Source: Patescibacteria group bacterium
GTDB lineage: Bacteria; Patescibacteriota; Microgenomatia; Daviesbacterales; UBA10151
Length of the DNA stretch: 46,099 bases
Reading direction: 5' to 3'
NCBI GenBank assembly: GCA_023379125.1
Contig: JAMCSY010000017.1
Coordinates: 1-46,099 of the forward strand
The position numbers were made by a program, and so were the translations under genes. Shown in pieces: positions 1 through 46,099 of the stretch (its first letter is position 1; each line of letters starts with the position of its first letter). Below the pieces are notes generated by a model. It was not told the origin of the DNA. It ran no database searches and saw only the letters and a list, made by a program, of their open reading frames with translations.

Positions 1-372
1 AGTTTTGTTATCCTGAACTCTCAATTTTGAATTACGTTTTACTATTTCATCAGTTAACACAACTTTAATATGACTAGTTCTTTTCTTATATAATCTCCTA
101 TTACCACGCCCAGCTGGTCTCATTCTTTTCATTGCAAAACCTTGATTAACCTCCAGTGTTTTAAAACTTAGCTGCTCTGTATCTAAATTGACTTGGCGGG
201 CATTAGCCAAAGCTGTTTTGATCGCTTTTTGCAACTGAGGAGCAGCCGCCTTATTCACAAATCTTAATGTTAAAACTGCTTTTTCTGGACTCATACCTCG
301 TACCAAATCTGCTACAAGTTGTAGTTTGCGTTGAGATGTATGAATATTTTTTTGTATTGATATAACTTCCAT
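1..372 (-). CDS. rplV: 50S ribosomal protein L22 (uL22), 3' end cut by window edge
   Basis: Reading the minus strand from an ATG at 372 gives at least 124 codons with no stop before the window edge. The protein starts MEVISIQKNIHTSQRK and contains the L22 core (ARQVNLDTEQ, then an arginine-rich hairpin MKRMRPAGRGNRR that in the family lines the peptide exit tunnel). L22 binds 23S rRNA domains. It is the sixth gene of the rplC-rplD-rplW-rplB-rpsS-rplV run and starts 40 nt after the rpsS stop. Bacterial L22 is usually about 110-115 residues, so a modest C-terminal extension is present and its end is not visible. Confidence 0.93.
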   Translation of the reverse strand, partial: MEVISIQKNIHTSQRKLQLVADLVRGMSPEKAVLTLRFVNKAAAPQLQKAIKTALANARQVNLDTEQLSFKTLEVNQGFAMKRMRPAGRGNRRLYKKRTSHIKVVLTDEIVKRNSKLRVQDNKT

Positions 373-412
373 TATTTTCTTTTATCTCTTTCTTCCTGAA
401 TCATCGGCCTCA

Positions 413-697
413 CTATGTTTTTGCTGTTGATTTCTCTGTCATTTTACCGTGAGTACGAAAAGTTCGAGTTGGAGCAAATTCACCTAGTCTGTGTCCTACC
501 ATAGATTCAGTAATATAAACAGAAATAAAATTTTTGCCATTATGTACTTGAAAAGTTAGTCCCACAAATTCTGGAGCAATCTGACTTGCTCGAGACCAGG
601 TTTTGATTGGGTTACGTCGCCCACCTTGACTTTCTTTTTCTGCTTTTTTTAACAATTTTGGATCTACAAAAGGTCCTTTTTTAATACTTCTTGCCAT
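413..697 (-). CDS. rpsS: 30S ribosomal protein S19 (uS19)
   Basis: The 94-residue product matches S19 in length and sequence, starting [16 protein letters not shown] and carrying the conserved [14 protein letters not shown] and [13 protein letters not shown] segments. S19 sits in the head of the small subunit near S13 and contacts A-site tRNA. The gene follows rplB by 2 nt in the usual S10-operon order. A clear ribosome-binding site (AGGAGAT) lies 6 nt before the ATG, in contrast to the leader-first genes rpsJ, rpsL and rpoC of this window. Confidence 0.96.
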
Positions 698-699
698 AG

Positions 700-1542
700 T
701 TATCTCCTTTTAATAATCAACTTATCTGAATATTTGCCTGGTTTTCTGGTTTTACCAACTGCCGGTCGACCATATTTAGTCATTGGTTTTTTCCTACCAA
801 CACCAGAACGAGCTTCTCCTCCACCATGAGCATGAGAGCGGGGATCTTGAGCTACTCCTCGCACCGATGGCCTAATTCCCATATGTCTCACCTTACCAGC
901 CTTGCCAATTTTAACATTTTTCCAATCTTCATTACCTAAAATACCAATCGTAGCCATTGACTGCAGAGGAATCATTCTAATTTCCCCTGACGGCATTTTC
1001 AAGTGAGCAAAAGGTGACTGCTTAGCTTGTAAAATTAAACTCGTACCTGCGCTACGACCTATTTGACCTCCTCGGCCAGGAGTCAGTTCAACGTTGTGAA
1101 CTGCTGTACCAATTGGCATATTTTGCAATTTCATTGCGTTACCTAAACGAATTTCATTTTTTTCACTAGAGATAACTTTATCTTTTATCTTGAGTCCTTG
1201 CGGAGCTAGAATATACCGATAATCTCCATCTGGATATTTCACCAAAGCAATATCCACATTCCTGTTAGGATCATATTCTAAAGAAACAACTACACCTTCC
1301 ACATCAAATTTATTACGAGAGAAGTCAATTTGCCGATAGTATCTCTTTTGTCTACCACCTTGATGTCTAACTGTAATCGTCCCGCCAGATCGACCGCTCT
1401 TCTTGGGCAGAATAGCTTTTAAGTTTTTTGGCGCATCTTCATTTTTCCCATAACGGGTGATTTTAGAAGCAAACCTACGTGTTGGTGTTTTTTCCTTGTA
1501 AGCGACTAGCTTAGAGCCTCGCTCATATAAAACCAAAGCCAT
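700..1542 (-). CDS. rplB: 50S ribosomal protein L2 (uL2)
   Basis: A 280-residue L2 of normal length. It has the N-terminal RNA-binding OB-like part ([20 protein letters not shown]), the SH3-like part and the basic C-terminal loop [20 protein letters not shown], which includes the family's conserved histidine near the peptidyl-transferase centre. L2 supports subunit association and peptide-bond formation. It lies 3 nt after rplW and 2 nt before rpsS. A GAGGAG ribosome-binding site precedes the ATG. Nothing abnormal was seen. Confidence 0.97.
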
Positions 1543-1545
1543 TGT

Positions 1546-1953
1546 TTATTTTTTCTCCTCTGTTTTTGCTGTTTGTTCAGTATTTTTTTCAATCTTTACT
1601 TTAGTACCCTTGAGCAAGCTCTTTTTTTCTTTAGTTGTCGATTTCTCATCTTTGGCTTCAGTTTTACTTCCCTCCACATCAAAAAGGGCTATTTTTTGGC
1701 CCTTTTTTAATTGAACAAAAGCTTTTTTAAATCCCGAGACTGTATAAAAACCACGCCAATTACGTTGTCTTTTTTGCTCTGATTTAAAGTTAGCAGTTTT
1801 AATACCCACCACCTCAACTCCAAACTGTTTCTCAATAATCTTAGCAATACTTGGCTTTCTAGCTGATTTAGTTACCAAAAAAGTATACCAACCCAAACTG
1901 GCATCTTTCATTGATTTTTCTGAAACAACTGGTTTTTTAATAACTTGAATCAT
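1546..1953 (-). CDS. rplW: 50S ribosomal protein L23 (uL23) with lysine-rich C-terminal extension
   Basis: Residues 1-90 are a normal L23 (MIQVIKKPVVSEKSM, then NWRGFYTVSGFKKAFVQLKKG), which binds 23S rRNA at the tunnel exit and is the docking site for trigger factor and SRP. At 135 residues the protein is about 40 longer than usual. The extra C-terminus is low-complexity and rich in Lys/Glu/Thr. The ATG overlaps the rplD stop by one base (TAATG) with a strong GAGGAGG ribosome-binding site, so translation is probably coupled to rplD. Confidence 0.95.
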   Translation of the reverse strand: MIQVIKKPVVSEKSMKDASLGWYTFLVTKSARKPSIAKIIEKQFGVEVVGIKTANFKSEQKRQRNWRGFYTVSGFKKAFVQLKKGQKIALFDVEGSKTEAKDEKSTTKEKKSLLKGTKVKIEKNTEQTAKTEEKK

Positions 1954-2681
1954 TACTTTTCCTCCTCAGTATTTGCTAACCCTTTTAATCTCTTTTCAAA
2001 ATTCTCAACAGACTTGGCTGTTAAAACTAAAGTTTGCTGCCTGATTATTTCGTAAATACTTGCTTGAGCAGCTGACTTAACTATCACACCAGGAATATTA
2101 CGCACAGCCCGTTGTACGTTTTCCAGGTTTTCATCAGTTACTAAGAGAATATTCTTCTTGCCAATTAATTTTAGCCACTTACCAAATTGATTGGTTTTAC
2201 CAGTTAGCTTATCTACTCCCATCAAACCAATAACTTCTTTTTTACTCTGTTTTTCGGATAAAGCAGTAATCAAGGCTGCTTTTTTCATTTTTTTAGGCAA
2301 GCTTAGACTGACTTTACGTGATTTAGGACCTAAGGCAATACCTCCACCAACAAAGATTGGGGCTCTAATTCCACCATGTCTGGCTCCCCCTGTACCTTTC
2401 TGCCGATATATTTTTCTGGTTGAGCCTTGAACCTCACTTCTGGTTTTAGCATGCGAGTGGTGAGCCAGTTGGTTATTGGTATATATCCTCACAGCTTGGG
2501 CAAGTAGTTGTTTGTTAACTTTTGCTGCAAATATATTTTCTGGGAGGCTCATTTGCTCCTTTTCCTTACCTGCTAGATCAAACATTGGTGCAGAAATTTT
2601 ACTGGGTACTGTTTTTTCTGCTTTGGTTGTTTTTGCAATTTTATTTGCAGTTTCTTTTGTTTTGCTACTTGTTCTAGGCAT
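1953..2681 (-). CDS. rplD: 50S ribosomal protein L4 (uL4) with basic N-terminal extension
   Basis: The 242-residue product contains the L4 core, including the tunnel-loop motif STRKIYRQKGTGGARHG and the SLPKKMKKAALITALSEK helix. L4 folds around 23S rRNA and helps form the exit tunnel; in E. coli it also represses the S10 operon. About 35 residues of Lys/Thr/Ser-rich sequence precede the core, so this N-terminus is longer than usual. The ATG overlaps the end of rplC by 8 nt (ATGCCTAG) behind a GAGGAGG site, implying translational coupling. Confidence 0.95.
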   Translation of the reverse strand: MPRTSSKTKETANKIAKTTKAEKTVPSKISAPMFDLAGKEKEQMSLPENIFAAKVNKQLLAQAVRIYTNNQLAHHSHAKTRSEVQGSTRKIYRQKGTGGARHGGIRAPIFVGGGIALGPKSRKVSLSLPKKMKKAALITALSEKQSKKEVIGLMGVDKLTGKTNQFGKWLKLIGKKNILLVTDENLENVQRAVRNIPGVIVKSAAQASIYEIIRQQTLVLTAKSVENFEKRLKGLANTEEEK

Positions 2682-3450
2682 TTTCTACTACCTCCTCACT
2701 ATTTTCTACTGAAGCTTCTTCTGTCTTAGTTTGATCCTCTGCTGACTCAACGGGAGTTGTCTGTTTTGTCTCTTCTGCTTCTTCATCAACTTTTTCCTCT
2801 GGTGGAGGAGTATAACCCTTGATTTTACCTAACTTTTCTATCATCACTATCGTCCCACTAGCACCAGGGATACCACCCTTAATCACTAGTAAGTTATTTT
2901 TACGATCAACTTCAATAACTTCTAAATTGCGCACAGTTGCTTGGGTATTTCCCATATGACCAGCCATTTTTTTACCTTTATATACCAAACCAGGAGTAGT
3001 TCCTGAGCCAATTGAACCAGGCGCTCGATGGCGGTCTGATTGACCATGTGTTTTGGGCCCACCATGAAAACCCCAACGTCTCACTCCTCCCTGAAAACCC
3101 TTCCCTTTGGAAATACCAGTTACCTTAACACTATCTCCTTTGGTAAAAACTTCATTAACTTTTATTTCCTGACCCAACTTAGCACTTACCTCATCAACTC
3201 TAACTTCTTTTAACCAACCTACCTTTTGGTTTGTGCCAGCTTTTTTCAAGTGACCAATTTGTGGCTTTTTAACACTTTTTTTAGACCCTAAGCCTAGTTG
3301 TAAAGCTTTATAGCCATCTTTACTATCATCAGTCTTAACCTGGGTGATTAGATTGGGCTGGATTTTTATCACAGTTGCCCCCACCCTTCTCCCACGGGCG
3401 TCATATGTTGAAGTCATTCCCTTTTTAAAACCAAATAAACTGTTGATCAT
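2674..3450 (-). CDS. rplC: 50S ribosomal protein L3 (uL3) with acidic C-terminal tail
   Basis: Residues 1-210 are L3 (MINSLFGFKKGMTSTYDARG; the RWGFHGGPKTHGQSDRHRAPGS region; MAGHMGNTQATVRN), which reaches towards the peptidyl-transferase centre. The total of 258 residues includes roughly 45 extra C-terminal residues that are almost all Glu, Thr, Ser, Val and Lys. It is the first gene of the split S10 operon here: rpsJ, normally directly upstream, lies about 2.9 kb away. No ribosome-binding site precedes the ATG. An 8-bp hairpin sits there instead, and a separate promoter lies about 150 nt upstream. Confidence 0.95.
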   Translation of the reverse strand: MINSLFGFKKGMTSTYDARGRRVGATVIKIQPNLITQVKTDDSKDGYKALQLGLGSKKSVKKPQIGHLKKAGTNQKVGWLKEVRVDEVSAKLGQEIKVNEVFTKGDSVKVTGISKGKGFQGGVRRWGFHGGPKTHGQSDRHRAPGSIGSGTTPGLVYKGKKMAGHMGNTQATVRNLEVIEVDRKNNLLVIKGGIPGASGTIVMIEKLGKIKGYTPPPEEKVDEEAEETKQTTPVESAEDQTKTEEASVENSEEVVENA

Positions 3451-3456
3451 TTTTTG

Positions 3457-3486
3457 CCAAGAAAAAGAGCCAGCCCAATTTCTTGG
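3457..3486 (-). promoter_or_regulatory. Hairpin directly before the rplC start codon
   Basis: On the minus strand CCAAGAAA and TTTCTTGG form a perfect 8-bp inverted repeat with a 14-nt loop, ending 6 nt before the rplC ATG where a ribosome-binding site would be expected. A frame open for about 31 codons, without a standard start codon, runs through the hairpin and stops at a TGA overlapping the rplC ATG (ATGA). This is compatible with translational control of the L3 operon, but function is inferred only from position. Confidence 0.5.
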
Positions 3487-3599
3487 TACTGACTCAGTAT
3501 TTCGCTTTCAATCGCCGTATCTTTTAAAATCCGACGTGCGATCTACTGAAATTTAATAATCTTTTGACTAAATTCCAACCACTTGCATGGTTAAAAGAG

Positions 3600-3629
3600 A
3601 TTTTAGCATGAAGTGAGGCTAGATTGCAA
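3600..3629 (-). promoter_or_regulatory. Promoter for the rplC operon
   Basis: On the minus strand a -35 box TTGCAA (3624-3629) and a -10 box TAAAAT (3600-3605), preceded by TGC as in extended -10 promoters, are separated by 18 nt. Transcription would start near 3592 and give a leader of about 140 nt. The promoter lies just after the stop of the 96-residue gene, so rplC-rplV can be transcribed independently of rpsJ and of the Hsp70 block. Confidence 0.65.
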
Positions 3630-3661
3630 GCAGCGGTGGAAAATTCTCTGAAACAATCCTA

Positions 3662-3952
3662 CTAATCGTAATAAAGTCTATAACCAGATTTACTAAGATC
3701 GATTTTTAGTGGAGGTGCTATTTTGCTATCTCGCCAAAACGGGCGGATGCCTATACCAAACAAATCACTCAATATTGGTACTAAAACTGGACGACGGAAG
3801 TACCAGGCAGCAATTTCTGCCTCCAACTGATCAAAGGAAGCTTGATTCACTAAGCTACAAAGTTCATTACTAAAAGCAGTTTGCTCCTGACGTCTGATAT
3901 CTTCATTAGTTCTAACAAATAGAGATCTAATTGAGGCAAGCTGTTCCATCAT
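3662..3952 (-). CDS. Hypothetical protein (96 aa) downstream of the Hsp70-like gene
   Basis: I do not recognise this family. The product is soluble-looking, with a helical, charged N-terminal half (EDIRRQEQTAFSNELCSLVNQ) and a more hydrophobic middle (FRRPVLVPILSDLFGIGIRP). It starts 21 nt after the Hsp70 stop on the same strand, so the two probably form a short operon under the Hsp70 promoter. A co-chaperone or substrate adaptor would be a guess from context only. Two ATGs are in tandem at the start; no strong ribosome-binding site decides between them. Confidence 0.6.
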   Translation of the reverse strand: MMEQLASIRSLFVRTNEDIRRQEQTAFSNELCSLVNQASFDQLEAEIAAWYFRRPVLVPILSDLFGIGIRPFWRDSKIAPPLKIDLSKSGYRLYYD

Positions 3953-3973
3953 ATCTTCAGATCTGAATACATA

Positions 3974-5380
3974 TTATTCTAAAACCAACCCCGCTGCAAT
4001 AGAAGTGAAGGTCTCAAAAATAGTAATTTTTTCCTGATTAAAAACATCGGCCAACATTTGTTCAATCGCTGGAATAAGTGAGGAACCACCAGTTCTAACT
4101 ACTTGATCAATTTGTTCTGGTTGAAGATTAGCCTTTTGTAGAGTCTTAATCACCACATCTTTTACCTCAACTACTCTTGGTAAAATAATTTGTTCAAACT
4201 CCTCTCTGGTAATTGGCATCTTCAAATCAATTGGGCCATTATGAAAAACAATCACTGATTGATCTTTTTCTGATAATTCTTTCTTCGCTTGCTCAATTGC
4301 CTCATAAATTTCAAAGCCTAAATTAGATTTAATCAGATGAGTCAGCCTGATTATTGCCTGAGGATCAGTATTTTTATAGGTAACTCGATCAAGCAGATTC
4401 ATCGTATCTGGATTATTTAAGTTGGGAATACTGTACCAAGATTGTAGTGAGTGATAAAGATGAATAGGCATTTCCAGCTGGAAATCTCCCCATCTAGTTT
4501 TGCAGCCGAAATAATCCCAGAGTTTGGCTTGCATAATATCTGCATTGAGCAAATCTCCACCAATATAAACTCCATCACTGGCCAAAACCTGAAAATTGGC
4601 ACCTGTTTTGATAATTGCAGTATCTAAAGTCCCTCCACCAAAATCAAAAATAAAGACAATCTGCTCCTGCTTATTAGTAGTGGCAAATTGTCTAGCAGCA
4701 GCGACTGGTTCAAATTCAAATTTTAATTTCTTAATCCCAGCGTGCCTAATAGCTACTGCTAACCTGGATTGTGCTTTTTGGTCAATGAGTGGATCTTCAG
4801 AAAAATAAACCGGTCGGCCAATTACCATCTCTTCAATATTCTCACCAAGCTGTTTTTGGGCTATTTGTTTAATATCAGATATAAATAGAGCAACCAGTTC
4901 CTCAACTGTAAAGAATTTGCCAAAAATTGTTGTTCCTTTATAGCTTGTGCGCAGAGCGGATTTTAGAGCTTGCAATAAGCGGCCAGTCCCATAATCAACT
5001 TCTTCAAACCATTCTGGTTCAGCAACAGTTCTGGCTTCCACCATATCCCTCATCCTAATCCACCTGCCAGTAAAAATTCTCCGCCTGATCCCCGGATGAC
5101 GATTGGTATTTTCCTGTAAATATTCTTGAACAGCCATCTGGCCGACTAAAGTTCTAAATTGACCTTCCCATTGGATATCTTCTGTTTTAAATACTTGGGT
5201 TATCTGGCGCATTTTGGGCATTTTTTTGTTGTACACCAGATTTCTTCTATAGAAAAACAACATCGAACGAACCACTCGCGGATCGGTGGCTAATTGATCA
5301 ATCGGCAAAACAACTGCCTGACCATTTTGCACGACTGAAATTGAACTATTAGTTGTCCCAAAATCTAAACCAACTTTCAT
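3974..5380 (-). CDS. YegD-type Hsp70-like ATPase without substrate-binding domain
   Basis: The 468-residue protein has the actin/Hsp70 ATPase motifs: phosphate-1 GLDFGTTNSS at about residues 4-13, phosphate-2 IFDFGGGTLD near 243, and the adenosine motif VVRTGGSSLIPA near 424. It ends there, so the DnaK-type C-terminal substrate-binding domain is absent. Length and layout resemble E. coli YegD rather than DnaK. Cytoplasmic location and a chaperone-like ATPase role are inferred from the family. It lies between rpsJ and rplC with its own promoter inside an inverted repeat. Whether it acts on ribosome assembly is unknown. Confidence 0.88.
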   Translation of the reverse strand: MKVGLDFGTTNSSISVVQNGQAVVLPIDQLATDPRVVRSMLFFYRRNLVYNKKMPKMRQITQVFKTEDIQWEGQFRTLVGQMAVQEYLQENTNRHPGIRRRIFTGRWIRMRDMVEARTVAEPEWFEEVDYGTGRLLQALKSALRTSYKGTTIFGKFFTVEELVALFISDIKQIAQKQLGENIEEMVIGRPVYFSEDPLIDQKAQSRLAVAIRHAGIKKLKFEFEPVAAARQFATTNKQEQIVFIFDFGGGTLDTAIIKTGANFQVLASDGVYIGGDLLNADIMQAKLWDYFGCKTRWGDFQLEMPIHLYHSLQSWYSIPNLNNPDTMNLLDRVTYKNTDPQAIIRLTHLIKSNLGFEIYEAIEQAKKELSEKDQSVIVFHNGPIDLKMPITREEFEQIILPRVVEVKDVVIKTLQKANLQPEQIDQVVRTGGSSLIPAIEQMLADVFNQEKITIFETFTSIAAGLVLE

Positions 5381-5387
5381 ATATATC

Positions 5388-5442
5388 TGGACTTTTTTGA
5401 CTAGCCATAACTGTTATTAAATCTGAGCTACAAAAAGTCCAA
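5388..5442 (-). promoter_or_regulatory. Hsp70 promoter framed by an inverted repeat (candidate operator)
   Basis: On the minus strand a -35 box TTGGAC (5437-5442) and a -10 box TAATAA (5414-5419) are 17 nt apart. The -35 overlaps one arm of an inverted repeat, TGGACTTTTTG (5431-5441). The other arm, CAAAAAAGTCCA (5388-5399), lies after the expected transcription start and 7 nt before the ATG. The spacer is 31 nt. The same layout, with near-identical arms, occurs at 29002-29056, which suggests a shared regulator. Confidence 0.55.
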
Positions 5443-5507
5443 TGCTTTACTTTTACTGGTATTTAGTATATTTTTCTAAATAGCTGAAAAAGTTTTATTA
5501 CCCCATT

Positions 5508-5528
5508 AAAAAACCCGCTTACGCGGGT
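5508..5528 (-). terminator. Intrinsic terminator reading leftward between rpsJ and the Hsp70 gene
   Basis: On the minus strand ACCCGC-GTAA-GCGGGT forms a 6-bp GC-rich hairpin followed at once by a run of Ts. It would stop transcripts that come from rpsJ and pass antisense through the plus-strand membrane gene, separating rpsJ from the rest of the S10 genes. Confidence 0.75.
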
Positions 5529-5604
5529 CCTTTACTTATTTGCCTCCTTGCGGGGCTTCAAAAATAAACCTTAATTTTCGTTTTAGTTTAAACACAGCTT
5601 GGAT

Positions 5605-6357
5605 ATGTTAAATCAGATATTGGAAGAAGTCAATAGACAGCAATTAGAATACATGCTAGAATTTTTGACAATGAGTCTACCCGAACAAGATTTCCGCCAA
5701 AGACGTGATGAAATTCTTGAACAACTCTCCACAGATCCTTTATCAGCTAAACCCGCCCATCAAGTAGCTGCAGAATTGATGAGTTTGGTGGAAAAAACTG
5801 GATTTGAGGATAGACCTGAATTATGGCTTCCTTGGACTGATACCAGTAAAATTCCAACCAAATTTAACCCTAGACAAATATTAGCTGATAAATTGCACTG
5901 TTTTTCTAACAATTTAAAACAGATCGAGCTACCTAAGCTCACTATCCCAACTAATCTTCTTAAAAAAAATGCTAGTGATTTGTTGCTATATGGTTCACTA
6001 ATAGGTATCCTGGCAGGTGGTACTGGAGCATATGTGACTGAAACCAATGGCAATGCCTTTATAAATGAGCAGGCAGACAGAATGGTTGCTGCCAAGGTTG
6101 AACAGGTTTATCCACAACCACTAAAGCTAGAGGACGCATCCAATCCCGAACAAGTCAGAGAATATCAAAGCTATCTGCGTTTTAAATCTGACTTACGACA
6201 ACAGTATACAACACAAGTAGCAAGTGAAAATCCAGATCTGAGTACACCATTTTTTATTGGAATTACCGCCGTCTTAGTTAGTGATCTAACTGGAACTATA
6301 TGTTTTCTTATACAGCAAGGCCACGATAAACAAGAAATAAATAATCTCTTCCCTTAG
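5605..6357 (+). CDS. Hypothetical two-TM membrane protein
   Basis: An unrecognised protein of about 250 residues on the plus strand between rpsJ and the Hsp70 gene. The N-terminal half is soluble and helical (EEVNRQQLEYMLEFL; RQRRDEILEQL). A glycine-rich hydrophobic segment lies near residues 128-146 (LLLYGSLIGILAGGTGAYV) and a second near 216-236 (FFIGITAVLVSDLTGTICFLI), with about 70 polar residues between them. ATG 5605 was preferred over an in-frame TTG at 5599; neither has a good ribosome-binding site. It is transcribed against its neighbours, ends 25 nt before the rpsJ stop and looks like an insertion into the S10 operon. Confidence 0.65.
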   Translation: MLNQILEEVNRQQLEYMLEFLTMSLPEQDFRQRRDEILEQLSTDPLSAKPAHQVAAELMSLVEKTGFEDRPELWLPWTDTSKIPTKFNPRQILADKLHCFSNNLKQIELPKLTIPTNLLKKNASDLLLYGSLIGILAGGTGAYVTETNGNAFINEQADRMVAAKVEQVYPQPLKLEDASNPEQVREYQSYLRFKSDLRQQYTTQVASENPDLSTPFFIGITAVLVSDLTGTICFLIQQGHDKQEINNLFP

Positions 6358-6382
6358 TAGAAAAAATGGAGAAGCTAGCAAG

Positions 6383-6691
6383 TCACATCTTGACTTCAAT
6401 GTCCACTCCTGCAGGTAATTCTAAATGCATTAGTGAATCGATTGTTTTATCTGTAGGTTCAACAATTTCCACTAATCTTTTGTGAGTTTTCAGTTCAAAA
6501 GTTTCTTGTGAGTTTTTATCAGTAAAAGGAGACCTGGGTACAGTAAATCTTTCGTTTTTAGTAGGAAGAGGAATTGGTCCGACAATTTTGGCACCAGTCC
6601 GCAACGCAGTATCCAAAAGCTGCTCAGTCGTGGTATCTAAGACTCGATGGTCATAACTTTTTAGTTTAATTCTAATTCTACCTTTTGCCAT
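6383..6691 (-). CDS. rpsJ: 30S ribosomal protein S10 (uS10)
   Basis: The 102-residue product is a standard S10 ([40 protein letters not shown]), part of the 30S head and, as NusE, of NusB-containing antitermination complexes. It normally begins the S10 operon; here it is cut off from rplC by three unrelated genes and a terminator. No Shine-Dalgarno sequence precedes the ATG. Instead a long hairpin and a five-codon ORF lie in the leader, after the tuf terminator. No clear separate promoter was found, so it may depend on read-through from tuf. Confidence 0.96.
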
Positions 6692-6699
6692 AAGTTTAA

Positions 6700-6759
6700 T
6701 CAGACAAATTCGGACATATCTTTTAATTATTTACAACGCGTTACTGCCGAATTGTCTGA
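6700..6759 (-). promoter_or_regulatory. rpsJ leader hairpin containing the ATGTCC mini-ORF
   Basis: On the minus strand the arms at 6747-6759 (TCAGACAATTCGG) and 6700-6713 (CCGAATTTGTCTGA) pair over 13 bp with one bulged base. The 3' arm ends 8 nt before the rpsJ ATG. Inside it lies ATG TCC GAA TTT GTC TGA, a five-codon ORF encoding MSEFV at 6700-6717. Similar ATGTCC elements sit before rpsL and rpoC. The 5' arm overlaps the end of an upstream 25-codon ORF. A translational control element is inferred. Confidence 0.55.
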
Positions 6760-6818
6760 CATATACCTTTCTTCTCTTCAATTAAGTCTTTTTCTGCTTC
6801 AAAAATCATCTTAAACAT
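6741..6818 (-). CDS. Possible 25-codon leader peptide upstream of rpsJ
   Basis: An ATG at 6818 opens 25 sense codons ending at TAA 6741-6743. The peptide begins MFKMIFEAEKDLIEEKK and ends GICQTIRQ. A possible ribosome-binding site (AGGAAAG) lies about 7 nt upstream. The last codons are the 5' arm of the rpsJ leader hairpin, so ribosomes translating it would open the structure next to the rpsJ start. It is short enough to be chance; there is no homology evidence. Confidence 0.35.
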   Translation of the reverse strand: MFKMIFEAEKDLIEEKKGICQTIRQ

Positions 6819-6848
6819 CTTCAACTTTCCTACTGTTAATGTGCTATC

Positions 6849-6890
6849 TTTTTTATCCCTAGCGGATAAAAAAGAGGCTCACGCCTCTTT
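6849..6890 (-). terminator. tuf terminator with an overlapping second palindrome
   Basis: On the minus strand AAAGAGGC-GTGA-GCCTCTTT (6871-6890) is a perfect 8-bp hairpin running into a T-tract, 27 nt after the tuf stop. The T-tract is itself half of an 11-bp inverted repeat (CTTTTTTATCC and its mate, 6849-6873). The two hairpins cannot both form fully, so termination may be incomplete and allow read-through into rpsJ. Confidence 0.8.
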
Positions 6891-6917
6891 AGTTAATACT
6901 AAGTTTTAATCACTTTA

Positions 6918-8102
6918 TTAGGCGATGACCTTAGTAATCACTCCGGCACCAACTGTTTTACTACCTTCTCTAACAGCAAATCTCAAACCTTCTTCCATTG
7001 CCACTGGGGTGATTAATTTTACTTTCATCTTGATCGTATCCCCTGGCATAACCATTTCCACACCTTCTGGCAAGGTTACCTCTCCAGTCACATCAGTAGT
7101 TCTAATATAGAATTGTGGTCTGTAACCCTTAAAGAATGGTGTATGTCTGCCACCTTCTTCTTTCGAAAGGACATAAACTTCTGCTTCAAATTCAGCGTGC
7201 GGAGTAATTGAACCTGGCTTGGCCAAAACTTGACCACGCTCAACATCATCTTTTTCAATTCCACGCAGGAGAATTCCGGCATTATCACCTGCTTCACCTT
7301 CATCTAACATTTTGTGAAACATCTCTATGCCGGTTACCACGGTCTTTTTAGTTGGCCGAATACCTACGATCTCAACTTCTTCGTTTATTTTGATTTTTCC
7401 ACGCTCAATTCTACCAGTCACAACTGTCCCTCGACCTTTAATGGAGAAAACATCTTCAATTGCCATTAAGAATGGTTTATCAATATCTCGAGTTGGAGTT
7501 GGGATCCATTCATCGACAGCTTTCATTAATTCCTCAATTGATTTAACTGCTTCTGGATCACCTTCTAAAGCTTTTAAAGCAGAGCCACGAATAATAGGGG
7601 AATTTTTATCATAGTGATATTTTTCTAATAAATCCCTAACCTCTTCTTCCACTAAATCCAGTAGTTCTGGATCATCAACCATGTCACATTTATTTAAATA
7701 AACTACAATGGCTGGCACACCTACTTGATAAGCCAATAGTAAGTGCTCTCTGGTTTGGGGCATTGGACCATCAGGAGCAGAAACAACTAAAATTGCCCCA
7801 TCAGTTTGAGCAGCACCAGTAATCATATTCTTGATATAGTCAGCATGACCTGGCATATCAATATGAGCATAATGTCTTTTTTCAGTCTCGTATTCTTGGT
7901 GAGAAATATTAATAGTAATGCCGCGGGCTTTTTCTTCCGGAGCATTATCAATCTGATCAACAGATCTTTTATCAGCTAAACCCTTACTAGCCAAAACAGT
8001 GGTGATTGCAGCTGTTAAAGTAGTTTTACCATGATCAACATGACCCATCGTCCCGATGTTGACATGTGGTTTTGTTCTTTCGTATTTTTTTGCGTCTGCC
8101 AT
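6918..8102 (-). CDS. tuf: Translation elongation factor Tu
   Basis: A full-length 394-residue EF-Tu, which brings aminoacyl-tRNA to the ribosome in its GTP form. G1 is GHVDHGKTT (residues 20-28), G3 is DMPGHADY (methionine replaces the usual cysteine), and G4 is NKCDMVDD. Domains 2 and 3 are complete up to [10 protein letters not shown]. The gene has its own promoter (TTGCAA, 17 nt, TATTAT), a structured leader of about 110 nt with two hairpins, and a terminator. It is separated from fusA by an unknown gene. The ATG lacks a Shine-Dalgarno sequence and follows TTGTCC, resembling the rpsJ/rpsL/rpoC leader element. Confidence 0.98.
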
Positions 8103-8118
8103 ATTATTTTGGACAATT

Positions 8119-8205
8119 CTACGTAATTTCGTATCTCTATTCGTTTTACTAGCGAATTATCCATTACGTAGTAAAACTGTTTGAAAGTCAGTTTTTGACT
8201 TTCAA
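8119..8205 (-). promoter_or_regulatory. Structured tuf 5' leader (two hairpins)
   Basis: On the minus strand the first hairpin is a perfect 10-bp stem, TTGAAAGTCA/TGACTTTCAA (8181-8205), just after the expected transcription start. The second has a 9-bp outer stem, CTACGTAAT/ATTACGTAG (8163-8171 with 8119-8127), and an inner ATTCG/CGAAT stem. It ends 16 nt before the tuf ATG. No U-tract follows, so it is not a terminator. Translational control or mRNA stability is inferred. Confidence 0.6.
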
Positions 8206-8214
8206 GGTTATTAG

Positions 8215-8243
8215 ATAATAGCGTAAAGCAAAAAGTTTTGCAA
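8215..8243 (-). promoter_or_regulatory. tuf promoter
   Basis: On the minus strand a -35 box TTGCAA (8238-8243) and a -10 box TATTAT (8215-8220) are separated by exactly 17 nt. Transcription would start near 8208, at the foot of the first leader hairpin. Confidence 0.75.
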
Positions 8244-8282
8244 GACTTACTTTTCTCTTACTTTCTATTGCTTCAAGCCATT

Positions 8283-8304
8283 AAAATCCAGCTTTCTCAG
8301 CTGG
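8283..8304 (-). terminator. Weak terminator after the unknown gene between fusA and tuf
   Basis: On the minus strand CCAGCT-GAGAA-AGCTGG (8288-8304) is a 6-bp hairpin followed by ATTTTAA. The short T-run makes it a weak intrinsic terminator. It lies about 40 nt after the stop of the 218-residue gene and about 45 nt before the tuf -35 box. Confidence 0.5.
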
Positions 8305-8345
8305 CTGGAATTATTTTAACAGATAACCTGATATCATTGCAATAG

Positions 8346-9002
8346 TTAAGTTACCATCCTACTACCTACAGAACATGTATCTAAATAATCTACCTTATCA
8401 GATTCTTCTGTAGTTTCAGAAATCTCTGTACCAAATTCCTGTTCTATGTCTGGAGCTTCTTCTTTTGGAGGATTACCAAAGGAGATTTCGTCATCTCCCT
8501 CTACAAGCTCAGAGTCATCAGAGGTCCCACTTAAACAACCTCGACAACGTTTTTCGAGATATTCCGCCCAACTTGGTGGCAGAACAGAAGCAGAGCGCTT
8601 AGCTATTTCTGTGAGAATTTGTTGATCAGGAGTAGTAAATATACCGGGTTTTTGTTCCCAAGCTGCAATCAAACAACGAGTCCTTTGTCCCCCCACTAAA
8701 ATACAACCATCAGGATCATCCAAAAGGCTGGCAACAATGCACGCAGCTGGTCCACCAGCTTTACTGTCAGGAGAAGGTTCTGTAACAGGAAGACTGTGGT
8801 TATTTATTTCAACACCTAATTCTTGGACAAGTCTGACAGTACAATCTCGAAAATTCGCTGGTAAAGCCACTGATAAAACAGGATCATCAAGCAAAGCCCT
8901 AATAATCGTCTGCATTCTGGATAGATCAAAATCAGTGGGAGGAACAAGATCACTCACAGGAGTATTTATATTTACTTCGGATTGTCTGACTTCTACAGTC
9001 AT
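8346..9002 (-). CDS. Hypothetical protein (218 aa) between fusA and tuf
   Basis: I do not recognise this family. Residues about 25-150 look folded, with mixed helices and strands (FDLSRMQTIIRALLDDP; CILVGGQRTRCLIAAWEQ). They are followed by a cysteine pair in KRCRGCLSG and a strongly acidic, disordered tail of roughly 55 residues. Five cysteines before the tail could bind metal, but no standard zinc motif is seen. It starts 55 nt after the fusA stop with no terminator between, so it is probably the last gene of the fusA operon. There is no membrane segment or signal peptide. Confidence 0.6.
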   Translation of the reverse strand: MTVEVRQSEVNINTPVSDLVPPTDFDLSRMQTIIRALLDDPVLSVALPANFRDCTVRLVQELGVEINNHSLPVTEPSPDSKAGGPAACIVASLLDDPDGCILVGGQRTRCLIAAWEQKPGIFTTPDQQILTEIAKRSASVLPPSWAEYLEKRCRGCLSGTSDDSELVEGDDEISFGNPPKEEAPDIEQEFGTEISETTEESDKVDYLDTCSVGSRMVT

Positions 9003-9057
9003 TGCATTTTCTCTGCCTTGAGGATACAGACATCCAATTAATCAGTCAAGGGGGTAA

Positions 9058-11205
9058 TTAGATTGCAGTAGCTACTCTTCCTGTGAATCCTGAAGATTCC
9101 ACTATTTTTTGGGTAATATTTTTAGGGACTTCTTCATAATGATCTGCTTCCATATAGTAAGTGGCTCGACCTTGAGACATTGATCTAATAGTAGTTGCAT
9201 AACCACCCATTTCTGCTAGGGGAACTAACGCCAAAACCACTCGAGCATTACCTCTCATTTCAGTAGATAGAATTTGAGCTCTTTTACTAGACAAATCAGC
9301 AATAATATCCCCCAAGAACTCCTCAGGGGTAGTCACCTCCACTTTCATGATAGGTTCGAGTAAAATCATACCTGCTCCCGATGAAGCTTCGGTTAAACCA
9401 AGCGAACCGGCAATTTTAAAAGCCATTTCTGATGAATCTACATCGTGGTAAGAACCATCATAAACCGCTACCTTAATGTCAGTAACTGGGTAACCTGCTA
9501 AAATCCCGGTATCTTCTTTCTCGACAACTCCTTTTCCAATAGCGGGGATAAATTCCCTGGGAATTGCTCCACCGACAATTTCAGAGACAAACTCACGTCC
9601 TTGACCACGAGGAAGTGGTTCAATCCTGAGTAAACAGTGCCCATACTGACCACGTCCCCCAGTTTGCCTGATATATTTCCCCTCACCAGTTGAGGTTTGC
9701 GTAATTGTCTCGCGATAGGCTACTTGAGGTGTACCAACATTAGCTTCAACTTTGAATTCTCTTTTCATCCGATCTACTAAAACTTCTAATTGCAATTCGC
9801 CCATGCCAGCAATAATTGTTTGCCCGGTGTCTTGATCAGTTTTGACTCGAAAAGTAGGATCTTCCTCTGATAACCTAGACAGGGCATAACCTAATTTTTC
9901 CTGATCAGATTTAGTTTTTGGTTCGATGGCCAACGATATAACTGGCTCAGGAAAATTAATTGACTCTAAAACAATTGGATTACCCTCATCACAGAGAGTA
10001 TTCCCAGTTATCGTTTCTTTTAAACCAACGGCAGCAACAATTTCTCCCGCGTAAGCTTCTTCAATTTCCTCTCGATCATTAGCATGCATGAGCATTAAAC
10101 GGCCAATTCGTTCTTTGATCTGCTTAGAAGAATTATAAATATATGAGCCTGACTGCAAGGTGCCAGAGTAAACTCGAATGTAAGTCAATTTACCAACATG
10201 TGGATCAACCTGAATCTTAAAAGCTAACGCTGCTAAAGGAGCATGCGGGTCAGCTTTTCTAATTTCCTGCTCATCTGTGCCAGGATTAGTACCATAAACT
10301 TCAGCCACATCTTGTGGTGATGGTAAAAACTCCACCACAGCATCTAACATTAATTGCACACCTTTATTACGTAGTGATGATCCAGCCAACACAGGTACAA
10401 TCTTATTATCAATGACTGCCTGTCTGAGAGCTTTTTTCAATTCTTCGACAGTAATTTCTTCACCGGCCAGATATTTTTCCATTAATTGATCATCGGTACC
10501 TGCGATCTCCTCAACTAATTTTTCTCTATGCTCTTCTACTTCACTCACCATATCTGTTGGGATTTCTACTTCATTGAACTTAGCTCCAGTTTGATCTCCT
10601 TCCCAAACAAAGGCTTTTTGAGTTAACAGATCCACTGCTCCTTTGAAATCATTCTCCTTACCAATGGGGAGATTATAGGCAAGGGCATTGGCCCCCAATC
10701 TATCACGCGCTGATTGAATTGTGCCCAAAAAATCTGCTCCAATTACATCCATTTTGTTGGCAAAAGCCACCAAGGGCACTTTATATTTATTAGCTTGCCG
10801 CCAAACTGTTTCTGTTTGTGATTGCACACCCGAAGCAGCATCCAACACAATCACCCCTCCGTCTAAAACTCGCAGTGATCTTTCAACTTCTGCGGTAAAA
10901 TCAACATGGCCGGGAGTGTCGATAATATTAACTCGGGTTTCTTGATCTTTATACGGCCCAGCTAGAGGAGTCCAGAAAGTTGTAATGGCAGCGGAGACGA
11001 TCGTAATACCTCGCTCCCTTTCTTGCTCCATCCAATCTGTTACTGTAGTCCCTTCATCAATATTACCAATTTTATAAGTGCGTCCTGTATAGAAGAGAAT
11101 TCTCTCCGTAGTTGTGGTTTTACCAGCATCAATATGAGCGATAATCCCAATATTGCGTATTCTGTCCAAAGGAAAATCGCGCTTTGTTTTAGTTGTTACT
11201 GCCAT
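9058..11205 (-). CDS. fusA: Translation elongation factor G
   Basis: A 715-residue EF-G, the GTPase that drives ribosomal translocation and, with RRF, recycling. G1 is [10 protein letters not shown] near residue 25, the switch-II region is [21 protein letters not shown], and G4 is ANKMD. Domains II-V are complete, including the domain-IV segment ending in [17 protein letters not shown]. It follows the two GreA-like genes by 58 nt with no promoter or terminator seen, so all three are likely one operon. No obvious Shine-Dalgarno sequence precedes the ATG. Confidence 0.98.
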
Positions 11206-11263
11206 AGAAAAATTATCTTAATAAAGGTGCTTAGGAGCAACGCCAGATAGAATTTAACATAAA

Positions 11264-11509
11264 TTATCTCTTATTACTATTACCTTTTTCCCCTTTCTCC
11301 ATTTTTTTAATCATTTGTCTAATTTCCGCTATCCTGCTTTCCAATAATTCGACTTGATTTTGAGCATCTTCATACTCAGCATTTTCTTCCCAATCCCCAG
11401 TGGGAGCAGCGTCATTAAGACGCTGTCTAGCTTTTGGGAGCTCCTCGCTCTCTAATTTTTTTAGTTTTTCTTTCCAATCACCTAAACTTAACTTAGTGAG
11501 TTTGTCCAT
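11264..11509 (-). CDS. Stand-alone GreA/GreB N-terminal-domain protein (second of pair)
   Basis: This 81-residue protein matches only the coiled-coil N-terminal domain of GreA: a leucine-rich first helix, then the tip motif GDWEENAEYEDA, then a return helix. D39 and E42 align with E. coli GreA D41 and E44, the acidic tip residues that coordinate magnesium in the RNA polymerase active site. The FKBP-like C-terminal domain is missing. ATG 11509 was preferred over an in-frame TTG at 11524. The start overlaps the previous gene by 17 nt, so translation is probably coupled. A secondary-channel factor is inferred; cleavage activity is not shown. Confidence 0.75.
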   Translation of the reverse strand: MDKLTKLSLGDWKEKLKKLESEELPKARQRLNDAAPTGDWEENAEYEDAQNQVELLESRIAEIRQMIKKMEKGEKGNSNKR

Positions 11510-11720
11510 TTTCAAGTTTGGCAATTATTTTTTTAACTTCCCCAATTTTAACGCGCCAGGTTACTGCATCTTCATCTAGCATCTGAAAAGCAGCATTTTC
11601 TCGCAAATCTCCCATTGCCATCGCCTCGCCCCTTTTGAGCATAATATCTTTATACTCTTCTTCGAGCTTGGCTAGTTTTTGCTTCCATATAGTTATTTTC
11701 TCTTGATTGATATCGCTCAT
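11493..11720 (-). CDS. Stand-alone GreA/GreB N-terminal-domain protein (first of pair)
   Basis: A 75-residue coiled-coil protein with the GreA tip signature GDLRENAAFQ (D38 and E41 equivalent to GreA D41 and E44), again with no C-terminal FKBP-like domain. It has a good GGAGAG ribosome-binding site and is the first gene of a GreA-like/GreA-like/fusA operon. Promoter and terminator-like hairpin both lie in its leader. The two copies differ clearly in sequence, so this is not a recent duplication. They might act separately or pair with each other. Confidence 0.75.
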   Translation of the reverse strand: MSDINQEKITIWKQKLAKLEEEYKDIMLKRGEAMAMGDLRENAAFQMLDEDAVTWRVKIGEVKKIIAKLENGQTH

Positions 11721-11746
11721 TGTTTATCTCTCCTTGCCACATATTT

Positions 11747-11771
11747 AAAAAAGCCCCCTTGTTTGGGAGGC
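11747..11771 (-). terminator. Terminator-like hairpin inside the GreA-like/fusA leader (candidate attenuator)
   Basis: On the minus strand GCCTCC and GGGGGC pair over 6 bp (one G-U) around a loop of about 7 nt and are followed by TTTTTT. It lies downstream of the promoter at 11841-11869 and 26 nt before the first GreA-like ATG. It therefore sits inside that transcript and could act as an attenuator rather than ending the signal-peptidase transcript. Confidence 0.65.
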
Positions 11772-11840
11772 CAACACATAATTTTAGAAGTTTTTTGCTT
11801 CTATTAACCATAGTCTACATTACTCAACTATGACGAGTAC

Positions 11841-11869
11841 ATCTTAGCTAAAAAAGCACACAAAGTCAA
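11841..11869 (-). promoter_or_regulatory. Promoter for the GreA-like/fusA operon
   Basis: On the minus strand a -35 box TTGACT (11864-11869) and a -10 box TAAGAT (11841-11846) are 17 nt apart, directly after the signal-peptidase stop. The leader would be about 115 nt. It holds a small AGAAG/CTTCT hairpin (11786-11802) and the terminator-like hairpin. Confidence 0.75.
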
Positions 11870-11881
11870 CTCTTTGCACCC

Positions 11882-12358
11882 TTAAAAACGCGTAATTAAA
11901 ACATCTTTTATATATTCTTTATCAACCACACTACTACTCAAATCTATTGGTGTCCCACGATTATCTACAAAAATCATATATTGAGATGTACCTAGATCTT
12001 GCCAAAATTGGGCATTCTGAGTTGTTGTTTGTGCACCTTCGGCCAAATAGCTTTCATAAAGTTGAAAAATCTGTCCATTATTGATAAAAACATGACCATT
12101 CTCCACTCTAACTGATTCTCCAGGTAAGCCAATGATGCGACCAATTTTTTGCTCATCTGAATTACTTGTTTGATAAAGAACAATATCTCCTCGATGTAAG
12201 ATGTTGTTAAAAAGCGGGAATCTAACGAAAAGAGCTTTTTGGGTTGGCTCTAGATAAGGATACATTGAATTATCATTCACATTATGTACGGTAAACACAT
12301 AAGAAAGAATAAACTGGAGAGCAACCAAAAAAAGAACAATTAAAACAAACTTTCTCAT
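11882..12358 (-). CDS. Divergent signal peptidase I-like protein (S26)
   Basis: A 158-residue protein with one N-terminal membrane anchor (residues 4-24) and an S26-like extracellular part. The serine motif NSMYPYL (S31) and the RIIGLPGESV box are clear. The catalytic lysine that precedes this box in bacterial enzymes (E. coli K145, in IKRAVGLPGD) aligns with G73; the nearest lysine is K71. The later GDNR..S.DSR box is reduced to DNRGTPIDLSSS. It may be a peptidase with a shifted lysine, or inactive. It follows rpsG after about 160 nt. TAATTA lies 7 nt before its ATG, so it may be leaderless. Confidence 0.75.
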   Translation of the reverse strand: MRKFVLIVLFLVALQFILSYVFTVHNVNDNSMYPYLEPTQKALFVRFPLFNNILHRGDIVLYQTSNSDEQKIGRIIGLPGESVRVENGHVFINNGQIFQLYESYLAEGAQTTTQNAQFWQDLGTSQYMIFVDNRGTPIDLSSSVVDKEYIKDVLITRF

Positions 12359-12446
12359 GGGTAAGTAATTACATTATTTAAACATTGAGGCTCAATAATC
12401 AAGTTGAGAAAAAAGGATTAAAGTCTTACTAGCTAAAACGAGACAA

Positions 12447-12467
12447 CGCATTACTAGCGGAAATGCG
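12447..12467 (-). other. Small hairpin in the rpsG-signal peptidase intergenic region
   Basis: The 158 nt between rpsG and the signal peptidase gene contain CGCATT/AATGCG (12447-12467, 6-bp stem) flanked by direct copies of AAGTCTTA at 12421 and 12471, and a palindrome ATTGAGGCTCAAT at 12384-12396. No U-tract follows the hairpin closely. It may be an mRNA 3' structure after rpsG or an operator region for the signal peptidase. No gene is seen here. Confidence 0.3.
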
Positions 12468-12516
12468 CGAAAGTCTTAATACGAACAAGGTGAGCATCAG
12501 GACATTGACCTAAAAT

Positions 12517-12996
12517 TTACCATCTAAAATGAGCAAATGCCTTATTCGCTTCTGCTGCCCTTAATGTGTCCTCTTTCTTTTTAATTGCTACCCCTTTATT
12601 TTCTGCTGCATCCATTAACTCCGCGGTTAGTTTTTGATCAAAGGTATGATATTCTGAGTTCGAACGAGATCTAGCTGCTTCAATCAACCAACGAATTGAC
12701 AAAGATTCACGACGATCACCTCTCACCTCAACAGGCACCTGATAGGATGCACCGCCAACACGTCTTGGTCTCACTTCCATACGAGGCATCACATTAGCAA
12801 CTGCTGCTTCAAAAGTAGATAAAGCATTTTTGCCACTTTTTTGCTCAATATTTTCCAAGGCTCGATAAACTAGATTTTGAGCAATACTTTTCTTACCATC
12901 AATCATGACCCGATTAATAAACCTAGTTACCAACCTAGAATTATAGACTGGATCTGTTGGTAATTCTCTTTTGTTAACTTTTCCTGCTCTTGGCAT
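12517..12996 (-). CDS. rpsG: 30S ribosomal protein S7 (uS7)
   Basis: A 159-residue S7 with the N-terminal MPRAGKVNKRELPTDPVY, the NVMPRMEVRPRRVGGASYQVPVEV beta-arm region (quoted in parts: NVMPRMEVRPRR, then GGASYQVPVEV) and the C-terminal AHFRW. S7 starts assembly of the 30S head and contacts E-site tRNA. The ATG lies 5 nt after the rpsL stop, so it is cotranslated with rpsL. Only a GGAGGAG far upstream (about 25 nt) resembles a ribosome-binding site. Confidence 0.96.
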   Translation of the reverse strand: MPRAGKVNKRELPTDPVYNSRLVTRFINRVMIDGKKSIAQNLVYRALENIEQKSGKNALSTFEAAVANVMPRMEVRPRRVGGASYQVPVEVRGDRRESLSIRWLIEAARSRSNSEYHTFDQKLTAELMDAAENKGVAIKKKEDTLRAAEANKAFAHFRW

Positions 12997-13001
12997 AAAT
13001 T

Positions 13002-13433
13002 TTAAGCTGTGGCTTTTGCTCCTCCTGCACTCTTTTTAGTGCCATAAACTGACCTACTTGTCTTTCTACTTGCAACACCACCAAGATCTAATTTTCCTCT
13101 GATAAGATGATATTTCACCCCTGGTAAATCTTTTACTCGACCACCCCTGACCATCACAATACCATGCTCCGCTAAATCATGACCTATACCTTGAATATAA
13201 GCCGTTACTTCCATGTGATTAGACAATCTAACTCTGGCTACCTTTCGTAAAGCAGAATTTGGCTTTTTAGGAGTCATTGTTTTGACCAAAGTGACCACTC
13301 CTCGTTTTTGAGGATTAAAAGTAGGGACATATTTACGGTTTTTATTATTAAAGCTCCGCCTTAAAGCGGTTGCTTTAATTTTCTTACTCTTGACCGTTCG
13401 TCCTTTTCTAATTAGTTGATTAATCGTTGGCAT
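13002..13433 (-). CDS. rpsL: 30S ribosomal protein S12 (uS12)
   Basis: The 143-residue S12 begins at the family-standard [12 protein letters not shown]. An upstream in-frame extension to 13463 was rejected because it lacks homology and overlaps the leader element. The decoding-centre segments [17 protein letters not shown] and [18 protein letters not shown] are intact. S12 monitors codon-anticodon pairing. The gene lacks a Shine-Dalgarno sequence. An ATGTCC element and a nine-codon ORF with a good ribosome-binding site precede it. Confidence 0.96.
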
Positions 13434-13442
13434 ATTTATTTT

Positions 13443-13500
13443 GGATAGATTCGGACATATCATCTAGCAACTAAAATAATTTACCTGCTAAATTTTCCAT
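13443..13500 (-). promoter_or_regulatory. rpsL leader: short ORF plus ATGTCC element
   Basis: On the minus strand GAAGAGGTAGTA precedes ATG 13500, which opens a nine-codon ORF (MENLAGKLF, stop at 13471-13473). Ten nt later comes GATATGTCCGAATCT (within 13443-13461), nearly identical to the rpsJ element. Its ATG at 13458 reads out of frame into rpsL for 12 codons. The rpsL ATG itself has no ribosome-binding site. Re-initiation or structural control is inferred. Confidence 0.5.
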
Positions 13501-13615
13501 TACTACCTCTTCTTTATTTTTTAAACTTTTCCCAGTTTTTGTCCTCGCAATCTAATCCTAAGCACCTGAAAAGATTGTTTAGCTTACTTAAGCTCACTAG
13601 TCAGAGTCTTCCACT

Positions 13616-16600
13616 TTAGGTGGAAACTCTATCTACCTGAGCGCGTTCTGGGCTCGTTGGAATCAACCGACCAATTATAACGTTTTCCTTCAACCCCAGC
13701 AAGTGATCGACCTTGCCTGAAGCAGCAGCGTCTGAAAGCACTGTTGTTGTTTCTTGGAATGAGGCTGCAGACAGGAAACTCTCAGTCAAGAGTGAAGCAC
13801 GAGTAATCCCTAAGATCACCACGGAAGCAGTTGCAGGATCACCACCTTCAGCTAATACTCGCTGATTTTCTTCATCAAACTTAATCTTATCCACTACTTC
13901 ACCAGGCAACAAATTAGTATCTCCTTGACTTTCGACACGAACTTTATCTGACATTTTGCGAACAATTGCTTCAAAGTGTTTCTCGTTAATTGATACTCCC
14001 TGTGAAGAATAGACTTTACGCACTTCATCAACAATATATTTTTGGGCTTCTTTGAGTCCCTTAATCCGCACAACCTCTTTGATATCTAAATGACCTATCG
14101 CTAACTGCTGACCTGCAGCGATAATCTGACCATCCTCAACCATTAAGACAGCTGAAGCTGGTACCATATATTCTCGTTCTTCAAAAGGTTTGCTGGTAGT
14201 TCTGATCCTCACTTTTACACCCATATCTGTTTCCGTGATAGTCACCTTACCAGCAATTTCCGAGATGGGCACAACAGTTTTAGGAGTTCTTGCTTCAAAA
14301 AGTTCTTCTACTCTTGGTAAACCCATGGTGATATCCATTCCCACAATTCCTCCAGAATGGAAAGTTCTCATTGTTAATTGTGTCCCTGGTTCACCAATAC
14401 TTTGTGCTGCCACTACACCAACAGGAACACCTATTTCGACTGGTTTGCGTGTCGTCAGATCCCAACCATAACATCTGGCACAAAGACCTACCTTTGCCTT
14501 ACAAGAAATCGGAGTAAAAACAGTTAGCGAGTCTACACCTGCAGCTGCTACCTTAGCCAAAGCAGTTTCATCTAAATGCTCACCTTCTACTAAAACCACT
14601 TTTTTAGTTTTTACATCAACTACTTTAGCTGCTAGCTTACGACCTAAAAATCGACTGGTCATCGCACTCATCCCCTCAGCTGGAATATCAAGAGTAATCC
14701 CAGCTGTATCACTACATTGTTCACTCCGAATGATTAGATCATGTGAGACATCAACTAAACGTCGAGTTAAGTATCCAGCATCAGCAGTCTTGAGCGCTTT
14801 ATCAGCAACTCCCTTACGAGCCCCACGAGCAGAAGTAAAGTATTCAAAGACTGATAATCCTTGACGGTAGTTAGATTTTGTTGGTAACTCCACAATTTTA
14901 CCGGTTGGATCAACAGAGAATCCACGCATCCCAGAAAGCTGTTTAATCTGTTCCGGTGTGGCTCTTGCTCCTCCTGACTTCATCACAAAACTAACTGGAT
15001 TTTCTGAAGCAAGAGAGGCTAAGGTCTTCTTAGCAATTTCATCACCAATTCTTGTCCAGATCTCTTCAGTTAACACTCTTTTCTCTTCATTAGTAATTAA
15101 ACCTTTTTGCAAATTGTTTTCTACTTCAGCTACCTCTTTATCACCATCGGTAATTAATTTATCTTTTTCTGGAATGATCGTGTTGTCAAAAACAGAAAGT
15201 GACAGACCTGAGAGAGTTGATCCCCAGAAGCCAAAATTCTTTAAACTATCAATCAAACTAGCCACTTCTTCTTTAGTAAATTGATTAAAGGCTTTTTTGA
15301 CTAATTCTTGGATTCCTGAACTGTTAACAGAATCATTTACAAAACGCATACTTTCTGGCAAAGTTCTATTAAAGAGAATTCTACCGACTGTTGTTTCCAT
15401 CTCTTGACCATCAGTAAACCTCACCTTAATTAACTGACGCAAGTTTAATTGTTTTGTCTGATAAGCTAAAACTGCTTCATCAGCAGCAAAGACCTTATTC
15501 ATGATTGATTCAAGATCTTGATTGATCGAGGTAGCGTAATAAGTACCCAAAGCCATTTCACGATTAGGCACAGTAATTGGCAAGCCAGAGGCAGGCCTTA
15601 AGATATTTTCTTTAGCCATCATTAAGTGATTAGCTTCTTCTTGAGCTGCCTGGCTTAAAGGAACATGCACCGCCATCTGATCTCCATCAAAATCAGCATT
15701 AAACCCAGCACAGATACAAGGATGGATCTGAATTGCATTCCCATCTGTTAAGACAGGGTGAAAAGCTTGAATACCTAGGCGGTGTAGAGTTGGGGCGCGA
15801 TTAATCAACACTGGATGCCCCTTGATCACCTCTTCCAAAATATCCCATACTTCAACTGGACGCATCTCCAAAACATTCTTGGCACTTTTAATATTGGCAG
15901 CTAAACCACGCGCAATAATTTCTCTTAAGACAAATGGCTTAAACATTTCTAAAGCCATCTCTCGTGGTAAACCAACTTGATCGAGTCTTAAGTGTGGGCC
16001 AACAACAATAACCGAACGCCCCGAGTAATCCACTCTTTTACCTAATAAGTTTTGCCTAAAACGTCCTTGTTTACCTCTTAACATATCCGATAATGAACGC
16101 AGGGCGTGACTTGAACCGGCATCGCGACGGCTAGTTTTAATATTAGAATCAATTAAGGCATCAACAGCTTCTTGGAGCATGCGTTTTTCATTACGCAAGA
16201 TAATCTCTGGCGCTCCTAAATCAATTAGTTTCTTCAAACGATTGTTACGGTTAATCACTCGCCTGTAAAGATCATTTAAGTCTGATGTGGCAAACCTACC
16301 TCCAGGTAATTGCACCATTGGACGAAGGTCAGGCGGGATTACTGGTAATATTCGCATAATCATCCATTCTGGAGAAATACCAGCACCTCGCATTCCCTCG
16401 ATAACCCTTAATCGCTTAGTAGCTTTAATATGTCGCTGACCAGTACTCTTGCGTACTTCTTCACGCAAATTTGCTGATAACTTGTCCAAATCGATCTTCT
16501 TCAACACCTCCAGTAAGCCTTCAGCCCCCATACCTACTTTGACAAAATCAACTACCCCATATTCATCAAGCTTAAGGTACTCATCTTCCGAGATAATTCT

Positions 16601-17320
16601 GAGAGGCTGCATGCTCTTGACCAAATCAGAAACTGTTTTGAAAATTTGTTCCAGTTGAGCATGCTCAACTGCTACATTATCCCTTAACCGCTGGATTTCT
16701 TGACGAGTTCTAAGCTGTAAATCAGCAGCAGCCAATTCATATTTTTCTTTATCTGGAGTTTCCCTCTTTAGTTGATCCAATTGTTTCTTCATCTCAGCCT
16801 CAAGTTGGCTAATATTTTTCTCGGACGATTCTCGGGCTAAGTCTTTTTTGCTTTCCAAATCAGTTTCCAGCTTTTTCATACTGGCTGTCTGTTTATCAGT
16901 GTCAACATCGATTACCATAAAAGAAGCAAAGTAAATCACTGCTTCCAAACTTTTCAAGGATAAGTCGAGCACTAAAGATAGTTTGGAGGGAGCTCCTTTA
17001 ACAAACCAAATATGAGCCACTGGAGCAGCCAGGGTAATATGTCCCATGCGTTCGCGTCGAACCTTGCTTTGAGTAACTTCTACGCCACATTTATCACAAA
17101 TTACACCACGATAACGAATTCTTTTGTACTTACCACAATAACACTCATAGTCTTTTGTAGGACCAAAAATATTTTCAGCAAACAAACCATCCTTCTCTGG
17201 CTTAAGAGTACGATAATTAATTGTTTCTGGCTTGGTTACTTCACCAAAAGACCAGGCCTTGACTTGATCAGGTCCAGCAATAGTTATTTTTAATGCTCCA
17301 AAATCAACAATGTCGTTCAT
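13616..17320 (-). CDS. rpoC: DNA-directed RNA polymerase beta' subunit
   Basis: A 1234-residue beta' subunit. Visible parts are the N-terminal zinc ribbon (CYCGKYKRIRYRGVICDKCG), a long charged coiled coil at about residues 130-230, the catalytic NADFDGD motif that holds the active-site magnesium, the second zinc site (CSDTAG, then CKAKVGLCARC) and the bridge-helix/trigger-loop region GEPGTQLTMRTFHSGG. It is complete and follows rpoB after 139 nt. A 10-bp hairpin with one bulge (13604-13629) encloses its last codons, with the stop in the loop. The start has no Shine-Dalgarno sequence and shares the ATGTCC leader element. Confidence 0.98.
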   Translation of the reverse strand: MNDIVDFGALKITIAGPDQVKAWSFGEVTKPETINYRTLKPEKDGLFAENIFGPTKDYECYCGKYKRIRYRGVICDKCGVEVTQSKVRRERMGHITLAAPVAHIWFVKGAPSKLSLVLDLSLKSLEAVIYFASFMVIDVDTDKQTASMKKLETDLESKKDLARESSEKNISQLEAEMKKQLDQLKRETPDKEKYELAAADLQLRTRQEIQRLRDNVAVEHAQLEQIFKTVSDLVKSMQPLRIISEDEYLKLDEYGVVDFVKVGMGAEGLLEVLKKIDLDKLSANLREEVRKSTGQRHIKATKRLRVIEGMRGAGISPEWMIMRILPVIPPDLRPMVQLPGGRFATSDLNDLYRRVINRNNRLKKLIDLGAPEIILRNEKRMLQEAVDALIDSNIKTSRRDAGSSHALRSLSDMLRGKQGRFRQNLLGKRVDYSGRSVIVVGPHLRLDQVGLPREMALEMFKPFVLREIIARGLAANIKSAKNVLEMRPVEVWDILEEVIKGHPVLINRAPTLHRLGIQAFHPVLTDGNAIQIHPCICAGFNADFDGDQMAVHVPLSQAAQEEANHLMMAKENILRPASGLPITVPNREMALGTYYATSINQDLESIMNKVFAADEAVLAYQTKQLNLRQLIKVRFTDGQEMETTVGRILFNRTLPESMRFVNDSVNSSGIQELVKKAFNQFTKEEVASLIDSLKNFGFWGSTLSGLSLSVFDNTIIPEKDKLITDGDKEVAEVENNLQKGLITNEEKRVLTEEIWTRIGDEIAKKTLASLASENPVSFVMKSGGARATPEQIKQLSGMRGFSVDPTGKIVELPTKSNYRQGLSVFEYFTSARGARKGVADKALKTADAGYLTRRLVDVSHDLIIRSEQCSDTAGITLDIPAEGMSAMTSRFLGRKLAAKVVDVKTKKVVLVEGEHLDETALAKVAAAGVDSLTVFTPISCKAKVGLCARCYGWDLTTRKPVEIGVPVGVVAAQSIGEPGTQLTMRTFHSGGIVGMDITMGLPRVEELFEARTPKTVVPISEIAGKVTITETDMGVKVRIRTTSKPFEEREYMVPASAVLMVEDGQIIAAGQQLAIGHLDIKEVVRIKGLKEAQKYIVDEVRKVYSSQGVSINEKHFEAIVRKMSDKVRVESQGDTNLLPGEVVDKIKFDEENQRVLAEGGDPATASVVILGITRASLLTESFLSAASFQETTTVLSDAAASGKVDHLLGLKENVIIGRLIPTSPERAQVDRVST

Positions 17321-17323
17321 CAG

Positions 17324-17341
17324 CTAGACAGATTTGGACAT
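17324..17341 (-). promoter_or_regulatory. rpoC leader mini-ORF (ATGTCC element)
   Basis: On the minus strand ATG TCC AAA TCT GTC TAG encodes MSKSV and stops 3 nt before the rpoC ATG. It matches the rpsJ mini-ORF (MSEFV) in length, codon positions and placement. An AGACA/TGTCT inverted repeat surrounds it. Neither this ATG nor the rpoC ATG has a strong ribosome-binding site nearby. Confidence 0.5.
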
Positions 17342-17459
17342 GTCTGTTAGTTGATCTAGTAGTTTTTACTACCAAATCATCTATTACATATCCTTTTTCT
17401 GTAAATGTCCTTTCTTATTTTTTATTTAATCTCATTTGGCATGCCATTTATCATGCAAT

Positions 17460-20400
17460 CTATGCTGCTTTTGCCAAAACATGATCTTCATCTTGCATTT
17501 CAGTTTCTTCAAGCTTTTCTTCAGCTTCAGCATTTTCTAATGCTTCTTCTTTTAAGTCAACTATCTCCATTGGCGAATTATCTCCTAACTCCTCTGGAGA
17601 TGCTTGTTGAGTAACCCCCATTGCTTCTTCAAATTCAGCTACTTTATTGTTTTCCTCAAGATTTTCTGTCTCTTCAACTTCAACCACTTTTTGGTCAATT
17701 GTACTCATATCAGTACCCAAGCTTTGTAACTCTTTAACCAACACCTTAAATGACTCTGGAATTAGGGCTTGAGGAATCTCTGTTCCCTCAATAATTGATT
17801 GATAAGCCTTGGTTCTACCTACCACATCATCAGACTTGATAGTTAACATTTCTTGTAAGATATGAGCTGCTCCATAGGCTTCTAGCGCCCAAACCTCCAA
17901 CTCTCCCAATCTCTGTCCACCCATCTGAGCTTTTCCACCCAGAGGCTGTTGGGTGACCATTGAGTATGGTCCAGTAGAACGAGCATGTTGCTTATCTTCC
18001 ACCATATGAATAAGCTTCAAAAAGTGAGTAATTCCTACCACTACTGGCTTTTCAAAATATTCACCAGTCCGTCCATCAATCAACCTGAACTTACCGTTAT
18101 CTGGCAGGTTAGCCTCTTTAAACAAATCGCTTAATACATTCTCAGGCACTTTTTCAAAAACAGGTACCGCCACCTTAAAACCAAGTTTCTTCGCGGCAAT
18201 TCCAAAATGTACTTCAAGTAACTGTCCTAAATTCATACGCGAGAGAATTGTCACTGGAGAAATGATAATATCCACTGCCGTACCATCTTCCAAATGAGGC
18301 ATGTCTACTTCCGGAACAATCTTAGAAATCACTCCTTTATTACCATGACGTCCAGCTAATTTATCTCCTTCCGTGACTTTTCTTAGTTGAGCCACTTTAA
18401 CTTTAATTCTCATTAATGTTCCTGCATCTAATTCGTCGCCATTTTCCCGAGACAAAATCTGAATTCCAATCACTGTACCACGCTCACCATGTGGCATACG
18501 CAACGAAGTATCCCTAACTTCCTTTGCTTTTTCACCAAAAATTGCCCTTAGCAATCTTTCCTCAGCAGTGAGTTCTGTTTCTCCTTTTGGCTGAACTTTA
18601 CCCACTAAAATATCGTTTGGACCAACTGTAGCACCAATTCGGACAATTCCTTTTTCATCTAAATTCATTAAATTTTCTTCCGCAACATTGGGAATATCGC
18701 GAGTCAGCTCATCTGGACCAAGCTTAGTCTCTACCACATCAGTCACATATTCCTCAATATGGATTGAAGTCAGTAAATCCTGCTTAACCAATTTATCGGA
18801 GATAACAATCGCATCTTCATAACCCAAACCTTCATAATTCATATAAGCAATTAATAGATTTTGCCCTAGGGCAAGCTCTCCTCCCTGTGTGGAAGTTCCA
18901 TCAATTAACAGTTCACCCTCCTTAACCTTGTGACCCAAACTCACCACTGGCCTCTGACTGTAACAAGTACTTTCTGGAGTATTAACGAATTTCCTAATTT
19001 CAAAAGTCTGTTTTTCCTTCTTCCCAGTGAGAGTAATTTTCTCAGCATCAACATAAGTTACTTCTCCATCAAACGGTGCTTTGACAATCCGGCCCATATT
19101 TTCTGCTACCATTCCTTCCATTCCAGTGCCAACTATTGGAGCTGAAGGAAGTAGTAAGGGAACCGCTTGATTCTGCATGTGCGAACCCATTAAAGCACGA
19201 TTGGCATCATCGTGAGCTAAGAAGGGAATCAGCGAAGCAGAAACACCAACAATCTGTTGGGGTGAAACATCAATAAAGTTAACCAGCTTAGTATCTCCTT
19301 CAAAAAAACTACCATTATAACGCAGTGGCACCCTTTTTTGTGAGATACGTCCATCTTTGTCTGTGGCAACCATCGCTTCAGTAATGTAGTAATCCTCTTC
19401 GTCGTCAGCAGACAGATAGACAATTTCGTCAGTTACTATTGAATGACCATCTTTTTGGATTACTTTTTTATAGGGAGTCTCTAAGAAACCATAGTCATTG
19501 ATCTGCGAATAGAGTGCTAGATATGTTACTAAACCAATGTTCTGACCTTCGGGTGAACGAATAGGATCAATTCGACCATATTGTGAATGGTTAATATCAC
19601 GAATAGAGAAAGTTGCTCTTTCACGAGTGATTCCACCTTGCCCAGTCACTGTTAACCTTCTTAAATGATCCACTTCAGAGAGAGGATTGGTTTGATCTAG
19701 GATCTGTGAAAGTTGGGATGAACGGAAAAATTCATTGACAGCAGCAATGATGGGCCGGGCATTAACTAAACTACCTGGATTAATTTCCGTATCAACTGAT
19801 AACAGGCTCATTCTTTCTTTAACAACCCTTTCCAAACGTAGTAGTCCTACCCAAAAAGCATTTTGGGCTACTAATTCACCCACACGTCTGACACGGCGGT
19901 TGGCCAAATGATCAATATCATCAACTTTGCCTTGACCATTTTGCAAACCAATCAAATAACGAATTGTGGCAACAATATCTTCATTCTTAAGCACCCAATT
20001 TTCTGGAGTATTTTCTACCTCTAGTTTCAACTTTTTATTCAGTTTAAAACGACCAACCCTGGTTAAATCATAACGGCGGTTATTAAAAAACATGCCTTGT
20101 AAGATATTACGAGCATTTTCTAACACTACTGGATCACCCGGCCTCATTTTACGAAAGATTTCTAGTAGGGCTTCATCTTGATCCTTGGTTAAATCCTTAG
20201 CCAAGGTGGATTCTAAATAGTGATGATCAGGGTCATTATCAACACCTTCAAAAAGCTTAGCTAACTGATCGTTATCTGCATAGCCAATTGCTCGCAGAAA
20301 GGTAGTGGCGGCAAATTTTCGGCGACGATCAATTTTCACAGTTACTACATCAGTCCGGGAAACTGAAAACTCTAGCCACGAACCGTGAGCAGGGCGCAGT

Positions 20401-20885
20401 TCAGCTCCGTATAAAATACGTCCGGTAATTGGATCTTGTGAGGAGGAAAAGAAAACACCAGGTGATCTAACAATCTGATTAACTACCGCTCGTTCGATAC
20501 CATTGATAATAAAGGTGCCTTTTTGAGTCATTAAAGGAATATCGCCCAAGAAGACCTCTTGCTGATACTCTTCATTAGTTTGTAAATTAACCAGAGTCAC
20601 TTTCACCCGCAAAGGTGCATCATAGGAGATACCTTTCACAACAGCCTGATCAGGAGACAATTTCGGTGTACCGAGTGTATAATCACCAAATTCTAGGCGC
20701 CAATTTTTACCAGTGAAGTCCAAAATGGGGTTAACAGATTGGAGCAGATAACTGATACCTTCTTTGAGAAACCACTCATAGGACTCTCTCTGTAGACGTG
20801 TTAAATCAAAACGCCAAGCAGTACCTTGACGATTCCCCCAGTAGACACGTTGATTTATATTGTTTTTTGTGCTTAAATCGGGCAT
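17460..20885 (-). CDS. rpoB: DNA-directed RNA polymerase beta subunit
   Basis: A 1141-residue beta subunit with the usual conserved regions, including the fork/rifampicin-pocket segment SSQLSQILDQTNPLSE and the C-terminal GGKAQMGGQRLGELEVWALEAYGA (quoted in parts: GGKAQMGGQRLGE, EVWALEAYGA). About 75 extra residues at the C-terminus are strongly acidic. In E. coli numbering the pocket has S531T, A532V, L533T and P535Q. It begins the str cluster, with its own promoter, a leader hairpin and a GAGGAT ribosome-binding site. Confidence 0.98.
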   Translation of the reverse strand: MPDLSTKNNINQRVYWGNRQGTAWRFDLTRLQRESYEWFLKEGISYLLQSVNPILDFTGKNWRLEFGDYTLGTPKLSPDQAVVKGISYDAPLRVKVTLVNLQTNEEYQQEVFLGDIPLMTQKGTFIINGIERAVVNQIVRSPGVFFSSSQDPITGRILYGAELRPAHGSWLEFSVSRTDVVTVKIDRRRKFAATTFLRAIGYADNDQLAKLFEGVDNDPDHHYLESTLAKDLTKDQDEALLEIFRKMRPGDPVVLENARNILQGMFFNNRRYDLTRVGRFKLNKKLKLEVENTPENWVLKNEDIVATIRYLIGLQNGQGKVDDIDHLANRRVRRVGELVAQNAFWVGLLRLERVVKERMSLLSVDTEINPGSLVNARPIIAAVNEFFRSSQLSQILDQTNPLSEVDHLRRLTVTGQGGITRERATFSIRDINHSQYGRIDPIRSPEGQNIGLVTYLALYSQINDYGFLETPYKKVIQKDGHSIVTDEIVYLSADDEEDYYITEAMVATDKDGRISQKRVPLRYNGSFFEGDTKLVNFIDVSPQQIVGVSASLIPFLAHDDANRALMGSHMQNQAVPLLLPSAPIVGTGMEGMVAENMGRIVKAPFDGEVTYVDAEKITLTGKKEKQTFEIRKFVNTPESTCYSQRPVVSLGHKVKEGELLIDGTSTQGGELALGQNLLIAYMNYEGLGYEDAIVISDKLVKQDLLTSIHIEEYVTDVVETKLGPDELTRDIPNVAEENLMNLDEKGIVRIGATVGPNDILVGKVQPKGETELTAEERLLRAIFGEKAKEVRDTSLRMPHGERGTVIGIQILSRENGDELDAGTLMRIKVKVAQLRKVTEGDKLAGRHGNKGVISKIVPEVDMPHLEDGTAVDIIISPVTILSRMNLGQLLEVHFGIAAKKLGFKVAVPVFEKVPENVLSDLFKEANLPDNGKFRLIDGRTGEYFEKPVVVGITHFLKLIHMVEDKQHARSTGPYSMVTQQPLGGKAQMGGQRLGELEVWALEAYGAAHILQEMLTIKSDDVVGRTKAYQSIIEGTEIPQALIPESFKVLVKELQSLGTDMSTIDQKVVEVEETENLEENNKVAEFEEAMGVTQQASPEELGDNSPMEIVDLKEEALENAEAEEKLEETEMQDEDHVLAKAA

Positions 20886-20911
20886 TGGTAACTTTAATCC
20901 TCTTAAGTACC

Positions 20912-20940
20912 AAAAAAATCAGCATACGGATAAGGTATGC
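20912..20940 (-). promoter_or_regulatory. Terminator-like hairpin in the rpoB leader
   Basis: On the minus strand GCATAC-CTTATCC-GTATGC (20922-20940) forms a 6-bp stem, followed after TGA by seven Ts (20912-20918). It lies between the rpoB promoter and its ribosome-binding site. The stem is weak, so partial termination or pausing is more likely than a full stop. Confidence 0.5.
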
Positions 20941-20968
20941 CTCTTCTTCTTTTTTTAGACTGTGGATA

Positions 20969-20997
20969 ATTTAACCACAATGAGATTAGGTTGTCAA
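20969..20997 (-). promoter_or_regulatory. rpoB promoter
   Basis: On the minus strand a perfect -35 box TTGACA (20992-20997) and a -10 box TTAAAT (20969-20974) are 17 nt apart. The leader to the rpoB ATG is about 77 nt. Confidence 0.75.
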
Positions 20998-21089
20998 CGG
21001 GCAAAAACCTCCTGCTTTTTACAAGCGGTAAATCTATATTAAAAGAAATATACTAGTAATGTAAAGATGGTGAAATATTGAGTTGCTTA

Positions 21090-21461
21090 TTATTTCTCCT
21101 GATTCATCGGTGATGCTAATTGAAAAAAATTATTATCTGGATCAGCTAAAGTAGCTAGCCACATCTCATTTGCCTCCATCGGATGATAAGGTTCAGTAAT
21201 AATATCCACACCAGTAATTTTTTTAATTCGATCAAACTCACCTACCACATCGTCCACTTCAATATTAAAAATCATCCTTTCCGGGTTTTGATTTCTGCCA
21301 TGCACTTTATCATGAGGGCCAATCATTAAGTATCCATCACCAATTTTAAAACCCTGGTAACTATTTTGTCGCCAATCAGGTTTTTTGTCTAAAACCTCCC
21401 TATAAAACTTCGCTAGTTCATTGGGGTTTTCTGAATAAAGCAATAATGAATTAAAATTCAT
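21090..21461 (-). CDS. VOC (glyoxalase/bleomycin-resistance-like) family protein
   Basis: A protein of 123 residues with the paired beta-alpha-beta-beta-beta layout of the VOC superfamily. N-terminal FNSLLLYSENPNELAKFYREVL is the first module (quoted in parts: FNSLLLYSEN, ELAKFYREVL), and LADPDNNFFQLASP is the classic C-terminal strand with a metal-position glutamine rather than glutamate. Substrate is unknown: members include isomerases, dioxygenases and antibiotic-binding proteins. ATG 21461 was chosen over an in-frame TTG. A TATAAT box 7 nt upstream suggests a leaderless mRNA. Confidence 0.8.
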   Translation of the reverse strand: MNFNSLLLYSENPNELAKFYREVLDKKPDWRQNSYQGFKIGDGYLMIGPHDKVHGRNQNPERMIFNIEVDDVVGEFDRIKKITGVDIITEPYHPMEANEMWLATLADPDNNFFQLASPMNQEK

Positions 21462-21468
21462 CAAGATA

Positions 21469-21474
21469 ATTATA
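21469..21474 (-). promoter_or_regulatory. -10 box of the VOC gene, placed for a leaderless transcript
   Basis: On the minus strand TATAAT ends 7 nt before the ATG at 21461, so transcription would start at or next to the start codon. No convincing -35 box was found. Confidence 0.5.
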
Positions 21475-21529
21475 AAAATCTAGCTTAAATGAAGCTTAAA
21501 GAATTAGTAATAGTTAAGCAAGAAATTCT

Positions 21530-22501
21530 TTATGGATAATTGGCAACATTCTGATTATGTTCCTCTAAAGTTTTAGCATAATGTGAGTTTCCCTGAGAAT
21601 CATGGTAATAATAAAGATAAGGGGTATTGGGATCAGCATTGGCTACTGCTTCTAATGAGGAAAGGCTGGGATTACAAATTGGGCCAGGTGGCAAACCTGG
21701 GTAAAGATAAGTATTATAAGGCGAGTTCACTTTTAGATCCTCTGCAGTCAGATCTTTTTTCCACCAACTCTTTTGACTAGGCTGATAACCCAAAGCATAC
21801 TGAATCGTGGCATCCGTATTTAAAGCCATACCTATTCTTAGCCTCTTTAATAAAATACTAGCTACCATAGTTCTAGCCTCATTAGATCTTGCTTCTCTCT
21901 CCACAATAGAAGCTAGTATGACTCCTTCTGCTGGAGTTAGCCCTAAATTAGTAATTTTATGTTGTAAAGCTGGTGTATACTTTTGCTGAAAGTTATTTTC
22001 CATAGTAGCCACAATATCTGCTATGGTTGAATCTTTTTTAAACAGATAAGTATCAGGAAACATATAACCTTCCTGTGCTTGAGAAATAAAACTTGTTTGG
22101 TCAATACCTAAATCAGCATTGAGTTTTTGAGCCATTTCTTCCACTCGCCAACCTTCTAATAAAGTCACACCTTTGTTGGCTATGCCAGCTGTGAGTTGCT
22201 GAAAAATTTGTCGAGCACTCATGGCTGGGCTGATTTGAAAATCTCCTGCTTGAATCAGATCTCCTTGACGAGACAGTTTAACCATTATATTGAAGGCCAG
22301 TGCTGATTTGATGAGTTTTTTTTGTTCTAATTGTTGAGCGATATTAACTACACCTTCGCCTTTTTCTACCACGAAAGTCTGAACCTGCTGATCTTGAGTA
22401 TTAACTGGAGATAATAAACCTTGCCAATATAGATACCCACCTAAACCACCCACTATCACAACTATTAATAATAGTAAAATTATCTTAGCAATCAATTTCA
22501 T
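21530..22501 (-). CDS. mltG: Endolytic peptidoglycan transglycosylase MltG (YceG-like)
   Basis: About 323 residues with one N-terminal membrane helix (residues 4-27) and an extracellular YceG domain. Family hallmarks are the catalytic-glutamate segment ASIVEREA, the LNTDATIQYALGY strand and NSPYNTYLYPGLPPGPICNP (quoted in parts: SPYNTYLYPGLPPGPI). MltG cuts nascent glycan strands and sets their length at the outer face of the membrane. Its ATG shares the A of the ruvX stop (TGATG), so the two genes are translationally coupled. Confidence 0.95.
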   Translation of the reverse strand: MKLIAKIILLLLIVVIVGGLGGYLYWQGLLSPVNTQDQQVQTFVVEKGEGVVNIAQQLEQKKLIKSALAFNIMVKLSRQGDLIQAGDFQISPAMSARQIFQQLTAGIANKGVTLLEGWRVEEMAQKLNADLGIDQTSFISQAQEGYMFPDTYLFKKDSTIADIVATMENNFQQKYTPALQHKITNLGLTPAEGVILASIVEREARSNEARTMVASILLKRLRIGMALNTDATIQYALGYQPSQKSWWKKDLTAEDLKVNSPYNTYLYPGLPPGPICNPSLSSLEAVANADPNTPYLYYYHDSQGNSHYAKTLEEHNQNVANYP

Positions 22502-22884
22502 CAATCATTTTTTCTGTCCAGGAAGTTTTGCAGGATTAAAGCAGCAGCAACTTTATCTTCCTCTCGACGATCTTTTTTTGAATTTCCTTCCTCAATCATT
22601 ATTTTTTGAGCTTGTTGACTGGACAAAGTTTCGTCCGCAAACTCTACTTTAAATCCTTCCTCTTGTAATTGTCTAGCAGCTTTTCTGACTGCCTGTCCCA
22701 TTTGCCCTTCAGGTAAACCAACCACTAAAATATCCACATGTTGCTGTCTAGCTATCTTAGTTACTGTTTGAATCCCTGTAGCGAAATTTGAAAAATGGAT
22801 CACTTGTAATGGCGTTGCCAGCTTTCCCTCGGAGAAAGCCAAACCAGCTTTTTTCATACCCCAATCAATTGCTAGATATTTCAT
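22501..22884 (-). CDS. ruvX: Putative Holliday junction resolvase RuvX (YqgF)
   Basis: A 127-residue RNase H-fold protein of normal YqgF length. The first acidic residue lies in LAIDWGMKKAGLA, followed by ILVVGLPEGQMG, the second acid in FADETLSS and the last acidic stretch RREEDKVAAALIL. Family roles are 16S rRNA 5'-end maturation and possible Holliday-junction cleavage. A promoter (CTGACA, 17 nt, TAGAAT) lies just upstream with a leader of only a few bases. Confidence 0.93.
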   Translation of the reverse strand: MKYLAIDWGMKKAGLAFSEGKLATPLQVIHFSNFATGIQTVTKIARQQHVDILVVGLPEGQMGQAVRKAARQLQEEGFKVEFADETLSSQQAQKIMIEEGNSKKDRREEDKVAAALILQNFLDRKND

Positions 22885-22897
22885 AGAAGTCTTTCCA

Positions 22898-22926
22898 ATT
22901 CTACATTAAACTGTTAAGTTTGTCAG
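22898..22926 (-). promoter_or_regulatory. ruvX-mltG promoter
   Basis: On the minus strand a -35 box CTGACA (22921-22926) and a -10 box TAGAAT (22898-22903) are 17 nt apart. The -10 ends 13 nt before the ruvX ATG, so the leader is about 6-7 nt. Confidence 0.7.
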
Positions 22927-22937
22927 ACAACAGAAAG

Positions 22938-25304
22938 CTATTTAGGAGTGACTAAAATAGTAATGTTCTCTGGTTTAAATGGCAACCTACCTATTTTACT
23001 GACAAAGGCTGGCTTAAAAGCAAAATCTGCACTGAGCACATTATCCATTGCTTGAATTATTTGACTAGCACTATCGACGCTTTGGCCTTGTATCTGATGC
23101 TTGATTGAATTCGTATCTAACTTCGGCAGAAGGTTGGCTTTATATTTTGCCTGGAAAATTAGACGACCATTTTTATCAACATTTTGCACATCTGACTGCA
23201 TTTGAGTATTCTGAATATCAAGCTGGTAATTATCAGGCACATCGATCGCGACTAATTTAGAAATAATTGTTTGCAAGTCAGCTTCAGTATAAGCAGTGCC
23301 TTTGAATTTAAGAGTAGCCGTGAGCGTAAAATCAGTAGCTTGATCGTTAACTTGTTTAGAGTAACTATATTTGCTATCAGCAACTTCTAAAGATTCAGGT
23401 AAAACCTTCTGGCCAGCCTCTACTTGTTGCTGCAATTTCTCTTGAGCTTGACTTCTTAAATCACTAACTACCTGTGCTTGCAATTTTTTCTGATCATCAG
23501 TAGTCACTACTGTGACATCTTTAGAAGTTCCCCCTGTCAAAGATTGGTCAACTTTTGCTGAGAAATTATCAGTAGATTCTGAGGAGATTGCAAGTTCAGT
23601 TCCCGCAGCTAAGTTTGAATCTGGTCCAATTGCCGAAGCTGTCACTGGGGCAGTTGCTTTGCCAAAAGCAATTCCCTCATCTAAAGCAGATTGTGAAGCC
23701 ACATTCACACTATCATCTAAGGTAAATTTTAAGTTATCTGGTCCAACTAAAACAGTTCCTTGAGAGAAAGTTTTAGGTGAATATGTTTTATTGTAAATAA
23801 CAATCTGCCCCTTAGCTGGATCACCAATCTGCTTAGTACCAGTGGCAGTACCTGTTCCAGAGCCTGTAACTGTGGTAGTAACAGTAGTTCCAGGGATGAC
23901 CTTTTTCTCCTCATCAATACTCGTCACTGCTGGATCAGCTGTAACTAGAGCAGTATTTTCCATTACCTTTGGCTCAACATAAATAGTGACAGTAGCTTTA
24001 ACCAAGAAGTAATAGGCAGCGGTAATTGCCACTAGAACAATCACTAAACCGCCACCAAATATTATTAATTTGTTATCACCATGTCTGAACATCTTATTTA
24101 GACTATCTATTAGTGATTGAAAAACTACAGTCAAGGACGACAAGTTACCGTTCCTTGCAGATGCACGTTTAGTTTGGAAGCTTTCTTGCTCGACCCCAGT
24201 TCTTGATTCTGGCAAATTTCTACCTGCCCGCCCAGCAAAACCAACATGAGGTCGATGAGTCTCCTGATCATCCTCAATATCTGGCGAAATTATTTGATCA
24301 TCAGCCAAATCTTCAACCTCTTCATCTAGATGGTTTTGCTCATTCTCATCAAAGTCACTAGCTTGTTGGATATTGCTTAAACTCTCTTCATCTTGAATAT
24401 CACCAGTAATAAAACCACTCTCCTTAGGCTCTGCTGCGGAAGCTGTTCTTGATAAGTTACCTAAATGACGCAAATTCTCCATTTGCAAACTTTTTCGTTG
24501 GAAACGATGCAGTGTACCAGTTGTCTTAGCCAAAAAGCTTCTGCGCAGATCAATATCAGGATTTTCTTCAATCGCCCCAGCTAAAACAATCGCCTTGACA
24601 GTCGCATCATCAGCTAATAATTCTATCTTAGGAAAATGTAGGAAGGGTAGCTTTCCCATCCATGGGTAGGTCGTTAATTCGTCTTTAATTTTGGGCAAAT
24701 TCTCATCATTAGCTGTTGGGTAGAGAAGAATTCGAGACGGTAGAACTTCTATCTCCGTAAATTGGAGTAGTGTTTTTTCAATATCATCAAACAGGTGATC
24801 AGATCGTTTTACTGCCCGATTTTCAACGGCTTTACCACCCCGTAATAATGTCACTTCTACAAACCCACCAATCCCTAACATCAAGGCTGTTGGCGGAACA
24901 CCATCCTGTTTTTGAAAAAGATGTGCTAAGGCATGAGTCGTAGTTACATAAGCCATGGGGTCAAGATCATACTCTTTAACAATTTCCTGGAGAACTTTCA
25001 GATAATTTTCCTTTAATTCATCTTCGTTACTCCACGAATCAGGTATACCAAATAAAATCTGTTCTGGGTCAAAAGGCAAACCATCTAAAGCCTCATCAAG
25101 AATCTGACCAGATTTTTCTAACAGTTCATCTAGTTGAGTATATGTTGTTGAGGACTGACCAAGGATTTCTAAAGCATTATCTTCTAGTTTCCAAACCGCG
25201 GCAGTTAAAGAAGACAAACCAATGTTTAAAGCGAAATAATACTTAGATGCTTCTTTGGGACTCTTTAAAGGTAAAATATTTTTAAGATTATCAATAATAT
25301 TCAT
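22938..25304 (-). CDS. Actin-like (PilM/FtsA-type) - transmembrane - baseplate J-like fusion protein
   Basis: A protein of 788 residues from ATG 25304; the 20 codons upstream begin at a TTG and look non-coding. Residues about 20-265 resemble the actin-like PilM/FtsA fold (YFALNIGLSSLTAAVW; ALMLGIGGFVEVTLLRGG). Residues 266-410 are an acidic, low-complexity cytoplasmic linker. One membrane helix lies at about 412-435. The 350-residue outer part (VTIYVEPKVMENT; GQIVIYNKTYSPKTF) resembles baseplate J-like surface proteins. It would join a cytoplasmic nucleotide-binding fold to an external structure. TGTCC immediately precedes the ATG. The domain assignments are from recognition and were not searched. 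Confidence 0.72.
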   Translation of the reverse strand: MNIIDNLKNILPLKSPKEASKYYFALNIGLSSLTAAVWKLEDNALEILGQSSTTYTQLDELLEKSGQILDEALDGLPFDPEQILFGIPDSWSNEDELKENYLKVLQEIVKEYDLDPMAYVTTTHALAHLFQKQDGVPPTALMLGIGGFVEVTLLRGGKAVENRAVKRSDHLFDDIEKTLLQFTEIEVLPSRILLYPTANDENLPKIKDELTTYPWMGKLPFLHFPKIELLADDATVKAIVLAGAIEENPDIDLRRSFLAKTTGTLHRFQRKSLQMENLRHLGNLSRTASAAEPKESGFITGDIQDEESLSNIQQASDFDENEQNHLDEEVEDLADDQIISPDIEDDQETHRPHVGFAGRAGRNLPESRTGVEQESFQTKRASARNGNLSSLTVVFQSLIDSLNKMFRHGDNKLIIFGGGLVIVLVAITAAYYFLVKATVTIYVEPKVMENTALVTADPAVTSIDEEKKVIPGTTVTTTVTGSGTGTATGTKQIGDPAKGQIVIYNKTYSPKTFSQGTVLVGPDNLKFTLDDSVNVASQSALDEGIAFGKATAPVTASAIGPDSNLAAGTELAISSESTDNFSAKVDQSLTGGTSKDVTVVTTDDQKKLQAQVVSDLRSQAQEKLQQQVEAGQKVLPESLEVADSKYSYSKQVNDQATDFTLTATLKFKGTAYTEADLQTIISKLVAIDVPDNYQLDIQNTQMQSDVQNVDKNGRLIFQAKYKANLLPKLDTNSIKHQIQGQSVDSASQIIQAMDNVLSADFAFKPAFVSKIGRLPFKPENITILVTPK

Positions 25305-25408
25305 AGGACAGTTGCAAGATTGCTCTGCTGCAAAACCAGACTCTATTAGTCTCTTGCTTTGCAATCAGTTTATCAGAATCTTGGCCAATTCTCCATCTGT
25401 TTACTGTA

Positions 25409-25437
25409 TTTACCCAGCTTCAGATTGATGATATATT
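25409..25437 (+). promoter_or_regulatory. Promoter of the DUF5661-like gene (leaderless layout)
   Basis: A -35 box TTTACC (25409-25414) and a -10 box TATATT (25432-25437) are 17 nt apart, and the ATG follows after 8 nt. No ribosome-binding site is present. Confidence 0.5.
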
Positions 25438-25445
25438 TGAACTTG

Positions 25446-25718
25446 ATGCACCGTACCAGTTTCACATTTGAAGAAGCCAAGCAAATTGGCGAATTGTTGG
25501 GCATCAGCTGGAGTAAATTTGATATTGAACAGTTCAGAATCGGCATGGAAGTTGAGCTGGAACATGGTTTAGTTAATCCCCAAACAAACATTACTGATGA
25601 CGATCCTTTGCTAACCGGAAAAATAGCCTTGGCTCATTTAAACATTTATCCAGATTATTACACCAGGCTAGACAAAATGGAAAAAGAAGCAGAAAGCTAT
25701 TTTTCCAAACTATCTTAA
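25446..25718 (+). CDS. DUF5661-like small protein
   Basis: A 90-residue soluble protein. The segments SFTFEEAKQIGELLGISW, FDIEQFRIGMEVELEHG and TGKIALAHLNIYPDYYTRL resemble the DUF5661 family as I recall it, whose function is unknown. The start at ATG 25446 was chosen because the homologous region begins here and a -10 box lies 8 nt upstream. Longer in-frame starts back to 25359 would overlap the promoter region of the fusion gene. It is transcribed away from the fusion gene. Confidence 0.75.
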   Translation: MHRTSFTFEEAKQIGELLGISWSKFDIEQFRIGMEVELEHGLVNPQTNITDDDPLLTGKIALAHLNIYPDYYTRLDKMEKEAESYFSKLS

Positions 25719-25731
25719 CACACTCAATTAA

Positions 25732-25920
25732 TTATTTTTTAGCCATTAAAGCATAAAGGTGACCAGCAATCCCCACTACGATCAAAGCAATACCCCAGCG
25801 AACTGGATGTTCCCCAACCAAAGGTCGGGCGATCAGAATACCAACTCCTATTCCAGTCACAGCATGTACAATTGAGTTATACATAACATGTGCACTTAAA
25901 TATTTCATGATTTTTTTCAT
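25732..25920 (-). CDS. Small two-TM membrane protein (62 aa)
   Basis: A 62-residue protein with two likely membrane helices (VMYNSIVHAVTGIGVGILIA and WGIALIVVGIAGHLYALMA) and a short basic N-terminus. The start at ATG 25920 is fixed by a very strong ribosome-binding site (GAGGGGGTGA); the longer reading frame to 26073 runs into the alaS promoter. It stops 13 nt from the convergent DUF5661-like gene. The family is not recognised. Confidence 0.7.
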   Translation of the reverse strand: MKKIMKYLSAHVMYNSIVHAVTGIGVGILIARPLVGEHPVRWGIALIVVGIAGHLYALMAKK

Positions 25921-26002
25921 CGTCTCACCCCCTCTTCTATTAAGTGTCAAGCTTTTTATCAACTTAGTCAAGCTACTCTTCTGCAGCTCCTCGGAAAAAT
26001 AG

Positions 26003-26008
26003 TATAAT
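26003..26008 (+). promoter_or_regulatory. -10 box of alaS, placed for a leaderless transcript
   Basis: A perfect TATAAT ends 8 nt before the alaS ATG, so the mRNA would start at or within a base or two of the start codon. The -35 region at the right distance is poor. No ribosome-binding site is present. Confidence 0.6.
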
Positions 26009-26016
26009 CTCTGCAT

Positions 26017-27900
26017 ATGACAGCTGACCAGCTTAGAAAAAAATATATTGAATTTTTTGTCAAAAAGGGGCATAAACTTATCCCCTCTGCTCCCTTAGTA
26101 CCTGAAAATGACCCCACGACCCTATTTATCTCCGCAGGAATGCAACCTTTGATTCCTTATTTAATCGGTCAACCACACCCCGAAGGGAAACGACTCGTCG
26201 ACTATCAGAAATGTTTACGCACAGACGATATTGAGGAAGTCGGAGACCATGTACATCATACTTTTTTTGAGATGTTGGGCAACTGGTCCTTAGGAGATTA
26301 TTTCAAGCAAGAAGCAATTAAATGGAGTTATGAATTTCTAACCACAGAGCAGGGACTTGATTTAAGCAAAGATCAATTAGCTGTTTCTGTATTTGCTGGC
26401 GATGAAAATGCTCCTTTTGATCAAGAATCTTACCAAATCTGGCTCGATTTAGGCCTACCAGCAACGAGAATTGCTAAACTACCTAAGGCAAATAACTGGT
26501 GGGGACCAGCTGGTCAGTCAGGACCTTGTGGACCTGATAGCGAAATGTTTATTTGGACCGGTGACATGCCAGTACCAGAGCAGTTTGACCCAGAAGATTC
26601 TAATTGGGTAGAGATTTGGAACGATGTTTTCATGGAGTACAACAAAAACCCAGATGGGGAATATGAGAAATTACAGCAAAAAAATGTTGATACAGGCATG
26701 GGTTTAGAGAGAGTACTCGCAATAATTAACGGCTTCGCAGATGATTATCAGACTGATCTTTTCTGGCCAATTATCCAAGCATTAGAAGAATCATCCGGAA
26801 AAAAATATGTAGATCATCTTAAAGATTTTCGAATCATTGCCGACCATCTACGAGCTGCTTGTTTTTTATTAGCAACAGATATTCCACTTGCCAGCAAAGA
26901 TGATCGTGGAGCTGTCTTAAGAAAGCTAATTGATAGAATGTTTGAAGTTGGGAAGGCACTTAATATTAATAAGCAAGAGCTTGCGAGACTAAGCGGTATT
27001 ATTCCTAATATATATAAAAAAACATATCCTGATCTTTATACTAATAGAGGTAAGATCCAGGATAGTTTGATTAGCTCGTTTCAAAGAATCGAACAAATAG
27101 GCAATACCCAACACTCCGAGATTAATAATTTACCTAAAGTTATCCAGGGAGGCAGTGATCTGATTATGAGCTCATGGCAAGAATTACTAAGTAAATATTC
27201 CTATGGAGCTGCTACTCCTCGTGATTTCTTAAAAAATCACAATTTCAATTCGTTGGGCTCTGTATACGCGGGAACAGTTGCTTTCGATTCAAGAACAACA
27301 TACGGATATCCCATATCACAGGTTGAACAAATCACAAAGCAAGTAATGAAATCTGATTTTGACCAAAGTGAGTTTCAAAAAACAATTGAAGCCTTAAACA
27401 AAGAACATAAGGAAAAGTCTCATATTGGCGGTGAAAAAAGATTTAAAGGTGGCCTCTCGGAGATAAGCAATATCACTACTAAGTATCACACAGCTACTCA
27501 CTTGTTGCATGCTGCTTTGAGAAAAATTTTAGGTAGTTCTGTTGCTCAAAAGGGTAGCAATATTACCTCAGAGAGATTAAGATTTGATTTTTCTTATCCA
27601 GAAAAGTTAACTGCTGAGCAGTTAAAAGAGGTAGAAAACTTAGTTAAGCAAACAATTCAAGAAAGTTTACCAGTCTCCTCAGAGATCATGGATAAGGATT
27701 TGGCTTTAAAATCTGGAGCCCTAGGTTTTTTTACTGAAAAATATGGAGAGAAGGTTAGTGTTTATTCAATTGGAAATTTTAGTAAAGAAATTTGTGGAGG
27801 GCCTCATGTTACTAATACAGCCCAGCTAGGCAATTTCCAGATTACCAAAGAAGAATCAGCTGGCTCTGGAATCAGAAGAATCTATGCGGTATTAAGTTAA
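26017..27900 (+). CDS. alaS: Alanyl-tRNA synthetase, short form without the C-terminal domain
   Basis: A 627-residue AlaRS; typical bacterial enzymes have about 870. The class II catalytic core (FISAGMQPLIPYL; HHTFFEMLGNWSLGDYF; motif 3 near GMGLERVLA), tRNA-recognition part and editing domain are present. Editing-site zinc ligands are seen in HTATHLLHA and CGGPHV. The sequence ends at SGIRRIYAVLS, so the DHHA1/C-Ala dimerisation domain is absent. It still should charge tRNA-Ala and clear mischarged Ser. It is transcribed divergently from the small membrane gene and overlaps the convergent next gene by 4 nt. Confidence 0.95.
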   Translation: MTADQLRKKYIEFFVKKGHKLIPSAPLVPENDPTTLFISAGMQPLIPYLIGQPHPEGKRLVDYQKCLRTDDIEEVGDHVHHTFFEMLGNWSLGDYFKQEAIKWSYEFLTTEQGLDLSKDQLAVSVFAGDENAPFDQESYQIWLDLGLPATRIAKLPKANNWWGPAGQSGPCGPDSEMFIWTGDMPVPEQFDPEDSNWVEIWNDVFMEYNKNPDGEYEKLQQKNVDTGMGLERVLAIINGFADDYQTDLFWPIIQALEESSGKKYVDHLKDFRIIADHLRAACFLLATDIPLASKDDRGAVLRKLIDRMFEVGKALNINKQELARLSGIIPNIYKKTYPDLYTNRGKIQDSLISSFQRIEQIGNTQHSEINNLPKVIQGGSDLIMSSWQELLSKYSYGAATPRDFLKNHNFNSLGSVYAGTVAFDSRTTYGYPISQVEQITKQVMKSDFDQSEFQKTIEALNKEHKEKSHIGGEKRFKGGLSEISNITTKYHTATHLLHAALRKILGSSVAQKGSNITSERLRFDFSYPEKLTAEQLKEVENLVKQTIQESLPVSSEIMDKDLALKSGALGFFTEKYGEKVSVYSIGNFSKEICGGPHVTNTAQLGNFQITKEESAGSGIRRIYAVLS

Positions 27901-28658
27901 TCTCTTTTAGTCAAGCCAACTGATCTTCCCCCTACAATAATACTAGAATGTTTTAGGCTCCACAGAGGGATCAAGCCTAGCTGCGCTGTACTACTGTAGC
28001 CATAATGATTACGATATGCAGCTGAGAATCGACGATCCGGGTAACCAGAAGCCACTCTGCACCATGTACCAGTCTCATCAAAATACTCACCATCTATTAA
28101 ATATTTAAACTCAGCACCAACAACAAAGGCATTAATCGTTGGCAAAACTCTGCCTTTTTGTTTAAATTGTTTAATAAGATAATCCTCTGTTGTGCCAATA
28201 TATGGAGTTTCATTTTGCCACTCTACATCTAGCCAGCCTGATTCTTCTTCAAAATTTTTAAAAGCACTCCATGCTGTAAAAGCACTGCTAACTAATTCTC
28301 CAAAAACTTTTCCTAGTAAGGGTCTGTCAGAATCTGCTGAAAGAGACGCGGGCAAGTAAAACACTCTTCTTCCTTCTGCTTCTAACTTTGAGATTTCCTG
28401 CTGACTTCGGTCACATAAGGAAACATTAACTATTATGCCAGCTCTTCCACCCCATATTTCCCAGATGCTCTGCCAAATATCTGTTAAATTTTCTGGATCA
28501 TGTGTTGTTGATCGATATCTTCTAGCACAACTATCTAAAATAAAATCATCATATTCTGCCAATGACTTTTTCAGGAAAGGCAGTGCTGAATGATTAGGAT
28601 CAGATTCTTTTAACCTGCTTAGCTGTCGAATAATTTCTCTCCTAACCTCTATCGCCAT
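27897..28658 (-). CDS. Hypothetical protein (253 aa)
   Basis: I do not recognise this family. The protein is soluble and mixed alpha/beta. A helical N-terminus (REIIRQLSRLKESD) is followed by a possible nucleotide- or sugar-binding-like strand pattern (GRAGIIVNVSLCDRSQQEI; RVFYLPASLSADS), a tryptophan-rich middle (SGWLDVEWQNETPYIG) and a tyrosine-rich end (RNHYGYSSTAQLG). There is no signal peptide or membrane helix. AAGGT lies about 9 nt before the ATG. Its last 4 nt overlap the end of alaS in convergent orientation. Confidence 0.6.
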   Translation of the reverse strand: MAIEVRREIIRQLSRLKESDPNHSALPFLKKSLAEYDDFILDSCARRYRSTTHDPENLTDIWQSIWEIWGGRAGIIVNVSLCDRSQQEISKLEAEGRRVFYLPASLSADSDRPLLGKVFGELVSSAFTAWSAFKNFEEESGWLDVEWQNETPYIGTTEDYLIKQFKQKGRVLPTINAFVVGAEFKYLIDGEYFDETGTWCRVASGYPDRRFSAAYRNHYGYSSTAQLGLIPLWSLKHSSIIVGGRSVGLTKRD

Positions 28659-28722
28659 AAGAATTTACCTTGATAATATCAGAGCGGTCAAAGTCAACGC
28701 AATCCCAAATAAAACCTCACTG

Positions 28723-28992
28723 TCAGTCTCTTCTGAAAAACCTGTGTTTGGGTTGATTGTTTTTTAACTCCTGTTGAGCAGTTTTCACAGCATTTTCCAG
28801 TAGCCTTTTTTGTTCTGCTTCTTGTTCACTACTGCTTAAATCTCCCCTCCCTACTTCATTTAAAAACCTTTCCAAAATCGATAGAGAATGTTTCATATCT
28901 TTGAGAATAAAATATGCTTGAATTGCCATTAAAGTCAGCAAAATGGTGACCACAATTATCAATATAACTAAAGCAATTTGCAGAAAATCCAT
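28723..28992 (-). CDS. Small single-TM protein with a cytoplasmic coiled coil (89 aa)
   Basis: An N-terminal membrane helix (residues 5-29, LQIALVILIIVVTILLTLMA) is followed by a helical charged region (EQEAEQKRLLENAVKTAQQEL) and a basic end. The layout recalls small cell-envelope or division-associated proteins, but no family is recognised. Its promoter lies inside a 12-bp inverted repeat that closely matches the one at the Hsp70 gene, so the two may be co-regulated. Confidence 0.62.
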   Translation of the reverse strand: MDFLQIALVILIIVVTILLTLMAIQAYFILKDMKHSLSILERFLNEVGRGDLSSSEQEAEQKRLLENAVKTAQQELKNNQPKHRFFRRD

Positions 28993-29001
28993 AATAACAG
29001 T

Positions 29002-29056
29002 TAGACTTTTTTGACGGGCATAAACTACTATAAAATTAATACTCCAAAAAAGTCTA
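29002..29056 (-). promoter_or_regulatory. Promoter framed by a 12-bp inverted repeat (candidate operator)
   Basis: On the minus strand TAGACTTTTTTG (29045-29056) and CAAAAAAGTCTA (29002-29013) form a perfect 12-bp inverted repeat with a 31-nt spacer. A weak -35 box TAGACT (29051-29056) lies in the first arm, and a -10 box TATAGT (29027-29032) lies 18 nt on, in the spacer. Arms, spacer length and promoter position match the element at 5388-5442. Confidence 0.55.
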
Positions 29057-29102
29057 GTACATATCGCCTAATATTTTCATTTAGTCTATAGCTGATACAT
29101 CA

Positions 29103-29756
29103 TTACGGTGTAGGATTGGCTGTTTTTAAATAAACTATGCGATCAACATCAATTTTTTGGCCAAATTTAGAGGTAGCTTCTACATTAATTTTGTTAACTG
29201 GAGAGGACAGAGAAATTTGGGTTTTAAACTGACCATTAGAATCCACTGGGATATCCTGATTATTTACTGAAACTTTAATCTCAGGATCAGTCTTGCCTTC
29301 AACTATAATATTGGAACTATCAGTTGTCATCTGATCAACTGGATTGTCTACTATCAAGGTCGGTGACCCCACAAACTGACGATACTGTAACCAAAGATAA
29401 GCAAAGAAAGACAAAATGATTAGGGAGATCACTACCCCTAAAACTTTACCAGGAGTAATTTTTATTTTTTTGGGATCAGCTGGATGAACAAAAGCATCCA
29501 TAACATAGGGTTTATGAGCCTTATCAGAAAATTCTCTTCTAAAAATAGCTAGTAATTTATTAGGGTCTAAACCTAAAAACTTAGCATAATTTTTAATAAA
29601 GCCTTGGACAAAAGTAGATGGTGGTAGCTTTTTATAATCATCAGATTCTAGCGCTTCCAACAACTCTCTTCTGATTTTAGTGGATTTTTCTACTTCCTCT
29701 AAGCTAAGGAGTTTTTCTTCTCTAGTTTCTTTTAAAGTTTGTCCTACAGTTCTCAT
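29103..29756 (-). CDS. RodZ-like protein (HTH - TM - Ig-like)
   Basis: A 217-residue protein. An N-terminal Cro/cI-type helix-turn-helix (residues about 5-70, VGQTLKETREEKLLSLEEVE, then FVQGFIKNYAKFLGLDP) is followed by a basic stretch, one membrane helix (about 104-124) and an extracellular Ig-like beta domain (TLIVDNPVDQMTT; VNKINVEATSKFGQ). This is the RodZ layout; RodZ links MreB to the wall-synthesis machinery in rods. No mreB is in view. It follows ftsK by about 170 nt and may share cell-shape and division roles. Confidence 0.82.
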   Translation of the reverse strand: MRTVGQTLKETREEKLLSLEEVEKSTKIRRELLEALESDDYKKLPPSTFVQGFIKNYAKFLGLDPNKLLAIFRREFSDKAHKPYVMDAFVHPADPKKIKITPGKVLGVVISLIILSFFAYLWLQYRQFVGSPTLIVDNPVDQMTTDSSNIIVEGKTDPEIKVSVNNQDIPVDSNGQFKTQISLSSPVNKINVEATSKFGQKIDVDRIVYLKTANPTP

Positions 29757-29863
29757 AAGGTAAAAACCACATGGGGATCAATCAGTCAAATTATGAACTA
29801 TTACGGCAGGGTCCGTGTATCCTTAGACTTACGTCTTCGATAAGTTATAATTATTCAATTCAT

Positions 29864-29898
29864 CCACGACTAAATCGTGGTTTCTTGGCACAATTATA
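29864..29898 (-). promoter_or_regulatory. Possible promoter -10 and leader hairpin of the RodZ-like gene
   Basis: On the minus strand TATAAT (29893-29898) lies just after the ftsK stop, with no good -35 box. It is followed by CCACGA-TTTAG-TCGTGG (29864-29880), a perfect 6-bp hairpin at the start of the predicted leader, which is about 130 nt long. The 170-nt intergenic region shows no other feature. Confidence 0.35.
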
Positions 29899-29927
29899 AC
29901 ACTTCAAACAGGGGTTGTTGTGATCAG

Positions 29928-32018
29928 CTAATCATTTGAGGACTGTTGGTTAAAATACTCATCAGCATTACGAACTAACACATCCCTTGGCTTACTACCC
30001 TCACCTGGTCCAATAATTCCTGCTGATTCCAACTCATCAATAATTCTCGCTGCTCGTGCATAACCAACTTTTAATCTTCTTTGTAAAAGTGAGGCGGAAG
30101 CTCGATCATACTGACACACAGTACGGATAGCTTCCTCAAAAAAGTCATCACGATCACCACTGTCTCCACCTTTACCACCAACTTTACCAATAGGCATTTC
30201 AGTCACTTCTTCAGTGTACTGTGGAGCAATACCTGTTGATTTGAGATACTTAATTAAATTATTTAATTCAGGGTCAGATACAAACACTCCTTGGATACGC
30301 ATTGGTTTTGAGGCATCTGGTGGAAGAAATAACATATCTCCTCTCCCAAGTAATTTTTCGGCACCAGGCTGATCAATAATTACTCGTGAATCAATCATTG
30401 AGGAAACATTAAAAGCAATTCTGCAGGGAATATTAGCTTTAATTAGACCAGTAATAACATCAACAGATGGGCGTTGTGTCGCAACTACCAAGTGAATTCC
30501 AGTTGCGCGCGCCAATTGCGCAATTCTAGTGATAGCATCTTCAACCTCAACCGGAGCAAACATCATCAAATCGGCCAGCTCATCAATAAAAATCACGATA
30601 TTAGGCAGCGCTTGAAAACCAGACATTTCATTGTAAGACTGTATATTTCTGACACCAACTGATTGGAAGAGTCTATAACGTCTATCCATCTCTGCCATCG
30701 ACCATTTCAGCGCTGACAGGATCTTGTCAGGCTCAGTAATTACTGGGGTCAACAAATGCGGTACTCCATTAAAATTAGTCAATTCTACTCTTTTTGGGTC
30801 AACTAAAATTAATTTCAACTCTTCTGGTGAATTCCTAAATAATAATGTCGCAATAAAAGCATTAATTAACACTGATTTTCCTGAGCCAGTGGTTCCCGCT
30901 ACCAATACGTGGGGCATCTTGGCGATATCCACTACTACTGGCTTAGAGGCAGTGTCTCGACCAAGGGCTACTGCCAGTTTAGATTTATTTTTCATCATCT
31001 CATCTGAGGACATAATATTCTTCAGACCTACCACCTCTAAAGAATGATTAGGAACCTCAATTCCAACCAATGATTTACCAGGAATTGGTGCTTCAATTCT
31101 AACAGTGCCGGTGGGAGCTGCTAACGCCAGAGCAATATCGTGCTGTAAATTGGCAATCTTGGCAATTTTAGTGCCCGCAGAAATATGCAGTGCATATTGT
31201 GTGACAGCCGGTCCACCATTAACTTCTTCAACCTGCGCTTGGATACCAAAGGAGTCGAGAGTTTTCTCGATCTGGCCAGCATTTTTCTTCACATCTCCGC
31301 GATCAGCCTGTTGACCAATTTTATCTGACAACACAGATAACGATGGATATTTCCAGACCATTGATTGCCCAGCCACGTTTTGGACTAACTGATCAGCCAT
31401 CACTGGTTCTTCTTCATTGTTTCTGGCTAGACCTCTTGGTCGTTCATCAACCCCTGATACTTTGATGGGAAGTTTTCTTGATTCAATTCCCGGAGTGCGG
31501 TTAAAAATAGAGCTATACAGTGCCCCAATACCTCTTCCTCCAGCCACAAAAATAGCTAAGACTTGTGATAGTGAAGTATTAAATAGAACAACTACCCCTA
31601 CCAAAAACACTCCTACTAACAGAAAAAAGGCACCAATTCCAGTAATCAGCTCAGATAACTGGATCCAAACTAAATTACCCAAAGCACCAGCTTGATCAGC
31701 AATCATTAACCCAGTCAGCCCAGACAAAGCCACCATAATTGTCAACAAACCCACTAAAACATTAGGTTGAGAAAAAGACCATTTAAATTTTTGCAAGACT
31801 AAGCTGGAAACCAGGAAGATAATCGGAGCAAAAATCGCGGTCCAACCTAAGTTTAATAACAGGAATTCACGCCAAAAATCTAAGGCAGTTGACTGGGCCA
31901 ACAGAGCAACTAAAGAAAGTCCAGCAAAAATAATAGCGATTAACGAACCAATAGCAACCACTGTCTTGTGGCGCAGTTTTAATTTGGGCATTGAGTACAT
32001 TGACTTTCGTCTGGGCAT
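29928..32018 (-). CDS. ftsK: DNA translocase FtsK/SpoIIIE
   Basis: A 696-residue FtsK. Four N-terminal membrane helices lie within residues 15-150. The motor follows: alpha domain, then the RecA-like beta domain with Walker A AGTTGSGKSVLINAF and Walker B NIVIFIDELADLM. The C-terminal gamma winged helix (ASASLLQRRLKVGYARAARI) reads KOPS-type DNA signals. It pumps chromosomal DNA through the division septum. The linker is short compared with E. coli FtsK. ATG 32018 is the first of three close in-frame ATGs and lacks a ribosome-binding site. Confidence 0.96.
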   Translation of the reverse strand: MPRRKSMYSMPKLKLRHKTVVAIGSLIAIIFAGLSLVALLAQSTALDFWREFLLLNLGWTAIFAPIIFLVSSLVLQKFKWSFSQPNVLVGLLTIMVALSGLTGLMIADQAGALGNLVWIQLSELITGIGAFFLLVGVFLVGVVVLFNTSLSQVLAIFVAGGRGIGALYSSIFNRTPGIESRKLPIKVSGVDERPRGLARNNEEEPVMADQLVQNVAGQSMVWKYPSLSVLSDKIGQQADRGDVKKNAGQIEKTLDSFGIQAQVEEVNGGPAVTQYALHISAGTKIAKIANLQHDIALALAAPTGTVRIEAPIPGKSLVGIEVPNHSLEVVGLKNIMSSDEMMKNKSKLAVALGRDTASKPVVVDIAKMPHVLVAGTTGSGKSVLINAFIATLLFRNSPEELKLILVDPKRVELTNFNGVPHLLTPVITEPDKILSALKWSMAEMDRRYRLFQSVGVRNIQSYNEMSGFQALPNIVIFIDELADLMMFAPVEVEDAITRIAQLARATGIHLVVATQRPSVDVITGLIKANIPCRIAFNVSSMIDSRVIIDQPGAEKLLGRGDMLFLPPDASKPMRIQGVFVSDPELNNLIKYLKSTGIAPQYTEEVTEMPIGKVGGKGGDSGDRDDFFEEAIRTVCQYDRASASLLQRRLKVGYARAARIIDELESAGIIGPGEGSKPRDVLVRNADEYFNQQSSND

Positions 32019-32140
32019 ATTTAGCAGACAGCGGTGGATATTTTAACTAAGCTAATAATATTAACTAGTATGACTACCCAGTACTATCTCTCCTTTTATT
32101 AACTAACTATCAAAGCCTACCAACCAACACTTTCTAAGTA

Positions 32141-32170
32141 AACATATCACAAAACTATAAGCTTTTTCAA
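32141..32170 (-). promoter_or_regulatory. Possible ftsK promoter
   Basis: On the minus strand TTGAAA (32165-32170) and TATGTT (32141-32146) are 18 nt apart, giving a leader of about 115 nt. The 248-nt region between ftsK and the RNase J gene shows no other clear element apart from two TTATCCG copies 14 nt apart near 32193-32213. Confidence 0.4.
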
Positions 32171-32266
32171 GTATGCGGTACTAACTAGATTTATTATCCG
32201 GTTAGACTTATCCGCAATCTTATTTGGTTTAATCTCAAAACTATAATTTATCTATTATAGGATTTA

Positions 32267-33967
32267 CTAAACCTCAACCAATACTGGTAAAATCATTGGC
32301 CTGCGCTGTGTTTGGCGGTAAAAATATTCATCTAGCTTCTCTTCAATATGTCTTCTGGTAAATCGCCAATCTAATACCGAATTAGGGTGATTTGCCAATG
32401 ACTGAGATACTACTTTTTTGGCATTCTCTAATAATCCCTCGGCTTCTTTTTCAAAAACAAAGCCTCGAGAAATTATGTCGGGCTCACCAGCAGCCTTGCT
32501 AGTTCGCACGTCAATTGGCACAATTACGAGCACTATTCCTTCTTCTGCCATTACTTGGCGATCTCTTAAAACTACGCTACCAACATCCCCAACTCCTAAT
32601 CCATCAACATAGATATTACTTGCAGGCACTGTTCCACCTAATTTAACTTGTTGATGAGTTGCTTCTATCATTTGACCATCCTCTGATAAAAGAATATGGT
32701 CTGCTGCATAACCCAAGTCTTGACACATTTGCGAGAAAACCTTCATCTGACGAAAAGTTGCCCCAATTGGCATCAAATATTTAGGTTTAGCTAAGTTAAT
32801 CATCACTTTCAATTCTTCTGCTGCCGCATGACCAGAAACATGTAGATCATCAGTTAAGGCTGTGTAGTAAACACTTGCTCCAAACTTAGCCAATTTATCA
32901 ATTAAGGCATGTTGCGCAGACTCTGTTGAAGGTATCGGGTCTGCTGAAAAAACTACAGTATCATTTTGACGCAAAGTAATTTGCTTGTGGTCGTCATTAG
33001 CAACTCGTGACAAAGCTGAGCCAGGTTGTCCTTGTGATCCAGCAATCACCAACAGTAATTTTTCATCTGGATATCGTTTTACTTCATCCATCGGAATTAC
33101 TAATCCCGAAGGAATATGTAGATAACCTAGATCACGGGCTACTTGAAAGTTATTTTCCATCGACCGACCAACTAAGACTAGCTTTCTGCCAGTTTCTACT
33201 GCCACGTTAGCTGCTTGCTGGATCCTGGTTAAATTTGAAGAAGTGGTAGTAATTAACACCTTACCCTTAGTCTCAGATTCAATTTTGGCAAAAGTGGGCT
33301 GAATAGTTCGCTCAGATAAATTATAGCCAGATCTTTCCACTCTTAATGAGTCAATAAGCATCAACAAGACTCCTTGTGTACCAATTGTGGCTAATTTACC
33401 TACATCCGTGACTTCACCAGGAATAACCGGAGTCCAATCTAACTTAAAATCAGCCTGATGGACCACCCTGCCAACAGGTGTATCCAAAACAATGCCCGTT
33501 GAATCTGGCACAGAATGAGAAACTTTGTAAAAAGATACACCAAAAGCACCCAGTCTCAACTTGGTATCCAAATTGACTGTATTAATCTTATTTCTAGGCA
33601 AATTATGTTCGGCGAACTTGGCACGAATTAACCCCGCTGTTAATTTTTGTGTGTAGATAGGACACTGCAGCTCCGGCCAAATGTAGGGCAGTCCGCCAAT
33701 GTGGTCTTCGTGAGCATGAGTAATTACAATCCCGCGAATTTTATGTTTTTTATCACGCAGATAAGTAATATCTGGGATTACCAAATCTATTCCTAACATT
33801 GCTTCATCGGGGAAACCAATTCCACAGTCAATAATGACAATATCATCTCCATACTCATACACATACATATTTTTAGTCACATCCCCAACTCCACCTAAAG
33901 AAACCAGTTTTAAAACTGTTTCTTGATTGTTACTTTTGAGTCTTGGTTTAAATTGTTTAATATCCAC
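32267..33967 (-). CDS. rnj: Ribonuclease J
   Basis: A 566-residue metallo-beta-lactamase/beta-CASP nuclease. The zinc motif HAHEDHIGG is at about residues 80-88. Further metal and beta-CASP motifs include SHSVPDSTG and SGHAAAEELK, and the C-terminal domain is complete. RNase J gives 5'-to-3' exo- and endonucleolytic mRNA decay and rRNA processing. The start is GTG, 14 nt after the Lon-like gene stop, so the two are probably cotranscribed. pnp lies two genes upstream, making this an RNA-decay neighbourhood. Confidence 0.95.
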   Translation of the reverse strand: MDIKQFKPRLKSNNQETVLKLVSLGGVGDVTKNMYVYEYGDDIVIIDCGIGFPDEAMLGIDLVIPDITYLRDKKHKIRGIVITHAHEDHIGGLPYIWPELQCPIYTQKLTAGLIRAKFAEHNLPRNKINTVNLDTKLRLGAFGVSFYKVSHSVPDSTGIVLDTPVGRVVHQADFKLDWTPVIPGEVTDVGKLATIGTQGVLLMLIDSLRVERSGYNLSERTIQPTFAKIESETKGKVLITTTSSNLTRIQQAANVAVETGRKLVLVGRSMENNFQVARDLGYLHIPSGLVIPMDEVKRYPDEKLLLVIAGSQGQPGSALSRVANDDHKQITLRQNDTVVFSADPIPSTESAQHALIDKLAKFGASVYYTALTDDLHVSGHAAAEELKVMINLAKPKYLMPIGATFRQMKVFSQMCQDLGYAADHILLSEDGQMIEATHQQVKLGGTVPASNIYVDGLGVGDVGSVVLRDRQVMAEEGIVLVIVPIDVRTSKAAGEPDIISRGFVFEKEAEGLLENAKKVVSQSLANHPNSVLDWRFTRRHIEEKLDEYFYRQTQRRPMILPVLVEV

Positions 33968-33981
33968 AATTAATGGTTAAA

Positions 33982-35055
33982 TCAACTAATATATTGTCCT
34001 ATATTACTACTGTCCAGTTTGTATGGTCCTGGGTTACCTTCTACTATTTTTCTGGCTACTTTACGGACGATTCCTTGAATATTGCGTTGCAACGACCTAA
34101 TTCCAGCATCATAGCCCAAGGGACGAACTATTTGTGGCCAGAGAGTGTCATCAATTGTAATCATATTAGCTGGTAGTCCAGCTTCTTTTATTGCTTTGGG
34201 AATAATATAATCACGCCCAATCGCGATTTTTTCTTCATCGGTATATGAAGGCATTTCAATTATTTCCAACCTATCCATAACCGCCGTAGCAATGTTGCCA
34301 GTGTTGTTGGCTGTGGCAATAAACAAAGCTCGTGATAAATTAAAAGGATAGTCAACATAATGATCCAAGAAGGCAAAGTTTTGTTCCGGATCTAATAACT
34401 CGACTAGGACACCCATAACATCTGCCCTGGTCTCAGAAGCCACCCGATCAATTTCATCTAATAAGATAATCGGGTTATTGACCTGTTCATCATAAATTGA
34501 TTTTAATAACCGACCAGGTTCTGCCTCTGGTCTGGTGTGAGACTCACCACGCAGTTCTTTGACTGAACCCAATCCACCAAAAGGAATACGAATTAGTTTT
34601 CTCCCCAGTGCTTCGGCAATTGAATAAGCCAGTGAGGTTTTTCCTGATCCAACTAAACCAACAAAGGCCAAAATTTGGGAGCGGATCTGCACTTGTTGCC
34701 GGCTGTTTAAAATCAAAATTGATAAGTATTCTAAGATGCGATCTTTGACATTGCGTAAACCATAATGATTTTTATCAAGAATTTGACTGGCACGATGTAG
34801 ATCTAAAATGTCCTGTGAAGTTTTACTAAAAGGCAGTTTGGAAACAAAATCTAAATAGCGCAAGTCAGCATCATATTCCATCTTGTAACCCTGTGAGGTT
34901 ACAGCTTTTTCTACCCTGCCAAGCTGAATATTAAGTTTATCCGCTAAATCACTCGGCAGATCTGGGGAAGCAATTTGTGTTTTTAGTTTAGTAAACTCAT
35001 CCATCTCAGTTGACTGGTTAGTGTTTTGGACTGTTTGAGTTGTTTGGCTATCCAT
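33982..35055 (-). CDS. Lon-like AAA+ ATPase lacking the protease domain
   Basis: A 357-residue protein containing the Lon AAA+ module. Lon signature LDKNHYGLRNVKDRILEYLS (about 93-112), Walker A GLVGSGKT (133-140), Walker B IILLDEID (196-203), sensor-1 ATANN (247-251), Arg finger in MDRLEI (R262) and the lid domain up to SLQRNIQGIVRKVARK are seen. The large Lon N-domain is reduced to a short helical start, and the Ser/Lys protease domain is absent: the ORF ends right after the lid. It may be an unfoldase or adaptor working with another protease. It follows an anchored membrane protein by 3 nt. Confidence 0.88.
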   Translation of the reverse strand: MDSQTTQTVQNTNQSTEMDEFTKLKTQIASPDLPSDLADKLNIQLGRVEKAVTSQGYKMEYDADLRYLDFVSKLPFSKTSQDILDLHRASQILDKNHYGLRNVKDRILEYLSILILNSRQQVQIRSQILAFVGLVGSGKTSLAYSIAEALGRKLIRIPFGGLGSVKELRGESHTRPEAEPGRLLKSIYDEQVNNPIILLDEIDRVASETRADVMGVLVELLDPEQNFAFLDHYVDYPFNLSRALFIATANNTGNIATAVMDRLEIIEMPSYTDEEKIAIGRDYIIPKAIKEAGLPANMITIDDTLWPQIVRPLGYDAGIRSLQRNIQGIVRKVARKIVEGNPGPYKLDSSNIGQYIS

Positions 35056-35058
35056 ATT

Positions 35059-35805
35059 TTATCTTAAATCTATCTCCCCGTTTATTTGATGATTATTGAT
35101 CTCTAATCTAATTCTAGCTAATTTGCCAACTAGTTGCCAGAAACCATTATCTGCTAACTGGGAAGATAGTGCTAATTTATTATTATTTACAGCCTGAGTT
35201 AAAACTAAATCTGGGCTATCTATCTCAATATTCCAACCTCCTTGGTTGGTCTGTTGTACAGACATTTTTCCCGCACTACTGCTTTCTATCTGCGGTACAA
35301 CTATAGAGGTAGTTGCACGATCAGGCCCTAAGATTATCTTATCTTGAGCAAAGGCAACTGTAGTACTCAGCGGTAAAAATACAGATAAAGATTGGGCTGT
35401 AGGTTCATCTAGTTTCAATGATAAACCATTAACCCACCCATCGCTTATTTCTAATTTCTGAGATAGAGCTTGTGCTTGAGCTATTTGTTCACGATTAAAT
35501 TGAAAATCCATTTTTAAAATTTGATCATCTAGGTATATTTTCGCGTTTGATCTGGGTGATCCTTGAAGAAGTAACGAATTTTCTTGACTGGCTACTTTTG
35601 CCGAAAGCACCATTACTCCTTGTTGAAAGCTTCCTCGTCCTAAGCTTGTCAGGTATAAAACCATGCCAGATATTAATAGTAAGGGCAGTAAAATTAGCAA
35701 AATCTTTGGACTAATTAAGAAAGCAATGATTTTATGACCACACTTAAGTAAATAGTGCGGCAGTTTGGAGATTTTCATTTCTGAAGGAAAGAAGCTTTGC
35801 TTCAT
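35059..35805 (-). CDS. Single-TM membrane-anchored hypothetical protein (248 aa)
   Basis: An N-terminal membrane helix lies at about residues 33-52 (ILLILLPLLLISGMVLYLTS), followed by an extracellular beta-rich domain of about 190 residues with repeated amphipathic strands (NAKIYLDDQILKMDF; GGWNIEIDSPDLVL). No family is recognised. It ends 3 nt before the Lon-like ATPase start, so the two are translationally linked and may work together at the membrane. The start is uncertain: ATG 35805 or 35778. Confidence 0.62.
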   Translation of the reverse strand: MKQSFFPSEMKISKLPHYLLKCGHKIIAFLISPKILLILLPLLLISGMVLYLTSLGRGSFQQGVMVLSAKVASQENSLLLQGSPRSNAKIYLDDQILKMDFQFNREQIAQAQALSQKLEISDGWVNGLSLKLDEPTAQSLSVFLPLSTTVAFAQDKIILGPDRATTSIVVPQIESSSAGKMSVQQTNQGGWNIEIDSPDLVLTQAVNNNKLALSSQLADNGFWQLVGKLARIRLEINNHQINGEIDLR

Positions 35806-35839
35806 ACACTACCAGGGATTATATACTAGTGATTCTGTT

Positions 35840-38056
35840 TTAGCGATCGCGTCTTCGACCAAAATCTCGTCTGTTACCCCCAGAAAAACCTCGTCCTCCA
35901 TCTCGACGCTCAAATCTACCTCGTCCACCAAATCTACCACCATTGCCACTTGGGCGACCTTCTGTTTCTGGTTTGCGATCCTCACCAAAAAGCATTGATA
36001 AACCAATCTTGCCTTCTTTGACTTCAGTCACACGAACTTTAACTATTTGGCCTTCTGAAACAACGTCTTCTGGTTTTTCTACTCTAAAAGGAGCCATCTG
36101 GGAAACATGAACTAAACCCTCTCTGCCTGGAGCAATTTCGACAAAAGCCCCAAAGCTGGCAATTTTTGTGACTCGTCCTTCAAAAACTTCCCCTATTTCA
36201 ACTGTTTTAAACATCCCTTCAATTTCAGCTAAAGTCTTTTTTACTGCTTGTTCATCAACAGCAGACACCATCACTGTCCCATCCTCTTCAACATCAATCT
36301 GAGTACCGTTGCGCGCAATGATGGCATTGATGGTTTTTCCACCCGGGCCGATCAAAGCGCCGATATCTTCTGGTTTAATTTTTGTTGTTTCAATCTTTGG
36401 AGCATACCTAGATAAATTAGCAGCTTCTGGCAAGGCTTTAGTAATTTCATCCAAAATAAACAATCTGGCTTTTCGGCCTTGCTTCAAAGCCTCTTCAATA
36501 ATTTCAAAAGTTAAGCCTTGTAGCTTCGTATCCATTTGAATTGCAGTAATACCTTTACTGGTACCAGCAACTTTAAAATCCATTTCACCATAAAAGTCTT
36601 CAATGGCTTGCATATCTGTGATGACCTGGAATTTTTTCTCATCAGAGAAAAGCCCCATCGCAATCCCAGCCACAGGATTTTGCAAATTCACACCAGCATT
36701 CAGTAAAGCCAAAGTTGTTGCACAGACTGAAGCCATTGAAGTTGAAGCATTAGCTGCCATCACCTCAGAAACTACCCTAATGGCATAAGGAAACTCCTCT
36801 TCAGTCGGAAGCACATTAACTAAAGATTTCTCAACCAAAGCACCATGACCGATATCTCTTCTATTTGGTGAGCCAATTTTTTTCACTTCACCAACCGAAA
36901 AAGGATTAATTCCCATGTTGTAGTGATGCATGAAACGTTTGGTCTGCTCGCCAGTCATTCCTTCTAAAGTTTGCGAGGCTGAGAGTGGCCCTAGGGTAGT
37001 AATCGACAAAACCTGTGTTCCGCCCCTTTGAAAAACTGCTGATCCGTGAGTTCGTGGCAAAAGTCCGGTCAAAATAGTAATTTCTCTCACCTGATCTAAC
37101 TCCCTTTTGTCTGGCCTTTTGTCTTGACCTAAAATCATTTCATGCATGATTTCTTTGGCCACTTTATCAAAAATGCCAGAAATCATCTGAGGAGTCAGCA
37201 TTTCTTTATGTTTCTCGGCTAGCTCTGTTTTAATCATATCGCCAGTTGCTTCATGCCATGGATGTTCTGTATCTGATAGAGCTGTCTCAACCCTCGTTTT
37301 AATTTCTGACTGAGCTTCTTTAAGGACTGTTTCTTCTACCACATCAGCAACTGCGGAATAAGATTGTTTTTCTTTACCACATTCTTTAACAAACTCCTCA
37401 ATCAATTTAATAACTGCTTGTGATGCTTGATGAGAATCCTTAATCGCTTTAAAAACAGTCTCGTCATCTATCTCTCTAGCCTCAGTTTCAATCATAGTTA
37501 CTTTATCTTTCGAGGCTGAAACAAAGACGTCCAATTCCAAATCATCGTATTCTGGTAAGGTGGGATTTAAAACCTGCTGACCATTTTTAATTCCCACTCT
37601 GGTGGCTGCAACTGGCCCAAACCAAGGCACAGAAGAAGCGGCAATCGCTGCTGAAGAACCAATAAAACCTAAGGTGACTGGATCATTAATACCATCAAAG
37701 GATAAAACAGTTATGATTAATTGAACCTCATTATGGAAGTCTTTGGGGAAAAGTGGTCTAATCGAACGATCAATTAATCTGCCTGATAGAACTGCGGCAT
37801 CAGATGGCCTTGACTCTCTTTTAATAAATTTCTGGGCGGTAATTCGGCCACCGGCATAATATTTCTCCACATATTCAACTGATAAGGGAAAATAATCAAC
37901 GGCTTCAGTAGTTGGCTTAGTAGCCACCGTACATAACACAACTGTTTCACCCCAAGTGGCAACTACAGCTGAGTCAGCTTGCTGGGCTAAAATGCCCGTT
38001 TCTAATTTAAGTCTGCGACCATTAAGGTCCATCTCTTTGATAACGTGTTTTGTCAT
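35840..38056 (-). CDS. pnp: Polyribonucleotide nucleotidyltransferase (PNPase)
   Basis: A 738-residue PNPase: two RNase PH-like domains (first near RESRPSDAAVLSGRLIDRSI, second near LPRTHGSAVFQRGGTQVLS), a KH domain with IGPGGKTINAI and an S1 domain (GEVFEGRVTKIASFGAFVEI). It degrades RNA 3'-to-5' by phosphorolysis. The last 40 residues are a Gly/Arg-rich tail (GGRFGGRGRFERRDGG) that probably binds RNA. The order rpsO-pnp is the widely conserved one. The leader contains a long stem. Confidence 0.97.
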   Translation of the reverse strand: MTKHVIKEMDLNGRRLKLETGILAQQADSAVVATWGETVVLCTVATKPTTEAVDYFPLSVEYVEKYYAGGRITAQKFIKRESRPSDAAVLSGRLIDRSIRPLFPKDFHNEVQLIITVLSFDGINDPVTLGFIGSSAAIAASSVPWFGPVAATRVGIKNGQQVLNPTLPEYDDLELDVFVSASKDKVTMIETEAREIDDETVFKAIKDSHQASQAVIKLIEEFVKECGKEKQSYSAVADVVEETVLKEAQSEIKTRVETALSDTEHPWHEATGDMIKTELAEKHKEMLTPQMISGIFDKVAKEIMHEMILGQDKRPDKRELDQVREITILTGLLPRTHGSAVFQRGGTQVLSITTLGPLSASQTLEGMTGEQTKRFMHHYNMGINPFSVGEVKKIGSPNRRDIGHGALVEKSLVNVLPTEEEFPYAIRVVSEVMAANASTSMASVCATTLALLNAGVNLQNPVAGIAMGLFSDEKKFQVITDMQAIEDFYGEMDFKVAGTSKGITAIQMDTKLQGLTFEIIEEALKQGRKARLFILDEITKALPEAANLSRYAPKIETTKIKPEDIGALIGPGGKTINAIIARNGTQIDVEEDGTVMVSAVDEQAVKKTLAEIEGMFKTVEIGEVFEGRVTKIASFGAFVEIAPGREGLVHVSQMAPFRVEKPEDVVSEGQIVKVRVTEVKEGKIGLSMLFGEDRKPETEGRPSGNGGRFGGRGRFERRDGGRGFSGGNRRDFGRRRDR

Positions 38057-38069
38057 TATTTAATTTTCT

Positions 38070-38143
38070 GGGGGATTGGAAACTGTGGAAGAGGCAACTA
38101 GCAAAAATCACTAATTCTCTCTTTGCAATCTCCAATTCTCCCC
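38070..38143 (-). promoter_or_regulatory. pnp leader stem
   Basis: Between rpsO and pnp the minus strand has GGGG-AGA-ATTGGA pairing with TCCAAT-CCCC, a stem of about 10 bp with a 3-nt bulge and a 50-nt loop (arms 38131-38143 and 38071-38080). A TATAAT at 38154-38159 may be a pnp-specific -10 box. In E. coli a pnp leader stem is the target of RNase III and PNPase autoregulation; similarity here is positional only. Confidence 0.4.
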
Positions 38144-38165
38144 AAGCTTTATTATTATACTACAA

Positions 38166-38435
38166 TTACTTACTCAATCCTAATTTCTCAATAAGAATCT
38201 TATAACGGTCGCCGTCCTTTTTTAATAAATATTGTAAAAGCCTTCTTCTTCTATTAACCATTGATAGTAAACCTCTCCGAGAATGCATGTCGTGTGGGTG
38301 TTCTTTTAAGTGATTAGTCAGATTTTTAATCTGTTCTGACAATAGCGCAGCTTGCACTTCCGGTGAGCCGGTATCTCCTTTATGGGTGGCAAACTCATCA
38401 ATAATTTGTTTTTTGGATTTTACATCTAAGGGCAT
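38166..38435 (-). CDS. rpsO: 30S ribosomal protein S15 (uS15)
   Basis: A standard 89-residue S15, with [21 protein letters not shown] and [19 protein letters not shown] (quoted as family cores) that bind the 16S rRNA central domain and form a bridge to 23S rRNA. It has its own promoter about 75 nt upstream and lies upstream of pnp. No clear ribosome-binding site precedes the ATG. Confidence 0.97.
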
Positions 38436-38509
38436 AAGCCGTCACTTTAATCTTCAGAACCAGCAGTTTCTGTATTCCAAAGAAAAAGTCTTTCCTTAAT
38501 TACTGGGGT

Positions 38510-38538
38510 ATTTTAGCAAACTTTAGCCAAAATAGCAA
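38510..38538 (-). promoter_or_regulatory. rpsO promoter
   Basis: On the minus strand a -35 box TTGCTA (38533-38538) and a -10 box TAAAAT (38510-38515), preceded by TTTGC, are 17 nt apart. The leader is about 70 nt and contains small inverted repeats (AAAGA/TCTTT). Confidence 0.65.
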
Positions 38539-38541
38539 CGT

Positions 38542-39393
38542 TTAAGATGGTAACTCCAATCTGGAATAATCCTGTCCTCGTCCAGTTTTTTGCCAGCAAG
38601 CAGTTTGGAGGGGTTCTACAATTTCTTTCATGACAGTTTTACCAAACACCATTGCAGTGTGTTTTTCTTGACTGTTGACAAAACCTAACCACCTTAGTGT
38701 CTTACTCGCAATAGTCAGATCCTGATCATGTAGAGCTGAGACCATCATCCGAGAAGCGTAAGTTGCCAGACGATCCCAATTACCATCTTTTTCACATTGC
38801 CGAGCAATATCTTCAAAAATACTATAAAGAAAACTTGCTGGATTGTGGCTAGAATGGTCATTATTCATTAATCGAGCTAAGTCGAATTGTCGTGACCTCC
38901 TAGTTAAATCAGATTGAGCAAAGTCTTCTCCGCTGCGCAACAATCCTTCAGCCTGTTGATAGTACTTAGCTTGACCAGTTAGACGTGCGAGTAGAGTATC
39001 ATATTCAGCTAAATCTCTGAGCATTTCTGGCCAATAAACTATAGTTTTTAATGGTTTCTCTGTTTGCCCAGAGGGATCTGGCAATGGAGACTGGGCAATA
39101 CTTTTTACAGAGGGGTTTATGTACTTCATCGCAATATCCCTAGCCCAGCTAAGATAGCTAACTACACTACTGGCATACCAAGCTCTCTTTGTTTGAGTTT
39201 GCTCAACTACCTGATAAACCCTAAGGCCACTCAAATAAAGAGATTTTTGTTGATCAGATAATTCCTGTACACGATCAGGACCTAAAAGATAAATTGGGCA
39301 AAGTGGCTGTATTGCTCTCACATAATCTCCCTTTAACCTAAGGTCTTCCGCCCGAGCGATATCTGGATAACTGAGATGAAATTCTGAGCTCAT
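38542..39393 (-). CDS. Hypothetical helical protein (283 aa)
   Basis: I do not recognise the family. The protein is almost all helical, with repeated blocks of about 35 residues (ARAEDLRLKGDYVRAIQPL; YDTLLARLTGQAKYYQQAEGLL; WDRLATYASRMMVSALHDQD) reminiscent of TPR-like solenoids, so a scaffold role is possible. There is no membrane segment. It starts 13 nt after the DHH-like gene and is probably cotranscribed with it. Confidence 0.6.
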   Translation of the reverse strand: MSSEFHLSYPDIARAEDLRLKGDYVRAIQPLCPIYLLGPDRVQELSDQQKSLYLSGLRVYQVVEQTQTKRAWYASSVVSYLSWARDIAMKYINPSVKSIAQSPLPDPSGQTEKPLKTIVYWPEMLRDLAEYDTLLARLTGQAKYYQQAEGLLRSGEDFAQSDLTRRSRQFDLARLMNNDHSSHNPASFLYSIFEDIARQCEKDGNWDRLATYASRMMVSALHDQDLTIASKTLRWLGFVNSQEKHTAMVFGKTVMKEIVEPLQTACWQKTGRGQDYSRLELPS

Positions 39394-39405
39394 TTGAAAG
39401 AAAAA

Positions 39406-40488
39406 TTAACCTACTTGTGAACTTTTGTAGATTTTAGGAGTTAACCAATCTGCTTCAGGTGTCACAGCTTCTTCACCAGCTGGAACCTCCTCTGGTGAAG
39501 GTTGTGGTTGTGTATCTGGGGTACTGCTTTCTGTGGGTGAATCTTTAGTGGGGGTTGGTTGGTTTGTAGCTGGGGTTGATTGAAGCTGATCAATGGGTGT
39601 CGCTGGAGTCTGTGCTGATTGATTAAAACCACCCAAGGCTCCTCCTTGCAAACTAAAAACCTGTTCTAAAGTAGTGGCAGTTGGTTGTGGAGTTGCTGTT
39701 TGTGTATCTGCACTCACATTAACAACAGGCTTTTGAGCCCCAGCCCTTAAGGCTAAAGCAATCGATTCAAAAGTGTCCGCTCCCACATTACCTTGCAAAT
39801 TATTAGTGGCAGCATAAATCCCATTGACCACATTAGTTGCAGTATCAGCTGAGTAGGGTAGTCCCAAATCGGGCAAAATTAAAGCCACCATCTCGGACAA
39901 AGAAACTGCTGCTGGATCAATAATATTCAAGCTCGCATACTGAGAGTTGTTGGAATTTTTATCTAAATTAATGATAAAAGCTTGGATAAAAGCTTCTTGG
40001 TTTCCTTGATAAATCGTCCCCAGAGCATCCAGAGCAGAGGTTCCAATAGTCACTATCAGATCAAAACCATCACCTTGATAACGAGGTGTGATGTGAGTTG
40101 GCTCAAATTTTTGGCCCTTGGCTACTTTAAAAACCAGCTCCAAATCAGTACCTTGAGGATGCCAGTTTAATTCCTCTAAGGCTGGCACAATACTTTTACC
40201 ACTAGCATCTTGGCTGACCACTCCACCTAAAGTCACAATCAGATTACCACCTATAGTATCAGGAAGTTTATTTTGGATTTGACCTACCCCAAAGAGATTA
40301 CTGTGTCCAACTCGAACAATTCCATCAGTAGCAATAGAGGCATTTTTACCAGCTTCTTGCAGGCTCAAAAACAGGGCCAAACCAGCAGCAAATTCATCAA
40401 CTCCAGCTGTAGTAGGTAAAGCAATTAAGATGTTTTGGGCGCTGGGCAAACGGTTTTTAACCTCGGTCAACAAGCTGTCATATTTCAT
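39406..40488 (-). CDS. Degenerate DHH/NrnA-like protein with a Pro/Thr-rich tail
   Basis: A 360-residue protein from ATG 40488. Residues 1-250 follow the DHH phosphoesterase (NrnA-like) fold, but the metal motifs are lost. The N-terminal HxxPDGDAxGS position reads ALPTTAGVDEFAAG, and the DHH triad position reads NLDKNSNN in FIINLDKNSNNSQYASLNII. Residues 260-360 are a low-complexity Pro/Thr/Gln/Ser tail. It is probably a binding pseudoenzyme, not a nanoRNase. A GGTGC/GCACC hairpin (40489-40506) abuts the ATG where a ribosome-binding site should be. A longer reading to 40545 is possible but lies in the divergent promoter region. Confidence 0.68.
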   Translation of the reverse strand: MKYDSLLTEVKNRLPSAQNILIALPTTAGVDEFAAGLALFLSLQEAGKNASIATDGIVRVGHSNLFGVGQIQNKLPDTIGGNLIVTLGGVVSQDASGKSIVPALEELNWHPQGTDLELVFKVAKGQKFEPTHITPRYQGDGFDLIVTIGTSALDALGTIYQGNQEAFIQAFIINLDKNSNNSQYASLNIIDPAAVSLSEMVALILPDLGLPYSADTATNVVNGIYAATNNLQGNVGADTFESIALALRAGAQKPVVNVSADTQTATPQPTATTLEQVFSLQGGALGGFNQSAQTPATPIDQLQSTPATNQPTPTKDSPTESSTPDTQPQPSPEEVPAGEEAVTPEADWLTPKIYKSSQVG

Positions 40489-40573
40489 GGTGCCAATTTT
40501 AGCACCAATAGCCCATAATTTCAATCCTGCATAGATTGAAAACAAAGGCTGAACATTAGTACATGAGTTTTGC

Positions 40574-40579
40574 TATAAT
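40574..40579 (+). promoter_or_regulatory. Extended -10 promoter for the small glutaredoxin-like gene
   Basis: TGCTATAAT gives an extended -10 box; TGAACA lies 18 nt upstream as a weak -35. Transcription would start near 40586, about 12 nt before the GTG. Confidence 0.55.
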
Positions 40580-40597
40580 ACCAATTAAGCAAGGGAG

Positions 40598-41014
40598 GTG
40601 GTATTAACAAACAACGAACAAGAACAGAGCAGAAGGTTTTACTCTGATGGTACAATAAGGTCTGACCCCTCCGTAGTTTTATTTGTAAATCGCTCGTCCG
40701 AGAGCCAGATTGCTTTCGATTTTCTGGAAAAATCCGGGATACCCTTTCAAGTAAAAATATCGCCAAAAATTCGGCATCCTAAAACATCATTTGGTTCCGA
40801 TATTGCTTCAGGTGTTCTCAATATACGCAATATGATCGACGCACTTCATGCTTTTAAGATTACTTTTATGGAGGAAACCAGAAAAACATCTCCGGAATTA
40901 TTTGAGAAAGGTGATCCAGAAGTAGCACGCGAAGCAAAAGAGTTTAACGAAGACGATCTGAGACGAGCTCGCGAAGTTATGTCACATTTATTTGATAAAA
41001 CTATCAGGAATTAA
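40598..41014 (+). CDS. Hypothetical protein, possibly glutaredoxin-like without cysteines
   Basis: A 138-residue protein. SVVLFVNRSSESQIAFDFLE-KSGIPF has the strand-turn-helix pattern of glutaredoxins, but SSES replaces the CxxC (the segment is quoted in two parts). FGSDIASGVLNIRNMIDAL resembles the C-terminal glutaredoxin strand and helix. The C-terminal 50 residues are charged and helical. The match is by pattern only. The start is uncertain: GTG 40598 overlaps its own AAGGGAGG site, and no better in-frame start was found. It is convergent with infB. Confidence 0.5.
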   Translation: MVLTNNEQEQSRRFYSDGTIRSDPSVVLFVNRSSESQIAFDFLEKSGIPFQVKISPKIRHPKTSFGSDIASGVLNIRNMIDALHAFKITFMEETRKTSPELFEKGDPEVAREAKEFNEDDLRRAREVMSHLFDKTIRN

Positions 41015-41048
41015 ACAAATTTGCAATAAGGTTTTGTTTAGCGATTTA

Positions 41049-41858
41049 TTACAATAACCTATATGATTCCACTATATCTCCTACCTGAAAATCTATAGGG
41101 GTAGCAAATAGAATTCCACATTCTTGGCCTTGTTCTACTTTAGGCACTTCTTCTTTTAATCTTTTTAAAGATTCAATTTTACCCTCCCCAATCACGTCCT
41201 CACCCCTGACCACTCTCACTTTAGGACCCTTGGAAATCTGCCCTTCCAAAATCTTGCACCCGGCAATTTTTCTGTCTTTACCATGTTCAAACTCGGCAAT
41301 AATTTGACCTTTACCAAAAACCTCCTCCACTTCTCCTGGCTGCAGAATTCCTTCCACTACATCTTTAATCTCATCAATCAGCTCATAAATCACATTATAG
41401 GTTCTAATGAGTACATGAGAAACTTCAGCCATTTTTTTAGCTGTTGAGGTAGCTTCCACATTAAAACCCAGAATAATAGCTTTCGCAGTTTCCGCCATCT
41501 CGATATCAGACTCAATGATATTACCAGTGCCAGAATGAATTATTTCTAAATGTTTTTCCTCTTGATTAAATTGCTCTAAAGCTGTTTCAATTGCTTCCAG
41601 TGAACCTTGTTTATCAGCTTTAATAATGACCGACAAAACCTGTTTTTCTCCAACTTTTAATTTATCACGAAAACTTAACAAATTAGCCTGATGATTAGTC
41701 ACAACTGCAGCTACTTCTTCTCCTAAATCTGCTCCCACCGCTGGCACGCTTTCAAAACCCAACACCTCCACTGGCATCGAGGGACCAGCGTGATCAGTTG
41801 CTTTACCAGCAAAATCAAACATACCTCTGACTTTACCTTTGGCCCCGCCAGCTAACAC
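41049..41858 (-). CDS. infB: Translation initiation factor IF-2, C-terminal fragment (after frameshift)
   Basis: This 269-codon frame continues the IF2 protein. It has the end of domain II (AGGAKGKVRGMFDFAGKAT), domain III (VIIKADKQGSLEAIETALEQ) and domain IV (QPGEVEEVFGKGQIIAEF up to VGDIVESYRLL), which binds the fMet-tRNA acceptor end. The nominal GTG start is not a genuine start. The frame stays open upstream and codes [15 protein letters not shown] before it, showing that this is the missing half of the fragment at 41858-42493. Together they give a normal CPR-sized IF2 of about 480 residues. Confidence 0.85.
   Translation of the reverse strand: MLAGGAKGKVRGMFDFAGKATDHAGPSMPVEVLGFESVPAVGADLGEEVAAVVTNHQANLLSFRDKLKVGEKQVLSVIIKADKQGSLEAIETALEQFNQEEKHLEIIHSGTGNIIESDIEMAETAKAIILGFNVEATSTAKKMAEVSHVLIRTYNVIYELIDEIKDVVEGILQPGEVEEVFGKGQIIAEFEHGKDRKIAGCKILEGQISKGPKVRVVRGEDVIGEGKIESLKRLKEEVPKVEQGQECGILFATPIDFQVGDIVESYRLL
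41632..41658. repeat. 27-nt direct repeat in infB, copy B (native position)
   Basis: An exact 27-nt copy of the sequence at 41889-41915. Here it encodes KVGEKQVLS directly before the domain-III segment VIIKADKQG, where it fits the IF2 family alignment, so this is taken as the native copy. Confidence 0.85.
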
Positions 41859-42493
41859 TAAATCACCCTTATCCAGACTACCATCCCTGACAAAACCTGT
41901 TTTTCTCCAACTTTTCTGGATTCAACGATCACCCCAATTGCTTTTTTACTGCTATCACCCTTCAGTTCGTGCATTTCCGCGACCAGATTAATTGTTTCCA
42001 ATAAATCATTGACACCTTGGCCAGTTTTAGCACTAACTTGGACAATTGGTACCTCACCACCATATTCCTCGATCAGGACTTTTTGATCAGACAACTGTCT
42101 TTTTATCTTTTCTAACTGCGCAGCCAAATTAATCTTAGGCAAGTCAATTTTGTTCACTGCCACGATCATCGGAATATTAGCTGAGTGGATATGTTTAATT
42201 GCCTCAACTGTCTGTGGCATCACCCCATCATCCGCTGCTACTACTAAAACAGCAATATCAGCCAGTTTGGCTCCACGAGAGCGCATTTTTTCAAAAGCAG
42301 CATGTCCGGGGGTATCAATAAAAGTAATTAGTTTACCCTCAATCAGGGCCTGATAGGCTCCAATTGCTTGAGTGATTCCACCAAATTCTTTAGCAGCCAC
42401 TGCAGTCTTCCTGATAAAATCAAGCAGGGTAGTCTTACCATGATCAACATGGCCAAGTATGGTCACAACTGGTGGTCTTAACTGTTCAGTCAT
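41858..42493 (-). CDS. infB: Translation initiation factor IF-2, N-terminal fragment (GTPase domain, frameshifted)
   Basis: A 211-residue fragment with the IF2 GTPase: G1 [17 protein letters not shown]3 [20 protein letters not shown] (with the IF2-typical alanine) and G4 [12 protein letters not shown]2 delivers fMet-tRNA and joins subunits. The long N-terminal region of most bacterial IF2s is absent. The frame goes wrong after [11 protein letters not shown] in domain II, inside a 27-nt repeat, and soon stops. A one-base longer A-run there would restore the reading. The ATG overlaps the previous gene's TGA (ATGACTGA). Confidence 0.9.
41889..41915. repeat. 27-nt direct repeat in infB, copy A (at the frameshift)
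   Basis: Identical to 41632-41658, 257 bp away in the same gene. It replaces the part of domain II that in IF2 normally reads like DKGRGPVATVLV, and the frame is lost within it. This suggests template switching or a local assembly error. Confidence 0.85.
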
Positions 42494-42827
42494 TTTTCCT
42501 TTTTGTAGAAATTAAGTATATCCTTTTAGAAAAACCTCCTCTTGCTTGATCCTTAATAAGTTGTTGAGCTCGCAATTGTTTTCTGGTTAATCCCTTGGAG
42601 TGTAAAATTGTCTCTATTACTGTTTCTAGATCACCTAATTCTTCTAGCAGGTGAGCATTATCGCTTTGAGCAACCTCTTGCGCTTCTTCTCCTAATTTAC
42701 TGAGAAGCAGTTTTAGATATTCTTCATCGTCTAGTATCCGTATCTCTACCTTCGCGCCATTATCCTCTAACCATTGCGGAACTTTATCTCTTACTAGCTT
42801 ATTCCACTCACTTTCGATAATTTTCAT
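42486..42827 (-). CDS. Nucleotide pyrophosphohydrolase-like protein (PRA-PH/MazG superfamily)
   Basis: A 113-residue all-alpha protein. [15 protein letters not shown] is the N-terminal signature of small phosphoribosyl-ATP pyrophosphohydrolase-like proteins. [11 protein letters not shown] with [16 protein letters not shown] supplies the EExx...ExxD metal-binding pattern of MazG-like NTP pyrophosphatases. It may clean up aberrant nucleotides; no histidine pathway is in view. ATG 42827 (not the upstream TTG) is preferred and sits directly after a terminator T-tract. It overlaps infB by 8 nt and lies where rimP/ylxR-type genes often occur between nusA and infB. Confidence 0.8.
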
Positions 42828-42860
42828 AAAAAACCGCCCTTTTTCTTTCAATCAGGCGGT
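42828..42860 (-). terminator. Terminator whose T-tract touches the start codon of the next gene
   Basis: On the minus strand ACCGCC and GGCGGT form a 6-bp stem with a 16-nt loop, followed by a T-run ending at the ATG 42827. It lies 45 nt after the nusA stop. It can end the nusA transcript, hide the start of the pyrophosphohydrolase-like gene, or act as an attenuator for that gene and infB. Confidence 0.7.
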
Positions 42861-42905
42861 CACCCGAAGCAAACATTAATATCAGTTAAATTTAAACTGT
42901 ATTCA

Positions 42906-44258
42906 TTATTCTGTTTTCTTGTCGCTTGGTTCTGCCTGATTACTGGAATTTTTACTCACTGCAGGCTCTACTTCACTAATATTGGCCACAGTCGGAGCTT
43001 CTTCCTCCGTGGGTTTTTTATCAGCAATCAGATCTCCACCTCCGGAGTTAATCTCTTCCCCAGCTTGATCAGCTTTTTCCATATCAGATTCTGCTTGAGC
43101 AGCAGATTCACTGGCTTCTTCCACGCTTGGTTCTTCAACTACCGCCTGATCCAGTGAGTTCTGACTAGCTGCTTGATCGATGTTTTTTTCCACCTCTTCT
43201 ACTACAGCTTCCTCTTTAGTGTCTGCAGGAGGTTGGCTCTGAGCTTGACTTTGAGTAGGAGTCTCTTTGGCCTCTGCTGTGCCTGCTTCTTCCGTCCCTT
43301 CAATATCAATCTTCCAACCAGTTAACTTAGCTGCTAGCCTGACATTCTGACCACCTTTGCCAATTGCCAAAGACAGCTGTGAAGCGGGTAATTTAACTTT
43401 AGCTACTTTATCCTCACCTTCTCCCTGCAAAATCACTTCAGGATCTTTAGCTGGAGATAAAGCTGAGGCAATATAACGTAGTGGATCTTCTGAATAGCTG
43501 ATAATATCAATTTTCTCCTCACCCAACTCGTTCATGACTGCCTGAACTCTTACACCTTTTTGTCCAACTAATGACCCCACTGGGTCAATACCTTCTTGAG
43601 TAGAAATAGCTGCAATTTTTGTTCTTCCACCAGCCTCACGAGCAATATCTTTAATCACCACTGTGCCAGCTTGAATTTCAGGCACCTCCATTCCAAACAA
43701 ACCCTTAACTAAGTTGGCATCAGCGCGAGAAACTACTACTTCAGGACCTCTCGAACCTTCACGAATTTCTTTGACAAAAACCTTCAAGCGTTGGCCTAAA
43801 CGATAATATTCATCGCGGGTTTGCTCTGGATAAGGCATCACACCTTCTGCCCTGCCTAAATCCACAAAATAGGTACTACCTTCTTGTCTGGTAATAGTTC
43901 CTGACATGACAGTGCCCACTTTTTTGTCATATTCTTCCATAATGGCCCCTTTTTCTGCCTCACGCAGCTTTTGCAAGATAACTTGTTTGGCAGTCTGAGC
44001 AGCGATGCGAGCAAAACCGGGTGGGGTAATCCTCTGCTCACCACGTATAATATCAACTTCACCAGAAACTGGATCAATTTTTGCCTTTAAATCTTCAAAG
44101 TCCTCGGGGATCTCTTCACCTCGTAGTGATAAATCTTTGCGATAAGCTGCTAAGGCTGCTTGCTCAATGGCTTCAATCACCACCTCAATATCTACCCCTT
44201 TTTCTGAGGCAACTTGATTTAAAGCAGCAGCAAATTCAGTACGTGCCTGTAATGGCAT
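42906..44258 (-). CDS. nusA: Transcription termination/antitermination protein NusA
   Basis: A 450-residue NusA: N-terminal polymerase-binding domain (residues 1-125), S1 domain (GTVMSGTITRQEGSTYFVDL), then KH1 (VGSLVGQKGVRVQAV) and KH2 (LSLAIGKGGQNVRLAAKLTG) ending near residue 318. The acidic-repeat domains of E. coli are replaced by about 130 residues of disordered Glu/Ala/Ser/Gln-rich tail. It modulates pausing and intrinsic termination. Its promoter, a terminator-like hairpin and the ATG lie within 90 nt, suggesting feedback control. It begins the nusA-pyrophosphohydrolase-infB operon. Confidence 0.96.
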   Translation of the reverse strand: MPLQARTEFAAALNQVASEKGVDIEVVIEAIEQAALAAYRKDLSLRGEEIPEDFEDLKAKIDPVSGEVDIIRGEQRITPPGFARIAAQTAKQVILQKLREAEKGAIMEEYDKKVGTVMSGTITRQEGSTYFVDLGRAEGVMPYPEQTRDEYYRLGQRLKVFVKEIREGSRGPEVVVSRADANLVKGLFGMEVPEIQAGTVVIKDIAREAGGRTKIAAISTQEGIDPVGSLVGQKGVRVQAVMNELGEEKIDIISYSEDPLRYIASALSPAKDPEVILQGEGEDKVAKVKLPASQLSLAIGKGGQNVRLAAKLTGWKIDIEGTEEAGTAEAKETPTQSQAQSQPPADTKEEAVVEEVEKNIDQAASQNSLDQAVVEEPSVEEASESAAQAESDMEKADQAGEEINSGGGDLIADKKPTEEEAPTVANISEVEPAVSKNSSNQAEPSDKKTE

Positions 44259-44264
44259 AATTTT

Positions 44265-44288
44265 AAAAAAGGTGGGGCATGCCCACCT
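44265..44288 (-). terminator. Terminator-like hairpin in the nusA leader (candidate attenuator)
   Basis: On the minus strand AGGTGGG-CATGC-CCCACCT (44270-44288) is a strong 7-bp hairpin followed by TTTTTT, ending 6 nt before the nusA ATG. It lies inside the transcript from the promoter at 44316-44344, with no minus-strand gene upstream to terminate. Within it GAGGTGGGC precedes ATG CCC CAC CTT TTT TAA, a five-codon ORF (MPHLF) across the hairpin. Attenuation is inferred. Confidence 0.7.
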
Positions 44289-44315
44289 CGTCGGACCTTT
44301 CTAAATACTGGGCTC

Positions 44316-44344
44316 ATTTTAGTCTGATCACCAGAGGAAGTCAA
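44316..44344 (-). promoter_or_regulatory. nusA promoter
   Basis: On the minus strand a -35 box TTGACT (44339-44344) and a -10 box TAAAAT (44316-44321) are 17 nt apart. Transcription would start near 44309, giving a leader of about 50 nt that is mostly the terminator-like hairpin. Confidence 0.75.
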
Positions 44345-44380
44345 GCCACGAGCAGACTCTGTCAAAACCTCTATTCATGC

Positions 44381-44410
44381 TTGACACCAGATTTCTAGAC
44401 AAGATACGAT
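44381..44410 (+). promoter_or_regulatory. Promoter of the multi-pass membrane gene (leaderless layout)
   Basis: A perfect -35 box TTGACA (44381-44386) and a -10 box TACGAT (44405-44410) are 18 nt apart. The ATG follows 7 nt after the -10, so the transcript should start at or beside the start codon. It is divergent from the nusA promoter, with the two -35 boxes 36 bp apart. Confidence 0.65.
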
Positions 44411-44417
44411 AAGCTTG

Positions 44418-45443
44418 ATGAGCACTGACAGGCAACCTGATTGGAAAATCAGCGAGTTGTATAAATCTTCCTGGGAGCTGGTCAAAAAACACAAAGTTCT
44501 GTGGGTGTTTGGGATGGCGGTAGCCTTTTTGGCTACTGGAGGTAATTTAGGATCTTCTTCCAATTCCCGTTTTAACTCCTCAGATTGGCAAAACTTGCAA
44601 AAAATTTTCCAAAATCACGCTGCCACCACTGCTGCACTTCCTACTCATGTCGGTAATGTTTTAGGCACTTCGACAACAGCTCTAACCCAACTCACACAAC
44701 AAATTACAGCCAACATACCTGTTTATTTTTATTTTATTCTTGGTGTGGAGGTATTTTTAGCGATCGTGGCAGCTATTATCATCAATATCGTTACCCAGGC
44801 TTGGAGTAATGGGGCTTTGATTAACAGTATTGAAATTGGCCTGCAAAAGTCCACCCCTAGTATCAAAAATTCTTCTGAGCAAGTTTTCCCAGTCCTCAAG
44901 TCCTTAGTGTGGTTGGTTTTTGTACCAGGTTTAATTTTAGGGATCAGTCTGGCAGTGGCTTTAGGAATTATATTTGCTGCTTCACTTTTTGCCTCCGGTA
45001 CACTCAATATCATTCTTATTATCTTAGGGGTAATTGTTATCGGAGCATTTTTATATTGGTTGATCATGCTCGTGATGGCCCAAATCTGGGCTTTAAGAGA
45101 AGTGGTGATTGATAAAAAATCAGGGCAGGTTGCCTTATTTGCTGGTTTTAAGATTGTCCGTAAGAAGTTTTGGTCAATGCTACTTTTAGGACTAGCCAAT
45201 CTAATACTGGCATTAGTGGCAATTGGTCTACCAGCTACCTTAATTATCGGGTTGGTAATCGGTATGGTTAGTTTAACTGCGCACCAACTTACACTAACCC
45301 CTGTCTTCATTCCCTTAATAATCATACTCGTTTTAGCTCTTATCACCGGTTTTATTATTCTCACTGGCATAATTACTGCTTTTAAAGCTACTGTTTGGAC
45401 CATTGCTTACCATAAAATTAGGGGGAAATATGACTCACACTGA
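44418..45443 (+). CDS. Multi-pass membrane protein of unknown function
   Basis: A 341-residue protein with a short soluble N-terminus (ISELYKSSWELVKKHKVLW) and about six hydrophobic helices, for example near residues 95-122, 155-185, 190-218, 252-280 and 290-325. The layout (a 'tryptophan-Lys' start, then paired helices with a central amphipathic loop IGLQKSTPSIKNSSEQVF) resembles generic glycerophosphodiesterase-type or DUF-type membrane domains, but no family is claimed. ATG 44418 was chosen over an in-frame TTG. It overlaps the RDD gene by 14 nt. Confidence 0.72.
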   Translation: MSTDRQPDWKISELYKSSWELVKKHKVLWVFGMAVAFLATGGNLGSSSNSRFNSSDWQNLQKIFQNHAATTAALPTHVGNVLGTSTTALTQLTQQITANIPVYFYFILGVEVFLAIVAAIIINIVTQAWSNGALINSIEIGLQKSTPSIKNSSEQVFPVLKSLVWLVFVPGLILGISLAVALGIIFAASLFASGTLNIILIILGVIVIGAFLYWLIMLVMAQIWALREVVIDKKSGQVALFAGFKIVRKKFWSMLLLGLANLILALVAIGLPATLIIGLVIGMVSLTAHQLTLTPVFIPLIIILVLALITGFIILTGIITAFKATVWTIAYHKIRGKYDSH

Positions 45444-46099
45444 AAACTATGCTAGTTTTAAGCTGAGGCTGTTGGCCAAACTTATTGATATCGCTACCTC
45501 TTTAATACCTTTTTGCTTTTTACTCTATATCGTGGCTGGTGCTACCTCGCTAGCTCAGCTAGCTTATCTTATATTAGTCCTCCTGATGATTATGCTTATT
45601 CCTTGGTTATCCTTCCTTTATCCATCAGTGTTTACTTACTATTTTTATGGAACGATTGGAAAACTTATTACTGGACTGAAAGTAGTTAACGAACAAGGGG
45701 CTAGATTATCCTTTAAGAGAAACCTTTTTAGACACACTATTGGTTACAGTTTTGCTTCTTTATTTTTTGGTCTAGGTTTTTGGTCCATTATCAAGGACCC
45801 TCTCAAACAAGGATGGCATGATAAAGCCATTGGTTCGAAAGTACTCAAGGTAAATAACCTTTGGCCAGTAGCTATAGTCCTTTTGCTAGTCTTTAGTACA
45901 ATAGACATCTATTTTGTCCAAACTGCTATTCAAAAATTTGCCAATGGTAGCTTACCAGTTGAGATCAATAATCTCATACAAACTTTTAAACAAGATTCCA
46001 CAGGACTATCAGCTCCAACTGCAACAACACCTACACCACCATCAAGCAGCGACATTCCTCCTCTATACCCTGATATCGCTTGGGAGGCAACAACATCTG
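45430..46099 (+). CDS. RDD-family membrane protein, 3' end cut by window edge
   Basis: An ATG at 45430 opens at least 223 codons to the right edge. The protein shows the RDD pattern: first helix with LRLLAKLIDIATSLIPF (the R..D signature), then a TM pair, the loop GTIGKLITGLKVVNEQGARL, FKRNLFRHTIGYSFAS and GWHDKAIGSKVLKV. A further helix follows near residues 145-160, then a Pro/Thr-rich outer stretch. RDD proteins are small membrane proteins of mostly unknown or transport function. It overlaps the previous gene by 14 nt, so the two are coupled and may form one complex. Confidence 0.85.
   Translation, partial: MTHTENYASFKLRLLAKLIDIATSLIPFCFLLYIVAGATSLAQLAYLILVLLMIMLIPWLSFLYPSVFTYYFYGTIGKLITGLKVVNEQGARLSFKRNLFRHTIGYSFASLFFGLGFWSIIKDPLKQGWHDKAIGSKVLKVNNLWPVAIVLLLVFSTIDIYFVQTAIQKFANGSLPVEINNLIQTFKQDSTGLSAPTATTPTPPSSSDIPPLYPDIAWEATTS

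Follow-up and report, generated by a model that had tools for sequence, protein, structure and literature searches.

The ATGTCC-RAAT element found ahead of ribosomal and RNA polymerase genes is the 3′ (downstream) arm of a hairpin of roughly 60 bases (∼58 nt), one of a dispersed family of repeats in Candidatus Daviesbacteria. Computation establishes the repeat family, the covariation of its arms, its placement relative to genes and the absence of a Shine-Dalgarno (SD) sequence beside the AUG. We judge the chances about even that this structure-conserved repeat acts as a translation-initiation module, working as RNA, which would bridge or replace the SD and jointly set the expression of core genes.

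The motif and the hairpin to which it belongs

Within the window (the whole stretch of 46,099 nt analysed here), ATGTCCRAAT occurs at exactly three sites, all on the minus strand (6708-6717, 13449-13458 and 17332-17341) and ahead of rpsJ, rpsL and rpoC, the three genes named in the original prediction. The count of three compares with 0.20 expected, and was reached in 1 of 100 shuffles. Genome-wide there are nine sites against six for the reversed control, so the 10-mer alone is unremarkable; beyond the window, the sites at the sigma factor gene rpoD and at rplA lie in leaders of the same kind. When the rpsJ, rpoC, rpoD, rpsL and tuf leaders were set beside the leader of rpsJ from a relative (L029), a second conserved stretch emerged, TAATGGACRATTYGGCAG, ∼45 nt upstream and complementary to the motif. 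The 5′ arm of the hairpin lies at this distance from ATGTCC-RAAT (consensus TGGACRATTYGG), and a pattern for it then picked up hrcA, grpE, rplA and frr.

A first covariance model (R1) supplied the matches on which a refined model (R2) was trained; E-values are rough because calibration was short. R2 found 19 copies in this genome at E<0.002, six of them in the window:

6690..6773, minus strand: element before rpsJ (S10), resting on R1 (77.1 bits), R2 (67.8 bits), predicted fold and distance; hairpin 6701-6758, 5′ arm at about 6758-6747 (CAGACAATTCGG), 3′ arm at about 6713-6701 (CCGAATTTGTCTG); SD-like GAAAGG at about 6771-6766; start codon 6691
8099..8178, minus strand: element before tuf (R1 54 bits, R2 46.9 bits); hairpin 8110-8163, arms GGATAATTC and GAATTGTCC; no SD; start codon 8102
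13431..13514, minus strand: element before rpsL (S12) (R1 77.5 bits, R2 66.8 bits); hairpin 13442-13499, helix with mismatches, predicted fold the nested alternative; SD-like AGAGGT at about 13510-13505; start codon 13433
17314..17398, minus strand: element before rpoC (R1 75.3 bits, R2 59 bits); hairpin 17325-17383, predicted fold the nested alternative (GGATATGT:ACATGTCC); SD-like AAAGG at about 17396-17392; start codon 17320
5377..5456, minus strand: element before an HSP70-like gene (3974-5380, identified by Pfam HSP70); hairpin 5388-5441; R2 35.9 bits, E 8e-6 in the window
28991..29071, minus strand: element before an 89-aa ORF (28723-28992); hairpin 29002-29056; R2 30.9 bits, E 1.2e-4 in the window

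The weaker copy predicted before tuf is thus real. The predicted scope was incomplete, since the motif is one arm of a hairpin and the copies before the HSP70-like gene and the small ORF had been overlooked; these two, found by R2 only and absent from its training set, have their ends 7 and 9 nt upstream of a start codon. Other copies of this genome precede rplA, rplT, rpmF, frr, efp, rpoD, gyrA, hrcA, grpE and hsp20, and one R2 copy lies 53 nt before mreB. R1 found those at rplT, hsp20, rpmF and gyrA with E-values no higher than about 2e-6, efp weakly (0.13), and also two overlapping divergent copies. Of this genome's 16 start-proximal copies, 8 stand before translation genes; the P value ranges from about 1e-4 to 3e-6 with the choice of background.

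The two arms change together. The first ten sequences already covary, with two-sided changes at four pairs (score 0.306 vs 0.176, 0 of 500 shuffles). Across 79 distinct copies of the family, aligned to R1, the main helix is 98.3% paired and 11 of its 12 pairs show two-sided changes, amounting to 139 such cells against 41.6 in shuffles (0 of 500 as high), in an alignment of related copies whose fitting to the tested structure favours that structure. Pairing falls to about 50% once the partner is shifted by one column, and in a test that exchanges whole arms among copies, each arm matches its own partner better than the arm of another copy (z = 20.6). For the 14 copies of this genome alone, 0 of 2000 arm swaps were as good, and even its diverged copies retain complementary arms. 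Other helices (A5:A3, X2:Y1 and X1:Y2) reach a z of only 3.4-4.9 in the arm-swap test. The minimum-energy fold predicted for many leaders is a nested alternative, with a mean outer-helix probability of 0.54. An H-type pseudoknot of helices A and B was set aside by reasoning rather than computation; the two share a CC and their connecting stretches of 0-2 nt look too short, which is why we treat them as alternatives.

The original prediction had proposed an alignment of leaders from related genomes and a covariance and motif search, and these recovered the covarying hairpin in relatives' leaders. The named relatives are Candidatus Daviesbacteria. R1 matches 25 of the 45 family genomes at E≤0.1, with up to 16 matches per genome, and R2, searched in this family only, matches 23 of 45 at E≤0.001. 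In a class-wide draw of 233 genomes, R1 at E≤0.001 matched 15 of 22 family members and 0 of 211 genomes from other families of the class, which indicates that the model rarely fires by chance. Rfam returned only two sub-threshold matches in the window, neither at an element, and only tRNA and 23S matches, outside the element, at 20 loci with copies; the element is undescribed in the open-access literature searched. Viral carriage was rejected: of two pattern scans run on viral contigs, one had 0 matches and the other 3, and R2 found no element at those three loci.

Placement relative to start codons and SD sequences

The position of the copies was read at about 70 loci, most gene names in relatives being our own reading of translations rather than database results. 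Among these, 50 copies are directly followed by a start codon. The ribosomal protein targets include S3, S7, S10, S11, S12, S17, L1, L2, L14, L16, L20, L27, L32 and L35, and further targets are tuf, frr, efp, rpoC, rpoD, gyrA, atpE, hrcA, grpE, ftsE, pyrG, acpP and others. The gene set first proposed, of ribosome and RNA polymerase genes, is therefore present and too narrow, as chaperones, gyrA, atpE, ftsE, pyrG, acpP and copies outside leaders also belong to the family.

The foot of the helix lies 4-10 nt from the start codon (median 7) in these 50 copies, and 7-8 nt from it in 30. A strong SD between hairpin and AUG was found in 0 of the 50, while 5′ of the hairpin a strong SD is present in 17 of 50, compared to 4 of 50 in a control stretch, and SD-like 4-mers in 33 of 50 compared to 18. 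In about a third of the start-proximal copies, the stretch 5′ of the hairpin contains nothing SD-like. Where an SD exists, its distance to the hairpin falls into two main groups, 5-11 and 17-23 nt. The lack of an SD reported in the original prediction accordingly holds for the stretch beside the AUG and fails 5′ of the hairpin, where GAAAGG (rpsJ), AGAGGT (rpsL) and AAAGG (rpoC) are found; the strong SDs described for rpsS, rplB, rplW and rplD were confirmed. The 16S tail retains an intact, ordinary anti-SD. Mimicry of 16S rRNA was discarded, as the one 9-nt complement to a consensus arm is probably due to chance.

Where relatives carry no copy at rpsC or rpsG, the leader shows either an SD near the ATG or repeats of other, unrelated kinds. 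Such unrelated repeat-rich stretches (e.g. AGCTATCAGTC, AGTCTAGACTC, TTAATAGATAATAG; heptamers such as CAAAGTT and AACAAGT) also stand between SD and ATG in many Daviesbacteria, in leaders of rpoC, rpsG, rpsL and rpsC (L040, L046, L055, L060, L323, L336 and others), and in frame within topA (L314, L316, L317, L319). The lineage seems to place hairpins or repeats at this position more generally. Two other features of the leaders were observed. Most relatives' short rpsJ leader (L010-L038) starts with GCACRTTRAMAGG soon after a -10-like box, which is either a conserved transcript start or an initiation motif. Most Daviesbacteria rplC leaders read (e.g. L040, L045, L049) carry the terminator-like ACTGAGTGA...TCACTCTTTTT directly before the start codon, and the rplC leader of the window ends similarly (CTTTTTCTTGGCAAAAA).

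Possible readings: initiation module, mobile repeat or switch

Taken together, the near-fixed spacing, the orientation in sense, the lack of an adjacent SD and the pairing of the arms argue for a role in translation initiation. The common initiation element of the original prediction is thereby strengthened in part, now with a near-fixed distance to the start, tens of genes and compensatory helix changes behind it. Most copies would be transcribed as the last structured part of the 5′ leader, and the hairpin would fold with its foot about 7 nt upstream of the start codon, at the usual end point of an SD, so that the ribosome may initiate at an AUG flanked by the folded hairpin. Many genes would use an SD 5′ of the hairpin that folding draws close, as in T4 genes 25 and 38; those with no recognisable SD may rely on the hairpin to mark the start by some other means. 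Bridging fits copies in which 5-8 nt separate the upstream SD from the hairpin, giving an effective spacing of about 12-15 nt, while a separation of 17-23 nt would call for additional folding. Since about a third of the copies have no SD-like sequence there, bridging cannot be general. Two further observations count against an initiation module: the nested minimum-energy folds, and the copies in genes, in antisense or near tRNA and 23S, which serve no start codon.

This minority of copies in frame, in antisense after stops or beside rRNA and tRNA shows that the element is also a dispersed repeat family. In-frame copies lie within topA, dnaX, nusG and rplA, and relatives lack the element at the topA site. 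Some copies encode the tail of an upstream gene (rpsQ, rpsF), and four antisense copies adjoin stop codons, at recR, at lon and, for two, after what is apparently one and the same gene. Others sit beside tRNA or just before 23S rRNA, and some form divergent overlapping pairs. In the genome of the window itself, divergent overlapping copies (C3:8765-8918; L158, L160) lie between tRNA and 23S, about 15 nt before the 23S, and in another genome (G003, L220) a copy lies about 90 nt before it. A similar stretch 3′ of the element (CCCTAC ... GTGGGAATCCTG ... ACTCCGGA-like) was seen in three genomes (L203, L235, L236), with no ORF and no Rfam match; it is possibly an undescribed small RNA.

These locations raise the possibility, which we consider real if somewhat unlikely, that the element is a selfish palindromic repeat, a small mobile hairpin akin to Rickettsia palindromic elements or REP/BIME repeats that survives mostly where insertion is harmless (for example in the gap between SD and AUG, in frame or after stops) and whose arm pairing is maintained by the mobility mechanism rather than by host use. 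Patchy presence in the family, the in-frame, antisense and divergent copies just described, and the near-ATG SDs or unrelated repeats of orthologous leaders without the element are all consistent with this. A mobile repeat alone, however, fits poorly with the orientation of the copies at gene boundaries (only about 4 clearly antisense, more than 50 sense), with the narrow spacing to the AUG and the enrichment at core genes, with the complementary arms of this genome's diverged copies, and with the absence of a Y1/REP transposase from this genome, although one is present in 41 of 45 family genomes.

The nested fold found in many leaders makes a switch possible, weakly supported as it is. In a two-state regulatory leader, helix B would compete with the nested fold, and the balance would be shifted by a protein, a ligand or temperature for joint control of core genes. 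The alternative pairings exceed swapped controls (z 3.4-4.9), and the targets include the heat-shock genes hrcA, grpE, hsp20 and the HSP70-like gene. This signal is weak beside that of helix B and uneven among copies, related sequences can beat such controls without structure, and there is no candidate effector; we regard a two-state leader as improbable. A wider proposal, in which a lineage-specific hairpin repeat was adopted as a standard SD-substituting initiation module coupling the expression of chaperones and of much of the gene-expression machinery, its two exclusive folds allowing joint control, is speculative, and we would rate it unlikely, if slightly less so.

The original prediction raised re-initiation as one possibility, with a five-codon ORF (MSEFV, MSKSV) in what is now the 3′ arm. 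That ORF is a by-product of the arm, as an ATG in that part is present in only 29 of 78 copies. A longer uORF could be read in the 5′ arm; of 78 copies, 50 offer a start codon for it and only 27 have the first in-frame stop at its most frequent location, the ninth codon past the start position. Short ORFs opened by an SD-like sequence and ATG or GTG do exist in the rplA, rpsL, rpmF and grpE leaders (MDNLANKTI, MENLAGKLF, MDDPAVNIF and MDELVVCFS, respectively), but copies with CAGAC:GTCTG instead of TGGAC:GTCCA keep the pair and lose the start codon there. Control of the main gene by a mini-ORF or uORF is thus very improbable, and the re-initiation mechanism is unsupported. The chance of a DNA operator for a transcription factor, suggested by an imperfect palindrome common to a gene set, is negligible, as most helix positions vary in sequence provided the partner varies too, and copies occur within operons and genes with a position fixed to the start codon.

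Should the initiation module be correct, bacteria would here have a start site in wide use at essential genes, its AUG marked by a folded hairpin instead of a neighbouring SD, and a repeat family would have become part of translation control. Its tens of natural variants offer a means of studying how Patescibacteria ribosomes find start codons.

Comparison with known systems

REP/BIME repeats, which go with RAYT transposases, form imperfect hairpins that contain unpaired bases, and some of them are arranged as divergent pairs. The Daviesbacteria element is likewise an imperfect hairpin with some divergent pairs, but is placed before start codons, and a REP/RAYT origin was rejected because no match to the Y1 transposase (PF01797) was found in this genome. 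The Rickettsia palindromic elements are short palindromic repeats, some in frame within conserved genes. The likeness is one of arrangement, a palindromic repeat in frame in conserved genes (topA, dnaX, nusG, rplA), whereas the Daviesbacteria family stands mainly at start codons; the Rickettsia elements are mentioned in PMC2635572. Ribosomal protein leader RNAs in Rfam are also structured leaders of ribosomal protein operons, but serve autoregulation by one protein, while one Daviesbacteria element serves many unrelated genes.

The TAACTGA direct repeats of marine Beggiatoaceae are mostly in sense, a few nt before start codons and mostly without an SD; some precede ribosomal protein genes, a few lie within ORFs or near stops, and a translational role has been proposed (PMC4679880). 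Both families are dispersed repeats close to start codons in place of the SD. They differ in that the Beggiatoaceae repeats are heptamers in direct orientation, while the Daviesbacteria element, in another phylum, is a ∼58-nt hairpin with compensatory arm changes and often an SD 5′ of it; the aligned copies have no TAACTGA arrays, being inverted and hairpin-forming instead. The nearest precedent tested by experiment is T4 genes 25 and 38, in which RNA folding between the SD and the AUG shortens the gap to a remote SD (PMC3014915). Among the 50 start-proximal Daviesbacteria copies, a strong SD lies upstream of the hairpin in 17, and none that is strong lies between hairpin and AUG. While the T4 split sites are short hairpins in single phage genes, the Daviesbacteria hairpin is a repeat family that spans many genes, a third of them without an SD.
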